Assembly: GCF_002943425.1 (NCBI RefSeq)
Contig: NZ_PTRA01000001.1
Coordinates: 1,426,001-1,490,000 of the forward strand
Reading direction: 5' to 3'
Origin: Siphonobacter curvatus
GTDB lineage: Bacteria > Bacteroidota > Bacteroidia > Cytophagales > Spirosomataceae
Length of the DNA stretch: 64,000 nucleotides
How positions within the stretch are numbered: the first letter of the stretch is position 1; each line of letters starts with the position of its first letter. The position numbers were made by a program, and so were the translations under genes. Below are positions 1-64,000 of this stretch, piece by piece. Under the pieces are notes generated by a model. It worked only from the letters and a program-made list of their open reading frames with translations. It was not told where the DNA came from and made no database searches.

Positions 1-1
1 T

Positions 2-1156
2 CCACACGTCCGCTGGGGCGTGGCTGATAACCAGCCGAACACCATTAGCCGGGTGATTCAGAAAAACAATCAGGTACGCGGCCAGCTCGACTCCCTGCGA
101 GACATGATTTACGGCTCAGGGCTGGGGTTCTTTAAAAAGCAGATTACCGAAAACGGCAAACTCGACATGGTTCCGTTTACCGACAACCGGCTGGAGGATT
201 GGATGGAAGAAACCAACCTTCAGGGCTTTTGTATCGCCTCGATTAATCAGTTTGTACAGAACGCAAACCGTTTTACCCGGATGATCTGGAACCCGATCCG
301 GGAATATTACGAACTGGAGGTTTCTGACTGTTTTGTGACCCGTATCGGCAAGCCTGATAAATACGGTGTTTTCGAGTATCATACAAACCCCTATTTCGGG
401 GAAGGTATGTTTATCAATCACAAGGAAACCCAAAAAATTCAGGCGTTCGATGCCCGCCAGTCCGTGCAGGCGGCGACCGTAACCATGCACCACTCGAAAG
501 CCGACATTCCCGGCAATCCGTTCTACGCGTATCCGTCCTGGTGGTGTGCCCTGGACTGGATTGAGCTGGCGAACCTTATTCCCTTGTTTCACAAAAGCGG
601 CCTTAAAAATGGGTACAACATCAAGTACCTCATTCGGATGCCCAAGGACTATTTTGATAAGGACGGCGACCGCGACCTGGACCAAAAAAAGGTACGGCAG
701 CGGTGGGACGCCTTCGGCGTTAATCTGAGTAAATGGATGAGCGGGACAGATAACGTAAACAAGTCAATGCTCATCAAGTATATGCGTGGCCAGGACGGTA
801 AAATGCTCGATAACATCGACGTAATACCGCTCAAAAACGAAATGAGCGACGACGCCTACAGCAAAGTGTGGGAAATGTCAAACGTCAGTATCGCCAATAG
901 TATGGGCATTCTGCCGACGCTGGCAGGGGTCAACCCTGGCAAGGGCAACGACTCCGGAAGCCAAATCCGGGTGATGGCCGACTACCAGCAGCATTACCGC
1001 ACGCCGGTACCCCGCCAGCTGATGCTGGAGCCGATTCGCCACAGCCTCCGGGCGATGGGCTACCGGGACGTAGTACCGGCTTTCAAGGACGTACTCATTA
1101 CCAACCTGGACGAAAACCCGAACGGGAAAAAGGCCACTGTAAACCCCGCCGCCTAA
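2..1156 (+). CDS. Phage portal protein, 5' end cut by window
   Basis: Likely portal protein, the dodecameric ring at the capsid vertex through which DNA is packaged. The reading frame is open from base 2, so the true start lies left of the window; a GTG at base 20 is only the first start-like codon. The C-terminal third has the composition expected of portals: a patch around GNDSGSQIRVMADYQQHYR in which peptides that wrap the ring precede a long helix and a short Gly/Asn-rich tail. The stop overlaps the next start (TAATG at 1154-1158), showing translational coupling. The assignment rests on sequence resemblance to portals of Bacteroidota phages plus the neighbouring virion genes. Uncertain point: how much of the N-terminus is missing. 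Confidence 0.75.
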   Translation, partial: PHVRWGVADNQPNTISRVIQKNNQVRGQLDSLRDMIYGSGLGFFKKQITENGKLDMVPFTDNRLEDWMEETNLQGFCIASINQFVQNANRFTRMIWNPIREYYELEVSDCFVTRIGKPDKYGVFEYHTNPYFGEGMFINHKETQKIQAFDARQSVQAATVTMHHSKADIPGNPFYAYPSWWCALDWIELANLIPLFHKSGLKNGYNIKYLIRMPKDYFDKDGDRDLDQKKVRQRWDAFGVNLSKWMSGTDNVNKSMLIKYMRGQDGKMLDNIDVIPLKNEMSDDAYSKVWEMSNVSIANSMGILPTLAGVNPGKGNDSGSQIRVMADYQQHYRTPVPRQLMLEPIRHSLRAMGYRDVVPAFKDVLITNLDENPNGKKATVNPAA

Positions 1157-2121
1157 TGCTTCTTTCTGATAGCGTCATAAAGGCCCGTCTAGGGGCCGTA
1201 CAAACCAAGCTAGGGTGGGAAACCATGAAGCCCTACGCGGAATCCGCTGAGCGAAAATTCAAGGGTGTGGTGGGCCTGGCCGTCTGCCGGTACCTGGAAA
1301 CAATCACTACCCAGAGCGATGCCTACGAGCTGCGGGCTTTGGCTGAGAGTGCCCTGACCTGGTCGGCCTACGTGTTGGCCCTGCCACACCTGAAAGTACG
1401 GGTGGGCGATCTGGGTTTGATGAAAACGAGCCCTCCCAATACGGTGGCTATTACCAAATGGGAGTACATCGACACGTTGGAAGCCGCCGAGAAGCAGGCC
1501 GACGAAAACCTGGAGGATTTTTTCGAGTTGCTGGATGCCCTCAAGCCAGCCGCCTGGACCGAATCCACCGCGTACGCTCAGCGGCGTAAACACTTCATCC
1601 GCTCATACGACGAACTAGCCGCGTACGTCAGTTTGGGAGGTGGACGAAACGGGCGGTTCTTTTCCATGCTGGTGCCCTATATCGCACGAGCGGAAGAACT
1701 CTACATACGCCCGCTTATTACCCCTTCGGATTTTGCCGCTCTGCTGTTGAAATGGCAAAATCCGGACACTGTCTGGGACCCTCAAGAAGAGCAGGCACTG
1801 GAGGCCATAAAAAAGGTCGTTGCCCCAATGGCCTACTATGAAGCCTTCCCGTTTTTGCCGCTTCAGGTTGACCAGGCTAGTTTTTCCAGTCCGCGTACGA
1901 AAGATGGCATTTTCGACGAACGCGACCCCGAACGTGGCGACTTGGACACGCTTCGGAGGCAGTTCTTCCAGGATGGCCAGCTCTACACGGCTCAACTAAA
2001 AACCATTCTGGACACCGTGGCCAGCCCCAACCTTTTCCCAGGCTATTACCAAGCCCACGTAAAGGAAATCCCGGACACGGAGCCCAGCGATTACACCCAT
2101 ACGTCACACGTAATTTTGTAA
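1156..2121 (+). CDS. Putative head-tail connector protein
   Basis: A 321-residue soluble protein, no signal peptide or membrane segment, mostly helical with many Ala, Glu and Leu. Its start overlaps the portal stop (TAATG). Position directly after the portal suggests a neck or head-completion role; proteins of this kind in Bacteroidota phages are usually left as families of unknown function (it resembles DUF6712-type proteins, from memory). No catalytic motif is visible. Structural function is inferred from position only. Confidence 0.5.
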   Translation: MLLSDSVIKARLGAVQTKLGWETMKPYAESAERKFKGVVGLAVCRYLETITTQSDAYELRALAESALTWSAYVLALPHLKVRVGDLGLMKTSPPNTVAITKWEYIDTLEAAEKQADENLEDFFELLDALKPAAWTESTAYAQRRKHFIRSYDELAAYVSLGGGRNGRFFSMLVPYIARAEELYIRPLITPSDFAALLLKWQNPDTVWDPQEEQALEAIKKVVAPMAYYEAFPFLPLQVDQASFSSPRTKDGIFDERDPERGDLDTLRRQFFQDGQLYTAQLKTILDTVASPNLFPGYYQAHVKEIPDTEPSDYTHTSHVIL

Positions 2122-2127
2122 ACTCCC

Positions 2128-2826
2128 ATGCAGGAAATTCTAACCGAAGAACAAGAACTACAGGCCCAGCTCGATGCGATCAATGTCCGAAAGGGACAAA
2201 TCGCCGCTGAAAAAGCCGCCGCCGCTGACGCTGAGCGAAACCGGCAAATCGCTATTCACCAGGAACTACTCCAGGATGCCAAGAACCTACGAGCAGAAGC
2301 TGGCCAGGCTACGGACCAACAGACCAAGCTCATGCTGTTAACCCAGGCCGCTGACGTGACCGCCGAAGCCAACCGGCTGGCTGTCGAGCTGGGTCTGGTC
2401 AAAGCTGAAGAACTGGAAGAAAAACCCGGTTTTACAGTTCCTGAGAAAGCAAGGCCATTTCTCTGGTTTGGTGGAATTGTCGGTATTCTGGGCTACTTGT
2501 ACGCCCGATTCTTTGGCCTAAAGGACGTTATCGAGGCGATTAACGCCAAAGTTGAACCGTTCTCTCAGGTCCGGCCCTATGGCCTGGATTCCATCCAAAA
2601 GCTCGTTTTTGAAAAGTACTCTCTGGGAATGGACACTGTCGCGGTGTTCGTGTTGCTGGGCGTCTTTGTGCCCGTAGTCCTGGGTTATGTCCTGCCGTTT
2701 GGCAAAGGGAACAATTTTCAAACCGAGTTTAAAACGCTAACACCGTGGCAGAGAGTACTAACAAGTGTGTTGTTGCTTTTGGGTTTATTCTTGCTTGTGG
2801 GGCTTTCGCATTTAGTCAAAGCGTAA
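2128..2826 (+). CDS. Phage coiled-coil membrane protein
   Basis: A 232-residue protein. Residues about 1-95 are Ala/Glu/Gln-rich and predicted to form a coiled coil (heptads around QAQLDAINVRKGQIAAEKAA); three hydrophobic segments follow at about 112-130, 170-192 and 210-230. The layout is that of a small inner-membrane protein facing the cytoplasm with a long helix. It precedes and overlaps by 82 bases the endolysin candidate, so a role in lysis (holin or lysis timing) is possible, but no holin family is recognised. Phage tail-associated membrane proteins are an alternative. Confidence 0.55.
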   Translation: MQEILTEEQELQAQLDAINVRKGQIAAEKAAAADAERNRQIAIHQELLQDAKNLRAEAGQATDQQTKLMLLTQAADVTAEANRLAVELGLVKAEELEEKPGFTVPEKARPFLWFGGIVGILGYLYARFFGLKDVIEAINAKVEPFSQVRPYGLDSIQKLVFEKYSLGMDTVAVFVLLGVFVPVVLGYVLPFGKGNNFQTEFKTLTPWQRVLTSVLLLLGLFLLVGLSHLVKA

Positions 2827-3386
2827 AACAGCCCAAGCCACCCAGAAACGACGACCTGGAGGAACGCTGGCGGCAAGTCTGGTTTGATTCTGCCAAAGCC
2901 GAAACCTGGGTACGTGAGAAAACCAACCGGAACGACCACCCCCGAATCAAGGAGTACAACCGCTTTGCTAAGGTGCCTTTAAATAGCCCGTATTGTGCCA
3001 GCGGCTTGTACTTCACAGCGAAAAAGGCAGGGCTCGACTTCGACCTGAAAAACCCCGCTGCCGTCCGGAGCTGGTTCTCGGATAAATCCAAGGTTATCTA
3101 CGACCACCGACAACCCGGACGCTTCCAGGCAACGCCCCGGCGTATGGACGTCGTCTGGCTTTTCCAGAGCCATATCGAGGCCATAGCCGACCAGACCATT
3201 CCCCGCGACATTGAGGACGACGACATGATTAACACCGTCGCTTTCAATTCCAGAGGAAACAATGTGAAAGAAGGGGTATACCATCCGATGCGTCGCAAAT
3301 GGCGGGACGTAAAACTGGTCGCCAACCACGTGACACCCTTCGTAAAAAAGAAAGAAAAAACCGAGGTAAAAACCTCACTCAAATAA
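2745..3386 (+). CDS. CHAP/NlpC-like endolysin with signal peptide
   Basis: Predicted peptidoglycan amidase or endopeptidase of the papain-like CHAP type. A GTG start gives an N-terminal signal-peptide-like segment (hydrophobic residues 9-23, plausible cleavage after FAFS). The catalytic set is visible: Cys84 in PYCASGLYFTAKKAG, His143 in FQSHIEAIAD and Asn168 in TVAFNS, followed by the terminal KEGVYHPMRRKWRD strand seen in this group. The first 82 bases lie inside the preceding membrane gene in another frame. The stop overlaps the next start (TAATG, 3384-3388). A signal peptide would allow export by Sec with activation on loss of membrane potential, as known for some endolysins; that is inference. 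If the GTG start is wrong, the enzyme would be cytoplasmic and need a holin. Confidence 0.7.
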   Translation: MAESTNKCVVAFGFILACGAFAFSQSVKQPKPPRNDDLEERWRQVWFDSAKAETWVREKTNRNDHPRIKEYNRFAKVPLNSPYCASGLYFTAKKAGLDFDLKNPAAVRSWFSDKSKVIYDHRQPGRFQATPRRMDVVWLFQSHIEAIADQTIPRDIEDDDMINTVAFNSRGNNVKEGVYHPMRRKWRDVKLVANHVTPFVKKKEKTEVKTSLK

Positions 3387-3661
3387 TGTCAAATTCTAGC
3401 GAACAAGACCAAATTTCCCTACTGGAGCGGGTACAGGCTCCAACCCCGAAAGTATTCCGGATAATCCGGAACGCGGGCGTAATTCTGGCCGTGATTTCTA
3501 CCAGTCTACTATCCATCCAGGCCCAGGGCGTGAACGTACCAGAAATCGTTCTTTTTATGGCCGATAAAGCCTACGCCCTGGCGGGTGCCATCGCTGCCCT
3601 GGTGGCTCAGTTTACGGTCGATTACAAGGCCAAAGCAGAACGGGAAATTTTTAACAAATAG
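3386..3661 (+). CDS. Small two-helix membrane protein, holin candidate
   Basis: A 91-residue protein. The ATG at 3386 is preferred over an in-frame upstream ATG at 3299 because it overlaps the endolysin stop and gives a normal-sized product. It has a polar N-terminus, hydrophobic segments at about residues 30-47 and 62-77, and a charged C-terminus (VDYKAKAEREIFNK). Size, topology and position beside a cell-wall hydrolase match phage holins, and similar small proteins recur in Bacteroidota phages. No named holin family is recognisable by eye. Confidence 0.6.
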   Translation: MSNSSEQDQISLLERVQAPTPKVFRIIRNAGVILAVISTSLLSIQAQGVNVPEIVLFMADKAYALAGAIAALVAQFTVDYKAKAEREIFNK

Positions 3662-3663
3662 CC

Positions 3664-4536
3664 ATGATTGACTTTACCCTAAACGGTGAAGCCAAGCAAC
3701 TGCCCGAAAACTGGCAAGAGGTACGCCCCGACCTCTTGCCAGACTTGCTCCGGCTGTTGTTTGTCGAGCCAGAGAATACCTTTACCCAGCACCATATTCT
3801 ACGCTTGACGCTGGGCTATTCCAAGAAGGAGTGGACGAAATTTTGCAGGATCTATTTTGGGGCAAAAGTCAGCGAAGAACGCAAGGATACCAACTCCGAA
3901 ATGCTGGCTTTTCTCTTTGGTCGGTTGTCCTGGATGTGGACCGAATCGCTTACCGTGCAGCCGGTCGAATTTGTGGAAATCGAGCAGGTAAAGCACTTTT
4001 TGCCTGAGCCGTTTTTGAAGACAACCACCTACGGCGAATTAACCGACGCTTACATTCACCTGCGGGCCTTTACCGATCAACTGGAGCCAGGCGAAACCAG
4101 GCTACACCTGTTACTGGCCACCATTTGCCGACCCGAACAGCCAGGGGAGAATTACCAGCTAAACCCAGAGTGGAATGGCGATAAACGGGAGCCCTACAAC
4201 GAACACGTGGCAGGCGTCCGGGCAAAAGCCTGGCAGGCCGTCCCGCTCTCCGTGAAAATTCCCATTTTGGTGTATTTCGTTGGTTCGTTGAAAGAGCTAA
4301 TGGTCAGTTATGAAATTTACGAGACTGAAACCATCGACAACGTGGCCAGCGAGGAAGAATACCCCGGCCAGGGCTTCATCAAAAATCAGCACTTGCTCGC
4401 AGAAAAAGGCGTTTTTGGTACCATGAAGGAAACCCGCCAAGCAGGAGCTCACGAGGTTCTTTTGTTCCTGGAAGAATTTAAAAAAGACGAAGAGTACAAG
4501 GAGAAAAAACGCAAGGAGGCCGAAAATAAAAAATGA
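3664..4536 (+). CDS. Phage protein of unknown function
   Basis: A 290-residue soluble, acidic protein starting two bases after the previous stop. It is rich in Leu, Glu and aromatic residues, has a hydrophobic patch near residue 200 (VKIPILVYFVGSLKELM), and ends in a Lys/Glu-rich helix (EEFKKDEEYKEKKRKEAENKK region). It overlaps the next gene by four bases (ATGA). It lies between the lysis genes and tail genes, so a tail or assembly role is possible. No family recognised. Confidence 0.5.
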   Translation: MIDFTLNGEAKQLPENWQEVRPDLLPDLLRLLFVEPENTFTQHHILRLTLGYSKKEWTKFCRIYFGAKVSEERKDTNSEMLAFLFGRLSWMWTESLTVQPVEFVEIEQVKHFLPEPFLKTTTYGELTDAYIHLRAFTDQLEPGETRLHLLLATICRPEQPGENYQLNPEWNGDKREPYNEHVAGVRAKAWQAVPLSVKIPILVYFVGSLKELMVSYEIYETETIDNVASEEEYPGQGFIKNQHLLAEKGVFGTMKETRQAGAHEVLLFLEEFKKDEEYKEKKRKEAENKK

Positions 4537-4991
4537 CACCTACGAAACGATTCTGGCAATACTTAAAACCCATTTTAGAGGCTCAGCATGGCGTCAAATA
4601 CGTTAAACTGTCGGATGGCAACCGGATGGACCGTTTAACGGCTGACAGCGTCAGTACGGACGTTTACCCCTGCGTTTTTGCCATTCGGCCCAAGTATCAG
4701 GGCACAGATGCCAACAGCGGTACGCTTTGGGCTCGATTCTCGACGATTTTATACATTTTCGAGAAAGCGGATTTGAACGACTACGACGACCAGGACGCTG
4801 CCTACGACCTATCGGAATTTATCGCTACTCAGATAGCACAGCAACTTTTTCACGACTCGAAAGATTACCGCTGTCTATTCGATTTAAACCAGTACCAGGC
4901 CGAACCCGTCGAGTACCAAATGTTAGACGCTGCCTGGGGGTATGAAGTGAAACTAACCATTTCGCTGCCCGCTAACGATCTTTTTTGCTAA
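4533..4991 (+). CDS. Phage protein, possible tail completion/minor tail
   Basis: A 152-residue protein beginning within the stop of the preceding gene (ATGA) and ending with TAATG into the next. Composition and length (an N-terminal helix WQYLKPILEAQHGVKYVKL, then a beta-rich half ending in EYQMLDAAWGYEVKLTISLP) resemble tail-terminator or minor tail proteins, which measure about 130-160 residues. This is a fold-level impression only; the function is inferred from position in a virion operon. Confidence 0.45.
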   Translation: MTPTKRFWQYLKPILEAQHGVKYVKLSDGNRMDRLTADSVSTDVYPCVFAIRPKYQGTDANSGTLWARFSTILYIFEKADLNDYDDQDAAYDLSEFIATQIAQQLFHDSKDYRCLFDLNQYQAEPVEYQMLDAAWGYEVKLTISLPANDLFC

Positions 4992-5179
4992 TGAGAAAAG
5001 CCCTGTATTACCGCGACCTTTTTGTTTTCTACCTGGCTTGTCTGTTAGCCTTACCCTTTACGTTTCTCTTTTATCTGGGCACCGATCTGGTAAAGCTAAA
5101 ATGGCCTATGGGCTGCGTTCTGAAAACACAAATGGTGTATCAGAGCGTACGGTTTAAATTCAGGCCCAAGAGAGCCTAA
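4991..5179 (+). CDS. Small single-helix membrane protein
   Basis: A 62-residue protein. The start is taken at the ATG overlapping the previous stop (4991). One long hydrophobic segment (DLFVFYLACLLALPFTFLFYL, about residues 9-29) is followed by a basic C-terminus (VRFKFRPKRA). It is the last gene before a strong terminator, closing the first virion operon. Function unknown; tiny membrane proteins at this place could tune lysis. Confidence 0.5.
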   Translation: MRKALYYRDLFVFYLACLLALPFTFLFYLGTDLVKLKWPMGCVLKTQMVYQSVRFKFRPKRA

Positions 5180-5214
5180 AAGTTCCGGCCACGTGGTCGG
5201 AACTTTCGTTTTTT
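5179..5214 (+). terminator. Intrinsic terminator after first phage operon
   Basis: Perfect 9-base stem AAAGTTCCG / CGGAACTTT (5179-5187 and 5198-5206), loop GCCACGTGGT, then CG and a run of six T. It lies directly behind the 62-residue membrane protein stop. Confidence 0.85.
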
Positions 5215-5272
5215 ACCCGTCCTTTCCTGGCCCGGCTGAGCCGATCAATTTCACGAAAAAAACGCGTGACGC

Positions 5273-7291
5273 ATGATTGATTTGCAAGCCCAAGGGATGG
5301 TTTTTTTACCCCTGAAATTTAGCCGTAACGAACTTACCTACACCATCGACGCGGCAGACCCAAGCCTGGCCAACCGGACCGGCTTAAAGTACTTTCTTGA
5401 AATTCTGGTACCGGCGTTTCCCCTGAGTCCGGATTTTGTTTTGTTGCACCGAAGCGAGGGCAGGGAGCGGCCCGTGGGTACAAACGGAAGCGTAAGCCTT
5501 TACGAAGGAGCGGACTTTTCGTATAACGACCGAAACGGGAAGCTGGACGGCCAGCTGAGCCTTTTAAAACCCGAATACGGTCAACGCTCGATGCGGCTTT
5601 CTGTTACGCAGACAATGCCTTTTAAATTACGTGAAATCGTAACGGGTGGCGTCGATTCCGATAAGACCAGCCCAACGCAGTGGGTTATAAAAGCGGGCAT
5701 TTCTCTGGAACACTGGCCTGGCTACCAAAACGATTTCTGGAACAAGTACCAGGCACAGGCCCGCAAGTTTTTGACCTGGCAACCCAATGGCCGAACCGTA
5801 AGCCCAACCGAAGAAATTTATCTGAGCTTTGTTCTTAACTGTTTTCCGGTACCGGCCACGCTGAAGCTACGCGTTTCGTTCCACCTTTCCGACGGCAGCA
5901 GCACCCGGCCCCAAACCGTCAGCGAGCTGTCGGGCCTGACTCAGTATGGTGTGGTACTTTGCCCAGTTGGTCCCAAGATTCTGAACGTACCCGACGATTG
6001 CGAGCGGTACGACGTCTGGCTTTCCAACGAAAACGACGAATGTCTTTCGGAAATCCGGACTTATTATCTGGAGCAGCTCTACCAGCCATTTGAGCGGTTC
6101 ATTCTCTTTTCCAATTCGCTGGGTGGCTGGGACACCTTACGGCTGACCGGCGAAACCACCGAGAAGCTCCGGGTTAGCCAGGTTACAGCCGAGCGGGCCC
6201 GGAAGTCTTCCGACCCCCTGGACTTCCCCGAAATGCTGGTAGTATCGACGGAAGGAGAGCGGGAACTGTCCTTTTCGACCGGCTATTTTCAAAAAGATTC
6301 TGCCGCCTGGCTGCGTTACCTAGATGAGCTGATACTGACCGAAGAAATTTACCTGGTCAGCGATCAGGGCTACGAGCCTTTACGGCGAACGACCAGCGAA
6401 GTAGTGGACCACCAGGACAACGTCTTTCTCCAGTCGCGTACGTTCTCGTTTGTCAAGCAATCGAAGGTTCAAAACTTCAGCCAGTTGCCTGCCAATGTAC
6501 CCGACATTCGCCCGACTGTCTGGGTAGGTCAAAACTACACCCACGTACTCGATGCTCAGGGCAAACGTTCCGGCAAGATGGCCGCGACCCGACTCCGAAA
6601 AACCTACGCCGACGACGGTACGGACGTGAAGCCGCTAACCCTCAAACCTAACACACCCGGCGACCCAGACTACCAAAAGCCTATTTTTTCCCCGGTCGTC
6701 GTTGTGGGCTCGACGCCGTACCCATCTCTGGCGATTTCCAGAAAAACGAGCTACAACCGGACTACGTGCGGCAATGGCTACTACGGAGGCCCGGCCCTGG
6801 TGGCCATCGAGGCGGGCAAATACGGTGGCGAATCGCCAGGAGATGGGGACGCTCTAGCAGAAGCTGAATTTTTGAGCAAGAATACCCAGGCATATACCGA
6901 CGAATGGGGTGTTTGCGATAACAGCCCACAAAACTACGCCTGGGACGTGCCCGCAGGCCATTGGCACTACCGGACCAATTACACGGCTGAAACCCTGGTT
7001 TCAGAGACAGCTCTAAACCCAGAAAAGGGGAACGCCTGGTATTTACCTCAAGGCTCCGGGTATCGGTACCAGAACTGGCAGAATGATTTGAATTTCCCGG
7101 CTCCAGCCGCCGCTAACGCCTGGCGTTTTGGTTTCTATCATTCCGTACCCATTACCGTGAAAACGTACATAAACGGCCAACTGGTGGACACCCGGACGCA
7201 AAACCCAAACCAGGAAAGCTACTCACAATTCACTTACCCCGGAACGCTCCAGAGCGGCGACCGGCTTTACTTGGAACGCTCAGACGCTTAA
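5273..7291 (+). CDS. Large phage tail/baseplate protein with DUF5977-like module
   Basis: A 672-residue beta-rich protein, the first gene after the terminator, followed after one base by a second large tail protein. Residues about 487-555 contain a Cys/Gly/Ala-rich pattern (RKTSYNRTTCGNGYYGG ... LAEAEFLSKNTQAYTD) like the DUF5977 module found in Bacteroidota surface and phage tail proteins. The C-terminus (about 610-672) looks like a small beta-sandwich with VPITVKTYINGQLVDT. A baseplate, tail-tip or host-contact role is inferred. No enzyme motif is visible. Confidence 0.55.
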   Translation: MIDLQAQGMVFLPLKFSRNELTYTIDAADPSLANRTGLKYFLEILVPAFPLSPDFVLLHRSEGRERPVGTNGSVSLYEGADFSYNDRNGKLDGQLSLLKPEYGQRSMRLSVTQTMPFKLREIVTGGVDSDKTSPTQWVIKAGISLEHWPGYQNDFWNKYQAQARKFLTWQPNGRTVSPTEEIYLSFVLNCFPVPATLKLRVSFHLSDGSSTRPQTVSELSGLTQYGVVLCPVGPKILNVPDDCERYDVWLSNENDECLSEIRTYYLEQLYQPFERFILFSNSLGGWDTLRLTGETTEKLRVSQVTAERARKSSDPLDFPEMLVVSTEGERELSFSTGYFQKDSAAWLRYLDELILTEEIYLVSDQGYEPLRRTTSEVVDHQDNVFLQSRTFSFVKQSKVQNFSQLPANVPDIRPTVWVGQNYTHVLDAQGKRSGKMAATRLRKTYADDGTDVKPLTLKPNTPGDPDYQKPIFSPVVVVGSTPYPSLAISRKTSYNRTTCGNGYYGGPALVAIEAGKYGGESPGDGDALAEAEFLSKNTQAYTDEWGVCDNSPQNYAWDVPAGHWHYRTNYTAETLVSETALNPEKGNAWYLPQGSGYRYQNWQNDLNFPAPAAANAWRFGFYHSVPITVKTYINGQLVDTRTQNPNQESYSQFTYPGTLQSGDRLYLERSDA

Positions 7292-7292
7292 A

Positions 7293-8708
7293 ATGAACTA
7301 CGAAATACGCATCAATGGAGAGGCGGTGGATCTTCCGCCGTCTACTCCGGTAAAACTGGATTTTCAGAGCCCGTATTTGCTTTACGATACCATTCCGGGC
7401 AGCAACGACCAAATGCCCACGCTGCCGCCAACGGACCGAAACCAGCGGATTTTTGGCTACTTCCACGAGCCCCAAGCCGGGCCGCGTGTGGCTGAGTATG
7501 CCTGTCAGCAATTCTACGGCGGCGAACTCTTAAAGGAGGGGTATTTTATTTTGACAGAAGCCGACCGGATAAATGGGTACAAGGGCATTTTTAGCGATAA
7601 GCTGGGGGAGTTCTTTGGCGACTTTCAAAAAGTTTTGCTTTCAGAGCTGGAGCTGGGAACCCTGCCGCTGGAGCAACCGGCGACTGGCGAAGTATTCGCG
7701 GACGGCCAGCTGGCCTACGTCCTGCCCACCATAGTGAATCCGGATTTCTACGGCGGCAATAATCCGCCCGGATTTGAGGGGCGGATAAACGAGTTCCGAA
7801 ACGGTGGCTACATTGGTACGACGCCAAAGGTGCCCATGTTTATGGTGAGCTTTGTACTAAAACGCCTTGCTCAGCTGACCGGCACCACCATTGAAGGCGA
7901 ATTTTTCCAGCATCCGAGCTGGAGCCGCCTGGTAATTTATAACACCAGGGCGACCGATGCCGCAACCGGCGTTCTGGTATCGGGCCATTTGCCAGAGCTG
8001 ACAGTGGAACAGTTCCTGTTAGAGCTGCGAAAATTGCCTAACCTATCCTTTGACTTTAATTCTACGGAAAAACGTCTGAGAATCGGTTTTTGGGAGGAAA
8101 AACTGGCCATGCCCGTTCTGGCGGACTGGAGTAAAAAGGCCGTGGAAGGAGAAGCTAAGACCGCCGAACGAAACGCCCGCCTTCAGCTGAGCTATGAGCT
8201 GGATTCTGGCGACGCTCTCCAGAAGGATAAGCCCGCCGAGGTGGCCGACTACTTCAGCCCGTTACTGCCAGACGACGGTCGCAATGGGTTGGCAAAACTA
8301 ATCTGCAAATTTTCCACCTTGCTGGTCGATCAGGAAACCGGCCTGGCTTCGGCCCGTCAGAAAGGCAATACGTCGCAGTATGGCCAGGGAGCTGAGAAAT
8401 TCAGCCCGCGTTTGCTGTTTTGGCATGGTCAGGTAAATGGTTATCCCAAGGCATTGCCGACCCACGGCAACTATTCACTGTATTGGACTGGCCCCAACGG
8501 TCTGGCCACTCAATGCTGGTCACGTACGGAAGCCCTGCGGAAAAATTGGTTTTACCTGAAGAAAGATTTGATCTTAAACGAGGCCGATCTGGCTCAGCTG
8601 GATTTCGCCCGAAAAATTCACATCGACGGGATGAATTATATTATTGCAGTACTTTCAGTTACTTTACCAATAGAAGATGTTGCTTCGGTATTATTACTTT
8701 CGGTTTAG
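7293..8708 (+). CDS. Phage baseplate/tail-tip protein
   Basis: A 471-residue protein beginning one base after the previous stop. The N-terminus (MNYEIRINGEAVDLPPSTPVKLDFQSP region) reads like a tail-hub domain in which short beta strands alternate with turns; the C-terminus holds an IHIDGMNYIIAVLSVTLPI strand pair seen near the ends of such proteins. Codon use changes abruptly over the last 25-30 codons (from about 8630), which become AT-rich like the following cargo gene; the 3' end may have been brought in with the cargo. The stop codon is inside a perfect inverted repeat. Confidence 0.55.
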   Translation: MNYEIRINGEAVDLPPSTPVKLDFQSPYLLYDTIPGSNDQMPTLPPTDRNQRIFGYFHEPQAGPRVAEYACQQFYGGELLKEGYFILTEADRINGYKGIFSDKLGEFFGDFQKVLLSELELGTLPLEQPATGEVFADGQLAYVLPTIVNPDFYGGNNPPGFEGRINEFRNGGYIGTTPKVPMFMVSFVLKRLAQLTGTTIEGEFFQHPSWSRLVIYNTRATDAATGVLVSGHLPELTVEQFLLELRKLPNLSFDFNSTEKRLRIGFWEEKLAMPVLADWSKKAVEGEAKTAERNARLQLSYELDSGDALQKDKPAEVADYFSPLLPDDGRNGLAKLICKFSTLLVDQETGLASARQKGNTSQYGQGAEKFSPRLLFWHGQVNGYPKALPTHGNYSLYWTGPNGLATQCWSRTEALRKNWFYLKKDLILNEADLAQLDFARKIHIDGMNYIIAVLSVTLPIEDVASVLLLSV

Positions 8709-8736
8709 TTTTAAAAATCAAATTTTTAAAACTAAA
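8704..8736. terminator. 15-bp perfect inverted repeat at cargo boundary
   Basis: TTTAGTTTTAAAAAT (8704-8718) pairs with ATTTTTAAAACTAAA (8722-8736) across a three-base loop. It includes the TAG stop of the baseplate gene. AT-rich and nearly symmetric, it could end transcription in both directions and isolate the cargo gene, or be a protein-binding palindrome. Confidence 0.6.
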
Positions 8737-8761
8737 CTATAACTTTAAATATTTAAATACT

Positions 8762-10411
8762 ATGAAACAGGATGAAATAATTAATGAAATTGAAGAAATG
8801 ACATCAAATTATAATTTTATTAATTTGATAGTAATGATTATTTTTAGGGATTTTGTTGGTACTATTGAAAGTTTATCAAACTATGATAGAAATAAAAATT
8901 TAAATTATAACGAGCTTTCCTATTTGATAGGATTATGGATTAAGAATGCAAAAAATAATAAAAAAATAGATATTAATTTAAATAAACAAATACCTATTGT
9001 CTATGATTTAATGTATAGATTGCATAGGACATTTCTTCCGGATTTGTCGGCATTATTTGAAGATTCTAATAATCATAAAGATACTAGTGATTTAATGCTA
9101 CAAAAAGATCCATTAAGAGAGGCATTTTTTTATGGACCATGTGGTGCTTATGATTATCAATATTCTACGAATTCTTTTAATAAATATAAATATGATATTG
9201 AATGGATTAAAAAAGAGAAAGGATTTAATTTAGACTCCTTAAATAGTTTTTTTCTTAATATAAAAAACACTATCAATGTGAAAATAAATATATTGAAAAA
9301 AGACAGAAAAAAAAGATATTCAATCAATGAAATGTTAGGTTGTTTAATCATGACACATGAAGAGCTAGTAGGGGCGAATGTGGACTTTGATTTAATAGCT
9401 CAATGTTTTACATGTGAACTAGAGGGGGGGTATAATAAATCATTAAGATTGGTTGGGGATTTTAATGAATTTAGTGTTAAGCCAATAATAAAGCTTGGAA
9501 AAAAATTCTTTATTCCAATGCCATTTTTTCTAGCTGAATCTATTTATGATTCTCCATTTTATTGGATGGTAACCGATAAAAAGTATTTTTCAACTTGCAC
9601 CACCAATAGAGGTAAAATAGCTGAGGAAATAGTATATGACTTACTTATTGATAAATTTAATCATAGTGACGTTTTTAAAAGTATTAAAATTAAAAAAGAT
9701 AAAAGCCAGACGGATGTTTCCGATATAGACGTTATGGCTATAAATAACGAAGATTTATTGCTGTTTCAAATAAAGTCTAAAAGAATTACTTCGTTGGCTA
9801 GGCAAGGCGATGTTGAAAAATTAAAAGAAGATTTTAAGAAAGCTGTTGAAGATGCTTTTGTGCAAGGAATAGAGTGTTCTAAGGCTATTTATAATTATGA
9901 AAATTATAATTTTTTGAATAGTGATGGTGTGGATATAAGAGAAAAGCTTAAGAGCGTAAAAAACATATATGTGATATGTGCTTTACTAGAAGTATTTCCA
10001 GCAATACCACATTTATCTCAATTTTTGCTATATGAAAAATATGCTGAATCTGGTGTTTGTATAAATGTTTTTGATTTGGAGATTATTTGTAAATTATTAA
10101 AAACTCCTAAGAAGATTATAGACTATTTCTCTAAGAGAATTAATAACTGTAGGCATTATTATGCTGACAGTGAAATGAGTTTCTTAGGATTTTATATAAA
10201 TCATGATTTGAAGAAACGTACTGAATATGATGTTTGTGTAATAGATAATGCATATGCTGGTAATATTGATAAAATTTATTACTCTGAAAATCAAAACGAA
10301 AAAATATATAATACGATTCCAAAAATAATTGAATCAAGAAAACAAATAGGTAGAAATGATCCTTGCCCATGTGGGAGTGGTCAAAAATTTAAAAAATGTC
10401 ATGGGAAATAA
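8762..10411 (+). CDS. AT-rich cargo gene: PD-(D/E)XK-like nuclease with SEC-C motif
   Basis: A 549-residue protein from the ATG at 8762; the frame is open farther upstream but that part overlaps the baseplate gene in another frame. Residues about 283-345 carry a restriction-endonuclease-like pattern: Glu288/Glu289 in GKIAEEIVYDLL, Asp321/Asp323 in SDIDVMAI, then Gln336-x-Lys338 in LLFQIKSK, matching the E...D...(E/Q)XK order of PD-(D/E)XK nucleases. The C-terminus has a SEC-C zinc motif: Cys535, Cys537, Cys546, His547 in CPCGSGQKFKKCHG. The gene is far richer in A+T and in AAA, AAT and ATA codons than its neighbours, marking horizontal acquisition. Single cargo genes between virion genes ('morons') often protect the host; a defence role is inference. 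Nucleic-acid cleavage is predicted from motif order only. Confidence 0.65.
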   Translation: MKQDEIINEIEEMTSNYNFINLIVMIIFRDFVGTIESLSNYDRNKNLNYNELSYLIGLWIKNAKNNKKIDINLNKQIPIVYDLMYRLHRTFLPDLSALFEDSNNHKDTSDLMLQKDPLREAFFYGPCGAYDYQYSTNSFNKYKYDIEWIKKEKGFNLDSLNSFFLNIKNTINVKINILKKDRKKRYSINEMLGCLIMTHEELVGANVDFDLIAQCFTCELEGGYNKSLRLVGDFNEFSVKPIIKLGKKFFIPMPFFLAESIYDSPFYWMVTDKKYFSTCTTNRGKIAEEIVYDLLIDKFNHSDVFKSIKIKKDKSQTDVSDIDVMAINNEDLLLFQIKSKRITSLARQGDVEKLKEDFKKAVEDAFVQGIECSKAIYNYENYNFLNSDGVDIREKLKSVKNIYVICALLEVFPAIPHLSQFLLYEKYAESGVCINVFDLEIICKLLKTPKKIIDYFSKRINNCRHYYADSEMSFLGFYINHDLKKRTEYDVCVIDNAYAGNIDKIYYSENQNEKIYNTIPKIIESRKQIGRNDPCPCGSGQKFKKCHGK

Positions 10412-10524
10412 GATATTGTAGCTCAGTAATTTATGGTTTAAACAGGCTTTAGCTATAACTATAATATCGTCCTTTCCATCTCGAAAGAGGCTTCCAAACT
10501 TGCCATTGAATCAAACCTAATGCA

Positions 10525-11187
10525 ATGGCAATACAGGAAACCTCTTTTGAGGATAACCCAATTCTGGCTAAAATCTTAGAGGATTTTACCAAGCAAGCCG
10601 AAAGGCGTTTTATCTCTGCCGTCCGGGCCGAAGGGCTGGAGCTGACCGGCGAACTGTTGGCCAGTATCCACGCCGCCGCTGTCGAGCGTGGCCAGGGCTT
10701 TATCCGTAGTAGCGTCATGTTCTCCGAATTGCTCCGGATTAAGGACATGAAGCAACTCCGGTACACGACCGTACCGCCGCTCCGGGCGATGGTCGATTTT
10801 GTCGAAAAAATCGGAATTGGCCGCTTTGCCTACGTACCGGGCTATCCCACCGGCGTAACGCCCCGATCTGAACACGCTGCCGTCCTGCGGGTGGCTCGTG
10901 GGCTTCAGTTTCATTTCAAATCTTACCCGAATATCAAACGCGGGTATCGAGGGATTTACAACGACGAACTCAAATACAACGTACTGCCGCTTTTTTACGA
11001 GACGATGGAACAGGCCGCTTGTGCCTGGGCTGCGGAAGAGTTTCGCCAGAATTTCGGAAAAGAGGTCTTTTTCGCTCCAACTGATAAACGCAACTGGGCC
11101 AGAATGATGGCTTCCCAGACGGCCTATTCGGAGGGTAAAATTGACACGTCCAACCTCAAATACAATTTCCCCAAAAACCGGAAATGA
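10525..11187 (+). CDS. Phage protein preceding tape measure
   Basis: A 220-residue soluble protein that overlaps the tape measure start by four bases (ATGA). Composition returns to the phage norm. It has an N-terminal helix (ILAKILEDFTKQAERRFISAV) and a basic C-terminus (NLKYNFPKNRK). Genes in this place are often tail assembly proteins, but no frameshifted chaperone pair is visible and the family is not recognised. The 113 bases upstream hold no other gene. Confidence 0.5.
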   Translation: MAIQETSFEDNPILAKILEDFTKQAERRFISAVRAEGLELTGELLASIHAAAVERGQGFIRSSVMFSELLRIKDMKQLRYTTVPPLRAMVDFVEKIGIGRFAYVPGYPTGVTPRSEHAAVLRVARGLQFHFKSYPNIKRGYRGIYNDELKYNVLPLFYETMEQAACAWAAEEFRQNFGKEVFFAPTDKRNWARMMASQTAYSEGKIDTSNLKYNFPKNRK

Positions 11188-14100
11188 TACAGGACGAAAT
11201 AAAAATTCAGTTTACTGGCGAGGCCAGCGGACTGAACAAAACCCTGTCTGGAGTAGGGAAGGACGTTAAGCAAGTAACCAACGCCTGGGCTGAAGCCGAG
11301 AAAGCCGCCAAGGATGCCGAAAAAGCCGTGGTGCAACTGGAGAAGACCGGCCAGAAAGGTACTGACGCCTGGAAAGCGGCCAAAGCAGCTGCAAAAGATG
11401 CCCGTACGGAGGCTGAGAATGCCCGGAAGTCTACCGAGCTTCAGAACATGACCTACGGCCAGCTCACCAACCAGGTAAGCAAGCTAAAAAAGGAGCTGTC
11501 AGCCCTGACGCCGGGCACTGATGCTTTCGTAAAAAAAGCCAAGGAACTGGGAGCTGCCGAGAAGCAACTGGCCAGCGTAGGCAAGGAAGTAACCAACCTA
11601 AAGAAAGGCGGCGAAGACCTGGGCAGTCCGTCGCTCTGGAGTAAAATTACGGGTGGTATCGGTGGCGTAAAAACGGCCTTTATGGGCTTTTTTGCTCTCC
11701 AGGTTGTACAGTTTTTCTGGGACATTGGAAAGGCCATTTTCGAGACGACGGGCAAATTCGAGAAGTACGAGACGACCCTTACCAGTATGCTGGGAAGCCA
11801 GCAAAAGGCGAAGTTAGCGATGCAAGCCCTTAAGGACATTGCCGCCAAAACGCCGTTCTCGCTGGATGAAATCACCGACTCGTACATAAAAATGACCGCT
11901 CGCGGGCTTCGTCCCAGCGAACAGCAACTACTACGAATGGGGGACGCTGCCGCCAAGATGGGCAAGCCCTTTGATTCGCTGATGGAGGCCGTACTGGACG
12001 TTTCCAATACCGAACGCTGGAACGAAATCGGTATTAAGGTTCAGAAGGTTGGCGACAAAATCAAAACGAACATTGGCGGCAGTACCCGGTATTTCGACGC
12101 AACCGAACAGGGAGCTATGGAAATGGCGGTGGCTTTTGGTAGTACGACCGACGCAATGGGCCTGATGGAAAAGCAGTCTGCTACGCTTTCGGGCCGTATG
12201 AGTTCAATCGGGGACACGTTCGACCAGTTGTATGGGTTGATTGGTGAGAAGCTAAAGCCCGTTTTTACGGCGTTACTAAACGTGTTTTCTGCCTACGTTG
12301 AGTTCCTCATGGAAGCCGTAGCCAATAGCGAGCCTTTGGTGGTAGTCTTTGACGATTTATGGGGCGTAGTCAAGCAGTTTTTTGGCGTTCTCATGGATTT
12401 GGTTTACGATTTATTTCCAGGGCTCCAGGGGCAAAGTATCTCAGCCACCAAATACGTGCAGATTCTTGCTCAGGTATTCTCTGGCGTAGTTATCGCCCTG
12501 AAAGTACTGGTGGGAGCTATTCAGCTGGTTGTCGATAGTTTGGCCGTCATGGGCGAAACGTTCGGAGCGGTCGGCAAAATCATTGGTATGGCCCTAACGG
12601 GTGATTTTGACAACATTTCCAAGGTTTGGGACGGCGTAAAAACGAAGGTAGAAACCACAAAAAAACACCTGGTTTCCAATTTTGAGAGCATAGGGGCCAC
12701 TTTCAAATCGGCGATGGTTGAACGCCCTAAAGCGGATTTCGAGAAAGGGATGCTCGATACGACCAAAGCCAACGAAAAAGGCCATAAGGAAATAACGGAC
12801 ACCCAGAAAAAGGAGCTGGAGAAACGTCAGAAAGAAGCCGACAAGGTACGCAAAGCAGAGCTGAAGGCTCAGGACGAAAGTTACAAGCAGCAGCAGGAGG
12901 CCCACATTGCTACGCTGGCCACGGAAATTGAGCGAGAACGGGCCAAAGTAGACCTAAAGTACGAACTCTTGAAACGGCAGGCCGAACGCGAAAAACACGC
13001 GGGTTCTGAGCTAACCACGGCCCTGAAAGAAATCGAAATTCAGCGGAAAGCCGAACTCCAGGAGGTGGAAACTAAACACCTTCAGAAAATCAAGGATGCC
13101 AACGATAAAGCCCTTAAGCAAATAGCCGAGCTGGAGGCTGAAACCCAGATTAATGCCATCAAAGATGAATTGCTCAGGGAGGAAGCAAAGATTGAAGCCA
13201 AGAAGCAAAAACGCTTAGCTGAAGTAAACGACACGCTGGCCGACGAAGAGTACAAAGCGAAGCTCCGGAAATCAATTGAGGACGAAGCAACGTCTGAAAT
13301 TGAGGCGAAACGGGCCGAACACCGGGAGAAGGAAACGAAGAAAGCCGCCGAAGCTGCCCAGAAACGCCTGGAGATTGAAAAGAACATCATCGAGCAGCAA
13401 CGCCAGTCCGAAAATGCCCTTTTCGACTGGAAAGAAGTACAAGCCCAGGGCAATGCTACCAAGCTGGCCCAGATTCATAAAGAGAGGGTGGATAGGGAGC
13501 TGGTCTGGACCAAAGAAAAACTCATTGCTGAGCGTGACGCTGAACTACACAAGGCAGAGCTGGAGGTAACGGATAAGGAGCAGCTGAAAATATTACAGAA
13601 AGCTATTTCTGACCGCTACCGCAACGAGGAAGACCTAGCAGAAGCCAATTCGGCGGAGAAAAAGAAAGCCATTGATCGGGACTTGCAGGAAACCAGAGCC
13701 AAGCAATGGGCGGCGGGTTCTGACGCTCTACAGGCATTAATGAGAGGCGACGTAGCCGCGTTTGCCGACGCCACCAGTCAAATTTTCCAGGGAGAGCAGC
13801 AAGCCTGGCAAAAACGACTTTCTGCCCACATGGCAGGATACGAGGCCATAGCCGGAATGGCAAAGCAGGCCGTCGCGTTTTTGAACCAACTGAGCCAGGA
13901 CCGGCTCCAGCGGGAAATCGACAACTTGAACAAAGAAACCGCCGCCAAAATCGACGCTGCCGAAACCCAGAAAAACGCAGTTATCGAGGGCATTCGTGCG
14001 GAAGAACAGGCCGAACTCGACCGACTCCGTAGGGAGTATCTAGCCACCCAAATGTCAGCTGCCGACGTCGAAGCCGTGGAAATGGCCCTGGCTACGGCTA

Positions 14101-15635
14101 AACAGGAAGTAAACGCCCAATATCAAACCTGGATGGACTCCGCACGAGCAGCGGGTAATAAAGCAGAATTGGAGCGGCTGGACACCGAGCGGCGGGAAGA
14201 GCTGAAGAAGGTGGAAGACACGGTACTGGCCAACCAAATGGGAGCCGTTCAGCTACGCAATAATGAGCAAAGCCTGACCGAGCAAAAGCAGACCATAAAC
14301 GCCCAGTATAAAGCTTGGATGGATGAAGCCAGAGCGGCGGGTAATGCAGCAGAGCTGGCCAGGTTACAGAACGAACTAGCCGCTGAACAGTCCAAGCTCT
14401 CCAGCAGTGTACTGGCCAACCAAATGACGGCTGACCAACTGAATGCTATGGAGGCCCAACTGGCTGACGCTAAACAGGCCACGAATGCCCGGTATAAAGC
14501 CTGGATGGATGCGGCCAGAGCGGCAGGTAATGCAGCAGAGCTGGCCAGGCTGGAGAATGAACTGGCGGCTGAACTTCAGAAGGTAGACGAAACCATTCGT
14601 GGCAATCAGCTGGGTACAGCTACCCTCCAGAAAATGGAGCAGGATCTGGCTACGAAAAAAACGTCGATCAATACGAAGTATAACGCTGAAATTACCAAAA
14701 AGACGAAGGAGACGACCAACGACATTGCCAAGATTCAGAACGACGCCGCCGTAAAAGAGCGGGAACTGAAGCGGGAGCAGTGGAAGCAGCAGAAGAAGGC
14801 GGATACGGCTACGGCCATTATTCAGGGCTCTATCGCCGCTCTAAAGGCTTTGGCGTCTGGTTTCTTCCCGGTGAACCTGGTCTTTGCTGGTATCATTGCC
14901 GGTATGACGGCCATACAGGTGGCAAAAATCAATAATCAGCCAGAGCCCACTTTTGCCAAGGGTGGATTTGTGGCCAGAGGCGGCAAACACGGAAGCCGGT
15001 ACGGGGAGGGAGGCATTGCCCTGGTTGATCGGTCCAGCGGTCGGGAAGTGGGTGAAATGGAAGGGGATGAAGCGATTATATCAGCGGACCAAACAGAGGC
15101 CAATTGGCCGTTAATCCAGCAGATGTTTAAAAACGCCCGGAATCCTTCCATGCGTAGAAAACCCATTTCTGGAGAGAACCGCCCGATGGCTTTCCGGGAT
15201 GGTGGCCAGCTCTTTGAGAGTCCGTATTTCAAGAAGGAAATGTACCTCTTTGGGTCGAAGAAAAAGAAAGCCGAAAGAGATGCCCAGAAAGCTCAGGAGC
15301 AAGCCGAAGAACAGGCCCGACTCGCTCAGGAGCAGGCCGAAGTTGAAGCCGCTCAGTACGGCGGCGGTGGAGTGGAAGGTGGCCCCGACGCCGAAGCGGC
15401 ATACGCTGAAGCCCAGCAGCAAGGACAACAGCAGCTCGAATTACTTCAGGGTATTATTGATGTGAACGCAGAGAATGGAGCCAAACTAGATGCTTTGGCC
15501 GCTACAGTTGGTAGCGTACGCGATGCGGTAAACGGAAATATAGGGGCTACCTATAGTGTAAGGGATGCGGTATATGGAGCCGTAGGGGACGCTCGGAATG
15601 GCATAATAGCCGCCCTATCCAGCTTTGGCGGGTAG
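11184..15635 (+). CDS. Tail tape measure protein
   Basis: A 1483-residue protein, the longest gene in the phage, as expected of the ruler that sets tail length and is ejected with DNA. Residues about 60-130 form an Ala/Lys-rich coiled coil; about 185-290 match the conserved tape-measure domain (TTLTSMLGSQQKAKLAMQAL, then AAKTPFSLDEITDSYIKMTARGL). Hydrophobic segments lie near 160-180 and 425-455. A long coiled coil (about 530-900) precedes three full copies and a partial copy of a 62-residue repeat (about 950-1150). The C-terminus has the Gly-rich FAKGGFVARGGKHGSRYGEGG segment and an Ala/Gln-rich tail. Confidence 0.9.
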   Translation: MIQDEIKIQFTGEASGLNKTLSGVGKDVKQVTNAWAEAEKAAKDAEKAVVQLEKTGQKGTDAWKAAKAAAKDARTEAENARKSTELQNMTYGQLTNQVSKLKKELSALTPGTDAFVKKAKELGAAEKQLASVGKEVTNLKKGGEDLGSPSLWSKITGGIGGVKTAFMGFFALQVVQFFWDIGKAIFETTGKFEKYETTLTSMLGSQQKAKLAMQALKDIAAKTPFSLDEITDSYIKMTARGLRPSEQQLLRMGDAAAKMGKPFDSLMEAVLDVSNTERWNEIGIKVQKVGDKIKTNIGGSTRYFDATEQGAMEMAVAFGSTTDAMGLMEKQSATLSGRMSSIGDTFDQLYGLIGEKLKPVFTALLNVFSAYVEFLMEAVANSEPLVVVFDDLWGVVKQFFGVLMDLVYDLFPGLQGQSISATKYVQILAQVFSGVVIALKVLVGAIQLVVDSLAVMGETFGAVGKIIGMALTGDFDNISKVWDGVKTKVETTKKHLVSNFESIGATFKSAMVERPKADFEKGMLDTTKANEKGHKEITDTQKKELEKRQKEADKVRKAELKAQDESYKQQQEAHIATLATEIERERAKVDLKYELLKRQAEREKHAGSELTTALKEIEIQRKAELQEVETKHLQKIKDANDKALKQIAELEAETQINAIKDELLREEAKIEAKKQKRLAEVNDTLADEEYKAKLRKSIEDEATSEIEAKRAEHREKETKKAAEAAQKRLEIEKNIIEQQRQSENALFDWKEVQAQGNATKLAQIHKERVDRELVWTKEKLIAERDAELHKAELEVTDKEQLKILQKAISDRYRNEEDLAEANSAEKKKAIDRDLQETRAKQWAAGSDALQALMRGDVAAFADATSQIFQGEQQAWQKRLSAHMAGYEAIAGMAKQAVAFLNQLSQDRLQREIDNLNKETAAKIDAAETQKNAVIEGIRAEEQAELDRLRREYLATQMSAADVEAVEMALATAKQEVNAQYQTWMDSARAAGNKAELERLDTERREELKKVEDTVLANQMGAVQLRNNEQSLTEQKQTINAQYKAWMDEARAAGNAAELARLQNELAAEQSKLSSSVLANQMTADQLNAMEAQLADAKQATNARYKAWMDAARAAGNAAELARLENELAAELQKVDETIRGNQLGTATLQKMEQDLATKKTSINTKYNAEITKKTKETTNDIAKIQNDAAVKERELKREQWKQQKKADTATAIIQGSIAALKALASGFFPVNLVFAGIIAGMTAIQVAKINNQPEPTFAKGGFVARGGKHGSRYGEGGIALVDRSSGREVGEMEGDEAIISADQTEANWPLIQQMFKNARNPSMRRKPISGENRPMAFRDGGQLFESPYFKKEMYLFGSKKKKAERDAQKAQEQAEEQARLAQEQAEVEAAQYGGGGVEGGPDAEAAYAEAQQQGQQQLELLQGIIDVNAENGAKLDALAATVGSVRDAVNGNIGATYSVRDAVYGAVGDARNGIIAALSSFGG
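14037..14700 (+). repeat. 186-bp tandem repeats inside tape measure gene
   Basis: Three complete units (14037-14222, 14223-14408, 14409-14594) and a partial fourth. The spacing of the shared TGGATGGA segment (14130, 14316, 14502) is exactly 186 bases, or 62 codons. Each unit encodes (Y/V)LA(T/N)QM... (N/A)(Q/R)Y(Q/K)(T/A)WMD.ARAAGN.AEL.RL. The last two full units are the most alike. Confidence 0.9.
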
Positions 15636-15646
15636 CCGTTGCTTTG

Positions 15647-15762
15647 TACCAGTAAGTTTTTTCGGTATACTTTTTATGAAAGTGTAAAATAGTGGAAAAA
15701 TTTACTGGTATTGAGTAAAAATGTAGAATAATTTACTGTAAATTGTTACAATTTTGAGTAAA
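15647..15762. promoter_or_regulatory. Cluster of inverted repeats, possible operator
   Basis: AT-rich gap of 142 bases between tape measure and the next gene. TACCAGTAA (15647-15655) is repeated inverted as TTACTGGTA (15702-15710). TTTACT/AGTAAA pairs occur at 15701-15706 with 15714-15719 and at 15732-15737 with 15757-15762; the second TTTACT also starts the palindrome TTTACTGTAAA (15732-15742). Several copies of one half-site before a gene suggest a DNA-binding protein's operator; the binder is unknown. Confidence 0.45.
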
Positions 15763-15777
15763 TAAAACCTGCCCCCT

Positions 15778-16308
15778 ATGTTAAAAACACTTACCCTGGA
15801 AGTCCCCAAACACTTGAAGAAATTTTTTGAAAATGGAGAGTATGGCCCCGCCGACCAAAAAGGACGTTTACAGATTGAGAAATGGAGTGAAATCGGGCGT
15901 TTGTTGCACCTGGTTTCCCGTACGATTCCATTCACTCAGAAGGTAAGAGAAACGAGCGGCAGCACCATCACTCTGGCCTATCACCTACGGGAAAAAGCGT
16001 ACGAGATTCCCTATGACAAAATTCCCGATCTGGTACGGCAGCTAGATGAAATTTTCCGGCGTACACTCATTTGTGAAGTTCGCCGCGTTCATGAGCTGGC
16101 CGGTGGCGATTATTCGCCGTTCATTCGAGACTTTCTAACGCGGTATGACATTGACACCGCCGAAGACTGCGACTGGGAAGTGATTCGTAAAATTTACCGG
16201 GATTACCTCCAGCGGATTGAAAAAGTTAACGACCGACGCAGAAAAATGCTCGAAATGCGTCCGCCGATGAAAAAAAGTTCTGCACAAAAAGTCCGGCAAA
16301 TCGCATAG
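15778..16308 (+). CDS. Conserved phage-associated protein, unknown
   Basis: A 176-residue soluble, highly charged protein, mostly helical, ending in a basic tail (DRRRKMLEMRPPMKKSSAQKVRQIA region). It stands alone between the operator-like cluster and a terminator, unlike the surrounding densely packed virion genes, so it is probably a separate transcription unit, perhaps regulatory or lysogeny-expressed. The last codons (AQKVR) are encoded by the first copy of a short repeat that continues after the stop. No domain recognised. Confidence 0.5.
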   Translation: MLKTLTLEVPKHLKKFFENGEYGPADQKGRLQIEKWSEIGRLLHLVSRTIPFTQKVRETSGSTITLAYHLREKAYEIPYDKIPDLVRQLDEIFRRTLICEVRRVHELAGGDYSPFIRDFLTRYDIDTAEDCDWEVIRKIYRDYLQRIEKVNDRRRKMLEMRPPMKKSSAQKVRQIA

Positions 16309-16360
16309 GTCGTCCGGGTTACGCACAAAAAGTCCGGGCTATGCACAAAAAGTCCGGGCT
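16282..16360 (+). repeat. Three direct repeats GCACAAAAAGTCCGG
   Basis: Copies at 16282-16296, 16323-16337 and 16343-16357; the last two belong to a perfect tandem of 18 shared bases with a 20-base period (GCACAAAAAGTCCGGGCT at 16323 and 16343). The first copy is inside the end of the upstream gene, the other two after its stop and before a terminator. Could be a protein-binding iteron, or replication slippage. Confidence 0.7.
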
Positions 16361-16367
16361 GGCTCAA

Positions 16368-16414
16368 ATAGAAAAACCGCACTAGGGACGTCCTATGGCG
16401 GTTTTTCTATTTTT
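16368..16414. terminator. Bidirectional intrinsic terminator
   Basis: Perfect 13-base stem ATAGAAAAACCGC (16368-16380) with GCGGTTTTTCTAT (16398-16410), followed by more T. It ends the unit of the 176-residue gene. Confidence 0.85.
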
Positions 16415-16446
16415 TATCAATTTGAAAACGTATAAAAAGTACGTCC

Positions 16447-16477
16447 TTTTGAGCCGGATTTTGTGCGGGTAGTTTTG
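16447..16477 (+). promoter_or_regulatory. Bacteroidota-type promoter before second virion operon
   Basis: TTTTG (16447-16451), 18-base spacer, TAGTTTTG (16470-16477), matching TTTG / TAnnTTTG. The ATG of the next gene begins three bases after the -7 element, so the transcript would be leaderless or nearly so. Confidence 0.7.
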
Positions 16478-16479
16478 CC

Positions 16480-17013
16480 ATGATGGCAACACAAAACACC
16501 CCCGCTTTTCTCTCGCAACCCTGCGGCCAGGCCGTGGGCCGAAAGCTCGCCCGGCTTTTGATTTTACCGGCTGACCAAATCGACTTGATTGTTTCGGGCG
16601 TACCTATTCTCAGACCGGGTGCCAAGCCTACGGAAATCGAAGTGGCTGGAACGTCGGCCACTGTTTCGGAGACTGAGGCACTAGCAGAGCCCGGAGCCGG
16701 TTACGCCTGGGCGATTAATTTTTCTCTTTCCAAAGCCCGTCCCGAAATCCGCCGTTTCATTCTCCAGCATGGGCGGCGTCCCTGGGTGGCTTTCATCCAA
16801 ACCATTGCGGGCGATTCGCTAATGATGGGAAGCCCTGAGTTCCCGCTCTTGCTTCAGGCGGCTACGTCGATAGGAGGGGGAGCCAATCAAAACGGTTTCC
16901 AGCTCACCGGCAGGGGACCAGAGCCAGCGGGTTTTCTGCCGGGCCTATCCGACGATCAACTGAGCGGTGGTGTGTTTGACGCCAATACCTTTTCTGAAGT
17001 ATTTGAAATCTAA
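16480..17013 (+). CDS. Phage structural protein, unknown
   Basis: A 177-residue protein at the head of the tail-spike/capsid operon. ATG at 16480 or the second in-frame ATG at 16483 would both work. A middle part (PEIRRFILQHGRRPWVAFIQTIAGD) and a Gly-rich stretch with IGGGANQNGFQLTGRG give it the look of a small beta-rich head or tail protein. The next gene starts two bases after its stop. Function inferred from position only. Confidence 0.5.
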   Translation: MMATQNTPAFLSQPCGQAVGRKLARLLILPADQIDLIVSGVPILRPGAKPTEIEVAGTSATVSETEALAEPGAGYAWAINFSLSKARPEIRRFILQHGRRPWVAFIQTIAGDSLMMGSPEFPLLLQAATSIGGGANQNGFQLTGRGPEPAGFLPGLSDDQLSGGVFDANTFSEVFEI

Positions 17014-17015
17014 TT

Positions 17016-18203
17016 ATGTGGACCCTAGCAGACCTTAAAAACAAGACGAATCAGCTGATTCGTTTAGCCACCAGGCAAAAGAAAATTTCTAACACGGATC
17101 TGGCCGACGTACTGGATGCCAACGCGGAGTTTGTCGATGAGCGGCACAATTCAATGAAAGCAACGTTTGATGCTTTTACGACAACGTACCCGGAGCGGTT
17201 TAGTAAATTAAGCGTTACGCTTTACGTTAGCCAGGCGGGCGGCTCAGACACCAATACCGGGCTTAATAATGCGTTGCCATTAAAGAGTCTAAGACGGGCG
17301 GCTGAGCTGGTTGATTACCGATTCCAACGGGTTCATATTTATATCCAAGGGAATTACGACGTAACGGAGAATATCGTTTTTCACGTAAACGAACTGGTTC
17401 TATACCTAGAGTCTAACCGAACGCTAACCTTTAAAAAACGCATTATTGGCCAAGGCGAAACAGTAAACTCGCTTCGAGTCGATGGTACGTATTTAAAAAT
17501 TGAAGCCCCAAACGACGCAACGGCCCAAGTTGTAACCGAAGAGAACGCGGGCTATCTCCGAGAGGACCCCTATTGGATTAAAGCCACCCTCGGAGCTATT
17601 AAAATAGGCAACGGAGAACTTACCTATTTTTCTTATTTGCCTAGCCTGGTAAACCTTTACAATGTACAGGTTCAGCTCGGAGCAAACACGGCCCTCGTTT
17701 CGGGTAGCAATGGAACCGCCGACGCCAATTTTTTTGCCTACCATGTCGGGTTTGAACACAACGTTAAGAACTGGACCATTGCCAGTTCGGCTATGGTTTC
17801 GCCGTTTTGCCGCCAGGGTTATTTCCGTAAAGAAATTCTCTTTAATAACTCCAGTTCTTGGTTTAGCGTCGGCACTCAGGCCAGTTTGCAGCTACATAAC
17901 GGAATGTACGCCATTCGGGCCGTTCTCGACTCGTGGAAGGGTGGGGGCGTTGTTTACAACGGAATGTATTCTGGTGTTCTGACTTGGCACGGGGAGCCCA
18001 CCAACGATAGTACCAGCGAAGCCAGAGAAATAACCCTTCATGGGATGGGGCATAATCTAGCAGGAAAAAGTCTGAAACTACGCACCGTAACAGTTGCCAA
18101 TTCTTTAGCTCCAGCCGGACAAGCCCAACGAATAGAGGTACAACTAAACGAAGTACTTTCTTCGGCAATCGTTGTTGAATTTTATTATCATAAACTAACC
18201 TAA
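17016..18203 (+). CDS. Tail spike/receptor-binding protein (beta-helix like)
   Basis: A 395-residue protein. The N-terminus (about 1-60) is helical and probably joins it to the baseplate. From about residue 67 the pattern LYVSQAGGSDTNTG ... PLKSLRRAAELV ... RVHIYIQGNYDVTENIVFH is the entry signature of right-handed beta-helix (pectate-lyase-like) spikes, followed by repeated short strands. The C-terminal part (about 330-395) looks like a small beta domain. A surface-polysaccharide-binding or depolymerase role is likely by family; no catalytic residues can be assigned. Confidence 0.65.
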   Translation: MWTLADLKNKTNQLIRLATRQKKISNTDLADVLDANAEFVDERHNSMKATFDAFTTTYPERFSKLSVTLYVSQAGGSDTNTGLNNALPLKSLRRAAELVDYRFQRVHIYIQGNYDVTENIVFHVNELVLYLESNRTLTFKKRIIGQGETVNSLRVDGTYLKIEAPNDATAQVVTEENAGYLREDPYWIKATLGAIKIGNGELTYFSYLPSLVNLYNVQVQLGANTALVSGSNGTADANFFAYHVGFEHNVKNWTIASSAMVSPFCRQGYFRKEILFNNSSSWFSVGTQASLQLHNGMYAIRAVLDSWKGGGVVYNGMYSGVLTWHGEPTNDSTSEAREITLHGMGHNLAGKSLKLRTVTVANSLAPAGQAQRIEVQLNEVLSSAIVVEFYYHKLT

Positions 18204-18212
18204 TCTACCGCT

Positions 18213-18563
18213 ATGGATTTATTAAAACGACCCCTGAGCCCTTTACAGGTTCGGGCCATATTTGATGTATTAACCCAAGAGGAAAAGTTTGCTCTGGGTT
18301 TACGTCGGGATTTTCGCGGGCGGCTTACTATCGACCTGACGCGGCTCTTTCATTCAGGAAGTATTAGCCTTGAGAAAATCTGGAAAATGCCGGTCGGGGA
18401 AGGCCAGAGCCAGACCTGGGAGCCGGTCGCAACTGAACCCGACGAAATCCACGATTTGCCTCAAGATTTCGTATTGTACTTGTTTAACGCAGCCGTACAG
18501 CACCCCTGGTTTGCCGAAAAGCTAACGGAGTATTACGGTAGCGTCCCGGAAGTAGAACTATGA
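18213..18563 (+). CDS. Small phage protein, unknown
   Basis: A 116-residue soluble, acidic protein located between the spike and the DUF1353 gene, overlapping the latter by four bases (ATGA). It has an N-terminal helix (LSPLQVRAIFDVLTQEEKFAL) and a C-terminal helix (HPWFAEKLTEYYGSV). Possibly a spike chaperone or small tail protein given the neighbours; no family recognised. Confidence 0.45.
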   Translation: MDLLKRPLSPLQVRAIFDVLTQEEKFALGLRRDFRGRLTIDLTRLFHSGSISLEKIWKMPVGEGQSQTWEPVATEPDEIHDLPQDFVLYLFNAAVQHPWFAEKLTEYYGSVPEVEL

Positions 18564-18943
18564 AAATAGTACTAGAGTATGATACGCAGGGGATTGTGCC
18601 CGATCATTTCCGCGTATTGGAAGGTTTTACGCTGGAGGCCAGCGACGGCACTATTTTTGATATACCGGCTGGCTTGCTTACGGACGGAGCCAGCGTACCT
18701 GGCTGGGCTCAGGGTCTTATCCATCCCATAGGCCGCGATTTTGTAGCCGACGCTTTCCATGATTGCTTTTACATAAGTAACCGCGTTCACGGCTTTAGCC
18801 GGTCGCAAATAGACACCTACTGGCTTGAATTTATGAAACGATTTAACCCTAAAAAGCCCAGACGAACGTATAGCAAATTCGTAGTAGTTCGGGCTTTGGG
18901 TTGGTGGAACTGGTACGGCTACCGGCTCGGATTGTTCAAGTAG
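18560..18943 (+). CDS. DUF1353 family protein
   Basis: A 127-residue protein with the hallmark of DUF1353: a strand pair ending in IPAGLLTDGASVPGW, then a conserved His-Asp pair in FVADAFHDCFY (about residues 67-77), then a helical half (RSQIDTYWLEFMKRF). The family is common in tailed phages near tail or lysis genes and may be a metal-dependent hydrolase, but no activity is firmly established. The stop is followed by a strong terminator. Confidence 0.75.
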   Translation: MKIVLEYDTQGIVPDHFRVLEGFTLEASDGTIFDIPAGLLTDGASVPGWAQGLIHPIGRDFVADAFHDCFYISNRVHGFSRSQIDTYWLEFMKRFNPKKPRRTYSKFVVVRALGWWNWYGYRLGLFK

Positions 18944-18951
18944 TAAGCCTA

Positions 18952-18980
18952 AGCCCTCCGATTATTCGGAGGGCTTTTTT
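18952..18980 (+). terminator. Intrinsic terminator
   Basis: Stem AGCCCTCCG (18952-18960) with CGGAGGGCT (18967-18975), loop ATTATT, T run to 18980. Separates the tail-spike genes from the head genes. Confidence 0.9.
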
Positions 18981-19051
18981 CGGTCCTATCCACGGCAAAA
19001 AGCAGGGGCGATGTTCGCAAAGTCAAATGACGACTAGCACGAATACCCCCT

Positions 19052-19897
19052 ATGTCAATTTTAAACTTTTCTGGCCCTCATTCATTACTGGCCATTCAAG
19101 AAGCCTACTTTGAGAACACGTTTCTGCCGCAATTGTCCAAAGGTGAGCATATGCCTAAAGCCTTTGAAATTCCAGACAATCAAAAGATGCGAGCAGCGAC
19201 AGACTACACTATGTCTTACCTGGACTATTACCGCGTTCCGGAGCAACAGGGCGTGGTAGTATTACCCCTCAAAGGTGTAATGTCTCGAAATACTTCCTGG
19301 TATAATGCTTACGGAAATGCCTTTTTAATGTCGCTCATTCAACGAGCCGACAAAGAAGCAAGCATAAAAGGGGTAGTTATCGACGCGTTTACACCGGGCG
19401 GAACGGTTGACTCCACCAAGGCACTTGCCAACGCAATCTGGAACTTTTCCAAGCCAATCGTGGGCCAGAGTGCCTACGTAGCATCCGCAGGCGTTTGGGG
19501 GCTCTCTGGGTGTGATTTAATCCTCTTGGAACCGCAGGCCAGTACAGAAATGGGCTCGATAGGGACGCTTTGTTTCCACACCGATCTACGGCAAAAAGCC
19601 GAAAAGACGGGCGAAAAAACCACCATTTTCCGGGCGAAAGGTTCGCCCGATAAACTCAAACAAAACGCGTACGAAGAACTAACGGATGAGACTATCATTG
19701 AGATTCAGCAGCGGCTCGATGCTTCTCAAAAAGAGTTCGTAACAGACGTCCGTCGCGGTCGGGGTGGAAAGATTCAAAGCAACGAAGTTTTCACGGGTAA
19801 AATGTATTCGGGAGCGGATGCCATTCGCTTGGGGCTGGCGGATGGTTGGGGCACGCTAGGCGATGCCGTGCAACGGGTGTTGCAACTGGCCAAATAA
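19052..19897 (+). CDS. S49 (SppA/ClpP-fold) prohead protease
   Basis: A 281-residue serine peptidase. The Ser-Lys dyad of family S49 is visible: Ser145 in AYVASAGVWG and Lys201 in the FRAKGSPDKLKQN segment, with GVVIDAFTPGGTVD (about 107-120) for the substrate cleft. Lying before a scaffold candidate and the major capsid gene, it is best read as the maturation protease that removes the scaffold during prohead assembly. An ATG at 19151 (MPKAF) would be a shorter start, but the upstream residues look coding. Confidence 0.85.
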   Translation: MSILNFSGPHSLLAIQEAYFENTFLPQLSKGEHMPKAFEIPDNQKMRAATDYTMSYLDYYRVPEQQGVVVLPLKGVMSRNTSWYNAYGNAFLMSLIQRADKEASIKGVVIDAFTPGGTVDSTKALANAIWNFSKPIVGQSAYVASAGVWGLSGCDLILLEPQASTEMGSIGTLCFHTDLRQKAEKTGEKTTIFRAKGSPDKLKQNAYEELTDETIIEIQQRLDASQKEFVTDVRRGRGGKIQSNEVFTGKMYSGADAIRLGLADGWGTLGDAVQRVLQLAK

Positions 19898-19921
19898 CCA
19901 TTTTTTCCTATGCTTTAACCC

Positions 19922-20353
19922 ATGAGTACAAAGACCAACAAAGGGAGTTTTCTGGCAAAAGTACTCCCTTCCCTTTTCGGTTATCTTAACGAAAAAGATG
20001 TAGACCAGGCAAAGCTGGCCGACATTGAAAAAGAAGCCCAGGCCGCGTTTACAGCTGGCAAAAGTACAGACCTGGAAGACCCGGAAGGTCTGGAAGAGCC
20101 AGATACGGAAGCCGCTGAAGACGATGAGCTGACCAAGCTCAAAGCCGAAGTGGCCAGCCTGAAGAAAACTAACGCCAGTCTGACGACAGAAAACACCAAG
20201 TTCAAAAAGGCTCACCAAAACCAAGCTGCCGCAGGTAAGGTACTGCCCAATGAAGACGCTGGAACGCGTGGCCAGGCCGAAGAGCCTCAGTTTGCTGCCA
20301 ACGATCCTATGGGCATTGCCCTGAGTCACTGGAGCCAGAACAAAAAGGCTTAA
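19922..20353 (+). CDS. Capsid scaffold protein candidate
   Basis: A 143-residue very acidic protein between the prohead protease and the capsid gene. Residues about 45-70 are Asp/Glu-rich and 72-97 form a clear coiled coil (ELTKLKAEVASLKKTNASL). Size, charge, coiled coil and place match capsid scaffolds, which vary widely in sequence. A short helical C-terminus (DPMGIALSHWSQNKKA) could be the capsid-binding end. Confidence 0.65.
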   Translation: MSTKTNKGSFLAKVLPSLFGYLNEKDVDQAKLADIEKEAQAAFTAGKSTDLEDPEGLEEPDTEAAEDDELTKLKAEVASLKKTNASLTTENTKFKKAHQNQAAAGKVLPNEDAGTRGQAEEPQFAANDPMGIALSHWSQNKKA

Positions 20354-20437
20354 CCGAACAACTCAAACCAATAGCCTGGAATTGAACCAGCCAGGCTATT
20401 GTTTCCCCTCATTTTTTCCTAATACGATTGCTTCTAT

Positions 20438-21433
20438 ATGTTAATTGCTAATTCGCTGGTCAATTCGGTTGACCTTAGCAAATTGCCCGCTCAGCTGCAA
20501 GAAACGCTGAGCAATAAACCGATTGTTTTTAACCAGATTCTGGTGGATGGCTTTGAGAAAATCCGTCAGGACTTCATCGTGGACGAGTCGGACGAGAAAA
20601 CGCCGCTTTTGTCGATGGAAGTCCGCGACATTCTCCAGCCTGCAAAAGACGGGTTCGACCCTACGGAGAACGCCGTGGCCTTTGGTGCCCGGATGCCGGA
20701 GTTTCACGATATTGACATTGATCTGTCGCTGAAGCGTTCCGACATTCTCAAGTACTTCCGCTCGTATCTGAAGTACATTACGGGTCTGAAAACGCAGGCT
20801 GAAGTACTGGCCAATCCCTGGCCGCTTTTCTTCCTGGAGCAAATTCTGGGTAAAGCCGGTAACGACCTGGCTTTAATTTCTGCTTACCAGGGAGAGCGGA
20901 ACGACAACCAGAAGGGAGCCCGTTACGTAATGAACGGTCTGCTGTATAAACTCACCCAGGGCCGGGCTTCAGGCGGCGATATTGCCGAAAGCAATATATA
21001 CGAATCGGTACTCGATGCAATCGAATTTGACGCTGGAGTGTACGACGAAACCAACGAACTGGCTCAGTTGACGGAAAGCGTACCGGAGCTGGCAGGCCGT
21101 GCCATGTTCGTGGAAATGTCACCGCGTTCGTACCGCCTCTACAAACAAAGCCGCCGTGCCAAGTCGCCCAACCTGGTGAGCCTTTCTGAGCAGCCCACCC
21201 ACCTGGATGATTTCCCCAACATCGAGATTAAAGTGGAGTCTGGTCTGGGTAACAAACGCTTCCAGTGGTTGACCGTTCCAGGTAACAAGTTCTTCACCTT
21301 CAACCAGGGTTACGAGAACTTCACCGCTAAGCTGATGGAGGCCATCAAAGGGTATGAGGCTAACATCATGTTCTCCGCCGACGTCAACTACGGTACGGGT
21401 AAGTACGTATTCTCTAACGACCGCGAAGACTAA
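20438..21433 (+). CDS. Major capsid protein
   Basis: A 331-residue protein with HK97-like capsid character: N-terminal arm, a long helix region (LKYFRSYLKYITGLKTQAEVL), a central domain with ARYVMNGLLYKL, and a C-terminal region (NIMFSADVNYGTGKYVFSNDRED). It follows the protease and scaffold candidates, the standard head cassette order. No processing site can be located by eye. Conserved aromatic and Gly residues are spread through the protein as in phage capsids. Confidence 0.8.
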   Translation: MLIANSLVNSVDLSKLPAQLQETLSNKPIVFNQILVDGFEKIRQDFIVDESDEKTPLLSMEVRDILQPAKDGFDPTENAVAFGARMPEFHDIDIDLSLKRSDILKYFRSYLKYITGLKTQAEVLANPWPLFFLEQILGKAGNDLALISAYQGERNDNQKGARYVMNGLLYKLTQGRASGGDIAESNIYESVLDAIEFDAGVYDETNELAQLTESVPELAGRAMFVEMSPRSYRLYKQSRRAKSPNLVSLSEQPTHLDDFPNIEIKVESGLGNKRFQWLTVPGNKFFTFNQGYENFTAKLMEAIKGYEANIMFSADVNYGTGKYVFSNDRED

Positions 21434-21445
21434 GCACTACGTTTA

Positions 21446-21470
21446 GGGAGTGCGAGCGGTCCGCACTCCC
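21446..21470 (+). terminator. Hairpin after capsid gene
   Basis: GGGAGTGCG (21446-21454) pairs with CGCACTCCC (21462-21470), then TTCTATACTTT. The T tract is broken, so it may be a partial terminator or an mRNA-stabilising hairpin that sets capsid dose. Confidence 0.6.
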
Positions 21471-21523
21471 TTCTATACTTTCCTTTTCCCCTTTTTAATA
21501 GGTTACATATTTCTAAAAAACAG

Positions 21524-22231
21524 ATGAATACGTTTAAAAAAGTAGCTTTGGTCGGTATCTCGCTCCTGGCTGGTTTGATTGCCTTTTTGTATACGGGTAA
21601 CGTCCTGGCGTCAGCTCTGGCCGTTCCCACCACGTCGCTGGTCCTGCAATACGCAACCGGCGTAAGTCTCGACACCGGCATTTCTGGGTTTGCCTTTTGC
21701 TCTCCGCTGATCGGGATTAAACGCAGATGCCAAACTCCAAGTCTGGGCGGTTCAAAACGCGTTTACCTGGTACTTACTGAGGACATTGAGAAAGAGTTTC
21801 TCACGTACGAGGTAATTAAAACAGCGGGCGAATGGAACGCACCTATTCCCCTGCTGGCAGGTAAGAAGTTTATCGAAATTGAAGCCTGGTACGATACCAC
21901 CAAATGGGATGGAGCTATGAAGCCAGGCGGCGGTTTTACCCAGGGCGTTGAGTTCGCTATTCTAGGTTATGATAAAGACATTGCGAAGCTCTTAACCCTG
22001 CTTTACGAAACGCCGGTAAACGTTATTGTCCAAGGTAATGACGATACGTTATACTACTTCGGCCAGAAGTATGTACCGTTGATGTTTGAAGCATCCGCCG
22101 CAAGTCCGGTTAAAGGTACCGAACAAAAGAAAGTCACGCTGAAGGCGACAAACGACGGCTTTACGCTGCCGGTGGTCCCTCTGGGTCCGTTGTCCACTTT
22201 CGCTGTCGAGCCCTTAGTGGCAGCCGCCTAA
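21524..22231 (+). CDS. Phage structural protein with hydrophobic N-terminus
   Basis: A 235-residue protein. Residues about 1-65 are hydrophobic, with membrane-like stretches at 6-22 and 26-60. From about residue 69 it becomes a soluble beta-rich protein (TPSLGGSKRVYLVLTEDIE ... IEIEAWYDTTKWDG ... VEFAILGYDKDIAKLL) typical of head-decoration or tail-tube proteins in Bacteroidota phages. Such a mixed layout is odd for a virion protein: it could be a real fusion, or two genes joined by an indel near 21727, where an out-of-frame ATG lies at the junction. A terminator follows. Confidence 0.55.
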   Translation: MNTFKKVALVGISLLAGLIAFLYTGNVLASALAVPTTSLVLQYATGVSLDTGISGFAFCSPLIGIKRRCQTPSLGGSKRVYLVLTEDIEKEFLTYEVIKTAGEWNAPIPLLAGKKFIEIEAWYDTTKWDGAMKPGGGFTQGVEFAILGYDKDIAKLLTLLYETPVNVIVQGNDDTLYYFGQKYVPLMFEASAASPVKGTEQKKVTLKATNDGFTLPVVPLGPLSTFAVEPLVAAA

Positions 22232-22247
22232 TTTTCTTTCACTGGCC

Positions 22248-22282
22248 AGCCACTCTCCTAATAGCTGGAGAGTGGCTTTTTT
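22248..22282 (+). terminator. Intrinsic terminator
   Basis: Perfect 11-base stem AGCCACTCTCC (22248-22258) with GGAGAGTGGCT (22267-22277), then T run. Confidence 0.9.
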
Positions 22283-22294
22283 CTTCACTTGCGT

Positions 22295-22486
22295 ATGCTT
22301 AAAAAAGTCAAAATCATTAAAAAAGACGAAGCCGCTCAGGTAACGCTTTTTATCGGTGGTACTACCAAAGCTCTAACTGATGCCAACCTTTCCGACGACG
22401 AAGCCCGGCTAATCATGCAGCAGTACCCCGAAACATTCGGTTTGTTTTTTGAGGATAAGAAACCAACCCCTGCTACGGCTTCCTAA
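22295..22486 (+). CDS. Small phage protein, unknown
   Basis: A 63-residue protein from the ATG at 22295; an in-frame TTG six bases earlier is a less likely start. Basic N-terminus (MLKKVKIIKKDE), one helix (DANLSDDEARLIMQQY), no membrane segment. It begins a new unit after a terminator and precedes the neck genes. Head-joining or chaperone role possible; nothing specific is recognised. Confidence 0.5.
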   Translation: MLKKVKIIKKDEAAQVTLFIGGTTKALTDANLSDDEARLIMQQYPETFGLFFEDKKPTPATAS

Positions 22487-22500
22487 ATTCTTTCTGCGTT

Positions 22501-23160
22501 ATGTCGATTAAAACCCTAAAAGCGGACCTGCAACTGGCCCGCATTAAACACCGAACGAACCCCTGCGAGACAACGCTGGGGGCACTCGAAAAGGCTCAAA
22601 ATGCCTATGATTTGGCCGTTTCTGGACAACCTGTTTTAGATGAAAGAAGCGAGGATCTAGGTACAGAATCTGCAACCTCTGGAAGTACTGAAAATGAGCA
22701 TACTACCCCTGACGGCCGTCAAGAGCCTATTGATTCCCTCACAGGTTTTACTCCAACTGAGCTGGCAGAGTTTAAACAGGCAGTTGATGCGTTCTTGCGT
22801 GGACCTTCCAACGTCAAAAGAGTTGGAATTATCGGCAGTAGCGTTGGCCGCTCAATGTTTGCCGCTACGTGCCTTTCCAGTAGTTGCTCCGCCACTAATG
22901 CAGCCGCTGGAGACGTTGACCGTCTGCCTGTCGATACCGAAACCGCACATTCAGAGCATGAGGCTGGAGCTGGAAGCGTGGACGAAAAAACCACTACTGA
23001 AGCTCCAAATTCCGAACCTGTTACCACTCAGCTGGCTGAGCCCGAAGCGGCTCCCAGCCCCGCTGTTGCTGAGCCCGCCAAGCCTGCAAAAGTTTCTACC
23101 GGAACCAGCAAGGGAAAGGCCAATTCTGAACAAAAAAAAACGAAGGAGACAGCCAAGTAA
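22501..23160 (+). CDS. Low-complexity phage protein, possibly frameshifted
   Basis: A 219-residue protein. N-terminal helix (about 1-40), then Ser/Thr/Glu-rich disorder, a short ordered segment (FTPTELAEFKQAVDAFLRG), and a long Ala/Pro/Glu/Lys tail. Near the end an A9 run (23132-23140) lies in the 31-base overlap (23130-23160) with the reading frame of the next gene, in the -1 register. Ribosomal slippage there would join both proteins. Function unknown; region between capsid and terminase. Confidence 0.5.
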   Translation: MSIKTLKADLQLARIKHRTNPCETTLGALEKAQNAYDLAVSGQPVLDERSEDLGTESATSGSTENEHTTPDGRQEPIDSLTGFTPTELAEFKQAVDAFLRGPSNVKRVGIIGSSVGRSMFAATCLSSSCSATNAAAGDVDRLPVDTETAHSEHEAGAGSVDEKTTTEAPNSEPVTTQLAEPEAAPSPAVAEPAKPAKVSTGTSKGKANSEQKKTKETAK

Positions 23161-23192
23161 CTGAATCTAAAGAAACCGTTTACGAGCGGCTC

Positions 23193-23609
23193 ATGGTACA
23201 GGCTGAAGCCTTACACCGTGAAGCCGCTATTTTGTCTAATACGCTGCATACATACCCCGCTGAAGCCGTCGAAGCTGTCAAGCCGGTAATTCAGGCAATC
23301 ATCGACAAACGCATGGCATGGAAGCAGGTACGCCAGAAAGCCGAATACCTGAAAAAGTTCGGCGAACTGCCTCCGGAGGCGGAGCAAAAGCCAGGCGTTA
23401 CGGAGCTGGTCGCTGTAGACTCCAGCCTGGCAGAGCTTCAGGTTCAGCTCCAGCGGTTAAATGTCAACATTACCAAATACGAGAAAAAGGTAAAAGACCA
23501 GCCCGAACACAAAAAAGCGGGCAATTGGGCGGCTGATCTGGACAAAATGCGGGCTTTAAAACGGGAACTCCAGCAGAAAATCGTAAACCAGAAATATGAG
23601 AAGCAATAA
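23193..23609 (+). CDS. Coiled-coil phage protein, unknown
   Basis: A 138-residue helical protein starting at the first ATG of its frame. The frame is open upstream to 23130 with coding-like residues (ETVYERL before the Met), but no start codon occurs there, so translation may begin by -1 slippage from the previous gene. Heptad-like segment LAELQVQLQRLNVNITKYEKK; ends by overlapping the small terminase candidate by 14 bases. Possibly a head-neck or scaffold-like protein; family not recognised. Confidence 0.5.
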   Translation: MVQAEALHREAAILSNTLHTYPAEAVEAVKPVIQAIIDKRMAWKQVRQKAEYLKKFGELPPEAEQKPGVTELVAVDSSLAELQVQLQRLNVNITKYEKKVKDQPEHKKAGNWAADLDKMRALKRELQQKIVNQKYEKQ

Positions 23610-24168
23610 CAAATATTTACAAAAGGTACAGGACGAACTCGACTTATACCGGCGTCACCTGCTTTTGGGTGAAGAACTCAGTTTTGCCCAAAAACAGGTT
23701 TTTGAAAAAGTGAACGTAGCCAGGGGTTGGCTAAAATCCGGGTATAGCGATACACAGGTTATCACCCTACTAAAAAACGACCAGGTTACGGACCTTCAGG
23801 AACGCCGTGCCCGTGAAATTCTTTCCATAGCGTACGATCTATACGCGGACATTCGACTTTCCCGAAACCACGATGGTGTCAAATTCCTATACGCGGAAAT
23901 GTTCCGGGAAGCGGGCTGGATGGTCTACGAACAGGCAAAAAATGCTTTCGATTTAAAAGAACGAAAGGAGGGAGCCGAATTAATGAAAACGTTTCGTGCC
24001 CTGATGGCTGAAGCGGCCCAGTTCGATGGAGCCTACGACGCAAAAGCCAAGGATATGGAAGGAAAGAAAAAGCCCACTAAGGTGGTCTTAAAGCAAGTTT
24101 CCAAAAATGTGAATGGCCAAATACAAAATGATTTTACCAAAGAAGAGCATTACGAAATAGGGGAGTAA
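23596..24168 (+). CDS. Terminase small subunit candidate
   Basis: A 190-residue mostly helical, charged protein directly upstream of the large terminase (three-base gap), overlapping the preceding gene. A helical N-terminus with VNVARGWLKSGYSDTQVITLL resembles a helix-turn-helix-like DNA-recognition part, as expected of small terminases that bind the packaging site. No classical terminase-small motif is certain; the call rests mostly on position. Confidence 0.55.
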   Translation: MRSNNKYLQKVQDELDLYRRHLLLGEELSFAQKQVFEKVNVARGWLKSGYSDTQVITLLKNDQVTDLQERRAREILSIAYDLYADIRLSRNHDGVKFLYAEMFREAGWMVYEQAKNAFDLKERKEGAELMKTFRALMAEAAQFDGAYDAKAKDMEGKKKPTKVVLKQVSKNVNGQIQNDFTKEEHYEIGE

Positions 24169-24171
24169 AAA

Positions 24172-25650
24172 ATGGAAGAACTTGAAATTACCGTAAACGA
24201 TAAACAGGCCGCTTTTCTGGATGCGGTAATGAACAGAATGGACGTTCACGACGTCAAGGTAGCGGGCATGGTTGGCGGTATTGGATCTGGTAAATCTATA
24301 GCTATGTCCGATCTGGCCGCGATTATGAAAGAAGAATTGCCCAGGGCGAAAGGCCAGCTAGCCTGCCCGGTGGTTAGCCAGGCGAAACGCTCCCTGACGC
24401 CAGGGCTCCGGGCTGGTTGGCGGGACCGTTGGGGGATGGTGCCCTATAATCCGGCGACCGGCGAAGGAGAGTACGTACTTTGGAAAGAACCGCCCGCAGG
24501 ATTCGACCGACCCTACCAGGAACCGGACGACTGGAGTAACTGCATTTCGTTTGCTAATGGCTTTGTCATCGAGGTTTGTGGGTACAAGCTCGATGCGGAC
24601 GCCCACCGTGGACGTAATGACGATTTTGTGCTGATGGACGAAGCCCTACGTTTTAAGCGGGAATGGCTCAAGATATGTCTGGGTCGTATTCGTGCGAATG
24701 TGGGCCGGTATGACTCGAATTTACACTGGCTTTTCGCTTTCTTCTCCAGCCCACCGTATGGAGCGGAAGGGGATTGGATGTTTGAATACGAGGAACTACA
24801 ACGCAAGGAGCCTAGGAAATATCATTTTACCCAGGTTATCACCCGCGACAACCTGGTATTTCTGCCACCTGGCTACATTGCAGGACTCAAGGAAAAACTC
24901 ACCCCTTTGGAGTTTGAAGTGGAAGTATTGGGTAAGCGTCTTTCTCGCATTCCAAACAGCTATTACCCTGGCTTCAACTGGGAAAAGCATAGCGATATTG
25001 AGGAGATAAACGGCTGGTATGATCCTACCCAGCCGCTTGAAACTTCAGTAGATTTTAACGCACACTTCACCTCAAACACGGTCTTTCAGTCCAAGGCCAG
25101 GCTATTGAAAGGACTGATGGCTCTCTTTGTCAAGGAGCCACTGGCCAACCCACAAACAGGGGAGAAACTAACGATGGCTGAGAGCCTGGCCGTGAAGATG
25201 CTGGAGCGGCTGAGCGGCCACCAGAACAAGACGCTCTACGTCACCGGCGACCGCAACGGCCAGAACAAAAGTGCAGGCTCTACCAAGTCCATGTATGAGC
25301 TATTCGCGTCCGTTTTCGAGGCGGCTGGATGGAAAGTAATTTTGGTACCGCTCAACTACAACATGGACTTACACGAGCGTTTCCTGTTGATGCACCGGAT
25401 ACTCACCGAGTCAGACAAGAAGGACTACTACCTACGGATGCACCCGCAGGACTTCAAGCCCGCTATGGTGTCTATGATGTTCGCACCCATCAAGGCCGAC
25501 TACACCAAGAACAAGGGTAGCGAGAAGGTGGCCAGCATCGAGCAGGAGAACGCCACGCACCTGAGCGATACAGTAGACTACTACGTCATATGGAAGTACA
25601 TGGGCGGCACTAGCTACAGTGAGAGCGGGTTCGACATCGATTTCTTTTAA
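24172..25650 (+). CDS. Terminase large subunit (packaging ATPase-nuclease)
   Basis: A 492-residue packaging motor. The ATPase domain has Walker A GGIGSGKS (residues 35-42) and Walker B FVLMDE (152-157) with the catalytic Glu. The C-terminal RNase H-like nuclease shows the acidic set Asp294 (SVDFNAHF), Asp360 (YVTGDRNG) and Asp466/Asp469 (HLSDTVDY). It cuts concatemeric DNA and pumps it through the portal. Codon use shifts to GC-rich in its last 400 bases. Here it ends the virion operon rather than preceding the portal. A very strong hairpin follows its stop. Confidence 0.92.
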   Translation: MEELEITVNDKQAAFLDAVMNRMDVHDVKVAGMVGGIGSGKSIAMSDLAAIMKEELPRAKGQLACPVVSQAKRSLTPGLRAGWRDRWGMVPYNPATGEGEYVLWKEPPAGFDRPYQEPDDWSNCISFANGFVIEVCGYKLDADAHRGRNDDFVLMDEALRFKREWLKICLGRIRANVGRYDSNLHWLFAFFSSPPYGAEGDWMFEYEELQRKEPRKYHFTQVITRDNLVFLPPGYIAGLKEKLTPLEFEVEVLGKRLSRIPNSYYPGFNWEKHSDIEEINGWYDPTQPLETSVDFNAHFTSNTVFQSKARLLKGLMALFVKEPLANPQTGEKLTMAESLAVKMLERLSGHQNKTLYVTGDRNGQNKSAGSTKSMYELFASVFEAAGWKVILVPLNYNMDLHERFLLMHRILTESDKKDYYLRMHPQDFKPAMVSMMFAPIKADYTKNKGSEKVASIEQENATHLSDTVDYYVIWKYMGGTSYSESGFDIDFF

Positions 25651-26005
25651 TCGATTAACCGATAAACGACCGGGCCGACCAAGCCGCGACGTGGAGCCGA
25701 CCACGTGGCGGCTTGGTCGGCCCGCCAACTTTTTAAGGGGTACCCACCCCGCCGACCGACCGGCCCAGCCCGAAATCTCAATTCAGCCATTCGAGAAAAT
25801 CAAAAATGGAAATTTCCAAAATGTTATAGGGCGGGCGGAAAAGAGAGAAAAATTGAGGTTTAAATGTGTTTATGTAGGGCAAATGATTGATTAATAGATT
25901 GTTATGAAAGAATGCTTATAAAAAAGAGTGCAACTTTTTTAACAATCTGATAATGAGATTTATATTTAAAAATTCCTAGTAGCCCATATTTTAAGATTTA
26001 CTGAT
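25651..26005. other. Gap between terminase and AT-rich cargo
   Basis: 355 bases without a gene. The first 90 hold a long hairpin (25672-25723). Then comes a GC-rich stretch (to about 25785) and, after about 25785, an abrupt change to AT-rich sequence continuous with the cargo genes. The last 90 bases probably contain the cargo promoter; no clear TAnnTTTG match is seen. Confidence 0.6.
25672..25735 (+). terminator. 23-bp hairpin after terminase
   Basis: Arms at 25672-25694 and 25701-25723 pair with a single mismatch across the six-base loop AGCCGA; a short T run (25730-25734) comes seven bases later. Unusually long and GC-rich for a terminator; it may also protect the mRNA or mark a packaging or recombination point. 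Confidence 0.75.
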
Positions 26006-26446
26006 ATGTCCTATAAAGACTTGTTTACTAATCCAGCACCTTGGATATTGCTAGGAGCTCTAAGCGGTGCAATATTATACTTTAGCATCTACAAGAGATT
26101 GCCCGCAAATTTTCTCACTAATCCTGCCACTTGGGTTTTTATAGGTGCATTAGTTGGAGCAATAGGTTCCATGTCAGCATCTATACAGCAAGATATAGAT
26201 GCTGAAAATCAAAAAAAGTCATTAAACGATATGAGAGATGATATTATAAAAAGACAAAAAGATTTAAATGATAAGAATGAAGAGATAAAATTAAATTTAG
26301 AAAAGGTTAATGCTTCGTCAAAGGATCAATTAGAGCAACAGAAAAAAATAAATGAAAAAAGTGAGCAAATAGCGATACTGCAAAAAGATTTACGGCTTAA
26401 GAGCGAAGAAATATCTCAAAGTATTACGGGCGGAAATGGTTACTGA
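26006..26446 (+). CDS. Cargo membrane/coiled-coil protein, N-terminal part (stops at in-frame TGA)
   Basis: 146 residues up to a TGA at 26444-26446. Two membrane segments (about 10-28 and 40-58) are copies of each other: NPAPWILLGALSGAI and NPATWVFIGALVGAI, 30 residues apart. A long charged coiled coil follows (about 65-138). The next gene starts in the same frame only six bases after the stop, and the joined sequence (ITGGNGY, stop, FAMIFG) reads as one protein; related proteins in Bacteroidota, as I recall, have Cys in this place. So this is likely one 301-residue gene broken by one base change, or two separately translated halves. AT-rich; partner of the putAbiC-like gene. Confidence 0.6.
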   Translation: MSYKDLFTNPAPWILLGALSGAILYFSIYKRLPANFLTNPATWVFIGALVGAIGSMSASIQQDIDAENQKKSLNDMRDDIIKRQKDLNDKNEEIKLNLEKVNASSKDQLEQQKKINEKSEQIAILQKDLRLKSEEISQSITGGNGY

Positions 26447-26452
26447 TTTGCT

Positions 26453-26911
26453 ATGATTTTTGGAAACAATAGTAGTGAATTAGTTGATATATTAGTATAT
26501 AACAAGGGAGAATATCCATTGCATGATTTAACTGTATCTATAATCGATGATGATATCAAGACGATACCGTATGATGGAAAAAAATCTGTAGCAGAATTCG
26601 CTAAGCAGCACGATAATTATCAGGTAAATATTAGTATAGGTAATATGGCTAAAGGCAGTGGGAGGATAATTGGACAAGTATTAGCAAATAGACATCAAGA
26701 GAAAACGTATAAGCTTTTCTTTAGTGCATTAAATGGTAATTGGACTCAAAAACTTAAATTAGCTTTTGATAAAAATGGTCACGTAGCATATGCTAGTATT
26801 GTATACAAAACAGTTATAAAAGGTAGTAAGGTTGAATATATTAAGCTTGAGGAATTGCAGCAATTTGAATATCCAAAAAGTAAAAACGAATTAAATTGGA
26901 GGTTTAACTGA
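26453..26911 (+). CDS. Cargo protein, C-terminal part of split gene
   Basis: 152 residues, same frame as the preceding part. Beta-rich and soluble: VDILVYNKGEYPLHDLTVSI, QVNISIGNMAKGSG and KTYKLFFSALNGNWTQKLKL give the pattern of a small beta-sandwich placed after a coiled coil, probably a sensor or binding domain outside the membrane helix bundle. It stops four bases before the next start. Could be expressed on its own from the ATG at 26453, since Bacteroidota need no Shine-Dalgarno sequence. Confidence 0.55.
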   Translation: MIFGNNSSELVDILVYNKGEYPLHDLTVSIIDDDIKTIPYDGKKSVAEFAKQHDNYQVNISIGNMAKGSGRIIGQVLANRHQEKTYKLFFSALNGNWTQKLKLAFDKNGHVAYASIVYKTVIKGSKVEYIKLEELQQFEYPKSKNELNWRFN

Positions 26912-26915
26912 ACAC

Positions 26916-27998
26916 ATGGCTACTAAAAAAGAATTTAAAATGATGTCACTAGGTATGACAGTTTTAATAATATTTTGTGCCTTTTTAATTCTTAGTATGC
27001 CATATTTCCTTATTAAAAAGTCTTTTATAGGGGGAATGGATTTTACAGGAACAGGTCAAATTGGTGATACTATAGGCGGGATAACAGCACCATTTATTGG
27101 GATCGCAACGTCTGTTTTGACATTTTTAGCTTTTTTCGTTCAGTATAAATTCAATATTCAGCAGAATGAGAGAATTGATAAGCAAGATGAAGAAATCAAA
27201 ATTGACAAGTTTGAAAATAGATTCTATAGCCTTTTATCTATTTTAAGAGAAAATATCGCAGAGATTTCAATTAAGGATGAGTATAAATCTAGAAGAGCTT
27301 TTGTGTATATGTTTAATGAATTTAGATTTTGCTATTATGAATTATCTGTAATCAATGTAGAAAACAGATATTGTTTATCTGAAAATGAATTGACTAATAT
27401 TTCTTTTCTAGTTTTTATGTTTGGCATTGGCAATACCTCTGATGATGTTATAATTAGTATCCTAGAGCCTAGATTTAAAGATTTATTAATAAATTATCTA
27501 ATGAGATTAGAACAAAAACAAGAGATATGGAGCGAGTCAATGGTTAATAATTTCGCTAATATTGAAGAACAAGATAAAGTGCCAGGGAAAATAATTTTGA
27601 AATTAAATGATGAACTAGATAGGAAAATAACTTTTATGTCAAAATATAAGCCTTTTGCAGGTCATTTGTCAAGGTTAGGGCATTATTTTAGACATTTATA
27701 TCATATTGTTTCTTATGTCGAAAACTCTACATTGAGTGAAGATAATAAAAAAGACTATATAAAGACTTTGAGAGCCCAATTATCTGCTCACGAACAATTA
27801 TTGCTATATTATAATTCTTATACATCTTTAGGTAGTAGCTGGCGGTCTAATGATAATGGTAAAAATTTATTATTAGAATACAAATTATTAAGAAATATTC
27901 CAATTCCATTAGCTGATTTTGGGCCAAAAATTAGAGTTGAGTATGATGAGCCAAACTATTTTGAGTGGGAACAAGTAGAAGAGTTATTTAATAGATAA
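26916..27998 (+). CDS. Putative phage abortive-infection membrane protein (putAbiC-like)
   Basis: A 360-residue protein. Two N-terminal membrane helices (about 11-33 and 53-77; GDTIGGITAPFIGIATSVLTF) are followed by a short coiled coil and a helical cytoplasmic domain with FENRFYSLLSIL (99-110), GHLSRLGHYFRHLYHIVSYV (249-268) and LRAQLSAHEQLLLYYN (285-300). This order matches the family 'putative phage abortive infection protein' (Pfam putAbiC), related to lactococcal AbiC, which stops phage growth by a poorly known mechanism. The gene is AT-rich like its upstream partners and lies next to the integrase end, the usual cargo place. Defence function is inferred from family and place. Confidence 0.75.
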   Translation: MATKKEFKMMSLGMTVLIIFCAFLILSMPYFLIKKSFIGGMDFTGTGQIGDTIGGITAPFIGIATSVLTFLAFFVQYKFNIQQNERIDKQDEEIKIDKFENRFYSLLSILRENIAEISIKDEYKSRRAFVYMFNEFRFCYYELSVINVENRYCLSENELTNISFLVFMFGIGNTSDDVIISILEPRFKDLLINYLMRLEQKQEIWSESMVNNFANIEEQDKVPGKIILKLNDELDRKITFMSKYKPFAGHLSRLGHYFRHLYHIVSYVENSTLSEDNKKDYIKTLRAQLSAHEQLLLYYNSYTSLGSSWRSNDNGKNLLLEYKLLRNIPIPLADFGPKIRVEYDEPNYFEWEQVEELFNR

Positions 27999-28122
27999 AT
28001 TAGACTGCTTTTATTTAGTTAATAATATATATTAAAACATGACATATAAAGAGATAATGCATTCAAATAATTTATAAGATTTGAGAAACTTCAAAAAAAT
28101 ATATGAATATATATAATTTAAA

Positions 28123-28150
28123 AAAAGGTTGGTATTTATGCCAACCTTTT
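28123..28150. terminator. Intrinsic terminator after cargo genes
   Basis: AAAAGGTTGG (28123-28132) pairs with CCAACCTTTT (28141-28150), with A run before and T run after, so it can work in both directions. Confidence 0.8.
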
Positions 28151-28207
28151 CCATTTTTAAGTAGTTACCATTATGAGTATTAATAGCAACCGTTCACCTT
28201 CAGCCAG

Positions 28208-28246
28208 AAGGCGACCAACAAATTTACTTGTCCGGTCGCCTTTTTT
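28208..28246 (+). terminator. Second terminator between cargo and integrase
   Basis: AAGGCGACC (28208-28216) pairs with GGTCGCCTT (28234-28242) over a 17-base loop, T run to 28246. Convergent with the integrase. Confidence 0.8.
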
Positions 28247-28281
28247 GGCCTTCCGGGTCTTGTTTATCAGTTAATTAACGA

Positions 28282-29493
28282 TCATTTAACAAGTTTATAC
28301 TCTTTCGGCTTCAAACGACCTAATTCCAGAGCTACGCGGCGTTCGTCGGGCTTGCCGTAAACCTCCAAACCCCGCGTACTTTTTCGTCCTAGCATGACAG
28401 CCACTGCCTCTTTCGTCAAGCCCAGTTCATTAAGTGCCCAGTCCGTAAACGTCTTACGACCTATTTTTATACTCAATTTTGAAGCTAGAGGCTCTGGAAA
28501 CTTCAAATAAGCCGCCAGTACCTTTAGCCAGTCGTTCATCGTTTTATTTGACTTTATGGGTAATTTCTCCCAGCCGCCGTATTTATCTATAATCGGGCGG
28601 ACTTCATCAAAAACAGGTAATTTGGCTTTAACCTTCGTTTTTACACGTGGGTGCGTAATCCATTCCTGATCGTCAATGCCCAGATGAACCCGAAACTCGG
28701 CAAGTCGGGCCATATCTTTTAAATCCTGATAGTGAAAGCCGGTTTTACAGTATACGAAAAATACGTCGGCGACTTCCTGAAGGGCTACGTTATCAGTTTG
28801 GAAAGTTCGTACGGCCTCCAGCATTTCTGGCGTAAGGTGTAGCGGGTCTTCTAAGGCTTCGTTTTTTACTCTAAAGCCTACTAGTAAGTCTTCTTCAGCC
28901 ATACCAGCACCGGGAGCCCACTTGGTTACAGCCTTTAGTACCTGGCTATGCTTACGTATGTAGCTGGGCTTATGTTTTTTTGTTCGTTCCATCCAACGCC
29001 GGTACTTTTTCAGCATCGCCACGTCGAACAGTTCCAGCGGTAGATCTACTTGTTTTTCAGAAATAAGAAAGTCAATCAGCTTTTTACGCACTTTGTCATA
29101 CGTTTCAGCTGTGGATACGGTAAGATTAGGGTTTTCTACTATTTCTTCTTTATGCCACCGGCTGAAGGCTTCCAAAAATGTATAGGTGCGTTTAGGGTTG
29201 CGAAACGTCTTCTTGACGTGCTCAACGTTAAACGGTTTACCGAGTCTGAAAAAATCGTTGAAAATGGCCGTTAGCTTCATTTCGAACATTAGCAACTTTT
29301 CATTTTTAAATTGGGCTAGTGGGTCGGCTTGGCTGACTCGTTTTCCATTCCAATGATCGGAAAGGATTTTAATTCCAGTCGAGCCAATTTCTAAAGTGCG
29401 GTTATCCATTGAAATTTGACAGTATAGGGTTGAATAACCGGGAGTTTTTGAAGTGTGGCGGAAAAACGAAATTTCCATTTTTGAATACTTCAT
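28282..29493 (-). CDS. Divergent tyrosine recombinase (phage integrase)
   Basis: 403 residues from the ATG at 29493; ten more in-frame codons upstream are possible but look non-coding. N-terminal arm-binding part (about 1-100), SAM-like core-binding domain (about 105-205), catalytic domain (about 220-395). The tyrosine is Tyr379 in GLEVYGK, and Arg346 in IGRKTF fits the second arginine. The first arginine position holds His254 (TGFHYQDL), and the usual histidines hold Lys343 and Arg370 (MLGRKS). The fold is clear but the active site is non-standard. It reads toward the cargo, with the tRNA on its other side, as expected of a tRNA-targeting phage integrase. Confidence 0.8.
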   Translation of the reverse strand: MKYSKMEISFFRHTSKTPGYSTLYCQISMDNRTLEIGSTGIKILSDHWNGKRVSQADPLAQFKNEKLLMFEMKLTAIFNDFFRLGKPFNVEHVKKTFRNPKRTYTFLEAFSRWHKEEIVENPNLTVSTAETYDKVRKKLIDFLISEKQVDLPLELFDVAMLKKYRRWMERTKKHKPSYIRKHSQVLKAVTKWAPGAGMAEEDLLVGFRVKNEALEDPLHLTPEMLEAVRTFQTDNVALQEVADVFFVYCKTGFHYQDLKDMARLAEFRVHLGIDDQEWITHPRVKTKVKAKLPVFDEVRPIIDKYGGWEKLPIKSNKTMNDWLKVLAAYLKFPEPLASKLSIKIGRKTFTDWALNELGLTKEAVAVMLGRKSTRGLEVYGKPDERRVALELGRLKPKEYKLVK

Positions 29494-29568
29494 AGCGTGA
29501 ACGCCCGGCGAGGCCGCCCACAATGTATGAGATTTGGTAAGATGAAAAAGCGGAAAAACAGCTAAAGG

Positions 29569-29599
29569 GGTGCCAGTTGCGAAAAAGGGAGGTGCCAGT
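29569..29599. repeat. Direct repeat GGTGCCAGT, possible integrase arm sites
   Basis: Two copies (29569-29577, 29591-29599), 22 bases apart, between integrase and tRNA. About two helical turns apart and in the place where arm-type or excisionase sites lie. Low information. Confidence 0.35.
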
Positions 29600-29651
29600 A
29601 GGATATCCGAAAACGCAGGGTAAAGCCTAGGACTCAGGCAAGAAAAGGCAT

Positions 29652-29681
29652 AAAAAAAACCAGCTTTGAAGGGCTGGTTTG
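29652..29681 (-). terminator. Terminator of tRNA-Ser
   Basis: On the minus strand AAACCAGC, an eight-base loop, GCTGGTTT and a further run of T (A run 29652-29659 on plus). Confidence 0.85.
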
Positions 29682-29709
29682 GTCAAAATCAAGTCTTTTT
29701 CAAGATTTG

Positions 29710-29794
29710 CAGAGGGTGAGGGATTCGAACCCCCGGACCTGTTACAGTCAACAGTTTTCAAGACTGCCGCGATCGACCACTCCGCCAACCCTCT
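29710..29794 (-). tRNA. tRNA-Ser (UGA), likely prophage attachment site
   Basis: 85-base cloverleaf on the minus strand. Acceptor AGAGGGT/ACCCTCT, discriminator G, class II long variable arm (GACTGTAACAGGTC), T arm GGGGG-TTCGAAT-CCCTC, anticodon loop CTTGAAA with anticodon TGA. CCA is not encoded. Its 3' end faces the integrase and the prophage, the standard arrangement for integration into a tRNA 3' end. The matching copy of the 3' end at the other prophage border is not in this window. Confidence 0.93.
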
Positions 29795-29805
29795 GTTTGT
29801 GAGCA

Positions 29806-29836
29806 CAAAAGTAGTAGTTTTTGGGGCCTGTGTCAA
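29806..29836 (-). promoter_or_regulatory. Promoter of tRNA-Ser
   Basis: Minus strand: TTG (29834-29836), 20-base spacer, TACTTTTG (29806-29813), 11 bases before the tRNA. Good match to the Bacteroidota sigma factor consensus. Confidence 0.75.
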
Positions 29837-29979
29837 GAGGGAGCGTGAAAAAAAATACCTTTGGATTGGGCTTTTTGTGAGTTTCAACGCGTAGATGCTT
29901 CATTTTCAAAGCTTCGACTCCGGGAAAATTTTTGATAATTTTTTGCCTTTGGTAGATGGTACTCGTTGCTGAACACTAA

Positions 29980-30009
29980 AAAAGGAAGCGAGTGCTCTCA
30001 CTTCCTTTT
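29980..30009 (-). terminator. Terminator of the CBS-type gene
   Basis: AAAAGGAAG (29980-29988) pairs with CTTCCTTTT (30001-30009), inner GAG/CTC; A run on the plus side gives the T tail for the minus-strand gene. Confidence 0.75.
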
Positions 30010-30032
30010 CAGAACGGGTTGTAAATGGTACG

Positions 30033-31409
30033 CTAGTTCGTCATCGCCAGGAGCAAATCGGCCTGGGTAATGATGTGGATGCCGTTGCTCTCGTCGCGAA
30101 CGAGCAGGGCTTTATTATCCTTGTCGATGAGCGAGGCCAGTACATCGATGGTGTCGTGCAGACCCACGAAGCGGAAGGGCTTCTCCATAATTTCCTGCAC
30201 GGGGACTTCCTTAATGTCGGGCGATTGAATTAGTAGTGAAAGAATCGTCGATTCGGAAATACTGCCCACAAAGCTGCCGGACTCGTCTACCACCGGAATC
30301 TGACTGATGCCGTCGCGATTGAGTAAGCGGATGGCTTCACTCACTCGGGCCTGCTGGGGCAAAGAAATCAGCGTGCGACTACGCGGACGAATGCGAATCA
30401 GATCCTGAGCCGTGGCAAACGAACGACTTTCCAGAAACCCGTGGTCTTTCATCCAGTTGTCGTTGTAAATTTTATTCAGGTAACGCGTGCCATGGTCCGG
30501 GAGCAGAATTACCATCACGTCGTCTTCCTTCAAATGTTCACGGGCGTATTCCAAGGCTCCGTACACGGCGGTACCGCAGCTCCAGCCCACAAACAGACCT
30601 TCCTCCCGCGATAGCCGACGGGCCATAATGGCCGCATCTTTATCTGTCACTTTTAGAATATGATCGATCAGCGAGAAATCGACATTTTGGGGTAGAATGT
30701 CTTCGCCAATGCCCTCGGTCAGGTACGGGTAAATCTCGTTCGGGTCGAACTCGCCCGTTTCCTTATACTTCTTGAATACCGAGCCGTAGGTATCCAGTCC
30801 CACCGTTACCACGTCCGGGTTTTTCTCTTTCAGAAATTTGGCCGTACCACAAATCGTACCACCTGTGCCCACACCTGCCGCAAAGTGCGTGATTTCACCG
30901 CCTGTCTGCGTCCAGATTTCCGGTCCGGTAGTGTCGTAGTGAGCCGCCGTGTTGGAGAGGTTGTCGTACTGATTGGGGTAGAAGGAGTTCGGAATTTCCT
31001 GGTTTAGGCGTTTGGCTACCGAATAATAACTCCGGGGGTCGTCCGGCTCCACGTTCGTTGGGCATACCACGACTTCCGCTCCCACGGCCCGCAGAATGTT
31101 GATTTTCTCCTGCGACTGTTTGTCGGCCATCGTAAAGATGCACTTGTAACCTTTTGCTACGGCGGCCAGAGCCAGTCCCATACCGGTATTACCCGAAGTA
31201 CCTTCGATGATGGTACCGCCGGGTTTGAGAATGCCCGCTGCTTCCGCGTCTTCGATCATCCGTAGGGCAATGCGGTCTTTGACGGAGTTGCCGGGATTGA
31301 AGTACTCCACTTTTACGAGAATAGTACCGGGGATGCCCTTGGTAACCTTATTGAGACGAACCAGCGGCGTATTACCAATGGTTTCTATGACGTGATTGTA
31401 GTAATGCAT
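30033..31409 (-). CDS. cbs: Cystathionine beta-synthase / cysteine synthase family with CBS domains
   Basis: 458 residues from the ATG at 31409 (MHYYNHVIETIGNTPLVRLN start typical of the family; longer in-frame starts add non-conserved sequence). PLP beta-family enzyme: PLP lysine Lys44 in PGNSVKDR, substrate loop EGTSGNTG, phosphate loop GVGTGGTICG. Two C-terminal CBS domains (about 335-458; SRTLISLPQQARVSEAIRLL and the following pair) probably sense an adenosyl ligand. It condenses serine or O-acetylserine with homocysteine or sulfide in the cytoplasm; the choice between the two reactions cannot be made by eye. Transcribed away from the Fe-S carrier gene. Confidence 0.85.
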   Translation of the reverse strand: MHYYNHVIETIGNTPLVRLNKVTKGIPGTILVKVEYFNPGNSVKDRIALRMIEDAEAAGILKPGGTIIEGTSGNTGMGLALAAVAKGYKCIFTMADKQSQEKINILRAVGAEVVVCPTNVEPDDPRSYYSVAKRLNQEIPNSFYPNQYDNLSNTAAHYDTTGPEIWTQTGGEITHFAAGVGTGGTICGTAKFLKEKNPDVVTVGLDTYGSVFKKYKETGEFDPNEIYPYLTEGIGEDILPQNVDFSLIDHILKVTDKDAAIMARRLSREEGLFVGWSCGTAVYGALEYAREHLKEDDVMVILLPDHGTRYLNKIYNDNWMKDHGFLESRSFATAQDLIRIRPRSRTLISLPQQARVSEAIRLLNRDGISQIPVVDESGSFVGSISESTILSLLIQSPDIKEVPVQEIMEKPFRFVGLHDTIDVLASLIDKDNKALLVRDESNGIHIITQADLLLAMTN

Positions 31410-31584
31410 AGGAACGTACAGATTTGAGGATTCGCCGGATACGAACCGGAATATCGCGGGTGAACGAATGAAATTTAGGTACTGAAGAAACCTATTCCGG
31501 TTAACCACTGTTCCGATTTCAAGAGTAAATTTGTCCGAAGAAACCAACAATCGAAGAGAATCTCTTCTTTTTATTGATAAAACT

Positions 31585-31911
31585 ATGGTAACCGTATCTC
31601 AAGAAGCTGCTGAAAAAATTGTAGAACTGCGTCGGCAGGATGGCCTGACGGAAAACTTCAGCGTACGCGTAGCTGTAAAAGGCGGCGGCTGTTCAGGCCT
31701 GATGTATGATCTGAACTTTGCCTCAGAACCCCAGGCGGGAGATATGATTTTTGAAGATAAAGGGGTAACCGTGATGATCGACAAAAAGTCGATTCTGTAT
31801 CTGGCAGGTACCGAGTTACAATACTCCGGCGGACTGAACGGCAAAGGCTTTGTCTTCCACAACCCCAATGCTTCACGTACCTGCGGCTGCGGCGAAAGCT
31901 TTGCGGTTTAA
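31585..31911 (+). CDS. A-type iron-sulfur carrier (IscA/ErpA/SufA-like)
   Basis: 108 residues from the ATG at 31585; an in-frame TTG at 31531 is ignored because the extra residues are not family-like and a TAAATTTG promoter element (31526-31533) overlaps it. Three conserved Cys bind the cluster: Cys36 in GGGCSG, and Cys100 and Cys102 in TCGCGESF. It passes Fe-S clusters to target enzymes in the cytoplasm. Monocistronic and divergent from the CBS-type gene. Subtype (IscA, SufA or ErpA) is not resolvable here. Confidence 0.9.
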   Translation: MVTVSQEAAEKIVELRRQDGLTENFSVRVAVKGGGCSGLMYDLNFASEPQAGDMIFEDKGVTVMIDKKSILYLAGTELQYSGGLNGKGFVFHNPNASRTCGCGESFAV

Positions 31912-31916
31912 ATAGA

Positions 31917-32063
31917 ATAGTTATTGGTTGATGGTTGGAAGTTATTGGGAACTTGGATTAGCTAGGTCAATAACTTCCAACTGTAGCTAGAGTGAATAGT
32001 TGTTAGTTCTTGGAAATCTAGGTTGAGTATACTAACAACCCAAAACCATCAACTAACAACTAT
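31917..32063. repeat. Cluster of inverted repeats between convergent genes
   Basis: Three pairs: outer 31917-31936 with 32044-32063 (18 of 20 match); TTGGAAGTTATTG 31935-31947 with 31968-31980 (perfect); GTTGTTAGT 31999-32007 with 32031-32039 (perfect). The words GTTAGTTGTT and TTATTGGTTG recur in variants. It fills the whole gap and looks like a REP-like palindromic element or remnant of a small mobile unit, perhaps also ending transcription. Confidence 0.7.
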
Positions 32064-32066
32064 CCC

Positions 32067-32390
32067 TTAAAGTAATTCCTCCTTCGGTGACCAGAACAGG
32101 TTTTTAAAATCCTGGATCTGGTCATTTTTTATTTGGACGCCTTCGGCTTCAAGCAGTTCCTGCATGCGATTGCCGCCGAAATGATGCTTCCCGGTCAGTA
32201 TGCCGTTGCGATTAACTACGCGGTGGGCGGGTACGTCGGGAATGGTATGGCAGGCATTCATGGCCCAGCCCACCAGTCGGGCACCGCCCTTCGAACCCAG
32301 GTACTCGGCAATGGCTCCGTAACTGGTCACGCGTCCCGGTGGGATGAGTTTGACTACTTCATAAATATCCTGGAAAGCATCGGAAGCCAT
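32067..32390 (-). CDS. Alkyltransferase-like protein (ATL)
   Basis: 107 residues, the size of ATLs rather than full MGMT. Helix-turn-helix PPGRVTSYGAIAEYLG (about 17-32) and the active-site strand VPAHRVVN in which Ala55 replaces the Cys of PCHR. ATLs bind O6-alkylguanine in DNA without repairing it and hand it to nucleotide excision repair. It follows the DUF3109 gene after nine bases, so the two are likely co-transcribed. Confidence 0.85.
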   Translation of the reverse strand: MASDAFQDIYEVVKLIPPGRVTSYGAIAEYLGSKGGARLVGWAMNACHTIPDVPAHRVVNRNGILTGKHHFGGNRMQELLEAEGVQIKNDQIQDFKNLFWSPKEELL

Positions 32391-32399
32391 AGCAAGTAC

Positions 32400-32984
32400 C
32401 TAGTTGGTTTGGTTGGCTTCCAGTTTGTCCTGAATTTCCCGGCATAATTCTTCGTACCACGCTTCGCCGTAGGCCCGAATGAGGGGATCTTTCAGGAATT
32501 TGTACACGGGTACTTTCAGGGCCGCTCCGTGTTCACAGGCGGGGGAACAAATGTGCCAGCGGTCGTAATTCAACGCATCATACTGATCGTACTTCGTAAC
32601 GCGAATGGGGTAGAGGTGGCAGGAAAGGGGTTTCTTCCAAGAAATCTTGCCATCCAGATAGGCCTGTTCAATCCCGCATTTCAAGATTCCTTTCTGATCG
32701 TAAATGGCATAGGCACATTCACGGCCTTCGATCACGGGTGTCGAATAATCACCTTCCCAATCTTCCACGTATAAGCCCTGCTCTTCCACGGCCTTGATGC
32801 CATCTGCCGAAAGGTAGGGCTTCACCTGTTCGTATACTTCTTCCAGTTTAGTTAGCTCGTCGGTAGCCAGGGGAGCACCTAGGTCGCCTTCCACACAACA
32901 GGCTCCTTTGCATTTAAGCAGGTCGCAGACGAAATACTGATCTGCGATGTCATCCGAAATGACGGTATTATCAATGAGTATCAT
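32400..32984 (-). CDS. DUF3109 family Cys-rich protein
   Basis: 194 residues from the ATG at 32984; a longer in-frame start would run through the preceding terminator. Cys pattern [16 protein letters not shown] near residue 20, [24 protein letters not shown] and HICSPAC further on suggest a metal or Fe-S centre like the related zinc/iron-chelating YkgJ group. Function unknown; common in Bacteroidota. Upstream partner of the ATL gene. Confidence 0.8.
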
Positions 32985-33010
32985 GCTCGTTTTTGTGGGG
33001 GTTCGTCCAC

Positions 33011-33042
33011 TAAAAAAGAATAGCGGGAAAAAATTCCCGCTA
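33011..33042 (-). terminator. Terminator of LysM transglycosylase gene
   Basis: TAGCGGGAA (33021-33029) pairs with TTCCCGCTA (33034-33042); A-rich plus strand at 33012-33020 gives the T tail on minus. It separates the LysM gene from the DUF3109 start. Confidence 0.8.
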
Positions 33043-33092
33043 TCAAAATTAACAGTGTCACTGGGTGGTCCGTTCCTTCGGACCGTCAAATA

Positions 33093-35426
33093 TTATTTGT
33101 TCTTGATTTTCAGACGTTGTCCTGACTGAATGGCTCCCTCGGCCGACAAGTTGTTCCACTGGCGAAGATCGTTCGCGGATACCTTGTACTTACGGGCAAT
33201 CCCAAACAGCGTTTCGCCCGGTTCTACCGTGTGATACGTCCAGGCGTTATCCGAGCGGTTCGCGGGCAGACTACCACTCTGACTGGGACGAGGTACGCCC
33301 GAGCGTACCGCAAAGCGATCACCCACATTTACCCGGGGCATTTCCGTCAGGCCATTGATGTCGCGGAGTTCTTCCGGTGTCAGGTTGTACTTGCGGGCAA
33401 TGGCAAAGAACGTTTCACCCGGCTGTACGGTATGGTATGAAGTCGCTGCCGCCGCAGGGCGTGCTGCTACAGGTTCATCGGCAACGGCTGTAGTGGGCTT
33501 GCTGGCCGGACGAGTAGCTGCCATTGGCGTACCCTTCACCAAAATTCGGTCACCCGTTTTGAGTACAGGATATGTCGTCATTCCGTTCAAATCCCGCAGA
33601 TCGCTGGGTTTGAGGTCATACTTCCGGGCAATACCGTAGAAAGTCTCCCCTGGTTCTACGACGTGATAGCTGCCTTTGCTTTCAGTACGCGTAACGGGCT
33701 GACGCGAAGGGGTGGTAGGAGCGGGAGCATCCGTTTCACCGGGTGTAACGGGATACGTATTCCGCGAAGGAGCCGGACGCGGCGTAGTCGCAACCTGTGG
33801 TTCCCGCGTGGCCGGACGAGGGGTCGGCGTCGTAGGGTTAGGATTCGTAGTTACGGGAGGCCGATTCGCAGGTGCCGAGGGGTTAGCGGATGGATTACCG
33901 GATACCACCTGTCCGTTTTCATCGACGAGTACCACCCGACCCGAATTCCGCTGGGGCGGTGTAGTGGTGGTCGGTATGTTAACCGCTACTTCCGGTTGTC
34001 TGGTCGTCGCTGTATCGGGTTTCCCGGCTACTTCGATGGCTGGTTGTTCTGCTTCTTTAGGTTGTTCCGGATCGGGCAGTGGTACTACCTCAATGGCTGT
34101 TTTGCAGGGACGGGTTTTCTGTAACCACAAAACGCGGCCCGGTTGAACGGCTTCAGACTCTGATTTAATCCGGTTTTTTCTCAATAAAAACGACAGACGA
34201 ATACCGTACATCTGCGAAACATCCCACAGGGTCTGTCCATGCTGTAGCGTATGGTAGGCAACCGCCGCCTTCTTATTCTTTTTCTGCATGTAATACACTT
34301 TGCCCGCCTGGATCGCATCGCTCTCTTCCATATCGTTCCGGGTCAGGAAGCGATTAGGACGAATATCAGCCCGTTCGGCGATCTTTTGGTAGGTATCACC
34401 TTCCTGAGCCAGAATACCGTCTTTACCGTTAATTTCGTAGAAGATAGGACCGTTGGACTGGCGACGGCTGGTTGGCGTAATACGGCGTAGTACCGGAAAT
34501 TCTGGGTCTTTCGGTTTCGTTCGGCGAACGGCAGTCGTAGTCGGACGGCTGGCGGTAGTACTTTGTTGAGCGACCGTAGCAGGGCCCGCTTGTGCCGAAG
34601 CTACTCCGGGCTGCGAAGGATTGTTCACTACGACGAGCATGACGTAGTCGCGATCCTGCGGGATTTTAGAGCCGCCTACCCAGCGGTTATACCGACGAAG
34701 TTCTACTTCATCTACCCCCAGTTGATCGGCGATTTGCGTAAAGCTTTTGCCACCGCTGGCTTTGTATTCGTAAAAAGGCGTTTGAGCTGAACGATACCCG
34801 CGTAATTCGTTTTCGTAGACCAGCTTATGGGCTAAGCAACGAAGAATGTATCGATCCGTTTTTTCGTCGACCGTAATTTCACGGGCTCCGTTCCACTCGG
34901 CGGGTACTAGCGTACGAATGCCGCCCAGTCCCAGGTAATAGGAGTACAGCGTCGAAATCCAATTGTTAAGCGTTGTGTTATTCTTTTTCAGATAACGAGC
35001 GGCGGCTCGGGTGGAAGCGTGAATATTCTTACGCTCGTCAATCTCGTCATCCACGCGTAAGCCGAAATCCGTAGCTGTTTCTTTCTTAAACTGCCAAAAA
35101 CCAACCGCATTAGAAGTCGATACGGCATCGGGAGCCAAGCCACTTTCCTGTAATACCAGGTATTTGAAATCGTTGGGTACGTTTTCTTCCGAAAGGATAT
35201 TCTCGATAATCGGGAAATACAGGGCTGCCCGATCCAAACGGGTATTGATGGTGGTGCGGTTGGCCAACAGAGCGTAGACATCGGTCTGTACGATATCGCG
35301 GGCTCCGGGTTCTAAGTTTACGTTTATGTTGCTGAACGTCACTCGGGAAGGCACCTGAAAGAGTTGAGCAGAAGCAGAAACGTTCACAGCTAAACTAAAT
35401 GCAACGGTAATGATACCTTTAATCAT
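33093..35426 (-). CDS. Exported lytic transglycosylase with LysM repeats (MltD-like)
   Basis: 777 residues. Signal peptide (1-20, ASA before Gln21). SLT domain at about 62-200 with catalytic Glu94 in VLQESGLAPDAVSTSNAVGF. Further on are a degenerate LysM-like part (about 225-262), a LysM at about 395-440, a Pro/Thr/Ala-rich linker (about 470-590), and three clear C-terminal LysM repeats beginning SYHVVEPGETFYGIARKYD, SYHTVQPGETFFAIARKYN and TYHTVEPGETLFGIARKYK. It cuts glycan strands in the periplasm, held to the wall by LysM. Monocistronic with its own terminator. Confidence 0.9.
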   Translation of the reverse strand: MIKGIITVAFSLAVNVSASAQLFQVPSRVTFSNINVNLEPGARDIVQTDVYALLANRTTINTRLDRAALYFPIIENILSEENVPNDFKYLVLQESGLAPDAVSTSNAVGFWQFKKETATDFGLRVDDEIDERKNIHASTRAAARYLKKNNTTLNNWISTLYSYYLGLGGIRTLVPAEWNGAREITVDEKTDRYILRCLAHKLVYENELRGYRSAQTPFYEYKASGGKSFTQIADQLGVDEVELRRYNRWVGGSKIPQDRDYVMLVVVNNPSQPGVASAQAGPATVAQQSTTASRPTTTAVRRTKPKDPEFPVLRRITPTSRRQSNGPIFYEINGKDGILAQEGDTYQKIAERADIRPNRFLTRNDMEESDAIQAGKVYYMQKKNKKAAVAYHTLQHGQTLWDVSQMYGIRLSFLLRKNRIKSESEAVQPGRVLWLQKTRPCKTAIEVVPLPDPEQPKEAEQPAIEVAGKPDTATTRQPEVAVNIPTTTTPPQRNSGRVVLVDENGQVVSGNPSANPSAPANRPPVTTNPNPTTPTPRPATREPQVATTPRPAPSRNTYPVTPGETDAPAPTTPSRQPVTRTESKGSYHVVEPGETFYGIARKYDLKPSDLRDLNGMTTYPVLKTGDRILVKGTPMAATRPASKPTTAVADEPVAARPAAAATSYHTVQPGETFFAIARKYNLTPEELRDINGLTEMPRVNVGDRFAVRSGVPRPSQSGSLPANRSDNAWTYHTVEPGETLFGIARKYKVSANDLRQWNNLSAEGAIQSGQRLKIKNK

Positions 35427-35503
35427 AGTTGATATGGTTAAGCGATGACTTTCGATAGATGGAAGGTGCGGGAGGGCAAATACAAGCAGGTAAAAATGGA
35501 AAA

Positions 35504-36145
35504 TTATTTTTTGCGAACTACCATTAACCCATCCCGAATTGGTAATAAAACGTTTTCAACGCGGTCGTCTTGCTGTACTTTGGCATTAAAATCTAGCAAG
35601 CATTGGGTGTCTTTGTCCACTTTAGTCCCAGCTTGAGCCACTTTACCGCTCCAGAGTACATTATCAGCGATGATCCAGCCACCGGAACGAACCCGGTCGA
35701 TGGTCAAATCGTAATACGTTGCATAGCTGGGTTTGTCGGCATCAATGAATACGAGATCAAACGTTTCATCGAGGGTAGGAATTACTTCGCGGGCGTTGCC
35801 AATCCGGTAGTCAATCTGATCCTTATAGTCCGATTCATTCAGGAATTCCCGAACGAAGGGCTCTAGCTCAGCCTTGATGTCAATAGTGATTACTTTGCCA
35901 TCATCGGCCAGTCCTTCGGCAAAACACAAAGCCGAATAGCCGGTGTACGTTCCAATTTCCAGTACCACACGCGGCCGGATCATCCAGGAGATCATGGAAA
36001 GCATACGGCCCTGAAAATGACCGGAAAGCATCCGGGGATGCAGAATTTTAACGTGTGTCTGGCGGTTCAACCGTTTCAGTAACGAGGGCTCCGGACTGGT
36101 GTGAGCTTCCGCGTAAGCCTCTATTTCTGGAACTATAAAATGCAT
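35504..36145 (-). CDS. Class I SAM-dependent O-methyltransferase
   Basis: 213 residues, normal for the caffeoyl-CoA/catechol O-methyltransferase-like group. SAM-binding motif VVLEIGTYTGYSALCFAEGL, acidic ribose-binding ITIDIKAE, metal-binding DLVFIDADKPSYATYYD and IIADNVLWSGKV. Acts on small hydroxylated compounds with a divalent metal; substrate unknown. Separate from the neighbours by short gaps; position between cell-wall and peptidase genes gives no pathway hint. Confidence 0.88.
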   Translation of the reverse strand: MHFIVPEIEAYAEAHTSPEPSLLKRLNRQTHVKILHPRMLSGHFQGRMLSMISWMIRPRVVLEIGTYTGYSALCFAEGLADDGKVITIDIKAELEPFVREFLNESDYKDQIDYRIGNAREVIPTLDETFDLVFIDADKPSYATYYDLTIDRVRSGGWIIADNVLWSGKVAQAGTKVDKDTQCLLDFNAKVQQDDRVENVLLPIRDGLMVVRKK

Positions 36146-36236
36146 AAACTAAAAATCAATCGAAAAGGTAACCTTTTCACAAGTTAACGATAGTTGCCGG
36201 AAACCTTCCCGGCTTTTTCAACTTTCCTACCCAAAA

Positions 36237-37472
36237 TCAATTTTCCGGAAGGAAGCTTAGGTAGCTGAATTGATCGAGCGTAAACATCTCATTGGCCAGA
36301 TCCCAGAGTTGTTGAGACGTGATGGCTTTGATGTGACCAAAAAGGTGCTCAAGGGATTCGATACGGTTCATATCGAGCAAACTTTTGGCCATCATCAGCA
36401 TATAACTCATGTTTCCTTCCTCAGACATGGCCAATTGGCCCATTAACTGCTGTTTCGTTACGTGTAGTTGATGGCTGGTCAACTGTTTTTCACGTAAGGT
36501 TTTGAGTTCCTTATGGATGAGGGAAAACGTTTTGTTAAGCTGACGCGGCTCGGTTCCGAAATAAATACCGAAGTAACCCGTATCGGTAAACGGGGTATAC
36601 TGAGCGTCGATGCCGTAGACTAAACCGTACTTTTCCCGTACGGACAGATTGAGGCGAGAATTCATGCCCGGACCGCCGAGTAGATTCGATAGTACAAAGA
36701 AGGGGAGGCGTTTTTCATCGTTCAACGCGTACGATTGCCGACCCATGGCGATTTGAGCCTGAGTCATGTTGCGACTCATTTCCTGCTTTTGTGGCCGATA
36801 GAAGGTAGGAGCCTGACGAACCCGGTTGGTTTTGCTGGCCGGAATATCTTTTAGTAAGCGTTCAGCCAGATCTACGACTTTCTTGAAAGGCAGCTTGCTT
36901 ACAGACGATACTACAATCTTCTCCGTATCCAGGTTTTGAGCAATGAAGGTTTGAAAATCCTCTTTTTTGTAACGCTTGAGGCTTTCCGCATCGCCAAGAA
37001 TGTTCGCTCCGAGCTGATGACCTTCGAAAATAAGTCCGTCGAAATCATCCTGAATGGCATCCTCCGGCGAGTCGTAATACATGGAAATTTCTTCCAGAAT
37101 CACGTTTCGTTCACGTTCAATCTGTTTTTCCGGAAAGACGGAATGAAAAGTAATATCCGACAGCAAGTCCAGAGCCTTGTCAAAATGCTCCGTTAGAACC
37201 GAAGCATGAAAACAGATTTTTTCCTTCGTTGTGTACGCATTCAATTCCCCACCGACATTTTCCAGTCGATTGATAATTTGCAAGTTACTACGACGCTCGG
37301 TTCCCTTAAAGGCCATGTGCTCCCAGAAGTGAGCCAGTCCCTGTTGGTGTGGCAGTTCATCCCTAGAACCAATGTCGAGCATGATGCCCACGTGAGCAAT
37401 CTGCGTATGCGTAAGTTGTTTGTGTACCACCCGTATGCCGTTAGGCATGGTATGTAATTGGTAGTCTTCCAT
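36237..37472 (-). CDS. M16 family zinc peptidase (pitrilysin/PqqL type)
   Basis: 411 residues, one catalytic plus one inactive half as in bacterial processing peptidases. The inverted zinc motif HFWEH (48-52) is intact, with the third ligand Glu in NVILEEISMYYD (about 124-130). The C-terminal half has the R/Y-type substrate motif (NLSVREKYGLVYGI). No signal peptide, so cytoplasmic. Expected to degrade or process peptides. Confidence 0.9.
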   Translation of the reverse strand: MEDYQLHTMPNGIRVVHKQLTHTQIAHVGIMLDIGSRDELPHQQGLAHFWEHMAFKGTERRSNLQIINRLENVGGELNAYTTKEKICFHASVLTEHFDKALDLLSDITFHSVFPEKQIERERNVILEEISMYYDSPEDAIQDDFDGLIFEGHQLGANILGDAESLKRYKKEDFQTFIAQNLDTEKIVVSSVSKLPFKKVVDLAERLLKDIPASKTNRVRQAPTFYRPQKQEMSRNMTQAQIAMGRQSYALNDEKRLPFFVLSNLLGGPGMNSRLNLSVREKYGLVYGIDAQYTPFTDTGYFGIYFGTEPRQLNKTFSLIHKELKTLREKQLTSHQLHVTKQQLMGQLAMSEEGNMSYMLMMAKSLLDMNRIESLEHLFGHIKAITSQQLWDLANEMFTLDQFSYLSFLPEN

Positions 37473-37837
37473 CGATAATCAGTGCACGTTTCGCCGCGAA
37501 AGGAAATCCTTCCTTTCATTCCAACATCTCTTCACTGTAAGCAAACAAGCGTTCGAAAAGAAGAGTTTAGCGGAGCTTCAATACTCAAAAGTAACGGACA
37601 ATGCAGCAAAATGTTAATAGAACTTTTTTAAAATCCGTTCGGACAACCGGAAATTTTTAGTGCATTCAGGTCCTGAACGGATTAAAATTTAGGTAAAATG
37701 TATTTCTTCTGCAAATATAATACGGAAATCCTAAGCAGTTGGAAATCAAAAACTAAGGATAGAGCATCAGAGGTGCAGAAACCGAAAATCCGCTATACAG
37801 GTATCGGCTTTGCCATTTTCTTCGCGACCTTTGCTTG
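37473..37837. other. Divergent intergenic region
   Basis: 365 bases between the M16 peptidase and the glycosyltransferase gene, AT-rich. A minus-strand TACTTTTG element (CAAAAGTA at 37586-37593) could serve the peptidase; no good upstream element at 19 bases. TTTGC just before the ATG at 37838 resembles the -7 part of a promoter. No RNA gene or repeat seen. Confidence 0.5.
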
Positions 37838-38806
37838 ATGAAGATTCTGGTTATTCAAACGGCTTTTATTGGGGACGCCATTCTGGCGACATCTTTACTC
37901 GAAAAGCTTCACCATCATTACCCACAGGCTGAAATTGATTTTCTGGTACGGCGGGGTAATGAAAGTTTACTGAAAAACCACCCGTATTTGCACGAAACCC
38001 TGATTTGGGATAAAAAAGAAGGCAAATACGCGAGTCTTTGGAAGTTACTGCGTCACATCCGTGCACGGCAGTATACGTACGTTATCAATGTACAGCGATT
38101 TGCTACGACGGGCTTTCTAACCGCTTTTTCTGGAGCCGAAACGACGGTGGGTTTCAACAAAAATCCATTCAGTTTTCTCTTTACCCGCAAGATCCAACAC
38201 CGATTCGATGGGCCGCACGAAGTGGAACGTAATACTGATTTAGTGGCGTGGTTTACGGATGAACGCGTATTTCGTCCCCGGCTTTATCCACCGAAACTTA
38301 GCTTTCCGCCCCAAACGCCTTACGTCTGTTTAGCTCCCTCGTCGGTATGGTTTACTAAACAGTATCCCGAAGAAAAGTGGGTTGATCTGATCCAGCAATT
38401 ACCGGCTTCTTTTCACGTGTACTTGTTAGGCGGACCAGGCGATAAGGATTTGACCGAACGTATTCGGCAGGCCGCCGGCCGCAGTCAGGTACAGAATTTG
38501 GCTGGTACGCTTAGTCTGCTGGAATCCGCTGCTTTAATGCAGGGAGCTGAGATGAACTACGTGAACGATTCGGGACCTATGCATTTGTGTTCGGCGGTGA
38601 ACGCTCCAACAGCGGCAATCTTTTGTTCAACCGTACCAACGTTTGGATTTGGCCCTCTATCGGATCAATCGCAAGTCATCGAAGTACAGGAACTTCTGGC
38701 GTGTCGACCCTGTGGTATTCACGGGTATAAGTCCTGTCCGCAGGGCCACTTTAAATGTGCCCGTGATATTCATACAAAACAATTACTGGATGCATTGCCA
38801 GTCTGA
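37838..38806 (+). CDS. Glycosyltransferase family 9 (heptosyltransferase-like)
   Basis: 322 residues from the ATG at 37838 (a TTG three bases earlier is in frame but unlikely). GT-B fold: N-terminal MKILVIQTAFIGDAILATSLLEKL with FIGDAIL typical of LPS heptosyltransferases; C-terminal nucleotide-sugar part with LLGGPGDKDL, LAGTLSLLESAALMQGAEM and YVNDSGPMHLCSAV. Ends with Cys-rich ACRPCGIHGYKSCPQGHFKC as in WaaF/WaaC relatives. It adds a sugar to lipopolysaccharide core or a surface glycan at the inner membrane. Convergent with the next gene, two bases between stops. Confidence 0.88.
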   Translation: MKILVIQTAFIGDAILATSLLEKLHHHYPQAEIDFLVRRGNESLLKNHPYLHETLIWDKKEGKYASLWKLLRHIRARQYTYVINVQRFATTGFLTAFSGAETTVGFNKNPFSFLFTRKIQHRFDGPHEVERNTDLVAWFTDERVFRPRLYPPKLSFPPQTPYVCLAPSSVWFTKQYPEEKWVDLIQQLPASFHVYLLGGPGDKDLTERIRQAAGRSQVQNLAGTLSLLESAALMQGAEMNYVNDSGPMHLCSAVNAPTAAIFCSTVPTFGFGPLSDQSQVIEVQELLACRPCGIHGYKSCPQGHFKCARDIHTKQLLDALPV

Positions 38807-38808
38807 AT

Positions 38809-40542
38809 TTAAAGCGTAATCGTGCCTTCATTTTTGGGATTATAGAAGCCCTCTTTTCCCCTAAAATAAAACTGATGTAGCTCATACGAACCTTTGGGGA
38901 AATTCTCGCGGCGTATGTGGCTATCAAGATTGTATCCTTTGCGAGTAAGTTGCCCCGTAGTTAAAAACTTTTTGACTGAATTTCGTAAAAGAGTCGTGTA
39001 CAGTAAGAATGTATCCCTTTTCGAAACCATGGCAATAGCATAGCCCTCTTTCCGGTTGAAGATGGCCGGAGCTTCCCCGTTATAGAGCCGTACATTCACA
39101 AAGCCTACCTTAGGCACCAGGTCCATTCCTACGTTTGAACAGGGAAAAAAGCCCACATCCGTCACTCGCTTATTTCGAAACGCGGTGTGCAGGTCCGTAG
39201 AAGGTAACTGTACGAGAGTATCTTGGTTTTCGGAAAAAAACGTATTGTAAAATCGCTCGTAAAAGAAGGTCGGCTGGTAGCAGATCCACTGTCCGGTTTT
39301 CGTGAAATTCAGATACCCGAGATCTAGGATATTTCGCTGATTCAGAAGGTTTGTATAGGAATTAAAATGCCAGCATCCCCAGAAAAAGGTACTATACGCC
39401 AGGCTTACGTACAGAATAGCTTTTTGATACCGTAGTTGCCGGGTCAGATAGGCCAGACAGAACAAACCATTGGCAATGGCAATAACCGAATAGGTATAGT
39501 AACGGCTCTTAAATACGACGAATAATTCCTGTGAAGAAGACCTGCCAAAGGCCACAAAAGCGAAAGTAATAACGATGAAAGCGGATACGGAAATAATCGC
39601 AATTAGGCCCCGATTTTTGTTTCGGTAGGCCTCGATAAGGGCTAAGGAAAACAAAAGTAGCAGCAGGAGACCTAAGTAGATCGAAAAGTAAGTAAGAGTA
39701 ATAGGGAACTCGCCATCCGAAAAATCCAGAAATTCGTTTTTGAAATGGGATGCTCCGGCTAGCCCCGCAATGAAATTGATTATTTTAACAAACAACGCCT
39801 CGAATACATGCGATAGCTTGCTACCCGACGGTGTTTCGTTTAGAGCAATGCTATAAAGATAAGATCCAATACCAGCTACCGAACTGAGTATCCATCCCAG
39901 TGTAAATTTGATCTCCCTCCTTAGGAGCAGAGCCAAAAAACCCGCGGGCCAAACAGCCATTCCGTTGCCGGAAGAAAACGTACAAATAAAGCCACTGAAC
40001 GTAGCCAGTAGGAAAAATCTTAGATTCTGCCTTGAAGGCTTACAAAGAAAATAGATGGTTAGAAAGCACAGGAACGTAACAGAAAAATGCTGTAACGCTG
40101 CCATGGTCCAGAATATTGCCTGATACGGAGCAAAGGATACGAGTACCAGCGTAATCGCAATCAACCAATACTGAGCTACCGGGATAGATTGAAGCCAGTA
40201 CTTATAAAAAAAGAAAATGCTACACCAAACTAGTCCCGCTCCCAAGGCAAATAAGGGCAATGATATTTTTCCAATAAGTGCGTATAAGGAAGTAACGAAC
40301 AGGTTAGAAAACAGAAGTTTATGTTCTACAAATCCATTTGTAACTATTAATTTAAGTTTTTCGCTGAAAGAATTCGTGTGTTCTAGATGTAATAAAAACC
40401 GGTAAATACTGGGCAAATCATCGCCGAATGGAATAGGAGAAATAAAATAATATTGCAAAAAAAGATAGAGGAAAAGTAAGACGCCACAAACGACGTATAC
40501 CAACGTTTTCTGGGAAGAATACGACGTTTTTTCTAAATCCAT
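38809..40542 (-). CDS. Polytopic membrane protein, unknown
   Basis: 577 residues with about ten to twelve membrane helices over residues 12-385 and a soluble C-terminal part (about 400-577). An acidic loop after the first helix (SPIPFGDDLPSIYRFL) is reminiscent of GT-C glycosyltransferases, which carry Asp/Glu in the first outer loop, but the family is not certain. The adjacent family 9 glycosyltransferase makes a surface-glycan role plausible. Alternative: uncharacterised membrane protein restricted to this group. Confidence 0.6.
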   Translation of the reverse strand: MDLEKTSYSSQKTLVYVVCGVLLFLYLFLQYYFISPIPFGDDLPSIYRFLLHLEHTNSFSEKLKLIVTNGFVEHKLLFSNLFVTSLYALIGKISLPLFALGAGLVWCSIFFFYKYWLQSIPVAQYWLIAITLVLVSFAPYQAIFWTMAALQHFSVTFLCFLTIYFLCKPSRQNLRFFLLATFSGFICTFSSGNGMAVWPAGFLALLLRREIKFTLGWILSSVAGIGSYLYSIALNETPSGSKLSHVFEALFVKIINFIAGLAGASHFKNEFLDFSDGEFPITLTYFSIYLGLLLLLLFSLALIEAYRNKNRGLIAIISVSAFIVITFAFVAFGRSSSQELFVVFKSRYYTYSVIAIANGLFCLAYLTRQLRYQKAILYVSLAYSTFFWGCWHFNSYTNLLNQRNILDLGYLNFTKTGQWICYQPTFFYERFYNTFFSENQDTLVQLPSTDLHTAFRNKRVTDVGFFPCSNVGMDLVPKVGFVNVRLYNGEAPAIFNRKEGYAIAMVSKRDTFLLYTTLLRNSVKKFLTTGQLTRKGYNLDSHIRRENFPKGSYELHQFYFRGKEGFYNPKNEGTITL

Positions 40543-40715
40543 AAGAATACTAAATGGTTTCTTTGGAAAGATATGCTTAGATTAAAGATTGGGTTAATGA
40601 TAATAACTAGAAAAGAGGTAATGTGTTTCCCGTTGGCAAGATAAGATTTTTCTAAAAATTCGATTTACAGCGGATTAAATATACGTGCGGAAGTTAGTAA
40701 GTGGCAGTGGCCCCA

Positions 40716-41486
40716 CTAGTCTAGTACTTGTTTCTCAGTTAGATATTTCCAAAAACGGCGGGGTAAGTTTCGGACGTGAAGTTTCAAATTGCGGCGAGCC
40801 GGGATATTAGCACTCTTGAAGTAATCTTTCCAGAGTAATTGATACATTTCTTCATGATGATCTTCTGAAATACGAGCCGGTGTATCGAAGTTATGGCTCC
40901 GCTGAAAATCCAGCGTAATAAGCTGTAGACGCTGCAGATCATAATACAAGCCATATTTGCGTACGTGATCATAAATTACCCAGGACTGATCGGCGTAACG
41001 GCCTCGGAAATGTCCAGCAATAAGAGGCAAAACATTATATTTTGGCTCGATAGGAGCGTAATACATACCGTCTTGCGTCTGTTGAAAGCGTACAAAAGCT
41101 TCCAAGTGATGTTTCTCCCGTTCGACTTTACGAGCCATCTGATGAACAAAAAGCACGTGCTCGTTGCCATAATTACTTTCGGCCTGAGATACGTCACTAA
41201 ATACGTAGACTGCAAACCCAAACAGGTGCTCGTATGCCTCAAGACGTTCCGATAAGAAGGTGCAATAGACGGCTCGCCAGGCTTCTTTAGACAATCGCTT
41301 CCGAAGGCCCGTAGCGACCCGCATAGCTTTTTCTGGATCTGTGACGATGAAATACGTTTGGCTAAACGCCTGTGGGTGATAGTGTTTAGCTGAACTAACG
41401 GTAATAGAACCCGGCTTTCGATTATACCAGTCGAAGATCAGCGTCAGAAAACCTTCGAAAGTGTCGTCGAATACGTAAATCTCCAT
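40716..41486 (-). CDS. DUF4130 / TIGR03915-type putative DNA metabolism protein
   Basis: 256 residues. N-terminus YVFDDTFEGFLTLIFDWY is the signature of the TIGR03915 (DUF4130) family; helical middle, C-terminal WKDYFKSANIPARRNLKLHVRNLPRRFWKYLTEK. Its ATG directly abuts the stop of the upstream radical SAM gene with no spacer. The two families occur together across bacteria and are thought to act on DNA, but no reaction is known. Some relatives resemble a uracil-DNA glycosylase fused part in other genomes (from memory). Confidence 0.88.
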   Translation of the reverse strand: MEIYVFDDTFEGFLTLIFDWYNRKPGSITVSSAKHYHPQAFSQTYFIVTDPEKAMRVATGLRKRLSKEAWRAVYCTFLSERLEAYEHLFGFAVYVFSDVSQAESNYGNEHVLFVHQMARKVEREKHHLEAFVRFQQTQDGMYYAPIEPKYNVLPLIAGHFRGRYADQSWVIYDHVRKYGLYYDLQRLQLITLDFQRSHNFDTPARISEDHHEEMYQLLWKDYFKSANIPARRNLKLHVRNLPRRFWKYLTEKQVLD

Positions 41487-42740
41487 TTAGAAAAGAGTTA
41501 GCTGCTGGGGAGACTGCCGTTTATTCTGACTTGAGGAAAGAATAAAATGCCTGATCTGGGACGCTTGCCAGTCTTTAGAAGCAAAGGGCGAGTCCGCACA
41601 CCGAACAAAGTACTTAGCTCGGTTGTAGGCAATGCCCAGGTTCTGTAGTTGATACGTCCGGAGCTTACCGAACTGTCGAGCCGCTACAATCTTTTTAGCC
41701 GAGCCGACACCAATGCCCGGTACCCGCAGAATAAGCTGATAATCCGCAGTGTTAATGTCGATCGGAAATAAATGCAGATTGCGAAGAGCCCAGCTTAGTT
41801 TAGGATCAATCTCCGGATCAAGATTGGGATGCGTATCATCGAGAATTTCATTCACACGAAAGCCATAAAACCGCATGAGCCAGTCGGTCTGATAAAGTCG
41901 GTTTTCGCGTATCATGGGTGGAGGCGTTCCAATACTTGGTAACAGCGAATCTTGCCGAATGGGGACGTAGCCAGAGTAATAGACCCGCTTCAAATTATAG
42001 GCTTTGTAGAACTGATCGGCCGTAGCCATAATTTCCAGGTCTGACTCGGGCGTAGCTCCAACGACCATCTGCGTACTCTGACCCGCGGGTACAAATTTGG
42101 GCGTCGAAAGAATGAGTTTTCGGTCGCTATTATACGCCTGAATGTGCTGGTTGACGAAATGAAGGGGTTTCTTAACGTCTTCGTGGCTTTTCTCGGGAGC
42201 TACCGTTTTCAAACCCGCTTCCGTGGGCATCTCCAGGTTAATACTCATCCGATCAGCGTACAGACCGGCTTCCTGAATTAGTTCTTCACTGGCTCCGGGA
42301 ATCGTTTTCAGGTGAATGTACCCATTAAAACGTTCTTCTAGTCGGAGCTTCTTTACAATCCGCAGCAGGCGTTCCATGGTATAGTCAGCATTTTTAAAAA
42401 TACCCGAACTCAGGAAAAGGCCTTCAATGTAGTTTCTGCGGTAAAAATTAATGGTGAGTTCTACGACTTCCTCTACCGTAAAGGCTGCCCGCTGAATGTC
42501 ATTGCTTTTCCGGGAAACGCAGAAGGCACAGTCGTAAATACAGTGATTGGTCAGGAGAATTTTGAGCAGCGAAACGCAGCGGCCATCTTCCGTAAAGCTA
42601 TGACAAATGCCATTGGCCTTACTGTCCCCCAATCCTTTGTTGGTATTTTTTCGATTCCCGCCGCTCGACGCACAGGATACGTCATACTTGGCAGCATCGG
42701 CTAAAATTTGCAACTTTTCGCTCGCTCGATTAAAATTCAT
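41487..42740 (-). CDS. Radical SAM protein, putative DNA modification/repair (TIGR03916-type)
   Basis: 417 residues. Radical SAM cluster motif C67-IYD-C71-AF-C74 (CxxxCxxC) in LLTNHCIYDCAFC; N-terminal Cys residues at 23, 46 and 55. C-terminal helix-hairpin-helix (about 343-370, RVPGIGVGSAKKIVAA) implies DNA contact. Translationally linked with the DUF4130 gene. The pair is a known but unsolved system; a radical-based repair or modification of a base is inferred. Confidence 0.9.
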   Translation of the reverse strand: MNFNRASEKLQILADAAKYDVSCASSGGNRKNTNKGLGDSKANGICHSFTEDGRCVSLLKILLTNHCIYDCAFCVSRKSNDIQRAAFTVEEVVELTINFYRRNYIEGLFLSSGIFKNADYTMERLLRIVKKLRLEERFNGYIHLKTIPGASEELIQEAGLYADRMSINLEMPTEAGLKTVAPEKSHEDVKKPLHFVNQHIQAYNSDRKLILSTPKFVPAGQSTQMVVGATPESDLEIMATADQFYKAYNLKRVYYSGYVPIRQDSLLPSIGTPPPMIRENRLYQTDWLMRFYGFRVNEILDDTHPNLDPEIDPKLSWALRNLHLFPIDINTADYQLILRVPGIGVGSAKKIVAARQFGKLRTYQLQNLGIAYNRAKYFVRCADSPFASKDWQASQIRHFILSSSQNKRQSPQQLTLF

Positions 42741-42984
42741 AGCTCTGATGTTTGTGTAAATATATTGACTTTTGGTTATATAAAATAATCAAACCAGAGG
42801 AATTATCGAATAATATGTGTGTATATTTTGTCTATTTTGAGTCGATTGGAGTTAGATCAGAGCAGAAGTCAAAATACTGGCTTGGTAGTATGAGCGGAGC
42901 CATAGACGCTTGGCCTTTTGTAATTAGCCTGGTTTTCACGCTACACAGGGATCGAATAGGAGTTACTCTGTCCAGAAATTCCAT

Positions 42985-43017
42985 AAAAAAGACCCGGTTG
43001 TTGGCCGGGTCTTTTTT
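42985..43017. terminator. Bidirectional terminator behind TPR gene
   Basis: Perfect 13-base arms AAAAAAGACCCGG (42985-42997) and CCGGGTCTTTTTT (43005-43017), seven-base loop. Confidence 0.93.
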
Positions 43018-43033
43018 AGTACAAACCAGAAGC

Positions 43034-44443
43034 TTATTCTTTTTTATACTGCTCAATAATCTTGAACAATGCTTTCTGGGTTTCTAGATTCGTGAAGTAC
43101 TCAAACAACATAATGTGCATGTCGTAATTGAGCGTCAGGGCCGTTTCCAGGTATAAGAAGGCTTCCCGGAATTTACCGGCGTGAATCAGGTAAACTGTAA
43201 GCTGGTAGTATAATTCTGCTTCATCGGGGCATTCATCCAGAGCTTGCATGATGATGTCAGTTGCTCGTTCAAAATCGCCCTGTTCGTAATACAGAATCGA
43301 CCATTTTACCCAGATCTCTACGTCTTCGGGGGCTACTTCTACGCCAGCCCGGTACGCTTCTTCAGAGGAAATGGCATTGCCGATACGCTGTTCGGTTTCA
43401 GCAACGGCCAGCCAGTAATCCGCATTTTTTTTGTTCAGGTTTAAAGCTTTTCGCAAAAAATGCAGCGCCTGAAACCACTTGTTCATTTCGTACAAACATA
43501 CACCGACGCCGTACCAGCCTTCGTCCCAAAGCGGGTCGAGCTGAATGGATTCCTTGTAATGTTTGATGGCCTCTTCGTAATTCAGCTGTTTTTCCAGACT
43601 GGCCGCCAAGCAGCAGATCGTCTCCGGGGTCGGTTCTTCGCACGTAAGCGTTTTTTCGTACGCCTCCTGAGCTTCCTGATACCGCTCCAGATTCATGTAC
43701 GTATTACCGAGATTGTAGTACGCCGACGCGAAATTCTTCTTCAGGTACGTGGCATACTCATAGGCTTCAGCAGCTTCATCGTAGCGTTCAAGCTTTGAAT
43801 AGGCGATACCCAGGTTGTACCAGGCATTATACGAAGAAGGATCACGATCGGTAAAAGCCAAGTAATACGGCAGACTCTCTTCGAGCTTGCCCAACTGATC
43901 CAGGCAGTTTGCCAGCTCATACAGAGCATTTTCATTGCTCAGATCGCCATGTACGGCTTGCTGATAATGCTCAATGGCTTCTTCAAATTTTCCCCACTGC
44001 TGGTAAGCTAGTCCCAGGTGGTAATGCACTTCATCTTTTTCCTCGGCATAATCGAGGACTTCCTTGAGCATTTCGATGGCATGCTCATAGTCGCCGATGA
44101 GCCCATAGACTGTGCTGCGTAAGTAAAAAATATCTAAGTCGTGGGGATTGAAAAGGGCGGCACGTTCGAGCAAATCCAAGGCTTCGTCGTACCGTTGAAA
44201 ATTGGCCATAATCTGGGCCTGATTCAGCATCAATTCCAACGAGTAAGGATACTGAGATAAACCGTATTCGCAGGCTTTTAAAGCATCTTCTAATTTTCCC
44301 TCTTCTAAATAATGTTCGACGATTTGTTCATACGTATCCAGATCGAAGAACGAATCCTCCCGGTTCTGCAACATTTTTTCGAATCGCTTCACAGAGTCAT
44401 GGGTGGCTTCCGGGCGGTCGTCGAATTCAGGTTGTTCCATCAT
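43034..44443 (-). CDS. Tetratricopeptide-repeat protein
   Basis: 469 residues from the ATG at 44443; a longer in-frame start is rejected since it would include the promoter. The protein is built almost wholly of TPR units (about eleven to twelve of 34 residues; for example YNAWYNLGIAYSKLERYDEAAEAYEYA and SAYYNLGNTYMNLERYQEAQEAYEKT regions). No signal peptide or membrane segment. TPR arrays hold protein partners; none can be named here. Confidence 0.9.
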   Translation of the reverse strand: MMEQPEFDDRPEATHDSVKRFEKMLQNREDSFFDLDTYEQIVEHYLEEGKLEDALKACEYGLSQYPYSLELMLNQAQIMANFQRYDEALDLLERAALFNPHDLDIFYLRSTVYGLIGDYEHAIEMLKEVLDYAEEKDEVHYHLGLAYQQWGKFEEAIEHYQQAVHGDLSNENALYELANCLDQLGKLEESLPYYLAFTDRDPSSYNAWYNLGIAYSKLERYDEAAEAYEYATYLKKNFASAYYNLGNTYMNLERYQEAQEAYEKTLTCEEPTPETICCLAASLEKQLNYEEAIKHYKESIQLDPLWDEGWYGVGVCLYEMNKWFQALHFLRKALNLNKKNADYWLAVAETEQRIGNAISSEEAYRAGVEVAPEDVEIWVKWSILYYEQGDFERATDIIMQALDECPDEAELYYQLTVYLIHAGKFREAFLYLETALTLNYDMHIMLFEYFTNLETQKALFKIIEQYKKE

Positions 44444-44462
44444 AAGGCAACGGGTGTAATGG

Positions 44463-44493
44463 CAAACGTAATCCCGGTTTGATGCGTAACAAA
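44463..44493 (-). promoter_or_regulatory. Bacteroidota-type promoter of TPR gene
   Basis: Minus strand: TTTG (44490-44493), 19-base spacer, TACGTTTG (44463-44470), 20 bases before the ATG. Textbook TTTG-N19-TAnnTTTG and the basis for choosing the short start. Confidence 0.85.
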
Positions 44494-44762
44494 GCAAGCT
44501 TTGGTGTACGAATCAATACTATACTAAAGTTGGGTACGTCTATTGGTTTTCATGTTAAGGAACATTCTAAGATAACTAGAAAATTCCATTTCCCCAATCC
44601 TTGTTTGAAAATGTTGACCAGATTGTGAGTGTATTTACGGGTGAACCCCTTCATTAATTACAGGTACTTTTTCGTAAAAACTTGGTTTGAAGGCGATTAG
44701 ATTGAGATTTGATAAGAAAACGAAGCCTTGATTTTGTACCGTTAGGTCAAGTCAGAACACAA

Positions 44763-44790
44763 AAAAGCCCGTCTAGAAGGACGGGCTTTT
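44763..44790 (-). terminator. Terminator of DUF2723 gene
   Basis: AAAAGCCCGTC (44763-44773) pairs with GACGGGCTTTT (44780-44790), loop TAGAAG; A run on plus gives the T tail on minus. Confidence 0.92.
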
Positions 44791-44807
44791 CGTTACGCAT
44801 GAAACGT

Positions 44808-47800
44808 TTATTCAGCTCCGCTACCATCGTCGAGGCGATTGCCCAAACGTTGATACTGACGGTTGAAAATGGCTTCGTATTTGTTAGCCTCTGCTTCGAG
44901 TTTGGCATCGTGCAATTGCTGGACAACCAGATTCATCTGATACAGGTTTACCCGAATATCCTGACTGTCGCCATTGGATTCAATGTAGTAGTTCAGGTTT
45001 TCGTCGGATCGTTTCATGATCAGTTCCGCCATTTGCAAAGCTTTCGCTTTTTCGCCTACGGAAATCAGTGGTCCGATGAAACTTACTGAAATCTGATCGT
45101 AGGGAATGGCTTTATCCGGAATGGCTTCCAGGCAGCGATTCAGTACTGTTTTCGCCTGAGCTAGTTTGCCTTCCTGAATCAGTTGCGTAGCGAGTCGGTA
45201 GAACGCAATCCGGGCCGATACCGTCGGGGCTCCCCGGTAGGTTTCGTCGTAGTACACGTTCGGATTGTTCATTTCCCGCCAGGCCATTTTCGTCATCATG
45301 TTTTTGTACATGATATCGGAGTTAACAAAGCCATCGCGGGCACCGGGTACCTTGAAGGGCATAAGTCGGTAGGCGTATCCTTCGAGTTGCAAAAACTCCT
45401 TCAGACCCAGGTAACTCTGCGAACCCAGTGTAGAAGCGAAGTACACCGGACGTTCAAAGTTATTGTGAGCAATGATGTCGAGCTGAATCAGTTCGGGTTT
45501 CGTGATGTCGTTCTGACCGAAACTCCAATTCATCCGATCGCCGGGCAGTAAGGATTCGAACTCTTTAGAAACCAGGCCGGATTGACGAATTTTCGTCGTA
45601 TCCAGTTTCAGCGAAAAGACGGAGGAAGGCAGCACGTTCATCTGTCCTAGGGTTGTTTGCACCTGAATCGCGGGATTGTTCTGCTTCACCAACTGAATGT
45701 ACTCCTGAAGGTCAATACCGTCCTTCACGTTCGGGTTTTCCGAGAACGGAATCTGATCGTTAATACCCGTCCGGAAATTGTCCATTTCCAGTGAAATCGG
45801 AAGCGGTTTCGATTCGTACGTCTGCCGCTTCATCTGATCAATGTACCAGTCTGTACCCAGCAGTGAAAGGTTACATACCCGAACATCGGTCCGGAACCCT
45901 TCTACCTCCTGTACGTACCAGAGCGGGAACGTATCATTGTCCCCACCCGTGAACAGAATGGCATTGGGAGCACAGGAACTTAGCATGTTCTTGGCAAAGT
46001 CTACGGAGTGCCAGCGGTTGGAACGGTCGTGATTATCCCAGCTCTTCGCACCCATCATGACGGGTACACCCAAGGAAAGCACGCTGGCGAGTACGCCGGC
46101 GGTAACCGTGTTCTTGGAAACTCTACTTAGAAACTGCTGCAAGGCCAGTACGCCTAATCCCGCCCAGAGAGCAAAGAAATAGAACGAACCTACGTAAATG
46201 TAATCCCGTTCGCGGGGCTCGGTAGGGGGGGAGTTAAGGAATACTACCAGTGCCAGACCCGTCATCAGGAAGCTGATCGCCACGACAAGCCAATCTTTTT
46301 CGCGTTTGGTGAACTGGATAAAGAAGCCCAGCAGACCCAGAATCAGCGGCAGGAAATAGAAATTATCGTGGGCTTTATTATTCTTAATGCTTTCGGGCAG
46401 AGCCGCTTTATTACTAGGACGAGGCATCCAATCCGCCCATTCGTAGTCACTCTCCCGGCCCGCGAAATTCCACATGAAATACCGCATGTACATGAAGCCC
46501 ATCTGGCGGCTAAACATATAGCCAATGTTTTGCCCAAACGTAGGTTTTACGTACCGGGATTGATCGCTAGGATCACGGGGCAGACCCAGAATCGAGGCGT
46601 ACAGTTGAGCATGACCCGGCTGTTGCGACCATAAACGGGGCAATACCATTTGCTGATCTTTTTCCCAAACGTACTCGGGCTTGTAGTCATAAATTTTATA
46701 CTGACCACCTTCCATTTTGTACATCGGATCGCCACGGCGAATGTCTGTAACGCGAGCCGTAAAGAGCGGTCCGTACGTCAACGAGCGACTACCGTACTGC
46801 TCGCGACGGAGGTAGCTGAGGTAGTTGATGGCATCCGAAGGATTGTTCTCATTGATGGGTGGATTGTAGTTCGCTCGTACTAGAGCCTGTGTATAGGAGA
46901 GATAGCCAATCAGTACGAAAGCCAGCGAAAGCAAGGCCGTACTCAACACGGGATTCTTCTTTTTCTGAGCAAACCAAACCCCATAAATGACGGCTCCGAA
47001 AAACACGATGACGAAGAAAATAACACCCGAGTTGTAGGGCAGCCCGAAGGAGTTAACGAAGAGTTTTTCGATCGAAAAGGCCATAGCGGGAATACCCGGA
47101 ATGATACCGGCGTTAATGATTCCCAGGATGACTACGCCAATGATCAAGGCCACAATACCGCCGATAAGCGTCGGATTCTGCTTCTTTTTAAAATAGTAGA
47201 TCAAAGCCAGAGCGGGCAAGGTTACCAGGTTCAGCAAGTGAATACCGATGGAAAGACCCGTCAGATAGGCAATTAAAATGATCCAGCGATTGGCTTTTGA
47301 TTCATCTTCAATAAGTTCCCAGCGATACATCGCCCAGAATACCAAAGCAGTAAAGAACGATGACATGGCATATACCTCGGCCTCCACGGCGGAAAACCAG
47401 AACGTATCGCTAAAGGTATAAATCAATGAACCGACTAATCCGGCACCCAGTACACCAATAGACTCGCCAAGCGTAAGAGTATCCGCCGACTTCGCTACGA
47501 TTTTGCGTCCCAGCATCGTTAACGTCCAGAACATGAACAGAATCGTAAAGGCACTCGCCAGTACGGACATCATGTTTACCCAGTAGGCGACCCGGGTTAC
47601 ATCGCTACCGGCCAGCAGCGAGAACATCCGGCCAATCAGCAAAAAGATGGGGGCTCCCGGTGGGTGCGGGACTTGTAATTTGAATGCACAGGCAATGAAC
47701 TCACCACAATCCCAGAAACTGGCCGTCTCTTCGACGGTCATAGCGTAGGTGAATAAAGCAATGGCGAAGACACTCCAACCCAGTAGGTTATTGATCCGCT

Positions 47801-47813
47801 GGAAATTTTTCAT
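44808..47813 (-). CDS. DUF2723 polytopic membrane protein (GT-C/O-mannosyltransferase-like)
   Basis: 1001 residues. About ten membrane helices in residues 10-330 and three to four more around 490-575; a long soluble C-terminal part (about 600-1001) is periplasmic and ends in helical repeats. The DUF2723 hallmark follows helix one: FWDCGEFIACAFKLQVPHPPGAP, with the Asp/Glu typical of lipid-linked-sugar-dependent transferases. Proteins of this family in Bacteroidota are linked to protein O-glycosylation, by family knowledge; the substrate here is unknown. Single gene with own terminator. Confidence 0.9.
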   Translation of the reverse strand: MKNFQRINNLLGWSVFAIALFTYAMTVEETASFWDCGEFIACAFKLQVPHPPGAPIFLLIGRMFSLLAGSDVTRVAYWVNMMSVLASAFTILFMFWTLTMLGRKIVAKSADTLTLGESIGVLGAGLVGSLIYTFSDTFWFSAVEAEVYAMSSFFTALVFWAMYRWELIEDESKANRWIILIAYLTGLSIGIHLLNLVTLPALALIYYFKKKQNPTLIGGIVALIIGVVILGIINAGIIPGIPAMAFSIEKLFVNSFGLPYNSGVIFFVIVFFGAVIYGVWFAQKKKNPVLSTALLSLAFVLIGYLSYTQALVRANYNPPINENNPSDAINYLSYLRREQYGSRSLTYGPLFTARVTDIRRGDPMYKMEGGQYKIYDYKPEYVWEKDQQMVLPRLWSQQPGHAQLYASILGLPRDPSDQSRYVKPTFGQNIGYMFSRQMGFMYMRYFMWNFAGRESDYEWADWMPRPSNKAALPESIKNNKAHDNFYFLPLILGLLGFFIQFTKREKDWLVVAISFLMTGLALVVFLNSPPTEPRERDYIYVGSFYFFALWAGLGVLALQQFLSRVSKNTVTAGVLASVLSLGVPVMMGAKSWDNHDRSNRWHSVDFAKNMLSSCAPNAILFTGGDNDTFPLWYVQEVEGFRTDVRVCNLSLLGTDWYIDQMKRQTYESKPLPISLEMDNFRTGINDQIPFSENPNVKDGIDLQEYIQLVKQNNPAIQVQTTLGQMNVLPSSVFSLKLDTTKIRQSGLVSKEFESLLPGDRMNWSFGQNDITKPELIQLDIIAHNNFERPVYFASTLGSQSYLGLKEFLQLEGYAYRLMPFKVPGARDGFVNSDIMYKNMMTKMAWREMNNPNVYYDETYRGAPTVSARIAFYRLATQLIQEGKLAQAKTVLNRCLEAIPDKAIPYDQISVSFIGPLISVGEKAKALQMAELIMKRSDENLNYYIESNGDSQDIRVNLYQMNLVVQQLHDAKLEAEANKYEAIFNRQYQRLGNRLDDGSGAE

Positions 47814-48168
47814 GAAGTAGTTTTATGCTAAATAATCTAATTCGGGTGATGGTTGTAGGGAAAAGATCAGCCAAAAATAGCAAAAAGCCTCCGACCCAGG
47901 GGGTAGGAGGCGTTAAAATCTGTTAAGCTCCCTTGAGAAGTAAGGTTTTTACCGACATTTGCGGGTCAGTAACCAGCAGAGTGTAAAGACCTTACCCGCT
48001 AGGATTCTTTTTCAGGCTTTAGCCTTTTCGAAAAAGATATTTATTGAAAACGCACATTTCGTACCTGTATGAGGATGATCTTAGCTAACCGCTTTAACGG
48101 ATGGATTGTCAAAGATTCATCTGTAACAACCTCAGATAACGAACGAAAGACCCGCCAAGCAGACCAGT
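47814..48168. other. Gap between DUF2723 and ABC permease genes
   Basis: 355 bases. A minus-strand TATTTTTG element (CAAAAATA at 47872-47879) may be the -7 box for the DUF2723 gene; it abuts the terminator of the ABC operon (47882-47911). The remainder (47920-48168) shows no gene; a short open frame at 48069 is not supported. Confidence 0.55.
47882..47911 (-). terminator. Terminator of ABC exporter operon
   Basis: GCCTCC (47887-47892) pairs with GGAGGC (47906-47911); A run at 47882-47886 gives the T tail on the minus strand. It lies about 260 bases beyond the permease stop. Confidence 0.7.
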
Positions 48169-49500
48169 TTAAGCTTTATAAAACACCCATTTCGATAGCT
48201 CCTTCAGAGTTACTTTCTTCCCGTACATCAGAATACCCACCCGGTAAATACGCGAAGCCAGCCAGGTGGTAAACACAAAGCCAACGACCAGTAAGACCAT
48301 CGATAGGCCCAATTCCCACCATTCTACCCCAAACGGTACGCGGGCCATCATGTTGATGGGTGAGGTAAAGGGAATAATGGACGCCCAGAAAGCTACTTTA
48401 CTGTCGGGTTCGTTCACGACAAAGTTCATGAGCATCATACTGATGATGAGCGGAATGGTAACCGGAAAAATGAGCTGCTGCCCTTCCTGCGGGCTCTCGA
48501 CGGCCGAACCTACGGCCGCAAACAGCGAGCTGTAGAACAAATAGCCTCCCAAGTAATAGAACAAAAACAAACTCAAAATTTTTACCCAGGGCAGGGTCCC
48601 CATGGAATCCATGAGGCCCATCACTTTCGAGCCCGGACCGGCTTCGCTCATTTGTTTAACGGCGGCTTCTACCTGTTGCTGACTGGCCTTGCTGCTGAGT
48701 TCGGTTTTCGCTTTTGCTTCCAATTTGGATTTAAGTAGGGTAGAGGTTACGCTCGAAATCGAAACCGTCAGTACAATCCACAGTAAAAATTGCGTTAAGC
48801 CGACCAATCCCACACCCAGGATTTTTCCAAGCATGAGTTCCGAAGGGCGTACCGAAGAGACAATGACTTCCACAATCCGGTTGCTCTTTTCTTCGATGAC
48901 CCCATTCATTACCTGCGATCCTGAAATGAAGACAATGAAATACAGCAGGATGGATACGACATAGCCCAAACCCATAGCTACGCCCGCATGACTGGATTTT
49001 TCTTCCCCTTCTTCCAGACTATAGGTTTCGGCGTTGACATTTACCCGGTTGTCTTCAATGACTTGGGTGTCAATACCCGCCCGCTTGAGTCGCTGGTTAC
49101 GGACTTCGGTTTGAACAATGCTTTCGATATCGTTCTCCAGACTCAGACTCACGTTCTTTTCGGAGAAAATCTGTAAGCCATTTGGATGATCAATGATGTC
49201 GCGGGGAATGAATACCAGAGCCGCAACCTTGCTGCTTTTTAAATCAGTTTTGGCTTTGGTAAGGGGCGTTTTTTTGAAAGCAAACTGGTAGTCTTTTCCG
49301 TTTTTGAAGCGTTGCTGAAACAGCCCCGATTCATCAATAATTTCAACCGTTTTCTGATCGCTACCCGCAAAAAACAGGAGGGCCGGAATGGCGTAGATGG
49401 CCGTAATCAGAATAGGAGTAAGTAGCGTTGTGATCCAGAAGGACTTTTTCCGAACGCGGGTTAAGTATTCTCGCTGGAGGATTAGTAAAATCTTATTCAT
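48169..49500 (-). CDS. ABC-2 type exporter permease (NatB-like)
   Basis: 443 residues. One N-terminal membrane helix (about 20-45), a large periplasmic part (about 46-175, ending EEGEEKSSHAG), then five to six helices. YVVSILLYFIVFISGSQVMNGVIEEKSNRIVEVIVSSVRP is the conserved segment of NatB/ABC-2 permeases. Coupled with the ATPase gene 14 bases upstream. It exports an unknown substrate (sodium, drug or lipid are all possible in this family). Confidence 0.88.
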   Translation of the reverse strand: MNKILLILQREYLTRVRKKSFWITTLLTPILITAIYAIPALLFFAGSDQKTVEIIDESGLFQQRFKNGKDYQFAFKKTPLTKAKTDLKSSKVAALVFIPRDIIDHPNGLQIFSEKNVSLSLENDIESIVQTEVRNQRLKRAGIDTQVIEDNRVNVNAETYSLEEGEEKSSHAGVAMGLGYVVSILLYFIVFISGSQVMNGVIEEKSNRIVEVIVSSVRPSELMLGKILGVGLVGLTQFLLWIVLTVSISSVTSTLLKSKLEAKAKTELSSKASQQQVEAAVKQMSEAGPGSKVMGLMDSMGTLPWVKILSLFLFYYLGGYLFYSSLFAAVGSAVESPQEGQQLIFPVTIPLIISMMLMNFVVNEPDSKVAFWASIIPFTSPINMMARVPFGVEWWELGLSMVLLVVGFVFTTWLASRIYRVGILMYGKKVTLKELSKWVFYKA

Positions 49501-49514
49501 AGCAACAGGATCGG

Positions 49515-50444
49515 TTAAGGAATTAAGGCTTGGGTTGGCGTTTCACCCACGACTTGAATAAAAATATCATTGAAGGAAGGTACATGCTCACTGAATTGCT
49601 TGAGTTCTACCTGAGCAATCAACTGGGTCAGTAAGTCATTGACGTGCCCTCCCGGTAAGATACGAACCTGCGAGCGGTACACACCGGGTTCCACTTCCGC
49701 GGACGAGATCAGCTCATAATACGCCGATAGGATCAGTGAACCCGCGTATTCAATCGTATAAGTCTGATCCATGAATTGCCGCTTGATGGCTCGTTTATCG
49801 CCCTTCAGCACGACCTGCGAACGATTAATCAGAGCAATTTGATCACACAGCTCTTCCACGGATTCCATGCGGTGCGTAGAGAAGATGATGGTGGCTCCCT
49901 TCGCTTTTAGTTCCAGAATTTCGTCTTTGAGCAGGTTGGCGTTGATCGGATCGAAGCCCGAAAAAGGTTCATCGAGGATAATCAACTTTGGGTCGTGGAC
50001 GATGGTAGCAATGAACTGACATTTCTGAGCCATCCCTTTCGAAAGGTCTTCCACCTTTTTATCCCACCAGTCGCGAATGTCAAACTTGATGAACCATTGC
50101 TTGAGTCGTTCTGTGGCTTCGCGTTGCGAAAGACCTTTCAGGCGGGCCAGGTAAATGAGCTGATCACCCACCTTCATTTTCTTGTACAAGCCGCGTTCCT
50201 CCGGCAGGTAACCAATGTCGGCAATGTGTTTGGGTTGCAGGGGTTCACCATGCAGCAGAATTTCGCCTTCATCGGGAGCCGTGATCTGATTGATGATACG
50301 GATGAGTGAAGTTTTACCGGCTCCATTGGGACCCAGTAAACCAAAAATGCAGCCTTGTGGAATGGAAAGCGATACATCGTTGAGAGCCGTATGGGTCGCG
50401 TAACGTTTTACCACATGACGGGCTTCGAGTAAGGGTTGACTCAT
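49515..50444 (-). CDS. ABC transporter ATP-binding protein (NatA-like)
   Basis: 309 residues from the ATG at 50444 (MSQPLLEARHVVKRY); a longer start is not family-like. Walker A GPNGAGKT (38-45), signature VEDLSKGMAQK (about 131-141, Met in place of the usual Gln/Gly), Walker B LIILDEP (154-160), then H-loop STHRMESVEELCD. A C-terminal domain of about 80 residues follows the nucleotide-binding domain, as in ABC-A exporters. Forms the exporter with the downstream permease. Confidence 0.92.
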   Translation of the reverse strand: MSQPLLEARHVVKRYATHTALNDVSLSIPQGCIFGLLGPNGAGKTSLIRIINQITAPDEGEILLHGEPLQPKHIADIGYLPEERGLYKKMKVGDQLIYLARLKGLSQREATERLKQWFIKFDIRDWWDKKVEDLSKGMAQKCQFIATIVHDPKLIILDEPFSGFDPINANLLKDEILELKAKGATIIFSTHRMESVEELCDQIALINRSQVVLKGDKRAIKRQFMDQTYTIEYAGSLILSAYYELISSAEVEPGVYRSQVRILPGGHVNDLLTQLIAQVELKQFSEHVPSFNDIFIQVVGETPTQALIP

Positions 50445-50590
50445 TCGGATCGTAAGTTGATGGACAAGCGGAGAAATGAATGTAAGATATACAATTCCCA
50501 AGGGAACGTTGTCATGGTCAAAGGATACTTACAAAACTGCACGATTGGAGAAGGTTCGTTGCCAAAAACTACACAAACGGCTTAAAACGC

Positions 50591-50628
50591 AAATCAGCCC
50601 CTGATTCTACGTGAACAGGGGCTGATTT
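50591..50628 (-). terminator. Terminator of small membrane protein gene
   Basis: Perfect arms AAATCAGCCCCTG (50591-50603) and CAGGGGCTGATTT (50616-50628). It follows the stop of the 147-residue gene on the minus strand. Confidence 0.85.
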
Positions 50629-50649
50629 CTTACACAAAAAGAGCGTGAA

Positions 50650-51093
50650 TTAGTAGTAACGTTCCCGAATTTGAAAGAGAATCCAGAGTTCAACACCCGC
50701 GAAAACGACGGCAAAAATAAGGCCGCCCGTACCCCAGGGCATATTTAGTAAAGCTGATAAAACACTAAAAGTGACGGCAACCAGTACAGAGAAGTACAAA
50801 AAATTCCAGCCTTTGCGGCGGTTGCTACGAAGGGGACTAAACGCCATCAGCATCAGGACTGATTCGATAATGTTACCAATCACGTCGAGGTATACCGAAG
50901 AGGTCATCCCGTAGGAACGGGCAAAGGAGTTCTGATACGTTGGAATGAGCGAAGCCAACCCCAGAATGCCGTTGATCAGGGCCAACCAAGGCATAATCTG
51001 TACAAAAATTTCTTTAACGTTAAAGGGAATGGTAGGTAAGGTTCGCAAAAAGAAACCTTCCAGCTGAGCTTCCAGTGGTAGTTTTGCAGGCAT
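50650..51093 (-). CDS. Small four-helix membrane protein, unknown
   Basis: 147 residues with four hydrophobic segments (about 28-48, 60-82, 95-115, 120-142) and a short cytoplasmic start. A conserved-looking FSPLRSNRRKGWNFLYFS loop separates helices two and three. Single gene with own terminator, upstream of the divergently read symporter. Resembles uncharacterised Bacteroidota membrane proteins; no function can be given. Confidence 0.65.
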   Translation of the reverse strand: MPAKLPLEAQLEGFFLRTLPTIPFNVKEIFVQIMPWLALINGILGLASLIPTYQNSFARSYGMTSSVYLDVIGNIIESVLMLMAFSPLRSNRRKGWNFLYFSVLVAVTFSVLSALLNMPWGTGGLIFAVVFAGVELWILFQIRERYY

Positions 51094-51321
51094 ATAATGG
51101 CGACTATTGGCAGTGAAGGATGTGCTCCGGAATCACGTCTCAATTCTACGAGAAAGTAGGTAACTTTCAAATGAATTGGTCTAAAAAGGGCTTCTATTTG
51201 ACGAGTTTTTTTGTACTTTTTGCGAAAAATACCCGTTTACTCTGATAAATTCTGGCTATCGGACCCGCTATCTTTACCCAGTGGGCGAAGACTCCATCGT
51301 TGTTTTACCTGAATTTTCTTT

Positions 51322-52596
51322 ATGAAACTTTCCATTACCTGGCGAATTTTTATCGGTTTAGTGTTAGGCGTAATTGTGGGATATGTGGTGCATATGTCCT
51401 ACGATTCAGGCAGCCCAGCCGATCAGGAAACCCTGGCTACCTGGAGCAAAAACCTGCAGATCATTAGCAAGGTTTTTCTGCGGATGATTAAAATGATTAT
51501 TGGTCCACTAGTTTTTTCCATGCTGGTGGTAGGCATTGCTAAGCTCGGCGATTTTAAGATGGTAGGCCGGATTGGTGGAAAAACGTTGGGCTACTTTCTG
51601 TTTGCTACTATTCTTTCTCTGCTGACGGGTCTGGCCGTCGTTAATGTACTCAAGCCCGGAAAAGTCATGCAGTTGCCTTTACCGGCTACCGGCACCGATA
51701 CGGGTATTGAAGCGAAGAAATTTTCCCTGGAATCGTTCATGTACCACATTTTCCCGCAGAGCATCATCGAGTCGATGGCGGGTAATGAGATTCTACAAAT
51801 TGTGGTATTCTCGATCTTCTTCGGTATTGCAACCGCCGCCATTGGTGATGCGGGCAAAGTCGTTGTGAAGGGTCTGGATGCGGTCTCACACGTCATGTTC
51901 AAGATTGTTTCCTACGTCATGAACTTTGCTCCATTCGGCGTATTTGGGGCTATTGCAGCCGTAGTGGCTACCGAAGGGTTAGGCATTTTTGCCGGATACG
52001 CGTATCTGATCTTCAGTTTCTTCCTGGGGCTGGCCTTCTTCGTATTCATCGTACTCTGGATTATCTGTCTCGTAAACAAGATCCCGTACTTTAAACTATT
52101 AAGTCTGGTAAAAGATCCAGCTCTGCTGACCTTCAGTACCGCTAGTTCCGAAGCCTCCATGCCCCAGACAATTGAAGCCTTGAAGAAATACGGTTGTTCC
52201 GAAAAGATCATCAGCTTCGTATTGCCACTGGGCTATTCTTTCAATCTCGACGGTTCGATGATGTACATGACTTTCGCTACGGCTTTCATTGCCCAGGCCT
52301 ACGGGAAGGATTTATCGACGGCTCAACAACTTACGATGCTGGCTACGCTAATGCTAAGTAGCAAAGGAATTGCGGGCGTTCCCCGTGCTTCGCTGGTGAT
52401 CATTGCCGGAACCATGACGATGTTTGATTTGCCCATCGAGGGTTTGGCCCTACTGCTGGGAATCGATCAGATTCTGGACATGGGACGTTCTGCTACCTCG
52501 GTGATTGGGAATGCCGTAGCTACGGCAGTCGTATCTAAATGGGAGGGAGAGTTGGATTTACGGAAATTACATTCCTCCGAAGAATTGTCCGTTTAG
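51322..52596 (+). CDS. Dicarboxylate/amino acid:cation symporter (SDF family)
   Basis: 424 residues, full family length. Eight membrane helices and two re-entrant loops. Diagnostic segments: LTFSTASSEASMPQTIEAL (Ser-rich hairpin one), LDGSMMYMTFATAFIAQAYG (NxDG-type helix seven region), SKGIAGVPRASLVIIA (hairpin two) and DMGRSATSVIGNAVATAVVSK (helix eight). It imports glutamate, aspartate or C4-dicarboxylates with sodium or protons; substrate not determinable by eye. Near-consensus promoter TATCTTTA lies about 50 bases upstream. Confidence 0.92.
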   Translation: MKLSITWRIFIGLVLGVIVGYVVHMSYDSGSPADQETLATWSKNLQIISKVFLRMIKMIIGPLVFSMLVVGIAKLGDFKMVGRIGGKTLGYFLFATILSLLTGLAVVNVLKPGKVMQLPLPATGTDTGIEAKKFSLESFMYHIFPQSIIESMAGNEILQIVVFSIFFGIATAAIGDAGKVVVKGLDAVSHVMFKIVSYVMNFAPFGVFGAIAAVVATEGLGIFAGYAYLIFSFFLGLAFFVFIVLWIICLVNKIPYFKLLSLVKDPALLTFSTASSEASMPQTIEALKKYGCSEKIISFVLPLGYSFNLDGSMMYMTFATAFIAQAYGKDLSTAQQLTMLATLMLSSKGIAGVPRASLVIIAGTMTMFDLPIEGLALLLGIDQILDMGRSATSVIGNAVATAVVSKWEGELDLRKLHSSEELSV

Positions 52597-52614
52597 CCCC
52601 AGGCTATGCAACAA

Positions 52615-52642
52615 AAAAAGGAGCCTCATGAGGCTCCTTTTT
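52615..52642. terminator. Bidirectional terminator
   Basis: AAAAAGGAGCCTC (52615-52627) pairs with GAGGCTCCTTTTT (52630-52642), two-base loop. Serves the symporter and the convergent small gene. Confidence 0.93.
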
Positions 52643-52662
52643 CGTTTATAGGCACGGTGTCT

Positions 52663-52998
52663 TTATTGACCAATGGCATCACTGCCGCCCAGAGCTCCTT
52701 TTCGCATGTCCAGTTTTTGAATCAAATCAGCGGAGAGGGGTTCTGAGTAAGGACCGTAGGCCATCACCAGCACACCTTTTTTGCCATCTTTGGATTCAAT
52801 CGCGTATACCGCTGACATATCACCTGGATCAGTAATGCCTTCAAAACGATACGCTTCTACGACTTCAAAGTCTTCGGGGTGCAAAACCATCCCTAGTGAT
52901 GCATAATTCAGGGCTCCATTTTCAATACTGAAGCTTTCCGTATAGCCCTTGGCTGCTAATGCGTTGATAGCCTCGGTTTCGGTGGTGTATTCATCCAT
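52663..52998 (-). CDS. Small conserved Bacteroidota protein, unknown
   Basis: 111 residues, soluble and acidic. Pattern EYTTETEAINALAAKGYTESF, LHPEDFEVVEAYRFEGITDPGD, VYAIESKDGKKGVLVMAYGPYS is conserved in many Bacteroidota; such proteins sometimes carry the name phosphoribosylpyrophosphate synthetase in databases (from memory), but the protein is far too short and has no PRPP-loop, so that name is unsupported. Convergent with the symporter. Confidence 0.7.
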   Translation of the reverse strand: MDEYTTETEAINALAAKGYTESFSIENGALNYASLGMVLHPEDFEVVEAYRFEGITDPGDMSAVYAIESKDGKKGVLVMAYGPYSEPLSADLIQKLDMRKGALGGSDAIGQ

Positions 52999-53156
52999 GG
53001 TACTGACAGTTTAAAGGGTTAAAGATCGTCTTTTGACTCAAGTGTTGAGGGTTGGCAAATGTATTTTCTGAAACAGACTATCTAAAAAATTAGGCCACCT
53101 TGCTGGGAAAGCCCCGTCGGGAGCCTGTATGTTTGTCCTAAAATCACTTGTCAATC

Positions 53157-53387
53157 ATGTGGGAAGAAAAAGAGAATCAGCTGCAACGAAGCTTCGAATT
53201 CAACGACTTTTCTGAAGCCTTTGCCTTTATGACCCGGGTTGCGTTCATTGCTGAAAAGCATAATCACCATCCCGACTGGTCTAATGCCTACAACCAAGTG
53301 ACCATCGCCCTGACTTCGCACGACGCAGGGCATGTGGTGACGGAGAAAGACCGCCAGATGGCCAAAGAAATTGATCAATTGTTGTAA
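53157..53387 (+). CDS. Pterin-4a-carbinolamine dehydratase (PCD/DCoH)
   Basis: 76 residues from the ATG at 53157. The active-site pattern is present: EKHNHHPDW (His37, His38 with Pro39) and [12 protein letters not shown] with His55. It dehydrates 4a-hydroxytetrahydropterin to regenerate pterin cofactor after aromatic amino-acid hydroxylation. At the lower end of the family length. A TATGTTTG element (53128-53135) lies 21 bases upstream. Confidence 0.85.
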
Positions 53388-53416
53388 GCGTTGATAGTCA
53401 TGTTCGTTGTCAAAGG

Positions 53417-53451
53417 AGTTGAACCGTCCTGAAAGGCAGGAGGGTTCAACT
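53417..53451. other. Hairpin between PCD gene and rsmI
   Basis: AGTTGAACC (53417-53425) pairs with GGTTCAACT (53443-53451); inner CCT/AGG pairs as well. No T tract, so it is a structured element rather than a standard terminator. Confidence 0.6.
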
Positions 53452-53542
53452 AACTACATCCTCACGGATTGGGAATACGCTCTTGAAGTGGAGAGTGAAC
53501 GAGCAGACTGAAAACAGTACATTGAAAACGGAAAACTTTTCC

Positions 53543-54220
53543 ATGAAACTTTACCTGGTTCCTACGCCGATTGGCAACTTGGATGATATTACACTGCGGT
53601 CGTTGAAAGTACTGCAAAGTGTGGACGCCATTCTGGCGGAAGATACCCGCACGACCGGGCAGTTGCTCAAACACCTGGGCATCCAAAAGCCGTTGATGGC
53701 CCACCATTCCCACAATGAACACGCGTCGGCGGGGGGCGTAGTGAAGATGATTCAATCCGGAAAAACGCTAGCTCTGGTTTCGGATGCAGGTACACCCGGC
53801 ATTTCGGATCCCGGCTTTTTACTGGTGCGTGAATGCCTCAAAAATGGTCTTGACGTGGAATGCCTGCCCGGAGCAACGGCGTTTGTGCCGGCTCTGGTCA
53901 ACTCCGGTTTGCCCACGGATCGGTTTACGTTCGAAGGCTTCCTGCCCCAGAAGAAAGGCCGTCAGACGCGAATTAAAAGTTTGGTGGAAGAGGAGCGGAC
54001 AATGGTCTTCTATGAGTCACCGCACCGGATTGTCAAAACACTCGAGCAACTGGCCGAAGCATTCGGCCCCGAGCGACCGGCTTCGATTTCACGAGAACTA
54101 ACCAAAGTATTTGAAGAAACCGTACGGGGTACTCTGACCGAACTCATCCAGCATTACACCCAGCACGCCGACCGCGTGAAAGGCGAGTTTGTACTGATTG
54201 TGGCCGGACTGGAAAAATAA
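53543..54220 (+). CDS. rsmI: 16S rRNA 2'-O-methyltransferase RsmI
   Basis: 225 residues from the ATG at 53543 (MKLYLVPTPIGNLDDITLR is the family start; an earlier in-frame ATG adds low-complexity residues). Tetrapyrrole-methylase fold with LAEDTRTTGQLLKHLGI, HNEHA, ALVSDAGTPGISDPGF and FYESPHRIVKTLEQL. It methylates the ribose of C1402 in 16S rRNA, by family knowledge, in the decoding centre. Slightly short at the C-terminus, as usual in Bacteroidota. Confidence 0.93.
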   Translation: MKLYLVPTPIGNLDDITLRSLKVLQSVDAILAEDTRTTGQLLKHLGIQKPLMAHHSHNEHASAGGVVKMIQSGKTLALVSDAGTPGISDPGFLLVRECLKNGLDVECLPGATAFVPALVNSGLPTDRFTFEGFLPQKKGRQTRIKSLVEEERTMVFYESPHRIVKTLEQLAEAFGPERPASISRELTKVFEETVRGTLTELIQHYTQHADRVKGEFVLIVAGLEK

Positions 54221-54255
54221 GTTCTTTTTAGTACGTTTGCCCCAAATCCTGCACC

Positions 54256-55434
54256 ATGGTTTTGCGTCGTCTGCTTCTTTTTTGTTTGCTTGGTTTCTCG
54301 TTCATGGCTAGGGCTCAGGTACTGAGTCCTCAGGCGAAGGTAAGTTTGCTAACGGTTGGTCCGGGTACCGACATCTATACCTTTTTCGGGCACACGGCCA
54401 TTTGGATCTATGACCCGGTACTGGGCCTGGATCAGGTGTATAACTACGGAACCTTCGATTTCCGGGCGTCTGGGTTTTACTGGAACTTCCTGCGGGGAAA
54501 TCTGCCGTACCAACTGTCGTCCGGGCCGTTGGATTATCCCGACCCGCGATACAGCCAGCTGGAGTACTGGAAATCGGAAAACCGGGGCGTCGTAGAACAG
54601 GTACTGAACTTTACCCCTGAGCAGAAACAGCGATTGTTTGAACTGATGGAGTTCAACGCTCTGCCCCAGAATAAAACCTACCAGTACCGACCGTACTACG
54701 ACAACTGCTCGACGCGGCCCCGGGATAAGGTATACGAAGCCGCTCAAGGTAGCATTCGTTACGATTCGACGGATGCCTTTTTAGTCGGCCGATCGTACCG
54801 GGACTGGATGAATGATTACTTGACCGACAGCCCCTGGTCCCGCGTAGGATTAAACCTGGCTCTGGGATACCCCATCGATCGGATTACGACAATGCAACAG
54901 GCCGCCTACATTCCCAATAACTTGTTGCGACTCTTCGACCGAGCCCAGATCGTACAGCCCGATGGCAGAAAAGAAAAACTGGTGCTGCAAACCAATACGC
55001 TGTTTAAGGCGGAACCCCAATCAACTAGTTTCCTCTGGATTGCGGCTTTCTGGCTGGTAATGGCGTCGCCCTTGCTGATACTGATCTTACGTCGGAAACA
55101 AATCAAAGCCGGGGGTACGTTCGACCGCACGCTACTCTTCATTACGGGACTTTTCGGCATTATCCATACGCTGCTCTGGTTCGGTACCCAACATGGCATT
55201 ACCGACTGGAATTACAGCATGTTCATTACCAATCCGTTCAATATTCCGGCTCTGTTATTACTGTCACGGAAACCCCGCTGGCTGATGTACTATTTCATCG
55301 CGGCCATGGTCTTTCTGGTGGCGGGTGTGATGCTGGAGATTCTGTTCTGGAAAGCAACTTACGGGATGATTTTCCTGACCGTTACGCTGTTCGTGCGTTA
55401 CCGCCATCTGGCTTTGTACGTGAAGAAGGGCTAA
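54256..55434 (+). CDS. Exported DUF4105 membrane-anchored protein
   Basis: 392 residues. Signal peptide 1-20 (FMARA before Gln21). DUF4105 domain at about 25-255 with TFFGHTAIWIYD and YYDNCSTRPRDKVYEA, whose His and Cys could be catalytic, reminiscent of cysteine peptidase-like folds (inference). Four to five membrane helices follow at about 257-385. A TACGTTTG element (54232-54239) lies 16 bases before the ATG. Common in Bacteroidota, no experimental function that I can name. Confidence 0.85.
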   Translation: MVLRRLLLFCLLGFSFMARAQVLSPQAKVSLLTVGPGTDIYTFFGHTAIWIYDPVLGLDQVYNYGTFDFRASGFYWNFLRGNLPYQLSSGPLDYPDPRYSQLEYWKSENRGVVEQVLNFTPEQKQRLFELMEFNALPQNKTYQYRPYYDNCSTRPRDKVYEAAQGSIRYDSTDAFLVGRSYRDWMNDYLTDSPWSRVGLNLALGYPIDRITTMQQAAYIPNNLLRLFDRAQIVQPDGRKEKLVLQTNTLFKAEPQSTSFLWIAAFWLVMASPLLILILRRKQIKAGGTFDRTLLFITGLFGIIHTLLWFGTQHGITDWNYSMFITNPFNIPALLLLSRKPRWLMYYFIAAMVFLVAGVMLEILFWKATYGMIFLTVTLFVRYRHLALYVKKG

Positions 55435-55463
55435 GAAATGTAGTTTCTACCGCAATAAAAAAT

Positions 55464-55493
55464 ACCGTCAGCTACGAACTGACGGGTTTTTTT
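55464..55493. terminator. Nested bidirectional terminator
   Basis: ACCGTCAG (55464-55471) pairs with CTGACGGGT (55479-55487) with T run to 55493; an outer TACCGC/GCGGTA pair with A and T runs encloses it. It serves convergent genes. Confidence 0.88.
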
Positions 55494-55511
55494 ACTGCGG
55501 TAAAGGTCGAT

Positions 55512-56870
55512 TTAATTCTCCCGAATATCCATCAGAATCCGCCAGTCCTTGGGCAGGTAATTATTTAGCCGATTGGGCAATACCTTCACCCAACCTAGTC
55601 CGTGGCCTTGGTATGAGACCAGATGCCAGCCTTTCTGAGAGGTTTCATACGCAAAATCTTCGCGTTTCAGAAAGCGTAAAGCATCCTCCCGCGATACCTC
55701 AAGTCGGGGAACGTCGGAGGAAAGCACGGTACTTAAGGCTAGTTCGTGATCCGGAATCAGGTCTGGTCCGGCCAGCTTGCCTAAACGTATGCCCGCCTTC
55801 CGTAGGTACAGATTCTGACTGATTGCCTCAAACTCCGGACGATGTTCGGGGTTGATCAGAAAGTAATCACCGTTTTTCTCGACCCATGCGTACAAAGACA
55901 AATCGTCCACCCAAGGCGTAAAGGCAGCCGTTTCAGTCCGGCGGTTTTTATTCTTTCCACCCGAAGTATTCCGAAAGGCGTAATCTTCCTGATCTTCCGT
56001 TTTCTGAAAGGCCGCAATAAAGAAACCTTCGCCTTCCACGCGGTCGGGCCAGAAACGATAACCGTAATTCTCCTGTTCGGTACGTACTTCCACGATACCT
56101 TCGTATGACCCTGCAAAGGGAATGGAAGTACAGGCAAACGATGAACTCAGCCAATCGAGTACCTGCTCGTTTTCTTCGCTGGAATAGGAGCAGGTGGAGT
56201 AGATCAGCACCCCTCCTTCGCGTAGCGTGGGCCATACGTCGGCCAGAATCCGTTGCTGACGCTGCGAACACAGAGCCACGTTTTCTTCCGACCACTCGGT
56301 AATGGCCGCCGCATCTTTGCGAAACAGGCCCGAACCAGAACAGGGGGCATCTACCACGACAATATCAAAGAAACCCGGCAGACGCTGGAAGTCACGGGGA
56401 TCGTTATTGGTAACAAAGGAATGAATGCGACCCCATTTGGTCAGGTTATCGGCCAGTACGCCCGAACGGGGCCGGATGACTTCATTCGATACCAGCAGCG
56501 AGTCGTCGCTGAGCAAACTGGAAAGGAGTGTACTCTTGCCGCCCGGAGCCGCACACAGGTCGAGTACCCGCAGCGGTTCTTCTTCCATGATCTGCCGGAA
56601 GAAGGCTTCCAGAAACATCGAGCTGGCTTCCTGAACGTAATAGGTACCGGCGTGAAAGAGGGGATCGAGTGTAAATACGGGCCGTTCGGGCAAGTAAAAG
56701 CCTAGGTCGGTCCAAGGTACGGACGTGGCCCCGTCAGTCGGACTTATTTTTTTTACAGGATTAATGCGAATCGAGACTGGAGCGGGCTTTTCGTGAGCCT
56801 CCAGGAATTTTTTTTTATTAAAACCGCTTTCTTCTTCTAGGGAGGAAAGCAGTGAATCAGGAAGTTGCAT
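55512..56870 (-). CDS. rRNA m5C methyltransferase (NOL1/NOP2/Sun, RsmF-like)
   Basis: 452 residues. N-terminal RNA-binding part (1-95), SAM-binding VLDLCAAPGGKSTLL (102-116), double catalytic Cys: Cys177 in DAPCSGSGLF and Cys227 in YSTCSYSSEEN. The C-terminal about 130 residues form the RsmF-type extension and PUA-like end (YQGHGLGWVKVLPNRLNNYLP). Makes 5-methylcytosine in rRNA or tRNA; the precise base is not certain. Convergent with the DUF4105 gene. Confidence 0.9.
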   Translation of the reverse strand: MQLPDSLLSSLEEESGFNKKKFLEAHEKPAPVSIRINPVKKISPTDGATSVPWTDLGFYLPERPVFTLDPLFHAGTYYVQEASSMFLEAFFRQIMEEEPLRVLDLCAAPGGKSTLLSSLLSDDSLLVSNEVIRPRSGVLADNLTKWGRIHSFVTNNDPRDFQRLPGFFDIVVVDAPCSGSGLFRKDAAAITEWSEENVALCSQRQQRILADVWPTLREGGVLIYSTCSYSSEENEQVLDWLSSSFACTSIPFAGSYEGIVEVRTEQENYGYRFWPDRVEGEGFFIAAFQKTEDQEDYAFRNTSGGKNKNRRTETAAFTPWVDDLSLYAWVEKNGDYFLINPEHRPEFEAISQNLYLRKAGIRLGKLAGPDLIPDHELALSTVLSSDVPRLEVSREDALRFLKREDFAYETSQKGWHLVSYQGHGLGWVKVLPNRLNNYLPKDWRILMDIREN

Positions 56871-57046
56871 AAGCGAAAAGGGAGAATTTTACCCTAAAAT
56901 TTAACAAATCTACGATTCAATCTTTTTGTCATTCCCAGACGAATTGGCTATTTTCGATAGAATACGAAAAAAAGCAGTTTCTTCGTTTTGAATCTTTCAA
57001 AGAAAAATTGCTTTATTTTGCCTCAACGATTGTCTTAATCCGTGAA

Positions 57047-57826
57047 ATGAACTATTCAATTAAACAAGAAGACGGCTATCAGTTTATCGACGAAGGGCAA
57101 GGCGAAATTGTCATGATGCTTCATGGCTTGTTCGGAGCCCTGTCCAACTGGGATGCGGTCATTAATACATTCAGAGATCAGTATCGGGTGATTATCCCAC
57201 TGATGCCTGTTTATGAAATGCCCCCGCGGGAAGCCGGTGTGGAAGGATTAACGGCCTTTGTCGAAAAATTCGTACAGGATCGTAAGCTTACCGACCTTAC
57301 GCTGGTAGGAAATTCTCTGGGTGGCCATATTGCTTTGTTGTATACCATCAAAAATCCCGAGAATGTGAAGCGGTTGGTGCTGACGGGTAGCTCTGGATTG
57401 TTTGAAAACGCAATGGGCGGTAGTTATCCCAAACGCGGTAGTTACGAGTACATTCGCGAGCGGGTTTCTTATACCTTCTACGATCCGAACGTGGCTACGC
57501 CCGAGCTGATCGAGGAATGTTTTGAGATTACGAATAGCATTCCCAAGTGTATGAGTATCGTACAGATTGCCAAGTCGGCTCAACGCAACAACGTGGGCAA
57601 AGATTTGTCGCAGATTCAGGTACCGACGCTGCTCATCTGGGGATTAAATGATACCATTACGCCTCCGACAGTAGCTCACGAATTTGATCGGCTGATTCCG
57701 AATACGGAGCTGTATTTTATCGATAAATGCTGTCATGCTCCGATGATGGAGCACCCGGAAGAATTCAACCAGATTCTGGCCGGATTTTTGAAGCGTACCA
57801 AAGAGTTGGTACTCGTAGAAAACTAA
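57047..57826 (+). CDS. Alpha/beta hydrolase
   Basis: 259 residues from the ATG at 57047. Catalytic triad Ser90 in LVGNSLGGH (nucleophile elbow GNSLGG), Asp202 in WGLNDTITP and His230 in DKCCHAPMMEHP; oxyanion HG in MMLHGLFGALSNW (25-34). Cytoplasmic, no signal peptide. The fold resembles small-ester or C-C hydrolases; substrate unknown. Followed 93 bases later by the CBS-domain gene. Confidence 0.9.
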   Translation: MNYSIKQEDGYQFIDEGQGEIVMMLHGLFGALSNWDAVINTFRDQYRVIIPLMPVYEMPPREAGVEGLTAFVEKFVQDRKLTDLTLVGNSLGGHIALLYTIKNPENVKRLVLTGSSGLFENAMGGSYPKRGSYEYIRERVSYTFYDPNVATPELIEECFEITNSIPKCMSIVQIAKSAQRNNVGKDLSQIQVPTLLIWGLNDTITPPTVAHEFDRLIPNTELYFIDKCCHAPMMEHPEEFNQILAGFLKRTKELVLVEN

Positions 57827-57919
57827 TCACTGCTCTCTTCCATCTGTCGACGTATCTAAACGAGTAACTTATTGAGTAAACCGGACCATCGCATTCACTA
57901 GTCAATAACCCATGGCCTT

Positions 57920-58585
57920 ATGCTTGCTGAAGAACTGATTGACCCCTTATTGCCGACATTACGGCCAACGGACACCGTGGGAAAAGCATTGGATTGGATG
58001 CAGGAATTCCGTATTCCCCAGCTGGCCTTAGCCGAAGGAGAAACGTACGTTGGCATTCTTTCGGAAGAGCGTTTAATGAACGCTGACGAAGAAGATTCAC
58101 TGGCTGAATTAGAGCCCGAATACGCAACGGTAACCGTACAGCCCTATCAACACTTGTACGACTTGTTACGGACCGCCCAGCTGTATCAGCTCGAGGTATT
58201 ACCCGTAGTGGATGAAGAACAGCAGTTTACCGGAAGCATTTCGGTGAATGAACTACTGAAGCGGTTTGCCAGTGAACTGGGTACGCAGGAAGAGGGAGCG
58301 GTGCTGGTGTTGCAAGTGGAAGATCGGGATTACTCCATGAGTGAAGTCAGTCGGCTGATTGAGTCGAATGATGTGAAAATAGTGAGTAGTTATTTCCACA
58401 GTGGGGATTATGAAACGGATCGTCCGGGTAAACTGACCCTAAAGCTGAATCGCCGCGATATCAAAGCGGTCATTGCTACCTTTGAACGGTATAATTATGT
58501 CATTGATTCGGTTTTTACGACGGAAGCACTCGATACAACGGACCGGGATCGACTGGATCTTTTGTTACGTTATCTGAACATTTAG
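57920..58585 (+). CDS. CBS-domain protein with ACT-like C-terminus
   Basis: 221 residues. Two CBS motifs in about 1-125 (RPTDTVGKALDWMQEFRIPQLAL, then VTVQPYQHLYDLLRTAQLYQLEVLPVVD) and an ACT-like part (about 136-210; GAVLVLQVEDRDYSMSEVSRLIE). This AcuB-like layout senses nucleotides or small ligands and controls an enzyme or transporter, by family. The partner is not evident; the gene ends at a strong terminator. Confidence 0.85.
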   Translation: MLAEELIDPLLPTLRPTDTVGKALDWMQEFRIPQLALAEGETYVGILSEERLMNADEEDSLAELEPEYATVTVQPYQHLYDLLRTAQLYQLEVLPVVDEEQQFTGSISVNELLKRFASELGTQEEGAVLVLQVEDRDYSMSEVSRLIESNDVKIVSSYFHSGDYETDRPGKLTLKLNRRDIKAVIATFERYNYVIDSVFTTEALDTTDRDRLDLLLRYLNI

Positions 58586-58600
58586 ATAAAAACGAAATTA

Positions 58601-58638
58601 AAAAAGAGCTTCCTTCTACTGAAGGAAGCTCTTTTTTG
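58601..58638. terminator. Bidirectional terminator
   Basis: Perfect 17-base arms AAAAAAGAGCTTCCTTC (58601-58617) and GAAGGAAGCTCTTTTTT (58622-58638), loop TACT. Confidence 0.95.
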
Positions 58639-58707
58639 TTTAGGCGGCTTGTTTTTTTACGAAGTTTATTAAACGAGATAACCCGAAACTCGATAGCCCC
58701 AAACGTC

Positions 58708-59211
58708 ATGAAAAAGCAATCTCCCTCCATCAGTCCGCTTCCGCTATCGCACGAACAATCGCTATTTGAAAAATTTTCTTCTTGGGTTACGAAAGCCACT
58801 GGTAGTGTGTGGGCTTTTCTGATTGCCCTGGGCGTTGTCCTGGTTTGGGCTATTAGCGGGCCATTTTTTCATTACTCAGAAACCTGGCAACTGGTCATTA
58901 ATACCTCTACCACGATTGTTACGTTTCTGATGGTGTTCGTCATCCAGAAAGCACAAAATAAAGATTCAGTATCTATCCAATTGAAACTGAATGAACTCAT
59001 TGCTGCGACGAAGGGAGCGAGTAACCGACTGGTAGGGGTAGAAAGTCTGAATCAGGATGAACTCGACGTGTTGTGTAAGCACTACGAAACGCTGGCCGAT
59101 CTGACGCGAAAAGCCAGTGACTTACGCAAATCACACTCGATCGAAGAAGCGTACAAAGATACCCGCGATAAACTGCAGGAGGAAGAAGGCTCCAATCTGG
59201 AAGCTCTCTAA
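58708..59211 (+). CDS. Low-affinity iron permease family protein
   Basis: 167 residues from the ATG at 58708; earlier in-frame starts would lie in the terminator. Two membrane helices (about 40-62 and 70-92; ATGSVWAFLIALGVVLVWAISGP and LVINTSTTIVTFLMVFVIQ regions) are followed by the conserved KAQNKDSVSIQLKLNELIA segment of the Pfam iron-permease family and a helical tail. Whether it truly moves iron in bacteria is not settled. Convergent with proA. Confidence 0.85.
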   Translation: MKKQSPSISPLPLSHEQSLFEKFSSWVTKATGSVWAFLIALGVVLVWAISGPFFHYSETWQLVINTSTTIVTFLMVFVIQKAQNKDSVSIQLKLNELIAATKGASNRLVGVESLNQDELDVLCKHYETLADLTRKASDLRKSHSIEEAYKDTRDKLQEEEGSNLEAL

Positions 59212-59248
59212 ACGCAGTAATAAAGTATAACCTTTGTCTGAAAATGCG

Positions 59249-59280
59249 AACCGGCGACTCGTAACGGTGAGTCGCCGGTT
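59249..59280 (-). terminator. Terminator of proBA
   Basis: Perfect 12-base arms AACCGGCGACTC (59249-59260) and GAGTCGCCGGTT (59269-59280), ten bases beyond the proA stop; the T tail on minus is short (CGCATTTT). Confidence 0.75.
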
Positions 59281-59290
59281 GCGATGCGGA

Positions 59291-60562
59291 TTACCAGCGA
59301 ACCTGTCCTGTTCCTTCAATAATCCATTTTTCAGTAACCAGCTTTTCCAGAGCAAAGGGGCCACGAGCGTGCAGCTTCTGCGTACTGATGCCAATTTCAG
59401 CTCCCAGTCCAAATTCAGCCCCATCGGTGAAGCGGGTAGAGGCGTTGGCGTATACGGCGGCGGCATCTACTTCTTCCAGAAAACGGCGGCACACGTCCGG
59501 GTTTTCTGAAACAATGGCCTCCGAGTGACGCGACGAGTAGGTACGAATGTGCTCCAGAGCTTCGTCCAGTCCCGGTACTACTTTGATGGTAATTTTATAA
59601 TCGAGCCATTCTTTACCAAAATCTTCTTCCTGAGCGTGGTACAGTTGCGGATAACCCGTTTTTTCCAGCACGTAATACGCAGCTGGGTCGGCGTAGATCT
59701 CGACATTCCATTTTTCAAAATCCTGACAAAGCATCGGTAAGAAGGCCGAAGCAATGCCCTGGTCGACGAGTAAGCCATCGAGCGAATTACAAACCGAAGG
59801 ACGGGATACGCGGGCGTTTATCACAATATCACAGGCCTTTTCTAGGTCGGCTTCCTCCTGCACATAGGTATGAACGACACCCGCTCCGGTTTCGATAGTG
59901 GGTACCAGCGAATGCTGACGGACAAACTGAATGAGTTGCTCCGAACCCCGCGGAATGATGATGTCCACGTAACGGGTGGCCGTTAGCAATTCTTTCATCA
60001 GCTCGCGATCGGTGGGTAACAGTGTGATGACTTCGACCGGAACCTGGTGTTCCTCTAATACCTGATGCACCAGCCCTACCAAATACTGGTTCGTATGCCA
60101 GGCATCGCTGCCCCCGCGAAGGACTACGGCATTCCCCGAACGCAGGCAAAGGGCGGTTACATCAATCGTTACGTTGGGGCGTGATTCGTAAATAACCCCC
60201 ACCACGCCCATCGGTACCGCGATTTTCTTTAGGTGCAGTCCGTTTGGTAAGGTACGTTCCAGTAAAATCTGGTTTGTCGGATCGGCTAGTTGGGCTACAT
60301 CCCGTACGCTTTGAGCCAGATTTTCGATTCTTTTCTCCGTCAGTAGCAACCGATCCCATTTCGGGTCGCTTTGTGGCATGCGTTCTAGGTCCTTTTGATT
60401 CTCGGCTTGAATTACGGCCGTATGGGCAAGCAGAACCTCCGCCAGGCGATGAAGTAGAGCGGCTTTCTGAGCATCTGTCAGTCGGCGTAGAGCCGGAGCC
60501 GCCGCGTGCGTAGCCGCCAGTTGGGGAACGATGGAAAGAATTTCGGAATCCGAAGCAGACAT
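59291..60562 (-). CDS. proA: Glutamate-5-semialdehyde dehydrogenase
   Basis: 423 residues, full length. Aldehyde-dehydrogenase fold: LKKIAVPMGVVGVIYESRPNVT, ALCLRSGNAVVLRGGSDAW, and catalytic Cys257 in RPSVCNSLDGLLVD. It reduces glutamyl-5-phosphate with NADPH, the second step of proline synthesis. Lies 44 bases behind proB on the same strand, with a terminator after it: a proBA operon. Confidence 0.96.
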   Translation of the reverse strand: MSASDSEILSIVPQLAATHAAAPALRRLTDAQKAALLHRLAEVLLAHTAVIQAENQKDLERMPQSDPKWDRLLLTEKRIENLAQSVRDVAQLADPTNQILLERTLPNGLHLKKIAVPMGVVGVIYESRPNVTIDVTALCLRSGNAVVLRGGSDAWHTNQYLVGLVHQVLEEHQVPVEVITLLPTDRELMKELLTATRYVDIIIPRGSEQLIQFVRQHSLVPTIETGAGVVHTYVQEEADLEKACDIVINARVSRPSVCNSLDGLLVDQGIASAFLPMLCQDFEKWNVEIYADPAAYYVLEKTGYPQLYHAQEEDFGKEWLDYKITIKVVPGLDEALEHIRTYSSRHSEAIVSENPDVCRRFLEEVDAAAVYANASTRFTDGAEFGLGAEIGISTQKLHARGPFALEKLVTEKWIIEGTGQVRW

Positions 60563-60606
60563 ATCGCAAAAAGGATTTAAGGCGTAGGAATCAGCAAACG
60601 GAATCC

Positions 60607-61638
60607 CTACAGTAAAACAATATCGTCAGCGTGAGCGACTTCAAAATTCTGGGTTTTCAGGTTTTCTGCCACGATTCGCGAAGATTCCCGGGCTTTAGCT
60701 ACGGCAATTATCTGAGCCGATTCATCCCGGATTTCAATGACCTCGCCGCGATCAAACTCTCCCGTAACTTCCTGAATACCCACGGCCAGTAAACTCCGCC
60801 GATCGCGTAGAGCCTTTACGGCTCCGGCGTCAATACGTAGCTGCCCGGCGATGAGACTACCCGTGCCTAACCATTTATGGCGGGCTTTCAGGGATACCTT
60901 TTCGGGGGTGAAAACGGTACCCGTTTCTTCCTTCAAAGCGTTGAGAATGCCTTCTGGTGTATGGATTCCAAAAATGACCACCCGGATGCCCATGCGTACG
61001 GCCCGTTTGGCGAAGCTGAGTTTGGAAACCATACCGCCCAGACCAACGGCCGTTTTAGAGGTATCGGCCAAGCCCAGTATGCTTTCATCAATATGTTCGA
61101 CGCGGGGAACGATGGCTCCGTCGTGATCGAGTAAACCGCCTACGGAGGTGCTGAACAGCAGCGTATCGGCTCCGAGTCCAGCGGCGAGTAAAGTCGCCAG
61201 TTCGTCGTTATCCGAAAATTTTAACTCTAGATCCGATACTACGTCGTTTTCGTTGGCGACTGGAATCACCCCGTTTTCCCAAAGGGTCTCGTAGGTTTGC
61301 TTGAGTTGCAGAAACTGCGAGCGGTTGGCAAAGTGGCTTCGTTCGCACAGACTTTGGGCGACCGGAATCCCGAATGCCCCAAAGTATTTCGTGTACAAAC
61401 CCAACAGGAGGGGATTGCCAATGGCGGCTGCCGCTTTACGTTGCGAGAGTTCACCCCGATAATTCTGCAGATAGGCTTTACCGGCACCCACAGCTCCCGA
61501 AGAAACCAGTACAATCCGATACTGATCGTGAAGCTGAGCGGCCTGACGGGCAATTTCCAGAATTGTGGCCTCATTGATCTCACCGTTTACTTTGGTGAGA
61601 CTGGCCGTACCAAATTTAATGACTAAGATAGGCTTCAT
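60607..61638 (-). CDS. proB: Glutamate 5-kinase
   Basis: 343 residues. Amino-acid-kinase domain: VIKFGTASLT, IVLVSSGAVGAGKAYL, PVANENDVVSDLELKFSDND, DTSKTAVGLGGMVSKLSFAKRA. C-terminal PUA domain (about 262-343, SLIAGQLRIDAGAVKAL ... GVQEV-like GIQEVTGEFDRGEVIEIRD). It phosphorylates glutamate as the first step of proline synthesis and is feedback-inhibited by proline in known enzymes. A TACCTTTG element (minus, 61647-61654) is ten bases before the ATG. Confidence 0.96.
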   Translation of the reverse strand: MKPILVIKFGTASLTKVNGEINEATILEIARQAAQLHDQYRIVLVSSGAVGAGKAYLQNYRGELSQRKAAAAIGNPLLLGLYTKYFGAFGIPVAQSLCERSHFANRSQFLQLKQTYETLWENGVIPVANENDVVSDLELKFSDNDELATLLAAGLGADTLLFSTSVGGLLDHDGAIVPRVEHIDESILGLADTSKTAVGLGGMVSKLSFAKRAVRMGIRVVIFGIHTPEGILNALKEETGTVFTPEKVSLKARHKWLGTGSLIAGQLRIDAGAVKALRDRRSLLAVGIQEVTGEFDRGEVIEIRDESAQIIAVAKARESSRIVAENLKTQNFEVAHADDIVLL

Positions 61639-61981
61639 ACTGACGGCAAAGGTAGGGATTTGGTACTCAATCTGGTTACTATGTCTATTTTGTAGATTTT
61701 CTGGTTTTAAGGTTTTAAAAATGGGTTTTTAGGGATTTATTTTTTGAAAATAGCGAATAATAGGTTTGTAAAAAGGCTGTTTTGGTCGACAAAAACCATA
61801 AATTAGTAAAAATAGATAGCAGTGGCTAGTTGCATACTTCCCAAAGAATAATTAATTTTATGCTCAGAAAGGGAAAATTTTTTTCATTAAAATAGAAGCA
61901 TGGTAAAATTTTCTACTACTTCTTTCTAAAGTCCCATTCAGGTCGCTCGCATACCACAAAACCATCAAACGCTTACGAAAG
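61639..61981. other. AT-rich divergent promoter region
   Basis: 343 bases between proB and the exported aminotransferase. It holds the proB -7 element (61647-61654, minus). The middle (61680-61920) is AT-rich with poly-T and poly-A tracts, no gene and no clear repeat. Confidence 0.55.
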
Positions 61982-63187
61982 ATGAATCGTCGTAACTGGC
62001 TCAAAAACTCCGCTGCCATGACGGTAGGAGCAACCGCATTACCCGCTCTTCTGCAAAAGGCCTATGCAGATCCGGCAGCCCGGAATGAATTGTACATGGA
62101 CCTGTCCCACGAATTCCGGGCGGCCCTGCTAGCAGACTCCATGCCGCCAGCAGCGGTAAAAGCCCGTCTGAGTGCCAACGAAAACCCCTGGGGACTTTCG
62201 GCAAAAACGAAAACGGCTGTCAATAGCTCCCTAACCGAAGCCAACCGGTATGCGATGCGAGCTACGATGGATCTATACAAAGCGATTTCTGAGAAAGACG
62301 GTATTCCCATGCCCCAAAGTCCGGCCGGCGGCGGCGGTTGGGGTGGAGCTTCCAAAAGCTATATTAAACTGGGCTGTGGTTCAACGGAATTGCTGAATGC
62401 CAGCTTGATGCACTTTGCTCAGAAGGGTACGATCATGGTGGGCGATCCCTGCTACATCTCGAGTAATGACGAGCGTTACCCCATGGATAAGGTAAAGCTC
62501 ACGGCGGATTATCAGTACGACCTGGATGCAATGGCGAAGAAAATCGACCCCGCTAAACACAGCTTGGTCTACATCTGTAACCCCAACAACCCGACGGGTA
62601 ACATGCTGCCTGCGGATAAACTGCGGAAATTCATTGATGAGGTTTCACCGAAAGTTACCGTACTGGTGGATGAAGCCTACATCGATTACGCCACCAATCC
62701 GAAAACGGATTGTATGGTGGATAAAATCAAGGAAGGTAAAAACGTAATCGTGCTACGGACGCTCTCTAAACTGTATGCGTTTGCCGGGATGCGTTTAGGG
62801 TATGCTCTGGGTAAACCCGAACTGTTACAGGATATTTCCAAGTATACGATGAACGGCTTTGGCCTCACGCTACCTACGATCATGGGAGCTATGGCGGCTT
62901 TCTCGGATGCCGAGAATACGAAAATGGTGCTCGATAAAACGAATGAATCGAAAAAGTATACGGCTGATTTCCTGACGAAAGCTGGCTACAAGGTCATTCC
63001 TTCGTACGCCAACTTTATGCTCTTCCCGGTTAATATGAAGGGTACGGAACTGACCGGAAAACTTATGCAGGAAGGCGTAATGGTACGAAACTGGTTCTTC
63101 GACGGACAGCACTGGTGCCGGGTTTCGATCGGAACCATGGACGAAATGAAAGCCTTTACGGATTCATTCACTAAAGTTGTGTCCTGA
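61982..63187 (+). CDS. Exported HisC-like PLP aminotransferase
   Basis: 401 residues. N-terminus MNRRNWLKNSAAMTVGATALPALLQKAYA looks like a twin-arginine signal (RRNWLK, cleavage after AYA). Fold type I aminotransferase of the histidinol-phosphate group: SANENPWG, GSTELLNA, NPNNPTG (200-206), DEAYIDY (230-236), PLP lysine Lys263 in LSKLYAFAGMRLGY. A Gly-rich insertion (SPAGGGGWGGASKSY, about 113-127) precedes the PLP pocket. True HisC is cytoplasmic, so a folded, PLP-loaded enzyme exported by Tat is unusual; it may act on extracytoplasmic amino compounds. Next gene, also Tat-like, is an amine oxidase. Confidence 0.85.
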   Translation: MNRRNWLKNSAAMTVGATALPALLQKAYADPAARNELYMDLSHEFRAALLADSMPPAAVKARLSANENPWGLSAKTKTAVNSSLTEANRYAMRATMDLYKAISEKDGIPMPQSPAGGGGWGGASKSYIKLGCGSTELLNASLMHFAQKGTIMVGDPCYISSNDERYPMDKVKLTADYQYDLDAMAKKIDPAKHSLVYICNPNNPTGNMLPADKLRKFIDEVSPKVTVLVDEAYIDYATNPKTDCMVDKIKEGKNVIVLRTLSKLYAFAGMRLGYALGKPELLQDISKYTMNGFGLTLPTIMGAMAAFSDAENTKMVLDKTNESKKYTADFLTKAGYKVIPSYANFMLFPVNMKGTELTGKLMQEGVMVRNWFFDGQHWCRVSIGTMDEMKAFTDSFTKVVS

Positions 63188-63203
63188 CCCTGGTAGGGAC
63201 TTA

Positions 63204-64000
<797 letters not shown>

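What the first reader, a model, noticed from the sequence alone, without database searches (positions are those of the whole stretch)
25990..27998. AT-rich prophage cargo: duplicated-helix coiled-coil protein plus putAbiC-like membrane protein
Three close-set open frames (26006, 26453, 26916) form one strand-uniform unit, much richer in AT than the phage around it, between terminase and integrase. The last matches the putAbiC family; the first two are a membrane/coiled-coil protein followed by a beta-rich domain. This suggests a two-component membrane defence module in which one partner senses and the other stops growth. The pairing and function are inference; the putAbiC likeness is family knowledge.
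Basis: partly seen in the sequence, partly recalled or inferred. Interest (0 to 1): 0.75.

Follow-up and report, generated by a model that had tools for sequence, protein, structure and literature searches.

The report
Prophage-borne membrane defence gene pair
A sleeping virus in a bacterial chromosome carries two AT-rich membrane-protein genes, one related to known phage-blocking proteins and one from an unnamed family that is cut in two by a stop codon here, and together they look like a small anti-virus cassette rather than a new kind of system.

Summary
The unit is real, but it is two genes, not three. ORFs 26006 and 26453 share one frame and are one gene (A) cut by an in-frame TGA at 26444-26446. 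A Siphonobacter relative (G180) has an intact 301-aa copy, 70% identical, directly followed by the same second gene. Gene B (26916-27998) is a putAbiC protein (Pfam E 1.3e-21). In both genomes the pair sits beside an orthologous integrase at the same tRNA-Ser; in G180 only a terminase-end remnant of the rest of the phage was recognised there. In three other Siphonobacter genomes this site holds OLD/AriA-like, NACHT or HNH genes. I read the pair as integrase-adjacent defence cargo.

Gene A is TM + coiled coil + beta-sandwich, from a family without a convincing profile match in Pfam, NCBIfam, PHROG or PADLOC, usually found without putAbiC. The pairing is not general: gene A neighbours 1 of 80 putAbiC loci, and putAbiC neighbours 1 of 16 gene-A loci (the same locus).

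Most likely: membrane-anchored abortive infection with putAbiC as effector, gene A as an accessory that is probably crippled here. The sensor/effector division is inference. New variant of a known kind.

The parts
25671..25724 (+). GC-rich hairpin just after the terminase-like gene, CTTTTT a few bases on; possibly a terminator that isolates the cargo
   Evidence: inverted repeat I3, 24-nt arms, 96% complementary; RNA fold of 25655-25745 -55.3 kcal/mol, z -7.9. Against: not listed by the terminator scan, whose rule wants the T run closer
25928..25969 (+). AT-rich block kept between the window and G180 upstream of gene A; probable promoter (TATATTTA resembles the Bacteroidota -7 element, recalled)
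   Evidence: alignment A6; sigma-70-like TTAACA/TATATT at 25939-25966 (20 such sites found there, 13.3 expected, so weak)
26006..26911 (+). Gene A, one reading frame: membrane segment(s), coiled coil, beta-sandwich with a G[GK][DN]S[FY]C motif in most relatives; broken by an in-frame stop in this genome
26444..26446 (+). In-frame TGA, at a column where 7 of 11 aligned relatives have cysteine; next ATG begins 6 nt after it (26453)
   Evidence: present in the IMG/VR record too, but that record equals the window over 7957 bases and is probably the same genome
26916..27998 (+). Gene B, putAbiC-family protein of 360 aa with two N-terminal hydrophobic helices and a conserved C-terminal helical domain
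28123..28150 (+). Terminator-like hairpin between gene B and the convergent integrase
   Evidence: 2 terminator-like sites found, 1.4 expected
28282..29523 (-). Phage integrase (Phage_int_SAM_5), orthologous in G180 (74% aa identity)
29709..29794 (-). tRNA-Ser(TGA), the presumed integration site next to the integrase

Best explanation
A two-gene anti-phage (superinfection-defence) cassette carried by a Siphonobacter prophage in a cargo slot next to its integrase. Gene B (putAbiC) is a two-pass membrane protein whose conserved helical domain (G-H-x-x-R-x-x-H-Y-x-R-H-L ... R-A-Q-L-S-x-H-E-Q) most likely acts during infection by another phage to stop phage replication or cell growth from the membrane, as AbiP-type proteins do. 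Gene A is a membrane-anchored coiled-coil protein that holds an Ig-like beta-sandwich on a long stalk; it most likely oligomerises and serves as the accessory or sensing partner of gene B. In this genome gene A is cut by a stop, so gene B probably works alone or the cassette is weakened. Shown: gene structure, family of gene B, predicted folds, conservation at the same site in a second species, purifying selection on both genes, defence-type genes at the same site in siblings. Inferred: defence activity, the membrane mechanism and the division of labour.
For: putAbiC PF16872 1.3e-21 and PADLOC AbiP 4.5e-9. Pair adjacent in G180 at the same tRNA-Ser beside an orthologous integrase; of 24 window phage proteins only the integrase and the terminase end match in the 18 kb fetched there, and a host gene that also flanks this site in G000, G176 and G177 closes it. 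dN/dS 0.07 and 0.17 for the parts of gene A before and after the stop, 0.23 for gene B, 0.08 for the integrase, synonymous sites near saturation so the ratios are rough. A kept upstream block and hairpins on both sides. Same site in other Siphonobacter: G178, in a related prophage (9 window phage proteins besides the integrase match), has an AT-rich AAA_15/AriA/OLD-like gene next to and convergent with its integrase; G177 has NACHT+SNaCT5 and DUF4365 genes, G179 an HNH gene. putAbiC elsewhere has restriction-modification-like genes within two genes in at least 8 of 80 loci (labels by eye). AF2 models: gene B pLDDT 90.7, gene A relative 71.7 with a beta-sandwich. Prophage defence hotspots of about 1-5 kb, some near integrases, are described (PMC9122126, passages).
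Against: The pairing is not seen outside Siphonobacter (1 of 80 putAbiC loci; 1 of 16 gene-A loci), and putAbiC or gene A were not found in the site stretches of G176-G179. Gene A is interrupted here. No PDB match for either model at E <= 0.001. The experimentally studied prophage protein PdpSau, the nearest functional analogue found, shows no sequence relationship to putAbiC. No catalytic activity could be assigned. The phage gene beyond the cargo differs between the window and G178, so the slots are alike only in lying next to the integrase. No phage-challenge data are in hand.
Confidence: 0.55

Rival explanations
1. Two independent passengers: putAbiC is a complete one-gene defence protein and gene A a separate one-gene phage cargo (for instance a superinfection-exclusion membrane protein) that merely share a promoter.
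For: putAbiC stands without gene A in 79 of 80 loci; gene-A family members stand without putAbiC in 15 of 16 loci in the DNA held, one in a related phage (L035, four homologues of window phage proteins), one beside a homologous integrase (L068), two in IMG/VR contigs. Gene B is intact here while gene A is broken.
Against: The two stay adjacent, a few bases apart, in two species separated by near-saturated synonymous change, while most of the phage is gone from the site in one.
Confidence: 0.3
2. Stop-restart split: the TGA with an ATG 6 nt downstream makes gene A into a membrane/coiled-coil piece and a free beta-domain by termination-reinitiation, and both are functional.
For: Methionine at codon 150 is absent from the 11 aligned relatives; the frame after the stop is still open for 154 codons with dN/dS 0.17.
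Against: A single recent nonsense change or an assembly error explains the same facts; no independent sequence was available; selection over the whole divergence cannot date the stop.
Confidence: 0.1
3. TGA is read as selenocysteine or otherwise recoded at a cysteine column.
For: The stop stands at a column with cysteine in 7 of 11 relatives.
Against: No SelB over the cut-off (best 192.2 bits, cut-off 242.25) and no tRNA-Sec over the gathering score (best 41.3, needed 47; the best match lies on the tRNA-Ser beside the integrase).
Confidence: 0.02
4. Lysis or morphogenesis accessory (spanin- or holin-like) rather than defence.
For: Weak Rz-spanin-like PHROG matches to the TM/coiled-coil part (best of these 0.0053), position in a phage.
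Against: I judge coiled-coil matches of this strength to be due to composition; own upstream block, AT-rich cargo composition, retention where the phage is largely gone, putAbiC partner.
Confidence: 0.06

Closest known systems
putAbiC family, PF16872 (Putative phage abortive infection protein)
   Same: Gene B matches profile positions 2-77 of 80 at 1.3e-21; same conserved residues across 70 aligned sequences
   Different: Here paired with gene A; the family name rests on annotation, and searches for putAbiC and PF16872 in the held paper library gave no paper
Lactococcal AbiP (and AbiC) abortive infection proteins
   Same: PADLOC AbiP profile matches residues 253-301 (4.5e-9), AbiC profile 61-301 (1.3e-4); AbiP is described as membrane-anchored and nucleic-acid binding (as cited in PMC10127798, passages)
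   Different: Only a 49-residue core matches AbiP; two hydrophobic segments in gene B
PdpSau, S. aureus prophage abortive infection protein
   Same: Prophage cargo, membrane-anchored, stops a competing phage (PMC10127798, passages)
   Different: No sequence relationship found: no Pfam putAbiC match, hhalign probability 0.1 (I took the 278-aa frame downstream of the amidase-type gene of phage 80alpha as PdpSau)
Prophage/satellite defence hotspots (P2, P4, Vibrio and Bacillus prophages; PARIS)
   Same: Variable 1-5 kb cargo between conserved phage genes, some near integrases (PMC9122126, passages); AAA gene with a PADLOC AriA match next to the integrase in G178
   Different: Host group, phage type and contents differ
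LeoA/LeoBC (PADLOC)
   Same: ORF1 of gene A matches LeoBC at 1.8e-6 (25.3 bits, residues 18-130) and LeoA at 1.7e-4
   Different: The match covers only the last fifth of those profiles (463-581 of 601) and the coiled coil; I take it as composition, but it was not tested further

Membership tests
putAbiC (PF16872) | Profile match above the curated cut-off | tested here: met
   77.3 bits against 22, E 1.3e-21
putAbiC (PF16872) | Conserved core residues | tested here: met
   G170, G249, R286, E293, W309 invariant and H256, Y257, R259, H260, H292, Q294 among the near-invariant in 70 sequences
putAbiC (PF16872) | Abortive infection activity | not testable with these tools
   no experiment
AbiP | Full-length AbiP profile match | tested here: inconclusive
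   49 of 223 profile positions, 4.5e-9
AbiP | N-terminal membrane anchor | tested here: met
   two hydrophobic segments 15-33 and 56-74, long N-terminal helices in the model
AbiP | Nucleic-acid binding | not testable with these tools
   none
PdpSau | Sequence relationship | tested here: not met
Conserved two-gene system geneA-putAbiC | Recurrent adjacency in unrelated genomes | tested here: not met
   1 of 80 and 1 of 16 loci, the same Siphonobacter locus; in 222 genomes of the family both match in 2, G000 and G180
Prophage defence hotspot | Different defence-type genes at the same place in related genomes | tested here: met
   3 of 5 sibling genomes at the same tRNA-Ser carry AAA/OLD-like, NACHT or HNH genes, one carries the pair, in one no cargo was seen; the HNH case is the weakest (3.4e-6)
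HEPN ribonucleases | Rx4-6H motif in a HEPN helical bundle | tested here: inconclusive
   R286 invariant and H292 near-invariant, but no HEPN match in Pfam or in the 50 fold-search rows shown; the motif rule is recalled

The most novel reading that the evidence does not exclude
Gene A founds an undescribed family of phage-borne anti-phage membrane proteins (TM anchor, coiled-coil stalk, Ig-like tip with the G[GK][DN]S[FY]C motif), found in Bacteroidota genomes and in two viral contigs, one of them beside a P2-like gene (by eye); in Siphonobacter it has recruited putAbiC as a growth-stopping effector, and the tip recognises a product of the incoming phage.
Probability: 0.3. Interest if true: 0.65.

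Novelty: new variant of a known kind. Interest (0 to 1): 0.42.

Why it matters
If true, it adds a family without a convincing profile match to the proteins that phages carry against each other, and points to one chromosomal site in Siphonobacter where five of the six genomes examined hold phage-derived or defence-type cargo. That gives a small, testable set of genes for finding new anti-phage systems in Bacteroidota. The in-frame stop also gives a natural test of whether putAbiC works without its partner.

Tried and rejected
Selenocysteine: rejected. PDB sequence searches for both proteins: only weak or coiled-coil matches. Fold searches against PDB: nothing at E <= 0.001; gene A only beta-sandwich folds of several kinds. 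One viral match at 9.5e-5 to an unnamed BFVD protein (A0A6G5YMH7) was not followed. PADLOC LeoBC (1.8e-6) and LeoA (1.7e-4) and the Pfam/PHROG matches to ORF1 were set aside as coiled-coil matches. Plasmids: no ORF2 match, two distant putAbiC matches; no match of the L176 relative in plasmids or phages. Phages collection: no gene-A match, one partial putAbiC match. IMG/VR scans with ORF3, ORF2 and the putAbiC alignment found only the window's own prophage. Of the 34 of 390 order genomes that matched A1 I looked at seven further loci, kept five as members and dropped L076 and L081; the other rows, which match only the coiled-coil part or a short stretch, were not examined. In one search the G142 match and the second G213 match were dropped as coiled coil by eye. 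Phylum scan with the C-domain: 3 of 392 genomes, own included. Of the two IMG/VR pattern scans (four loci), two loci held no family member (L175, L178). The tRNA 3' end is not repeated in the 19.5 kb to the left that I fetched, so the left attachment site was not found. The DefensePredictor paper (PMC13092281, passages) does not mention AbiC.

Full report
What is there. The window belongs to a Siphonobacter-like genome: G180, in the same genus by the tool's kinship label, has a contig of the same length and range as a record titled uncultured Siphonobacter sp. in the named collection. G180 encodes one 301-aa protein, 70% identical over the whole length; 301 of 301 codons align without indel. 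The stop lies at a column where 7 of 11 aligned relatives have cysteine. SelB and tRNA-Sec do not reach their cut-offs in this genome, so the TGA is most simply a true stop. The IMG/VR contig that holds the same TGA equals the window over 7957 bases and is probably the same genome, so it is no independent confirmation. An ATG begins six bases after the stop, at a codon that is methionine in none of the 11 relatives; restart is possible but not shown.

Gene B. It matches putAbiC (PF16872) at 1.3e-21, shares a core with the PADLOC AbiP model (4.5e-9, residues 253-301) and matches AbiC weakly. PHROG 8999, of unknown function, matches its N-terminal part (residues 5-147, 5.5e-24). A model from 70 sequences has pLDDT 90.7: long N-terminal helices with two hydrophobic segments, then a largely helical domain. 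Invariant or nearly invariant residues include G249, H256, Y257, R259, H260, R286, Q288, H292, E293 and W309. No solved fold matches at E <= 0.001.

Gene A. A membrane part with two helices that repeat each other in sequence (11 of 17 residues, by eye; only the second passes my hydropathy threshold), a coiled coil and a beta-sandwich (model of the intact relative, pLDDT 71.7, pTM 0.51, four sequences; the first 65 residues are poorly modelled). Most relatives in the alignment show one hydrophobic segment (read by eye). No Pfam match for ORF1, ORF2 or the G180 protein reaches a curated cut-off; NCBIfam gives no match up to 0.1 for the read-through protein. For ORF2 PADLOC gives nothing and PHROG at best 0.078; for ORF1 PADLOC gives LeoBC at 1.8e-6 and LeoA at 1.7e-4, and PHROG at best 0.0012, which I take as coiled coil. 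By profile I confirmed 16 loci of this family besides the window: 14 in genomes of the own phylum and two in IMG/VR contigs, one beside a gene that I recognise by eye as P2 gpJ-like. L035 holds four homologues of window phage proteins and L068 a homologue of the window integrase. Only L030 (G180) has a putAbiC gene in the DNA held; several loci have flanks of 1.5 kb or less and L177 is only 1.5 kb long, so more distant partners could be missed.

Pairing. In 222 genomes of the family, gene A matches 9 (one judged chance) and putAbiC 16 (15 over the cut-off); only G000 and G180 have both. The scan with the putAbiC alignment confirmed 88 relatives, of which the tool returned 80; gene A is found in 1 of those 80, again G180. 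More frequent putAbiC neighbours, within two genes, are restriction-modification-like genes (two clusters, 8 of 80 loci) and a gene with an ILGAGAS motif (5 of 80) (labels by eye; Pfam and PADLOC gave nothing for two examples of the latter).

Site. The unit lies between a GC-rich hairpin after the terminase-like gene (fold z -7.9) and the convergent integrase next to tRNA-Ser(TGA). G180 has the same tRNA, neighbouring host genes and integrase (74% aa identity) and the pair; of 24 window phage proteins only the integrase and the terminase end match in the 18 kb fetched, and a host gene that is also near this site in G000, G176 and G177 closes it. All six Siphonobacter genomes have the CBS-type gene with this tRNA beside it. 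G178 has a related prophage (nine window phage proteins besides the integrase match) with an AT-rich AAA_15/AriA/OLD-like gene next to and convergent with its integrase; the phage gene beyond the cargo is a different one than in the window. G177 has AT-rich NACHT+SNaCT5 and DUF4365 genes next to the tRNA; G179 has an HNH gene followed by genes that look phage-derived by eye; in G176 I saw host-like genes only. Gene A and putAbiC were not found in the stretches of G176-G179. This is the pattern described for prophage antiviral hotspots (PMC9122126; passages read), and NACHT proteins are described as antiphage (PMC12169576; start of abstract in the search listing).

Selection. Against G180, dN/dS is 0.07 before the stop, 0.17 after it, 0.23 for gene B and 0.08 for the integrase, with synonymous sites near saturation, so the ratios are rough. 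Gene B (45% identical) and the part of gene A after the stop (61%) change fastest and the membrane part of gene A slowest (86% over residues 1-65), which fits surfaces that meet phage products, though it is no proof.

How it likely works. I favour membrane-anchored abortive infection with gene B as effector and gene A as an oligomeric accessory or sensor. For the general membrane mechanism the guides are AbiP and the analogue PdpSau, in whose presence phage replication stalls and membrane potential changes (PMC10127798; passages). PdpSau shows no sequence relationship to gene B, so this is a likeness of action only.

Limits. The terminase label rests on motifs read by eye (searches gave no support). 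The left end of the prophage was not found. Nothing here tests defence. Searches of the open paper library for putAbiC and PF16872 gave no paper; most subscription journals are not held.

Noticed in passing
window 8846-10411 (+): A second AT-rich island (about 28% GC) in the same prophage encodes a protein with a NERD-like region (E 0.003, below cut-off) and a C-terminal SEC-C motif (2.3e-10); probably another cargo gene, since the neighbouring phage genes lie side by side in the related G178 prophage.
   Followed up: partly
L137, L138, L139, L133, L146 (and L049): A gene with an ILGAGAS (SIR2-like by eye) motif recurs within two genes of putAbiC in five of 80 loci, in three of them overlapping its frame by 32 bases; a commoner putAbiC neighbour than gene A. 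L049 shows a similar gene (by eye). No Pfam or PADLOC match for two examples.
   Followed up: partly
L190 12799-13866: The G178 prophage has a second AT-rich (26% GC) frame of 355 aa, membrane-like by eye, between two genes whose homologues touch in the window; no Pfam or PADLOC match.
   Followed up: no
L194 7165-7653 and 14887-16710: Left of the window: a short frame homologous to the window integrase (3.7e-50), perhaps a truncated integrase of an older insertion, and a 27% GC frame of 607 aa without Pfam or PADLOC match.
   Followed up: no
window 25800-25816 and 29468-29484: A 17-base perfect inverted repeat joins the stretch upstream of the cargo with the start of the integrase gene; the upstream copy lies in a block kept in G180.
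   Followed up: no
L004/L031 (G213): Another gene-A relative also has an in-frame stop within its matched stretch.
   Followed up: no
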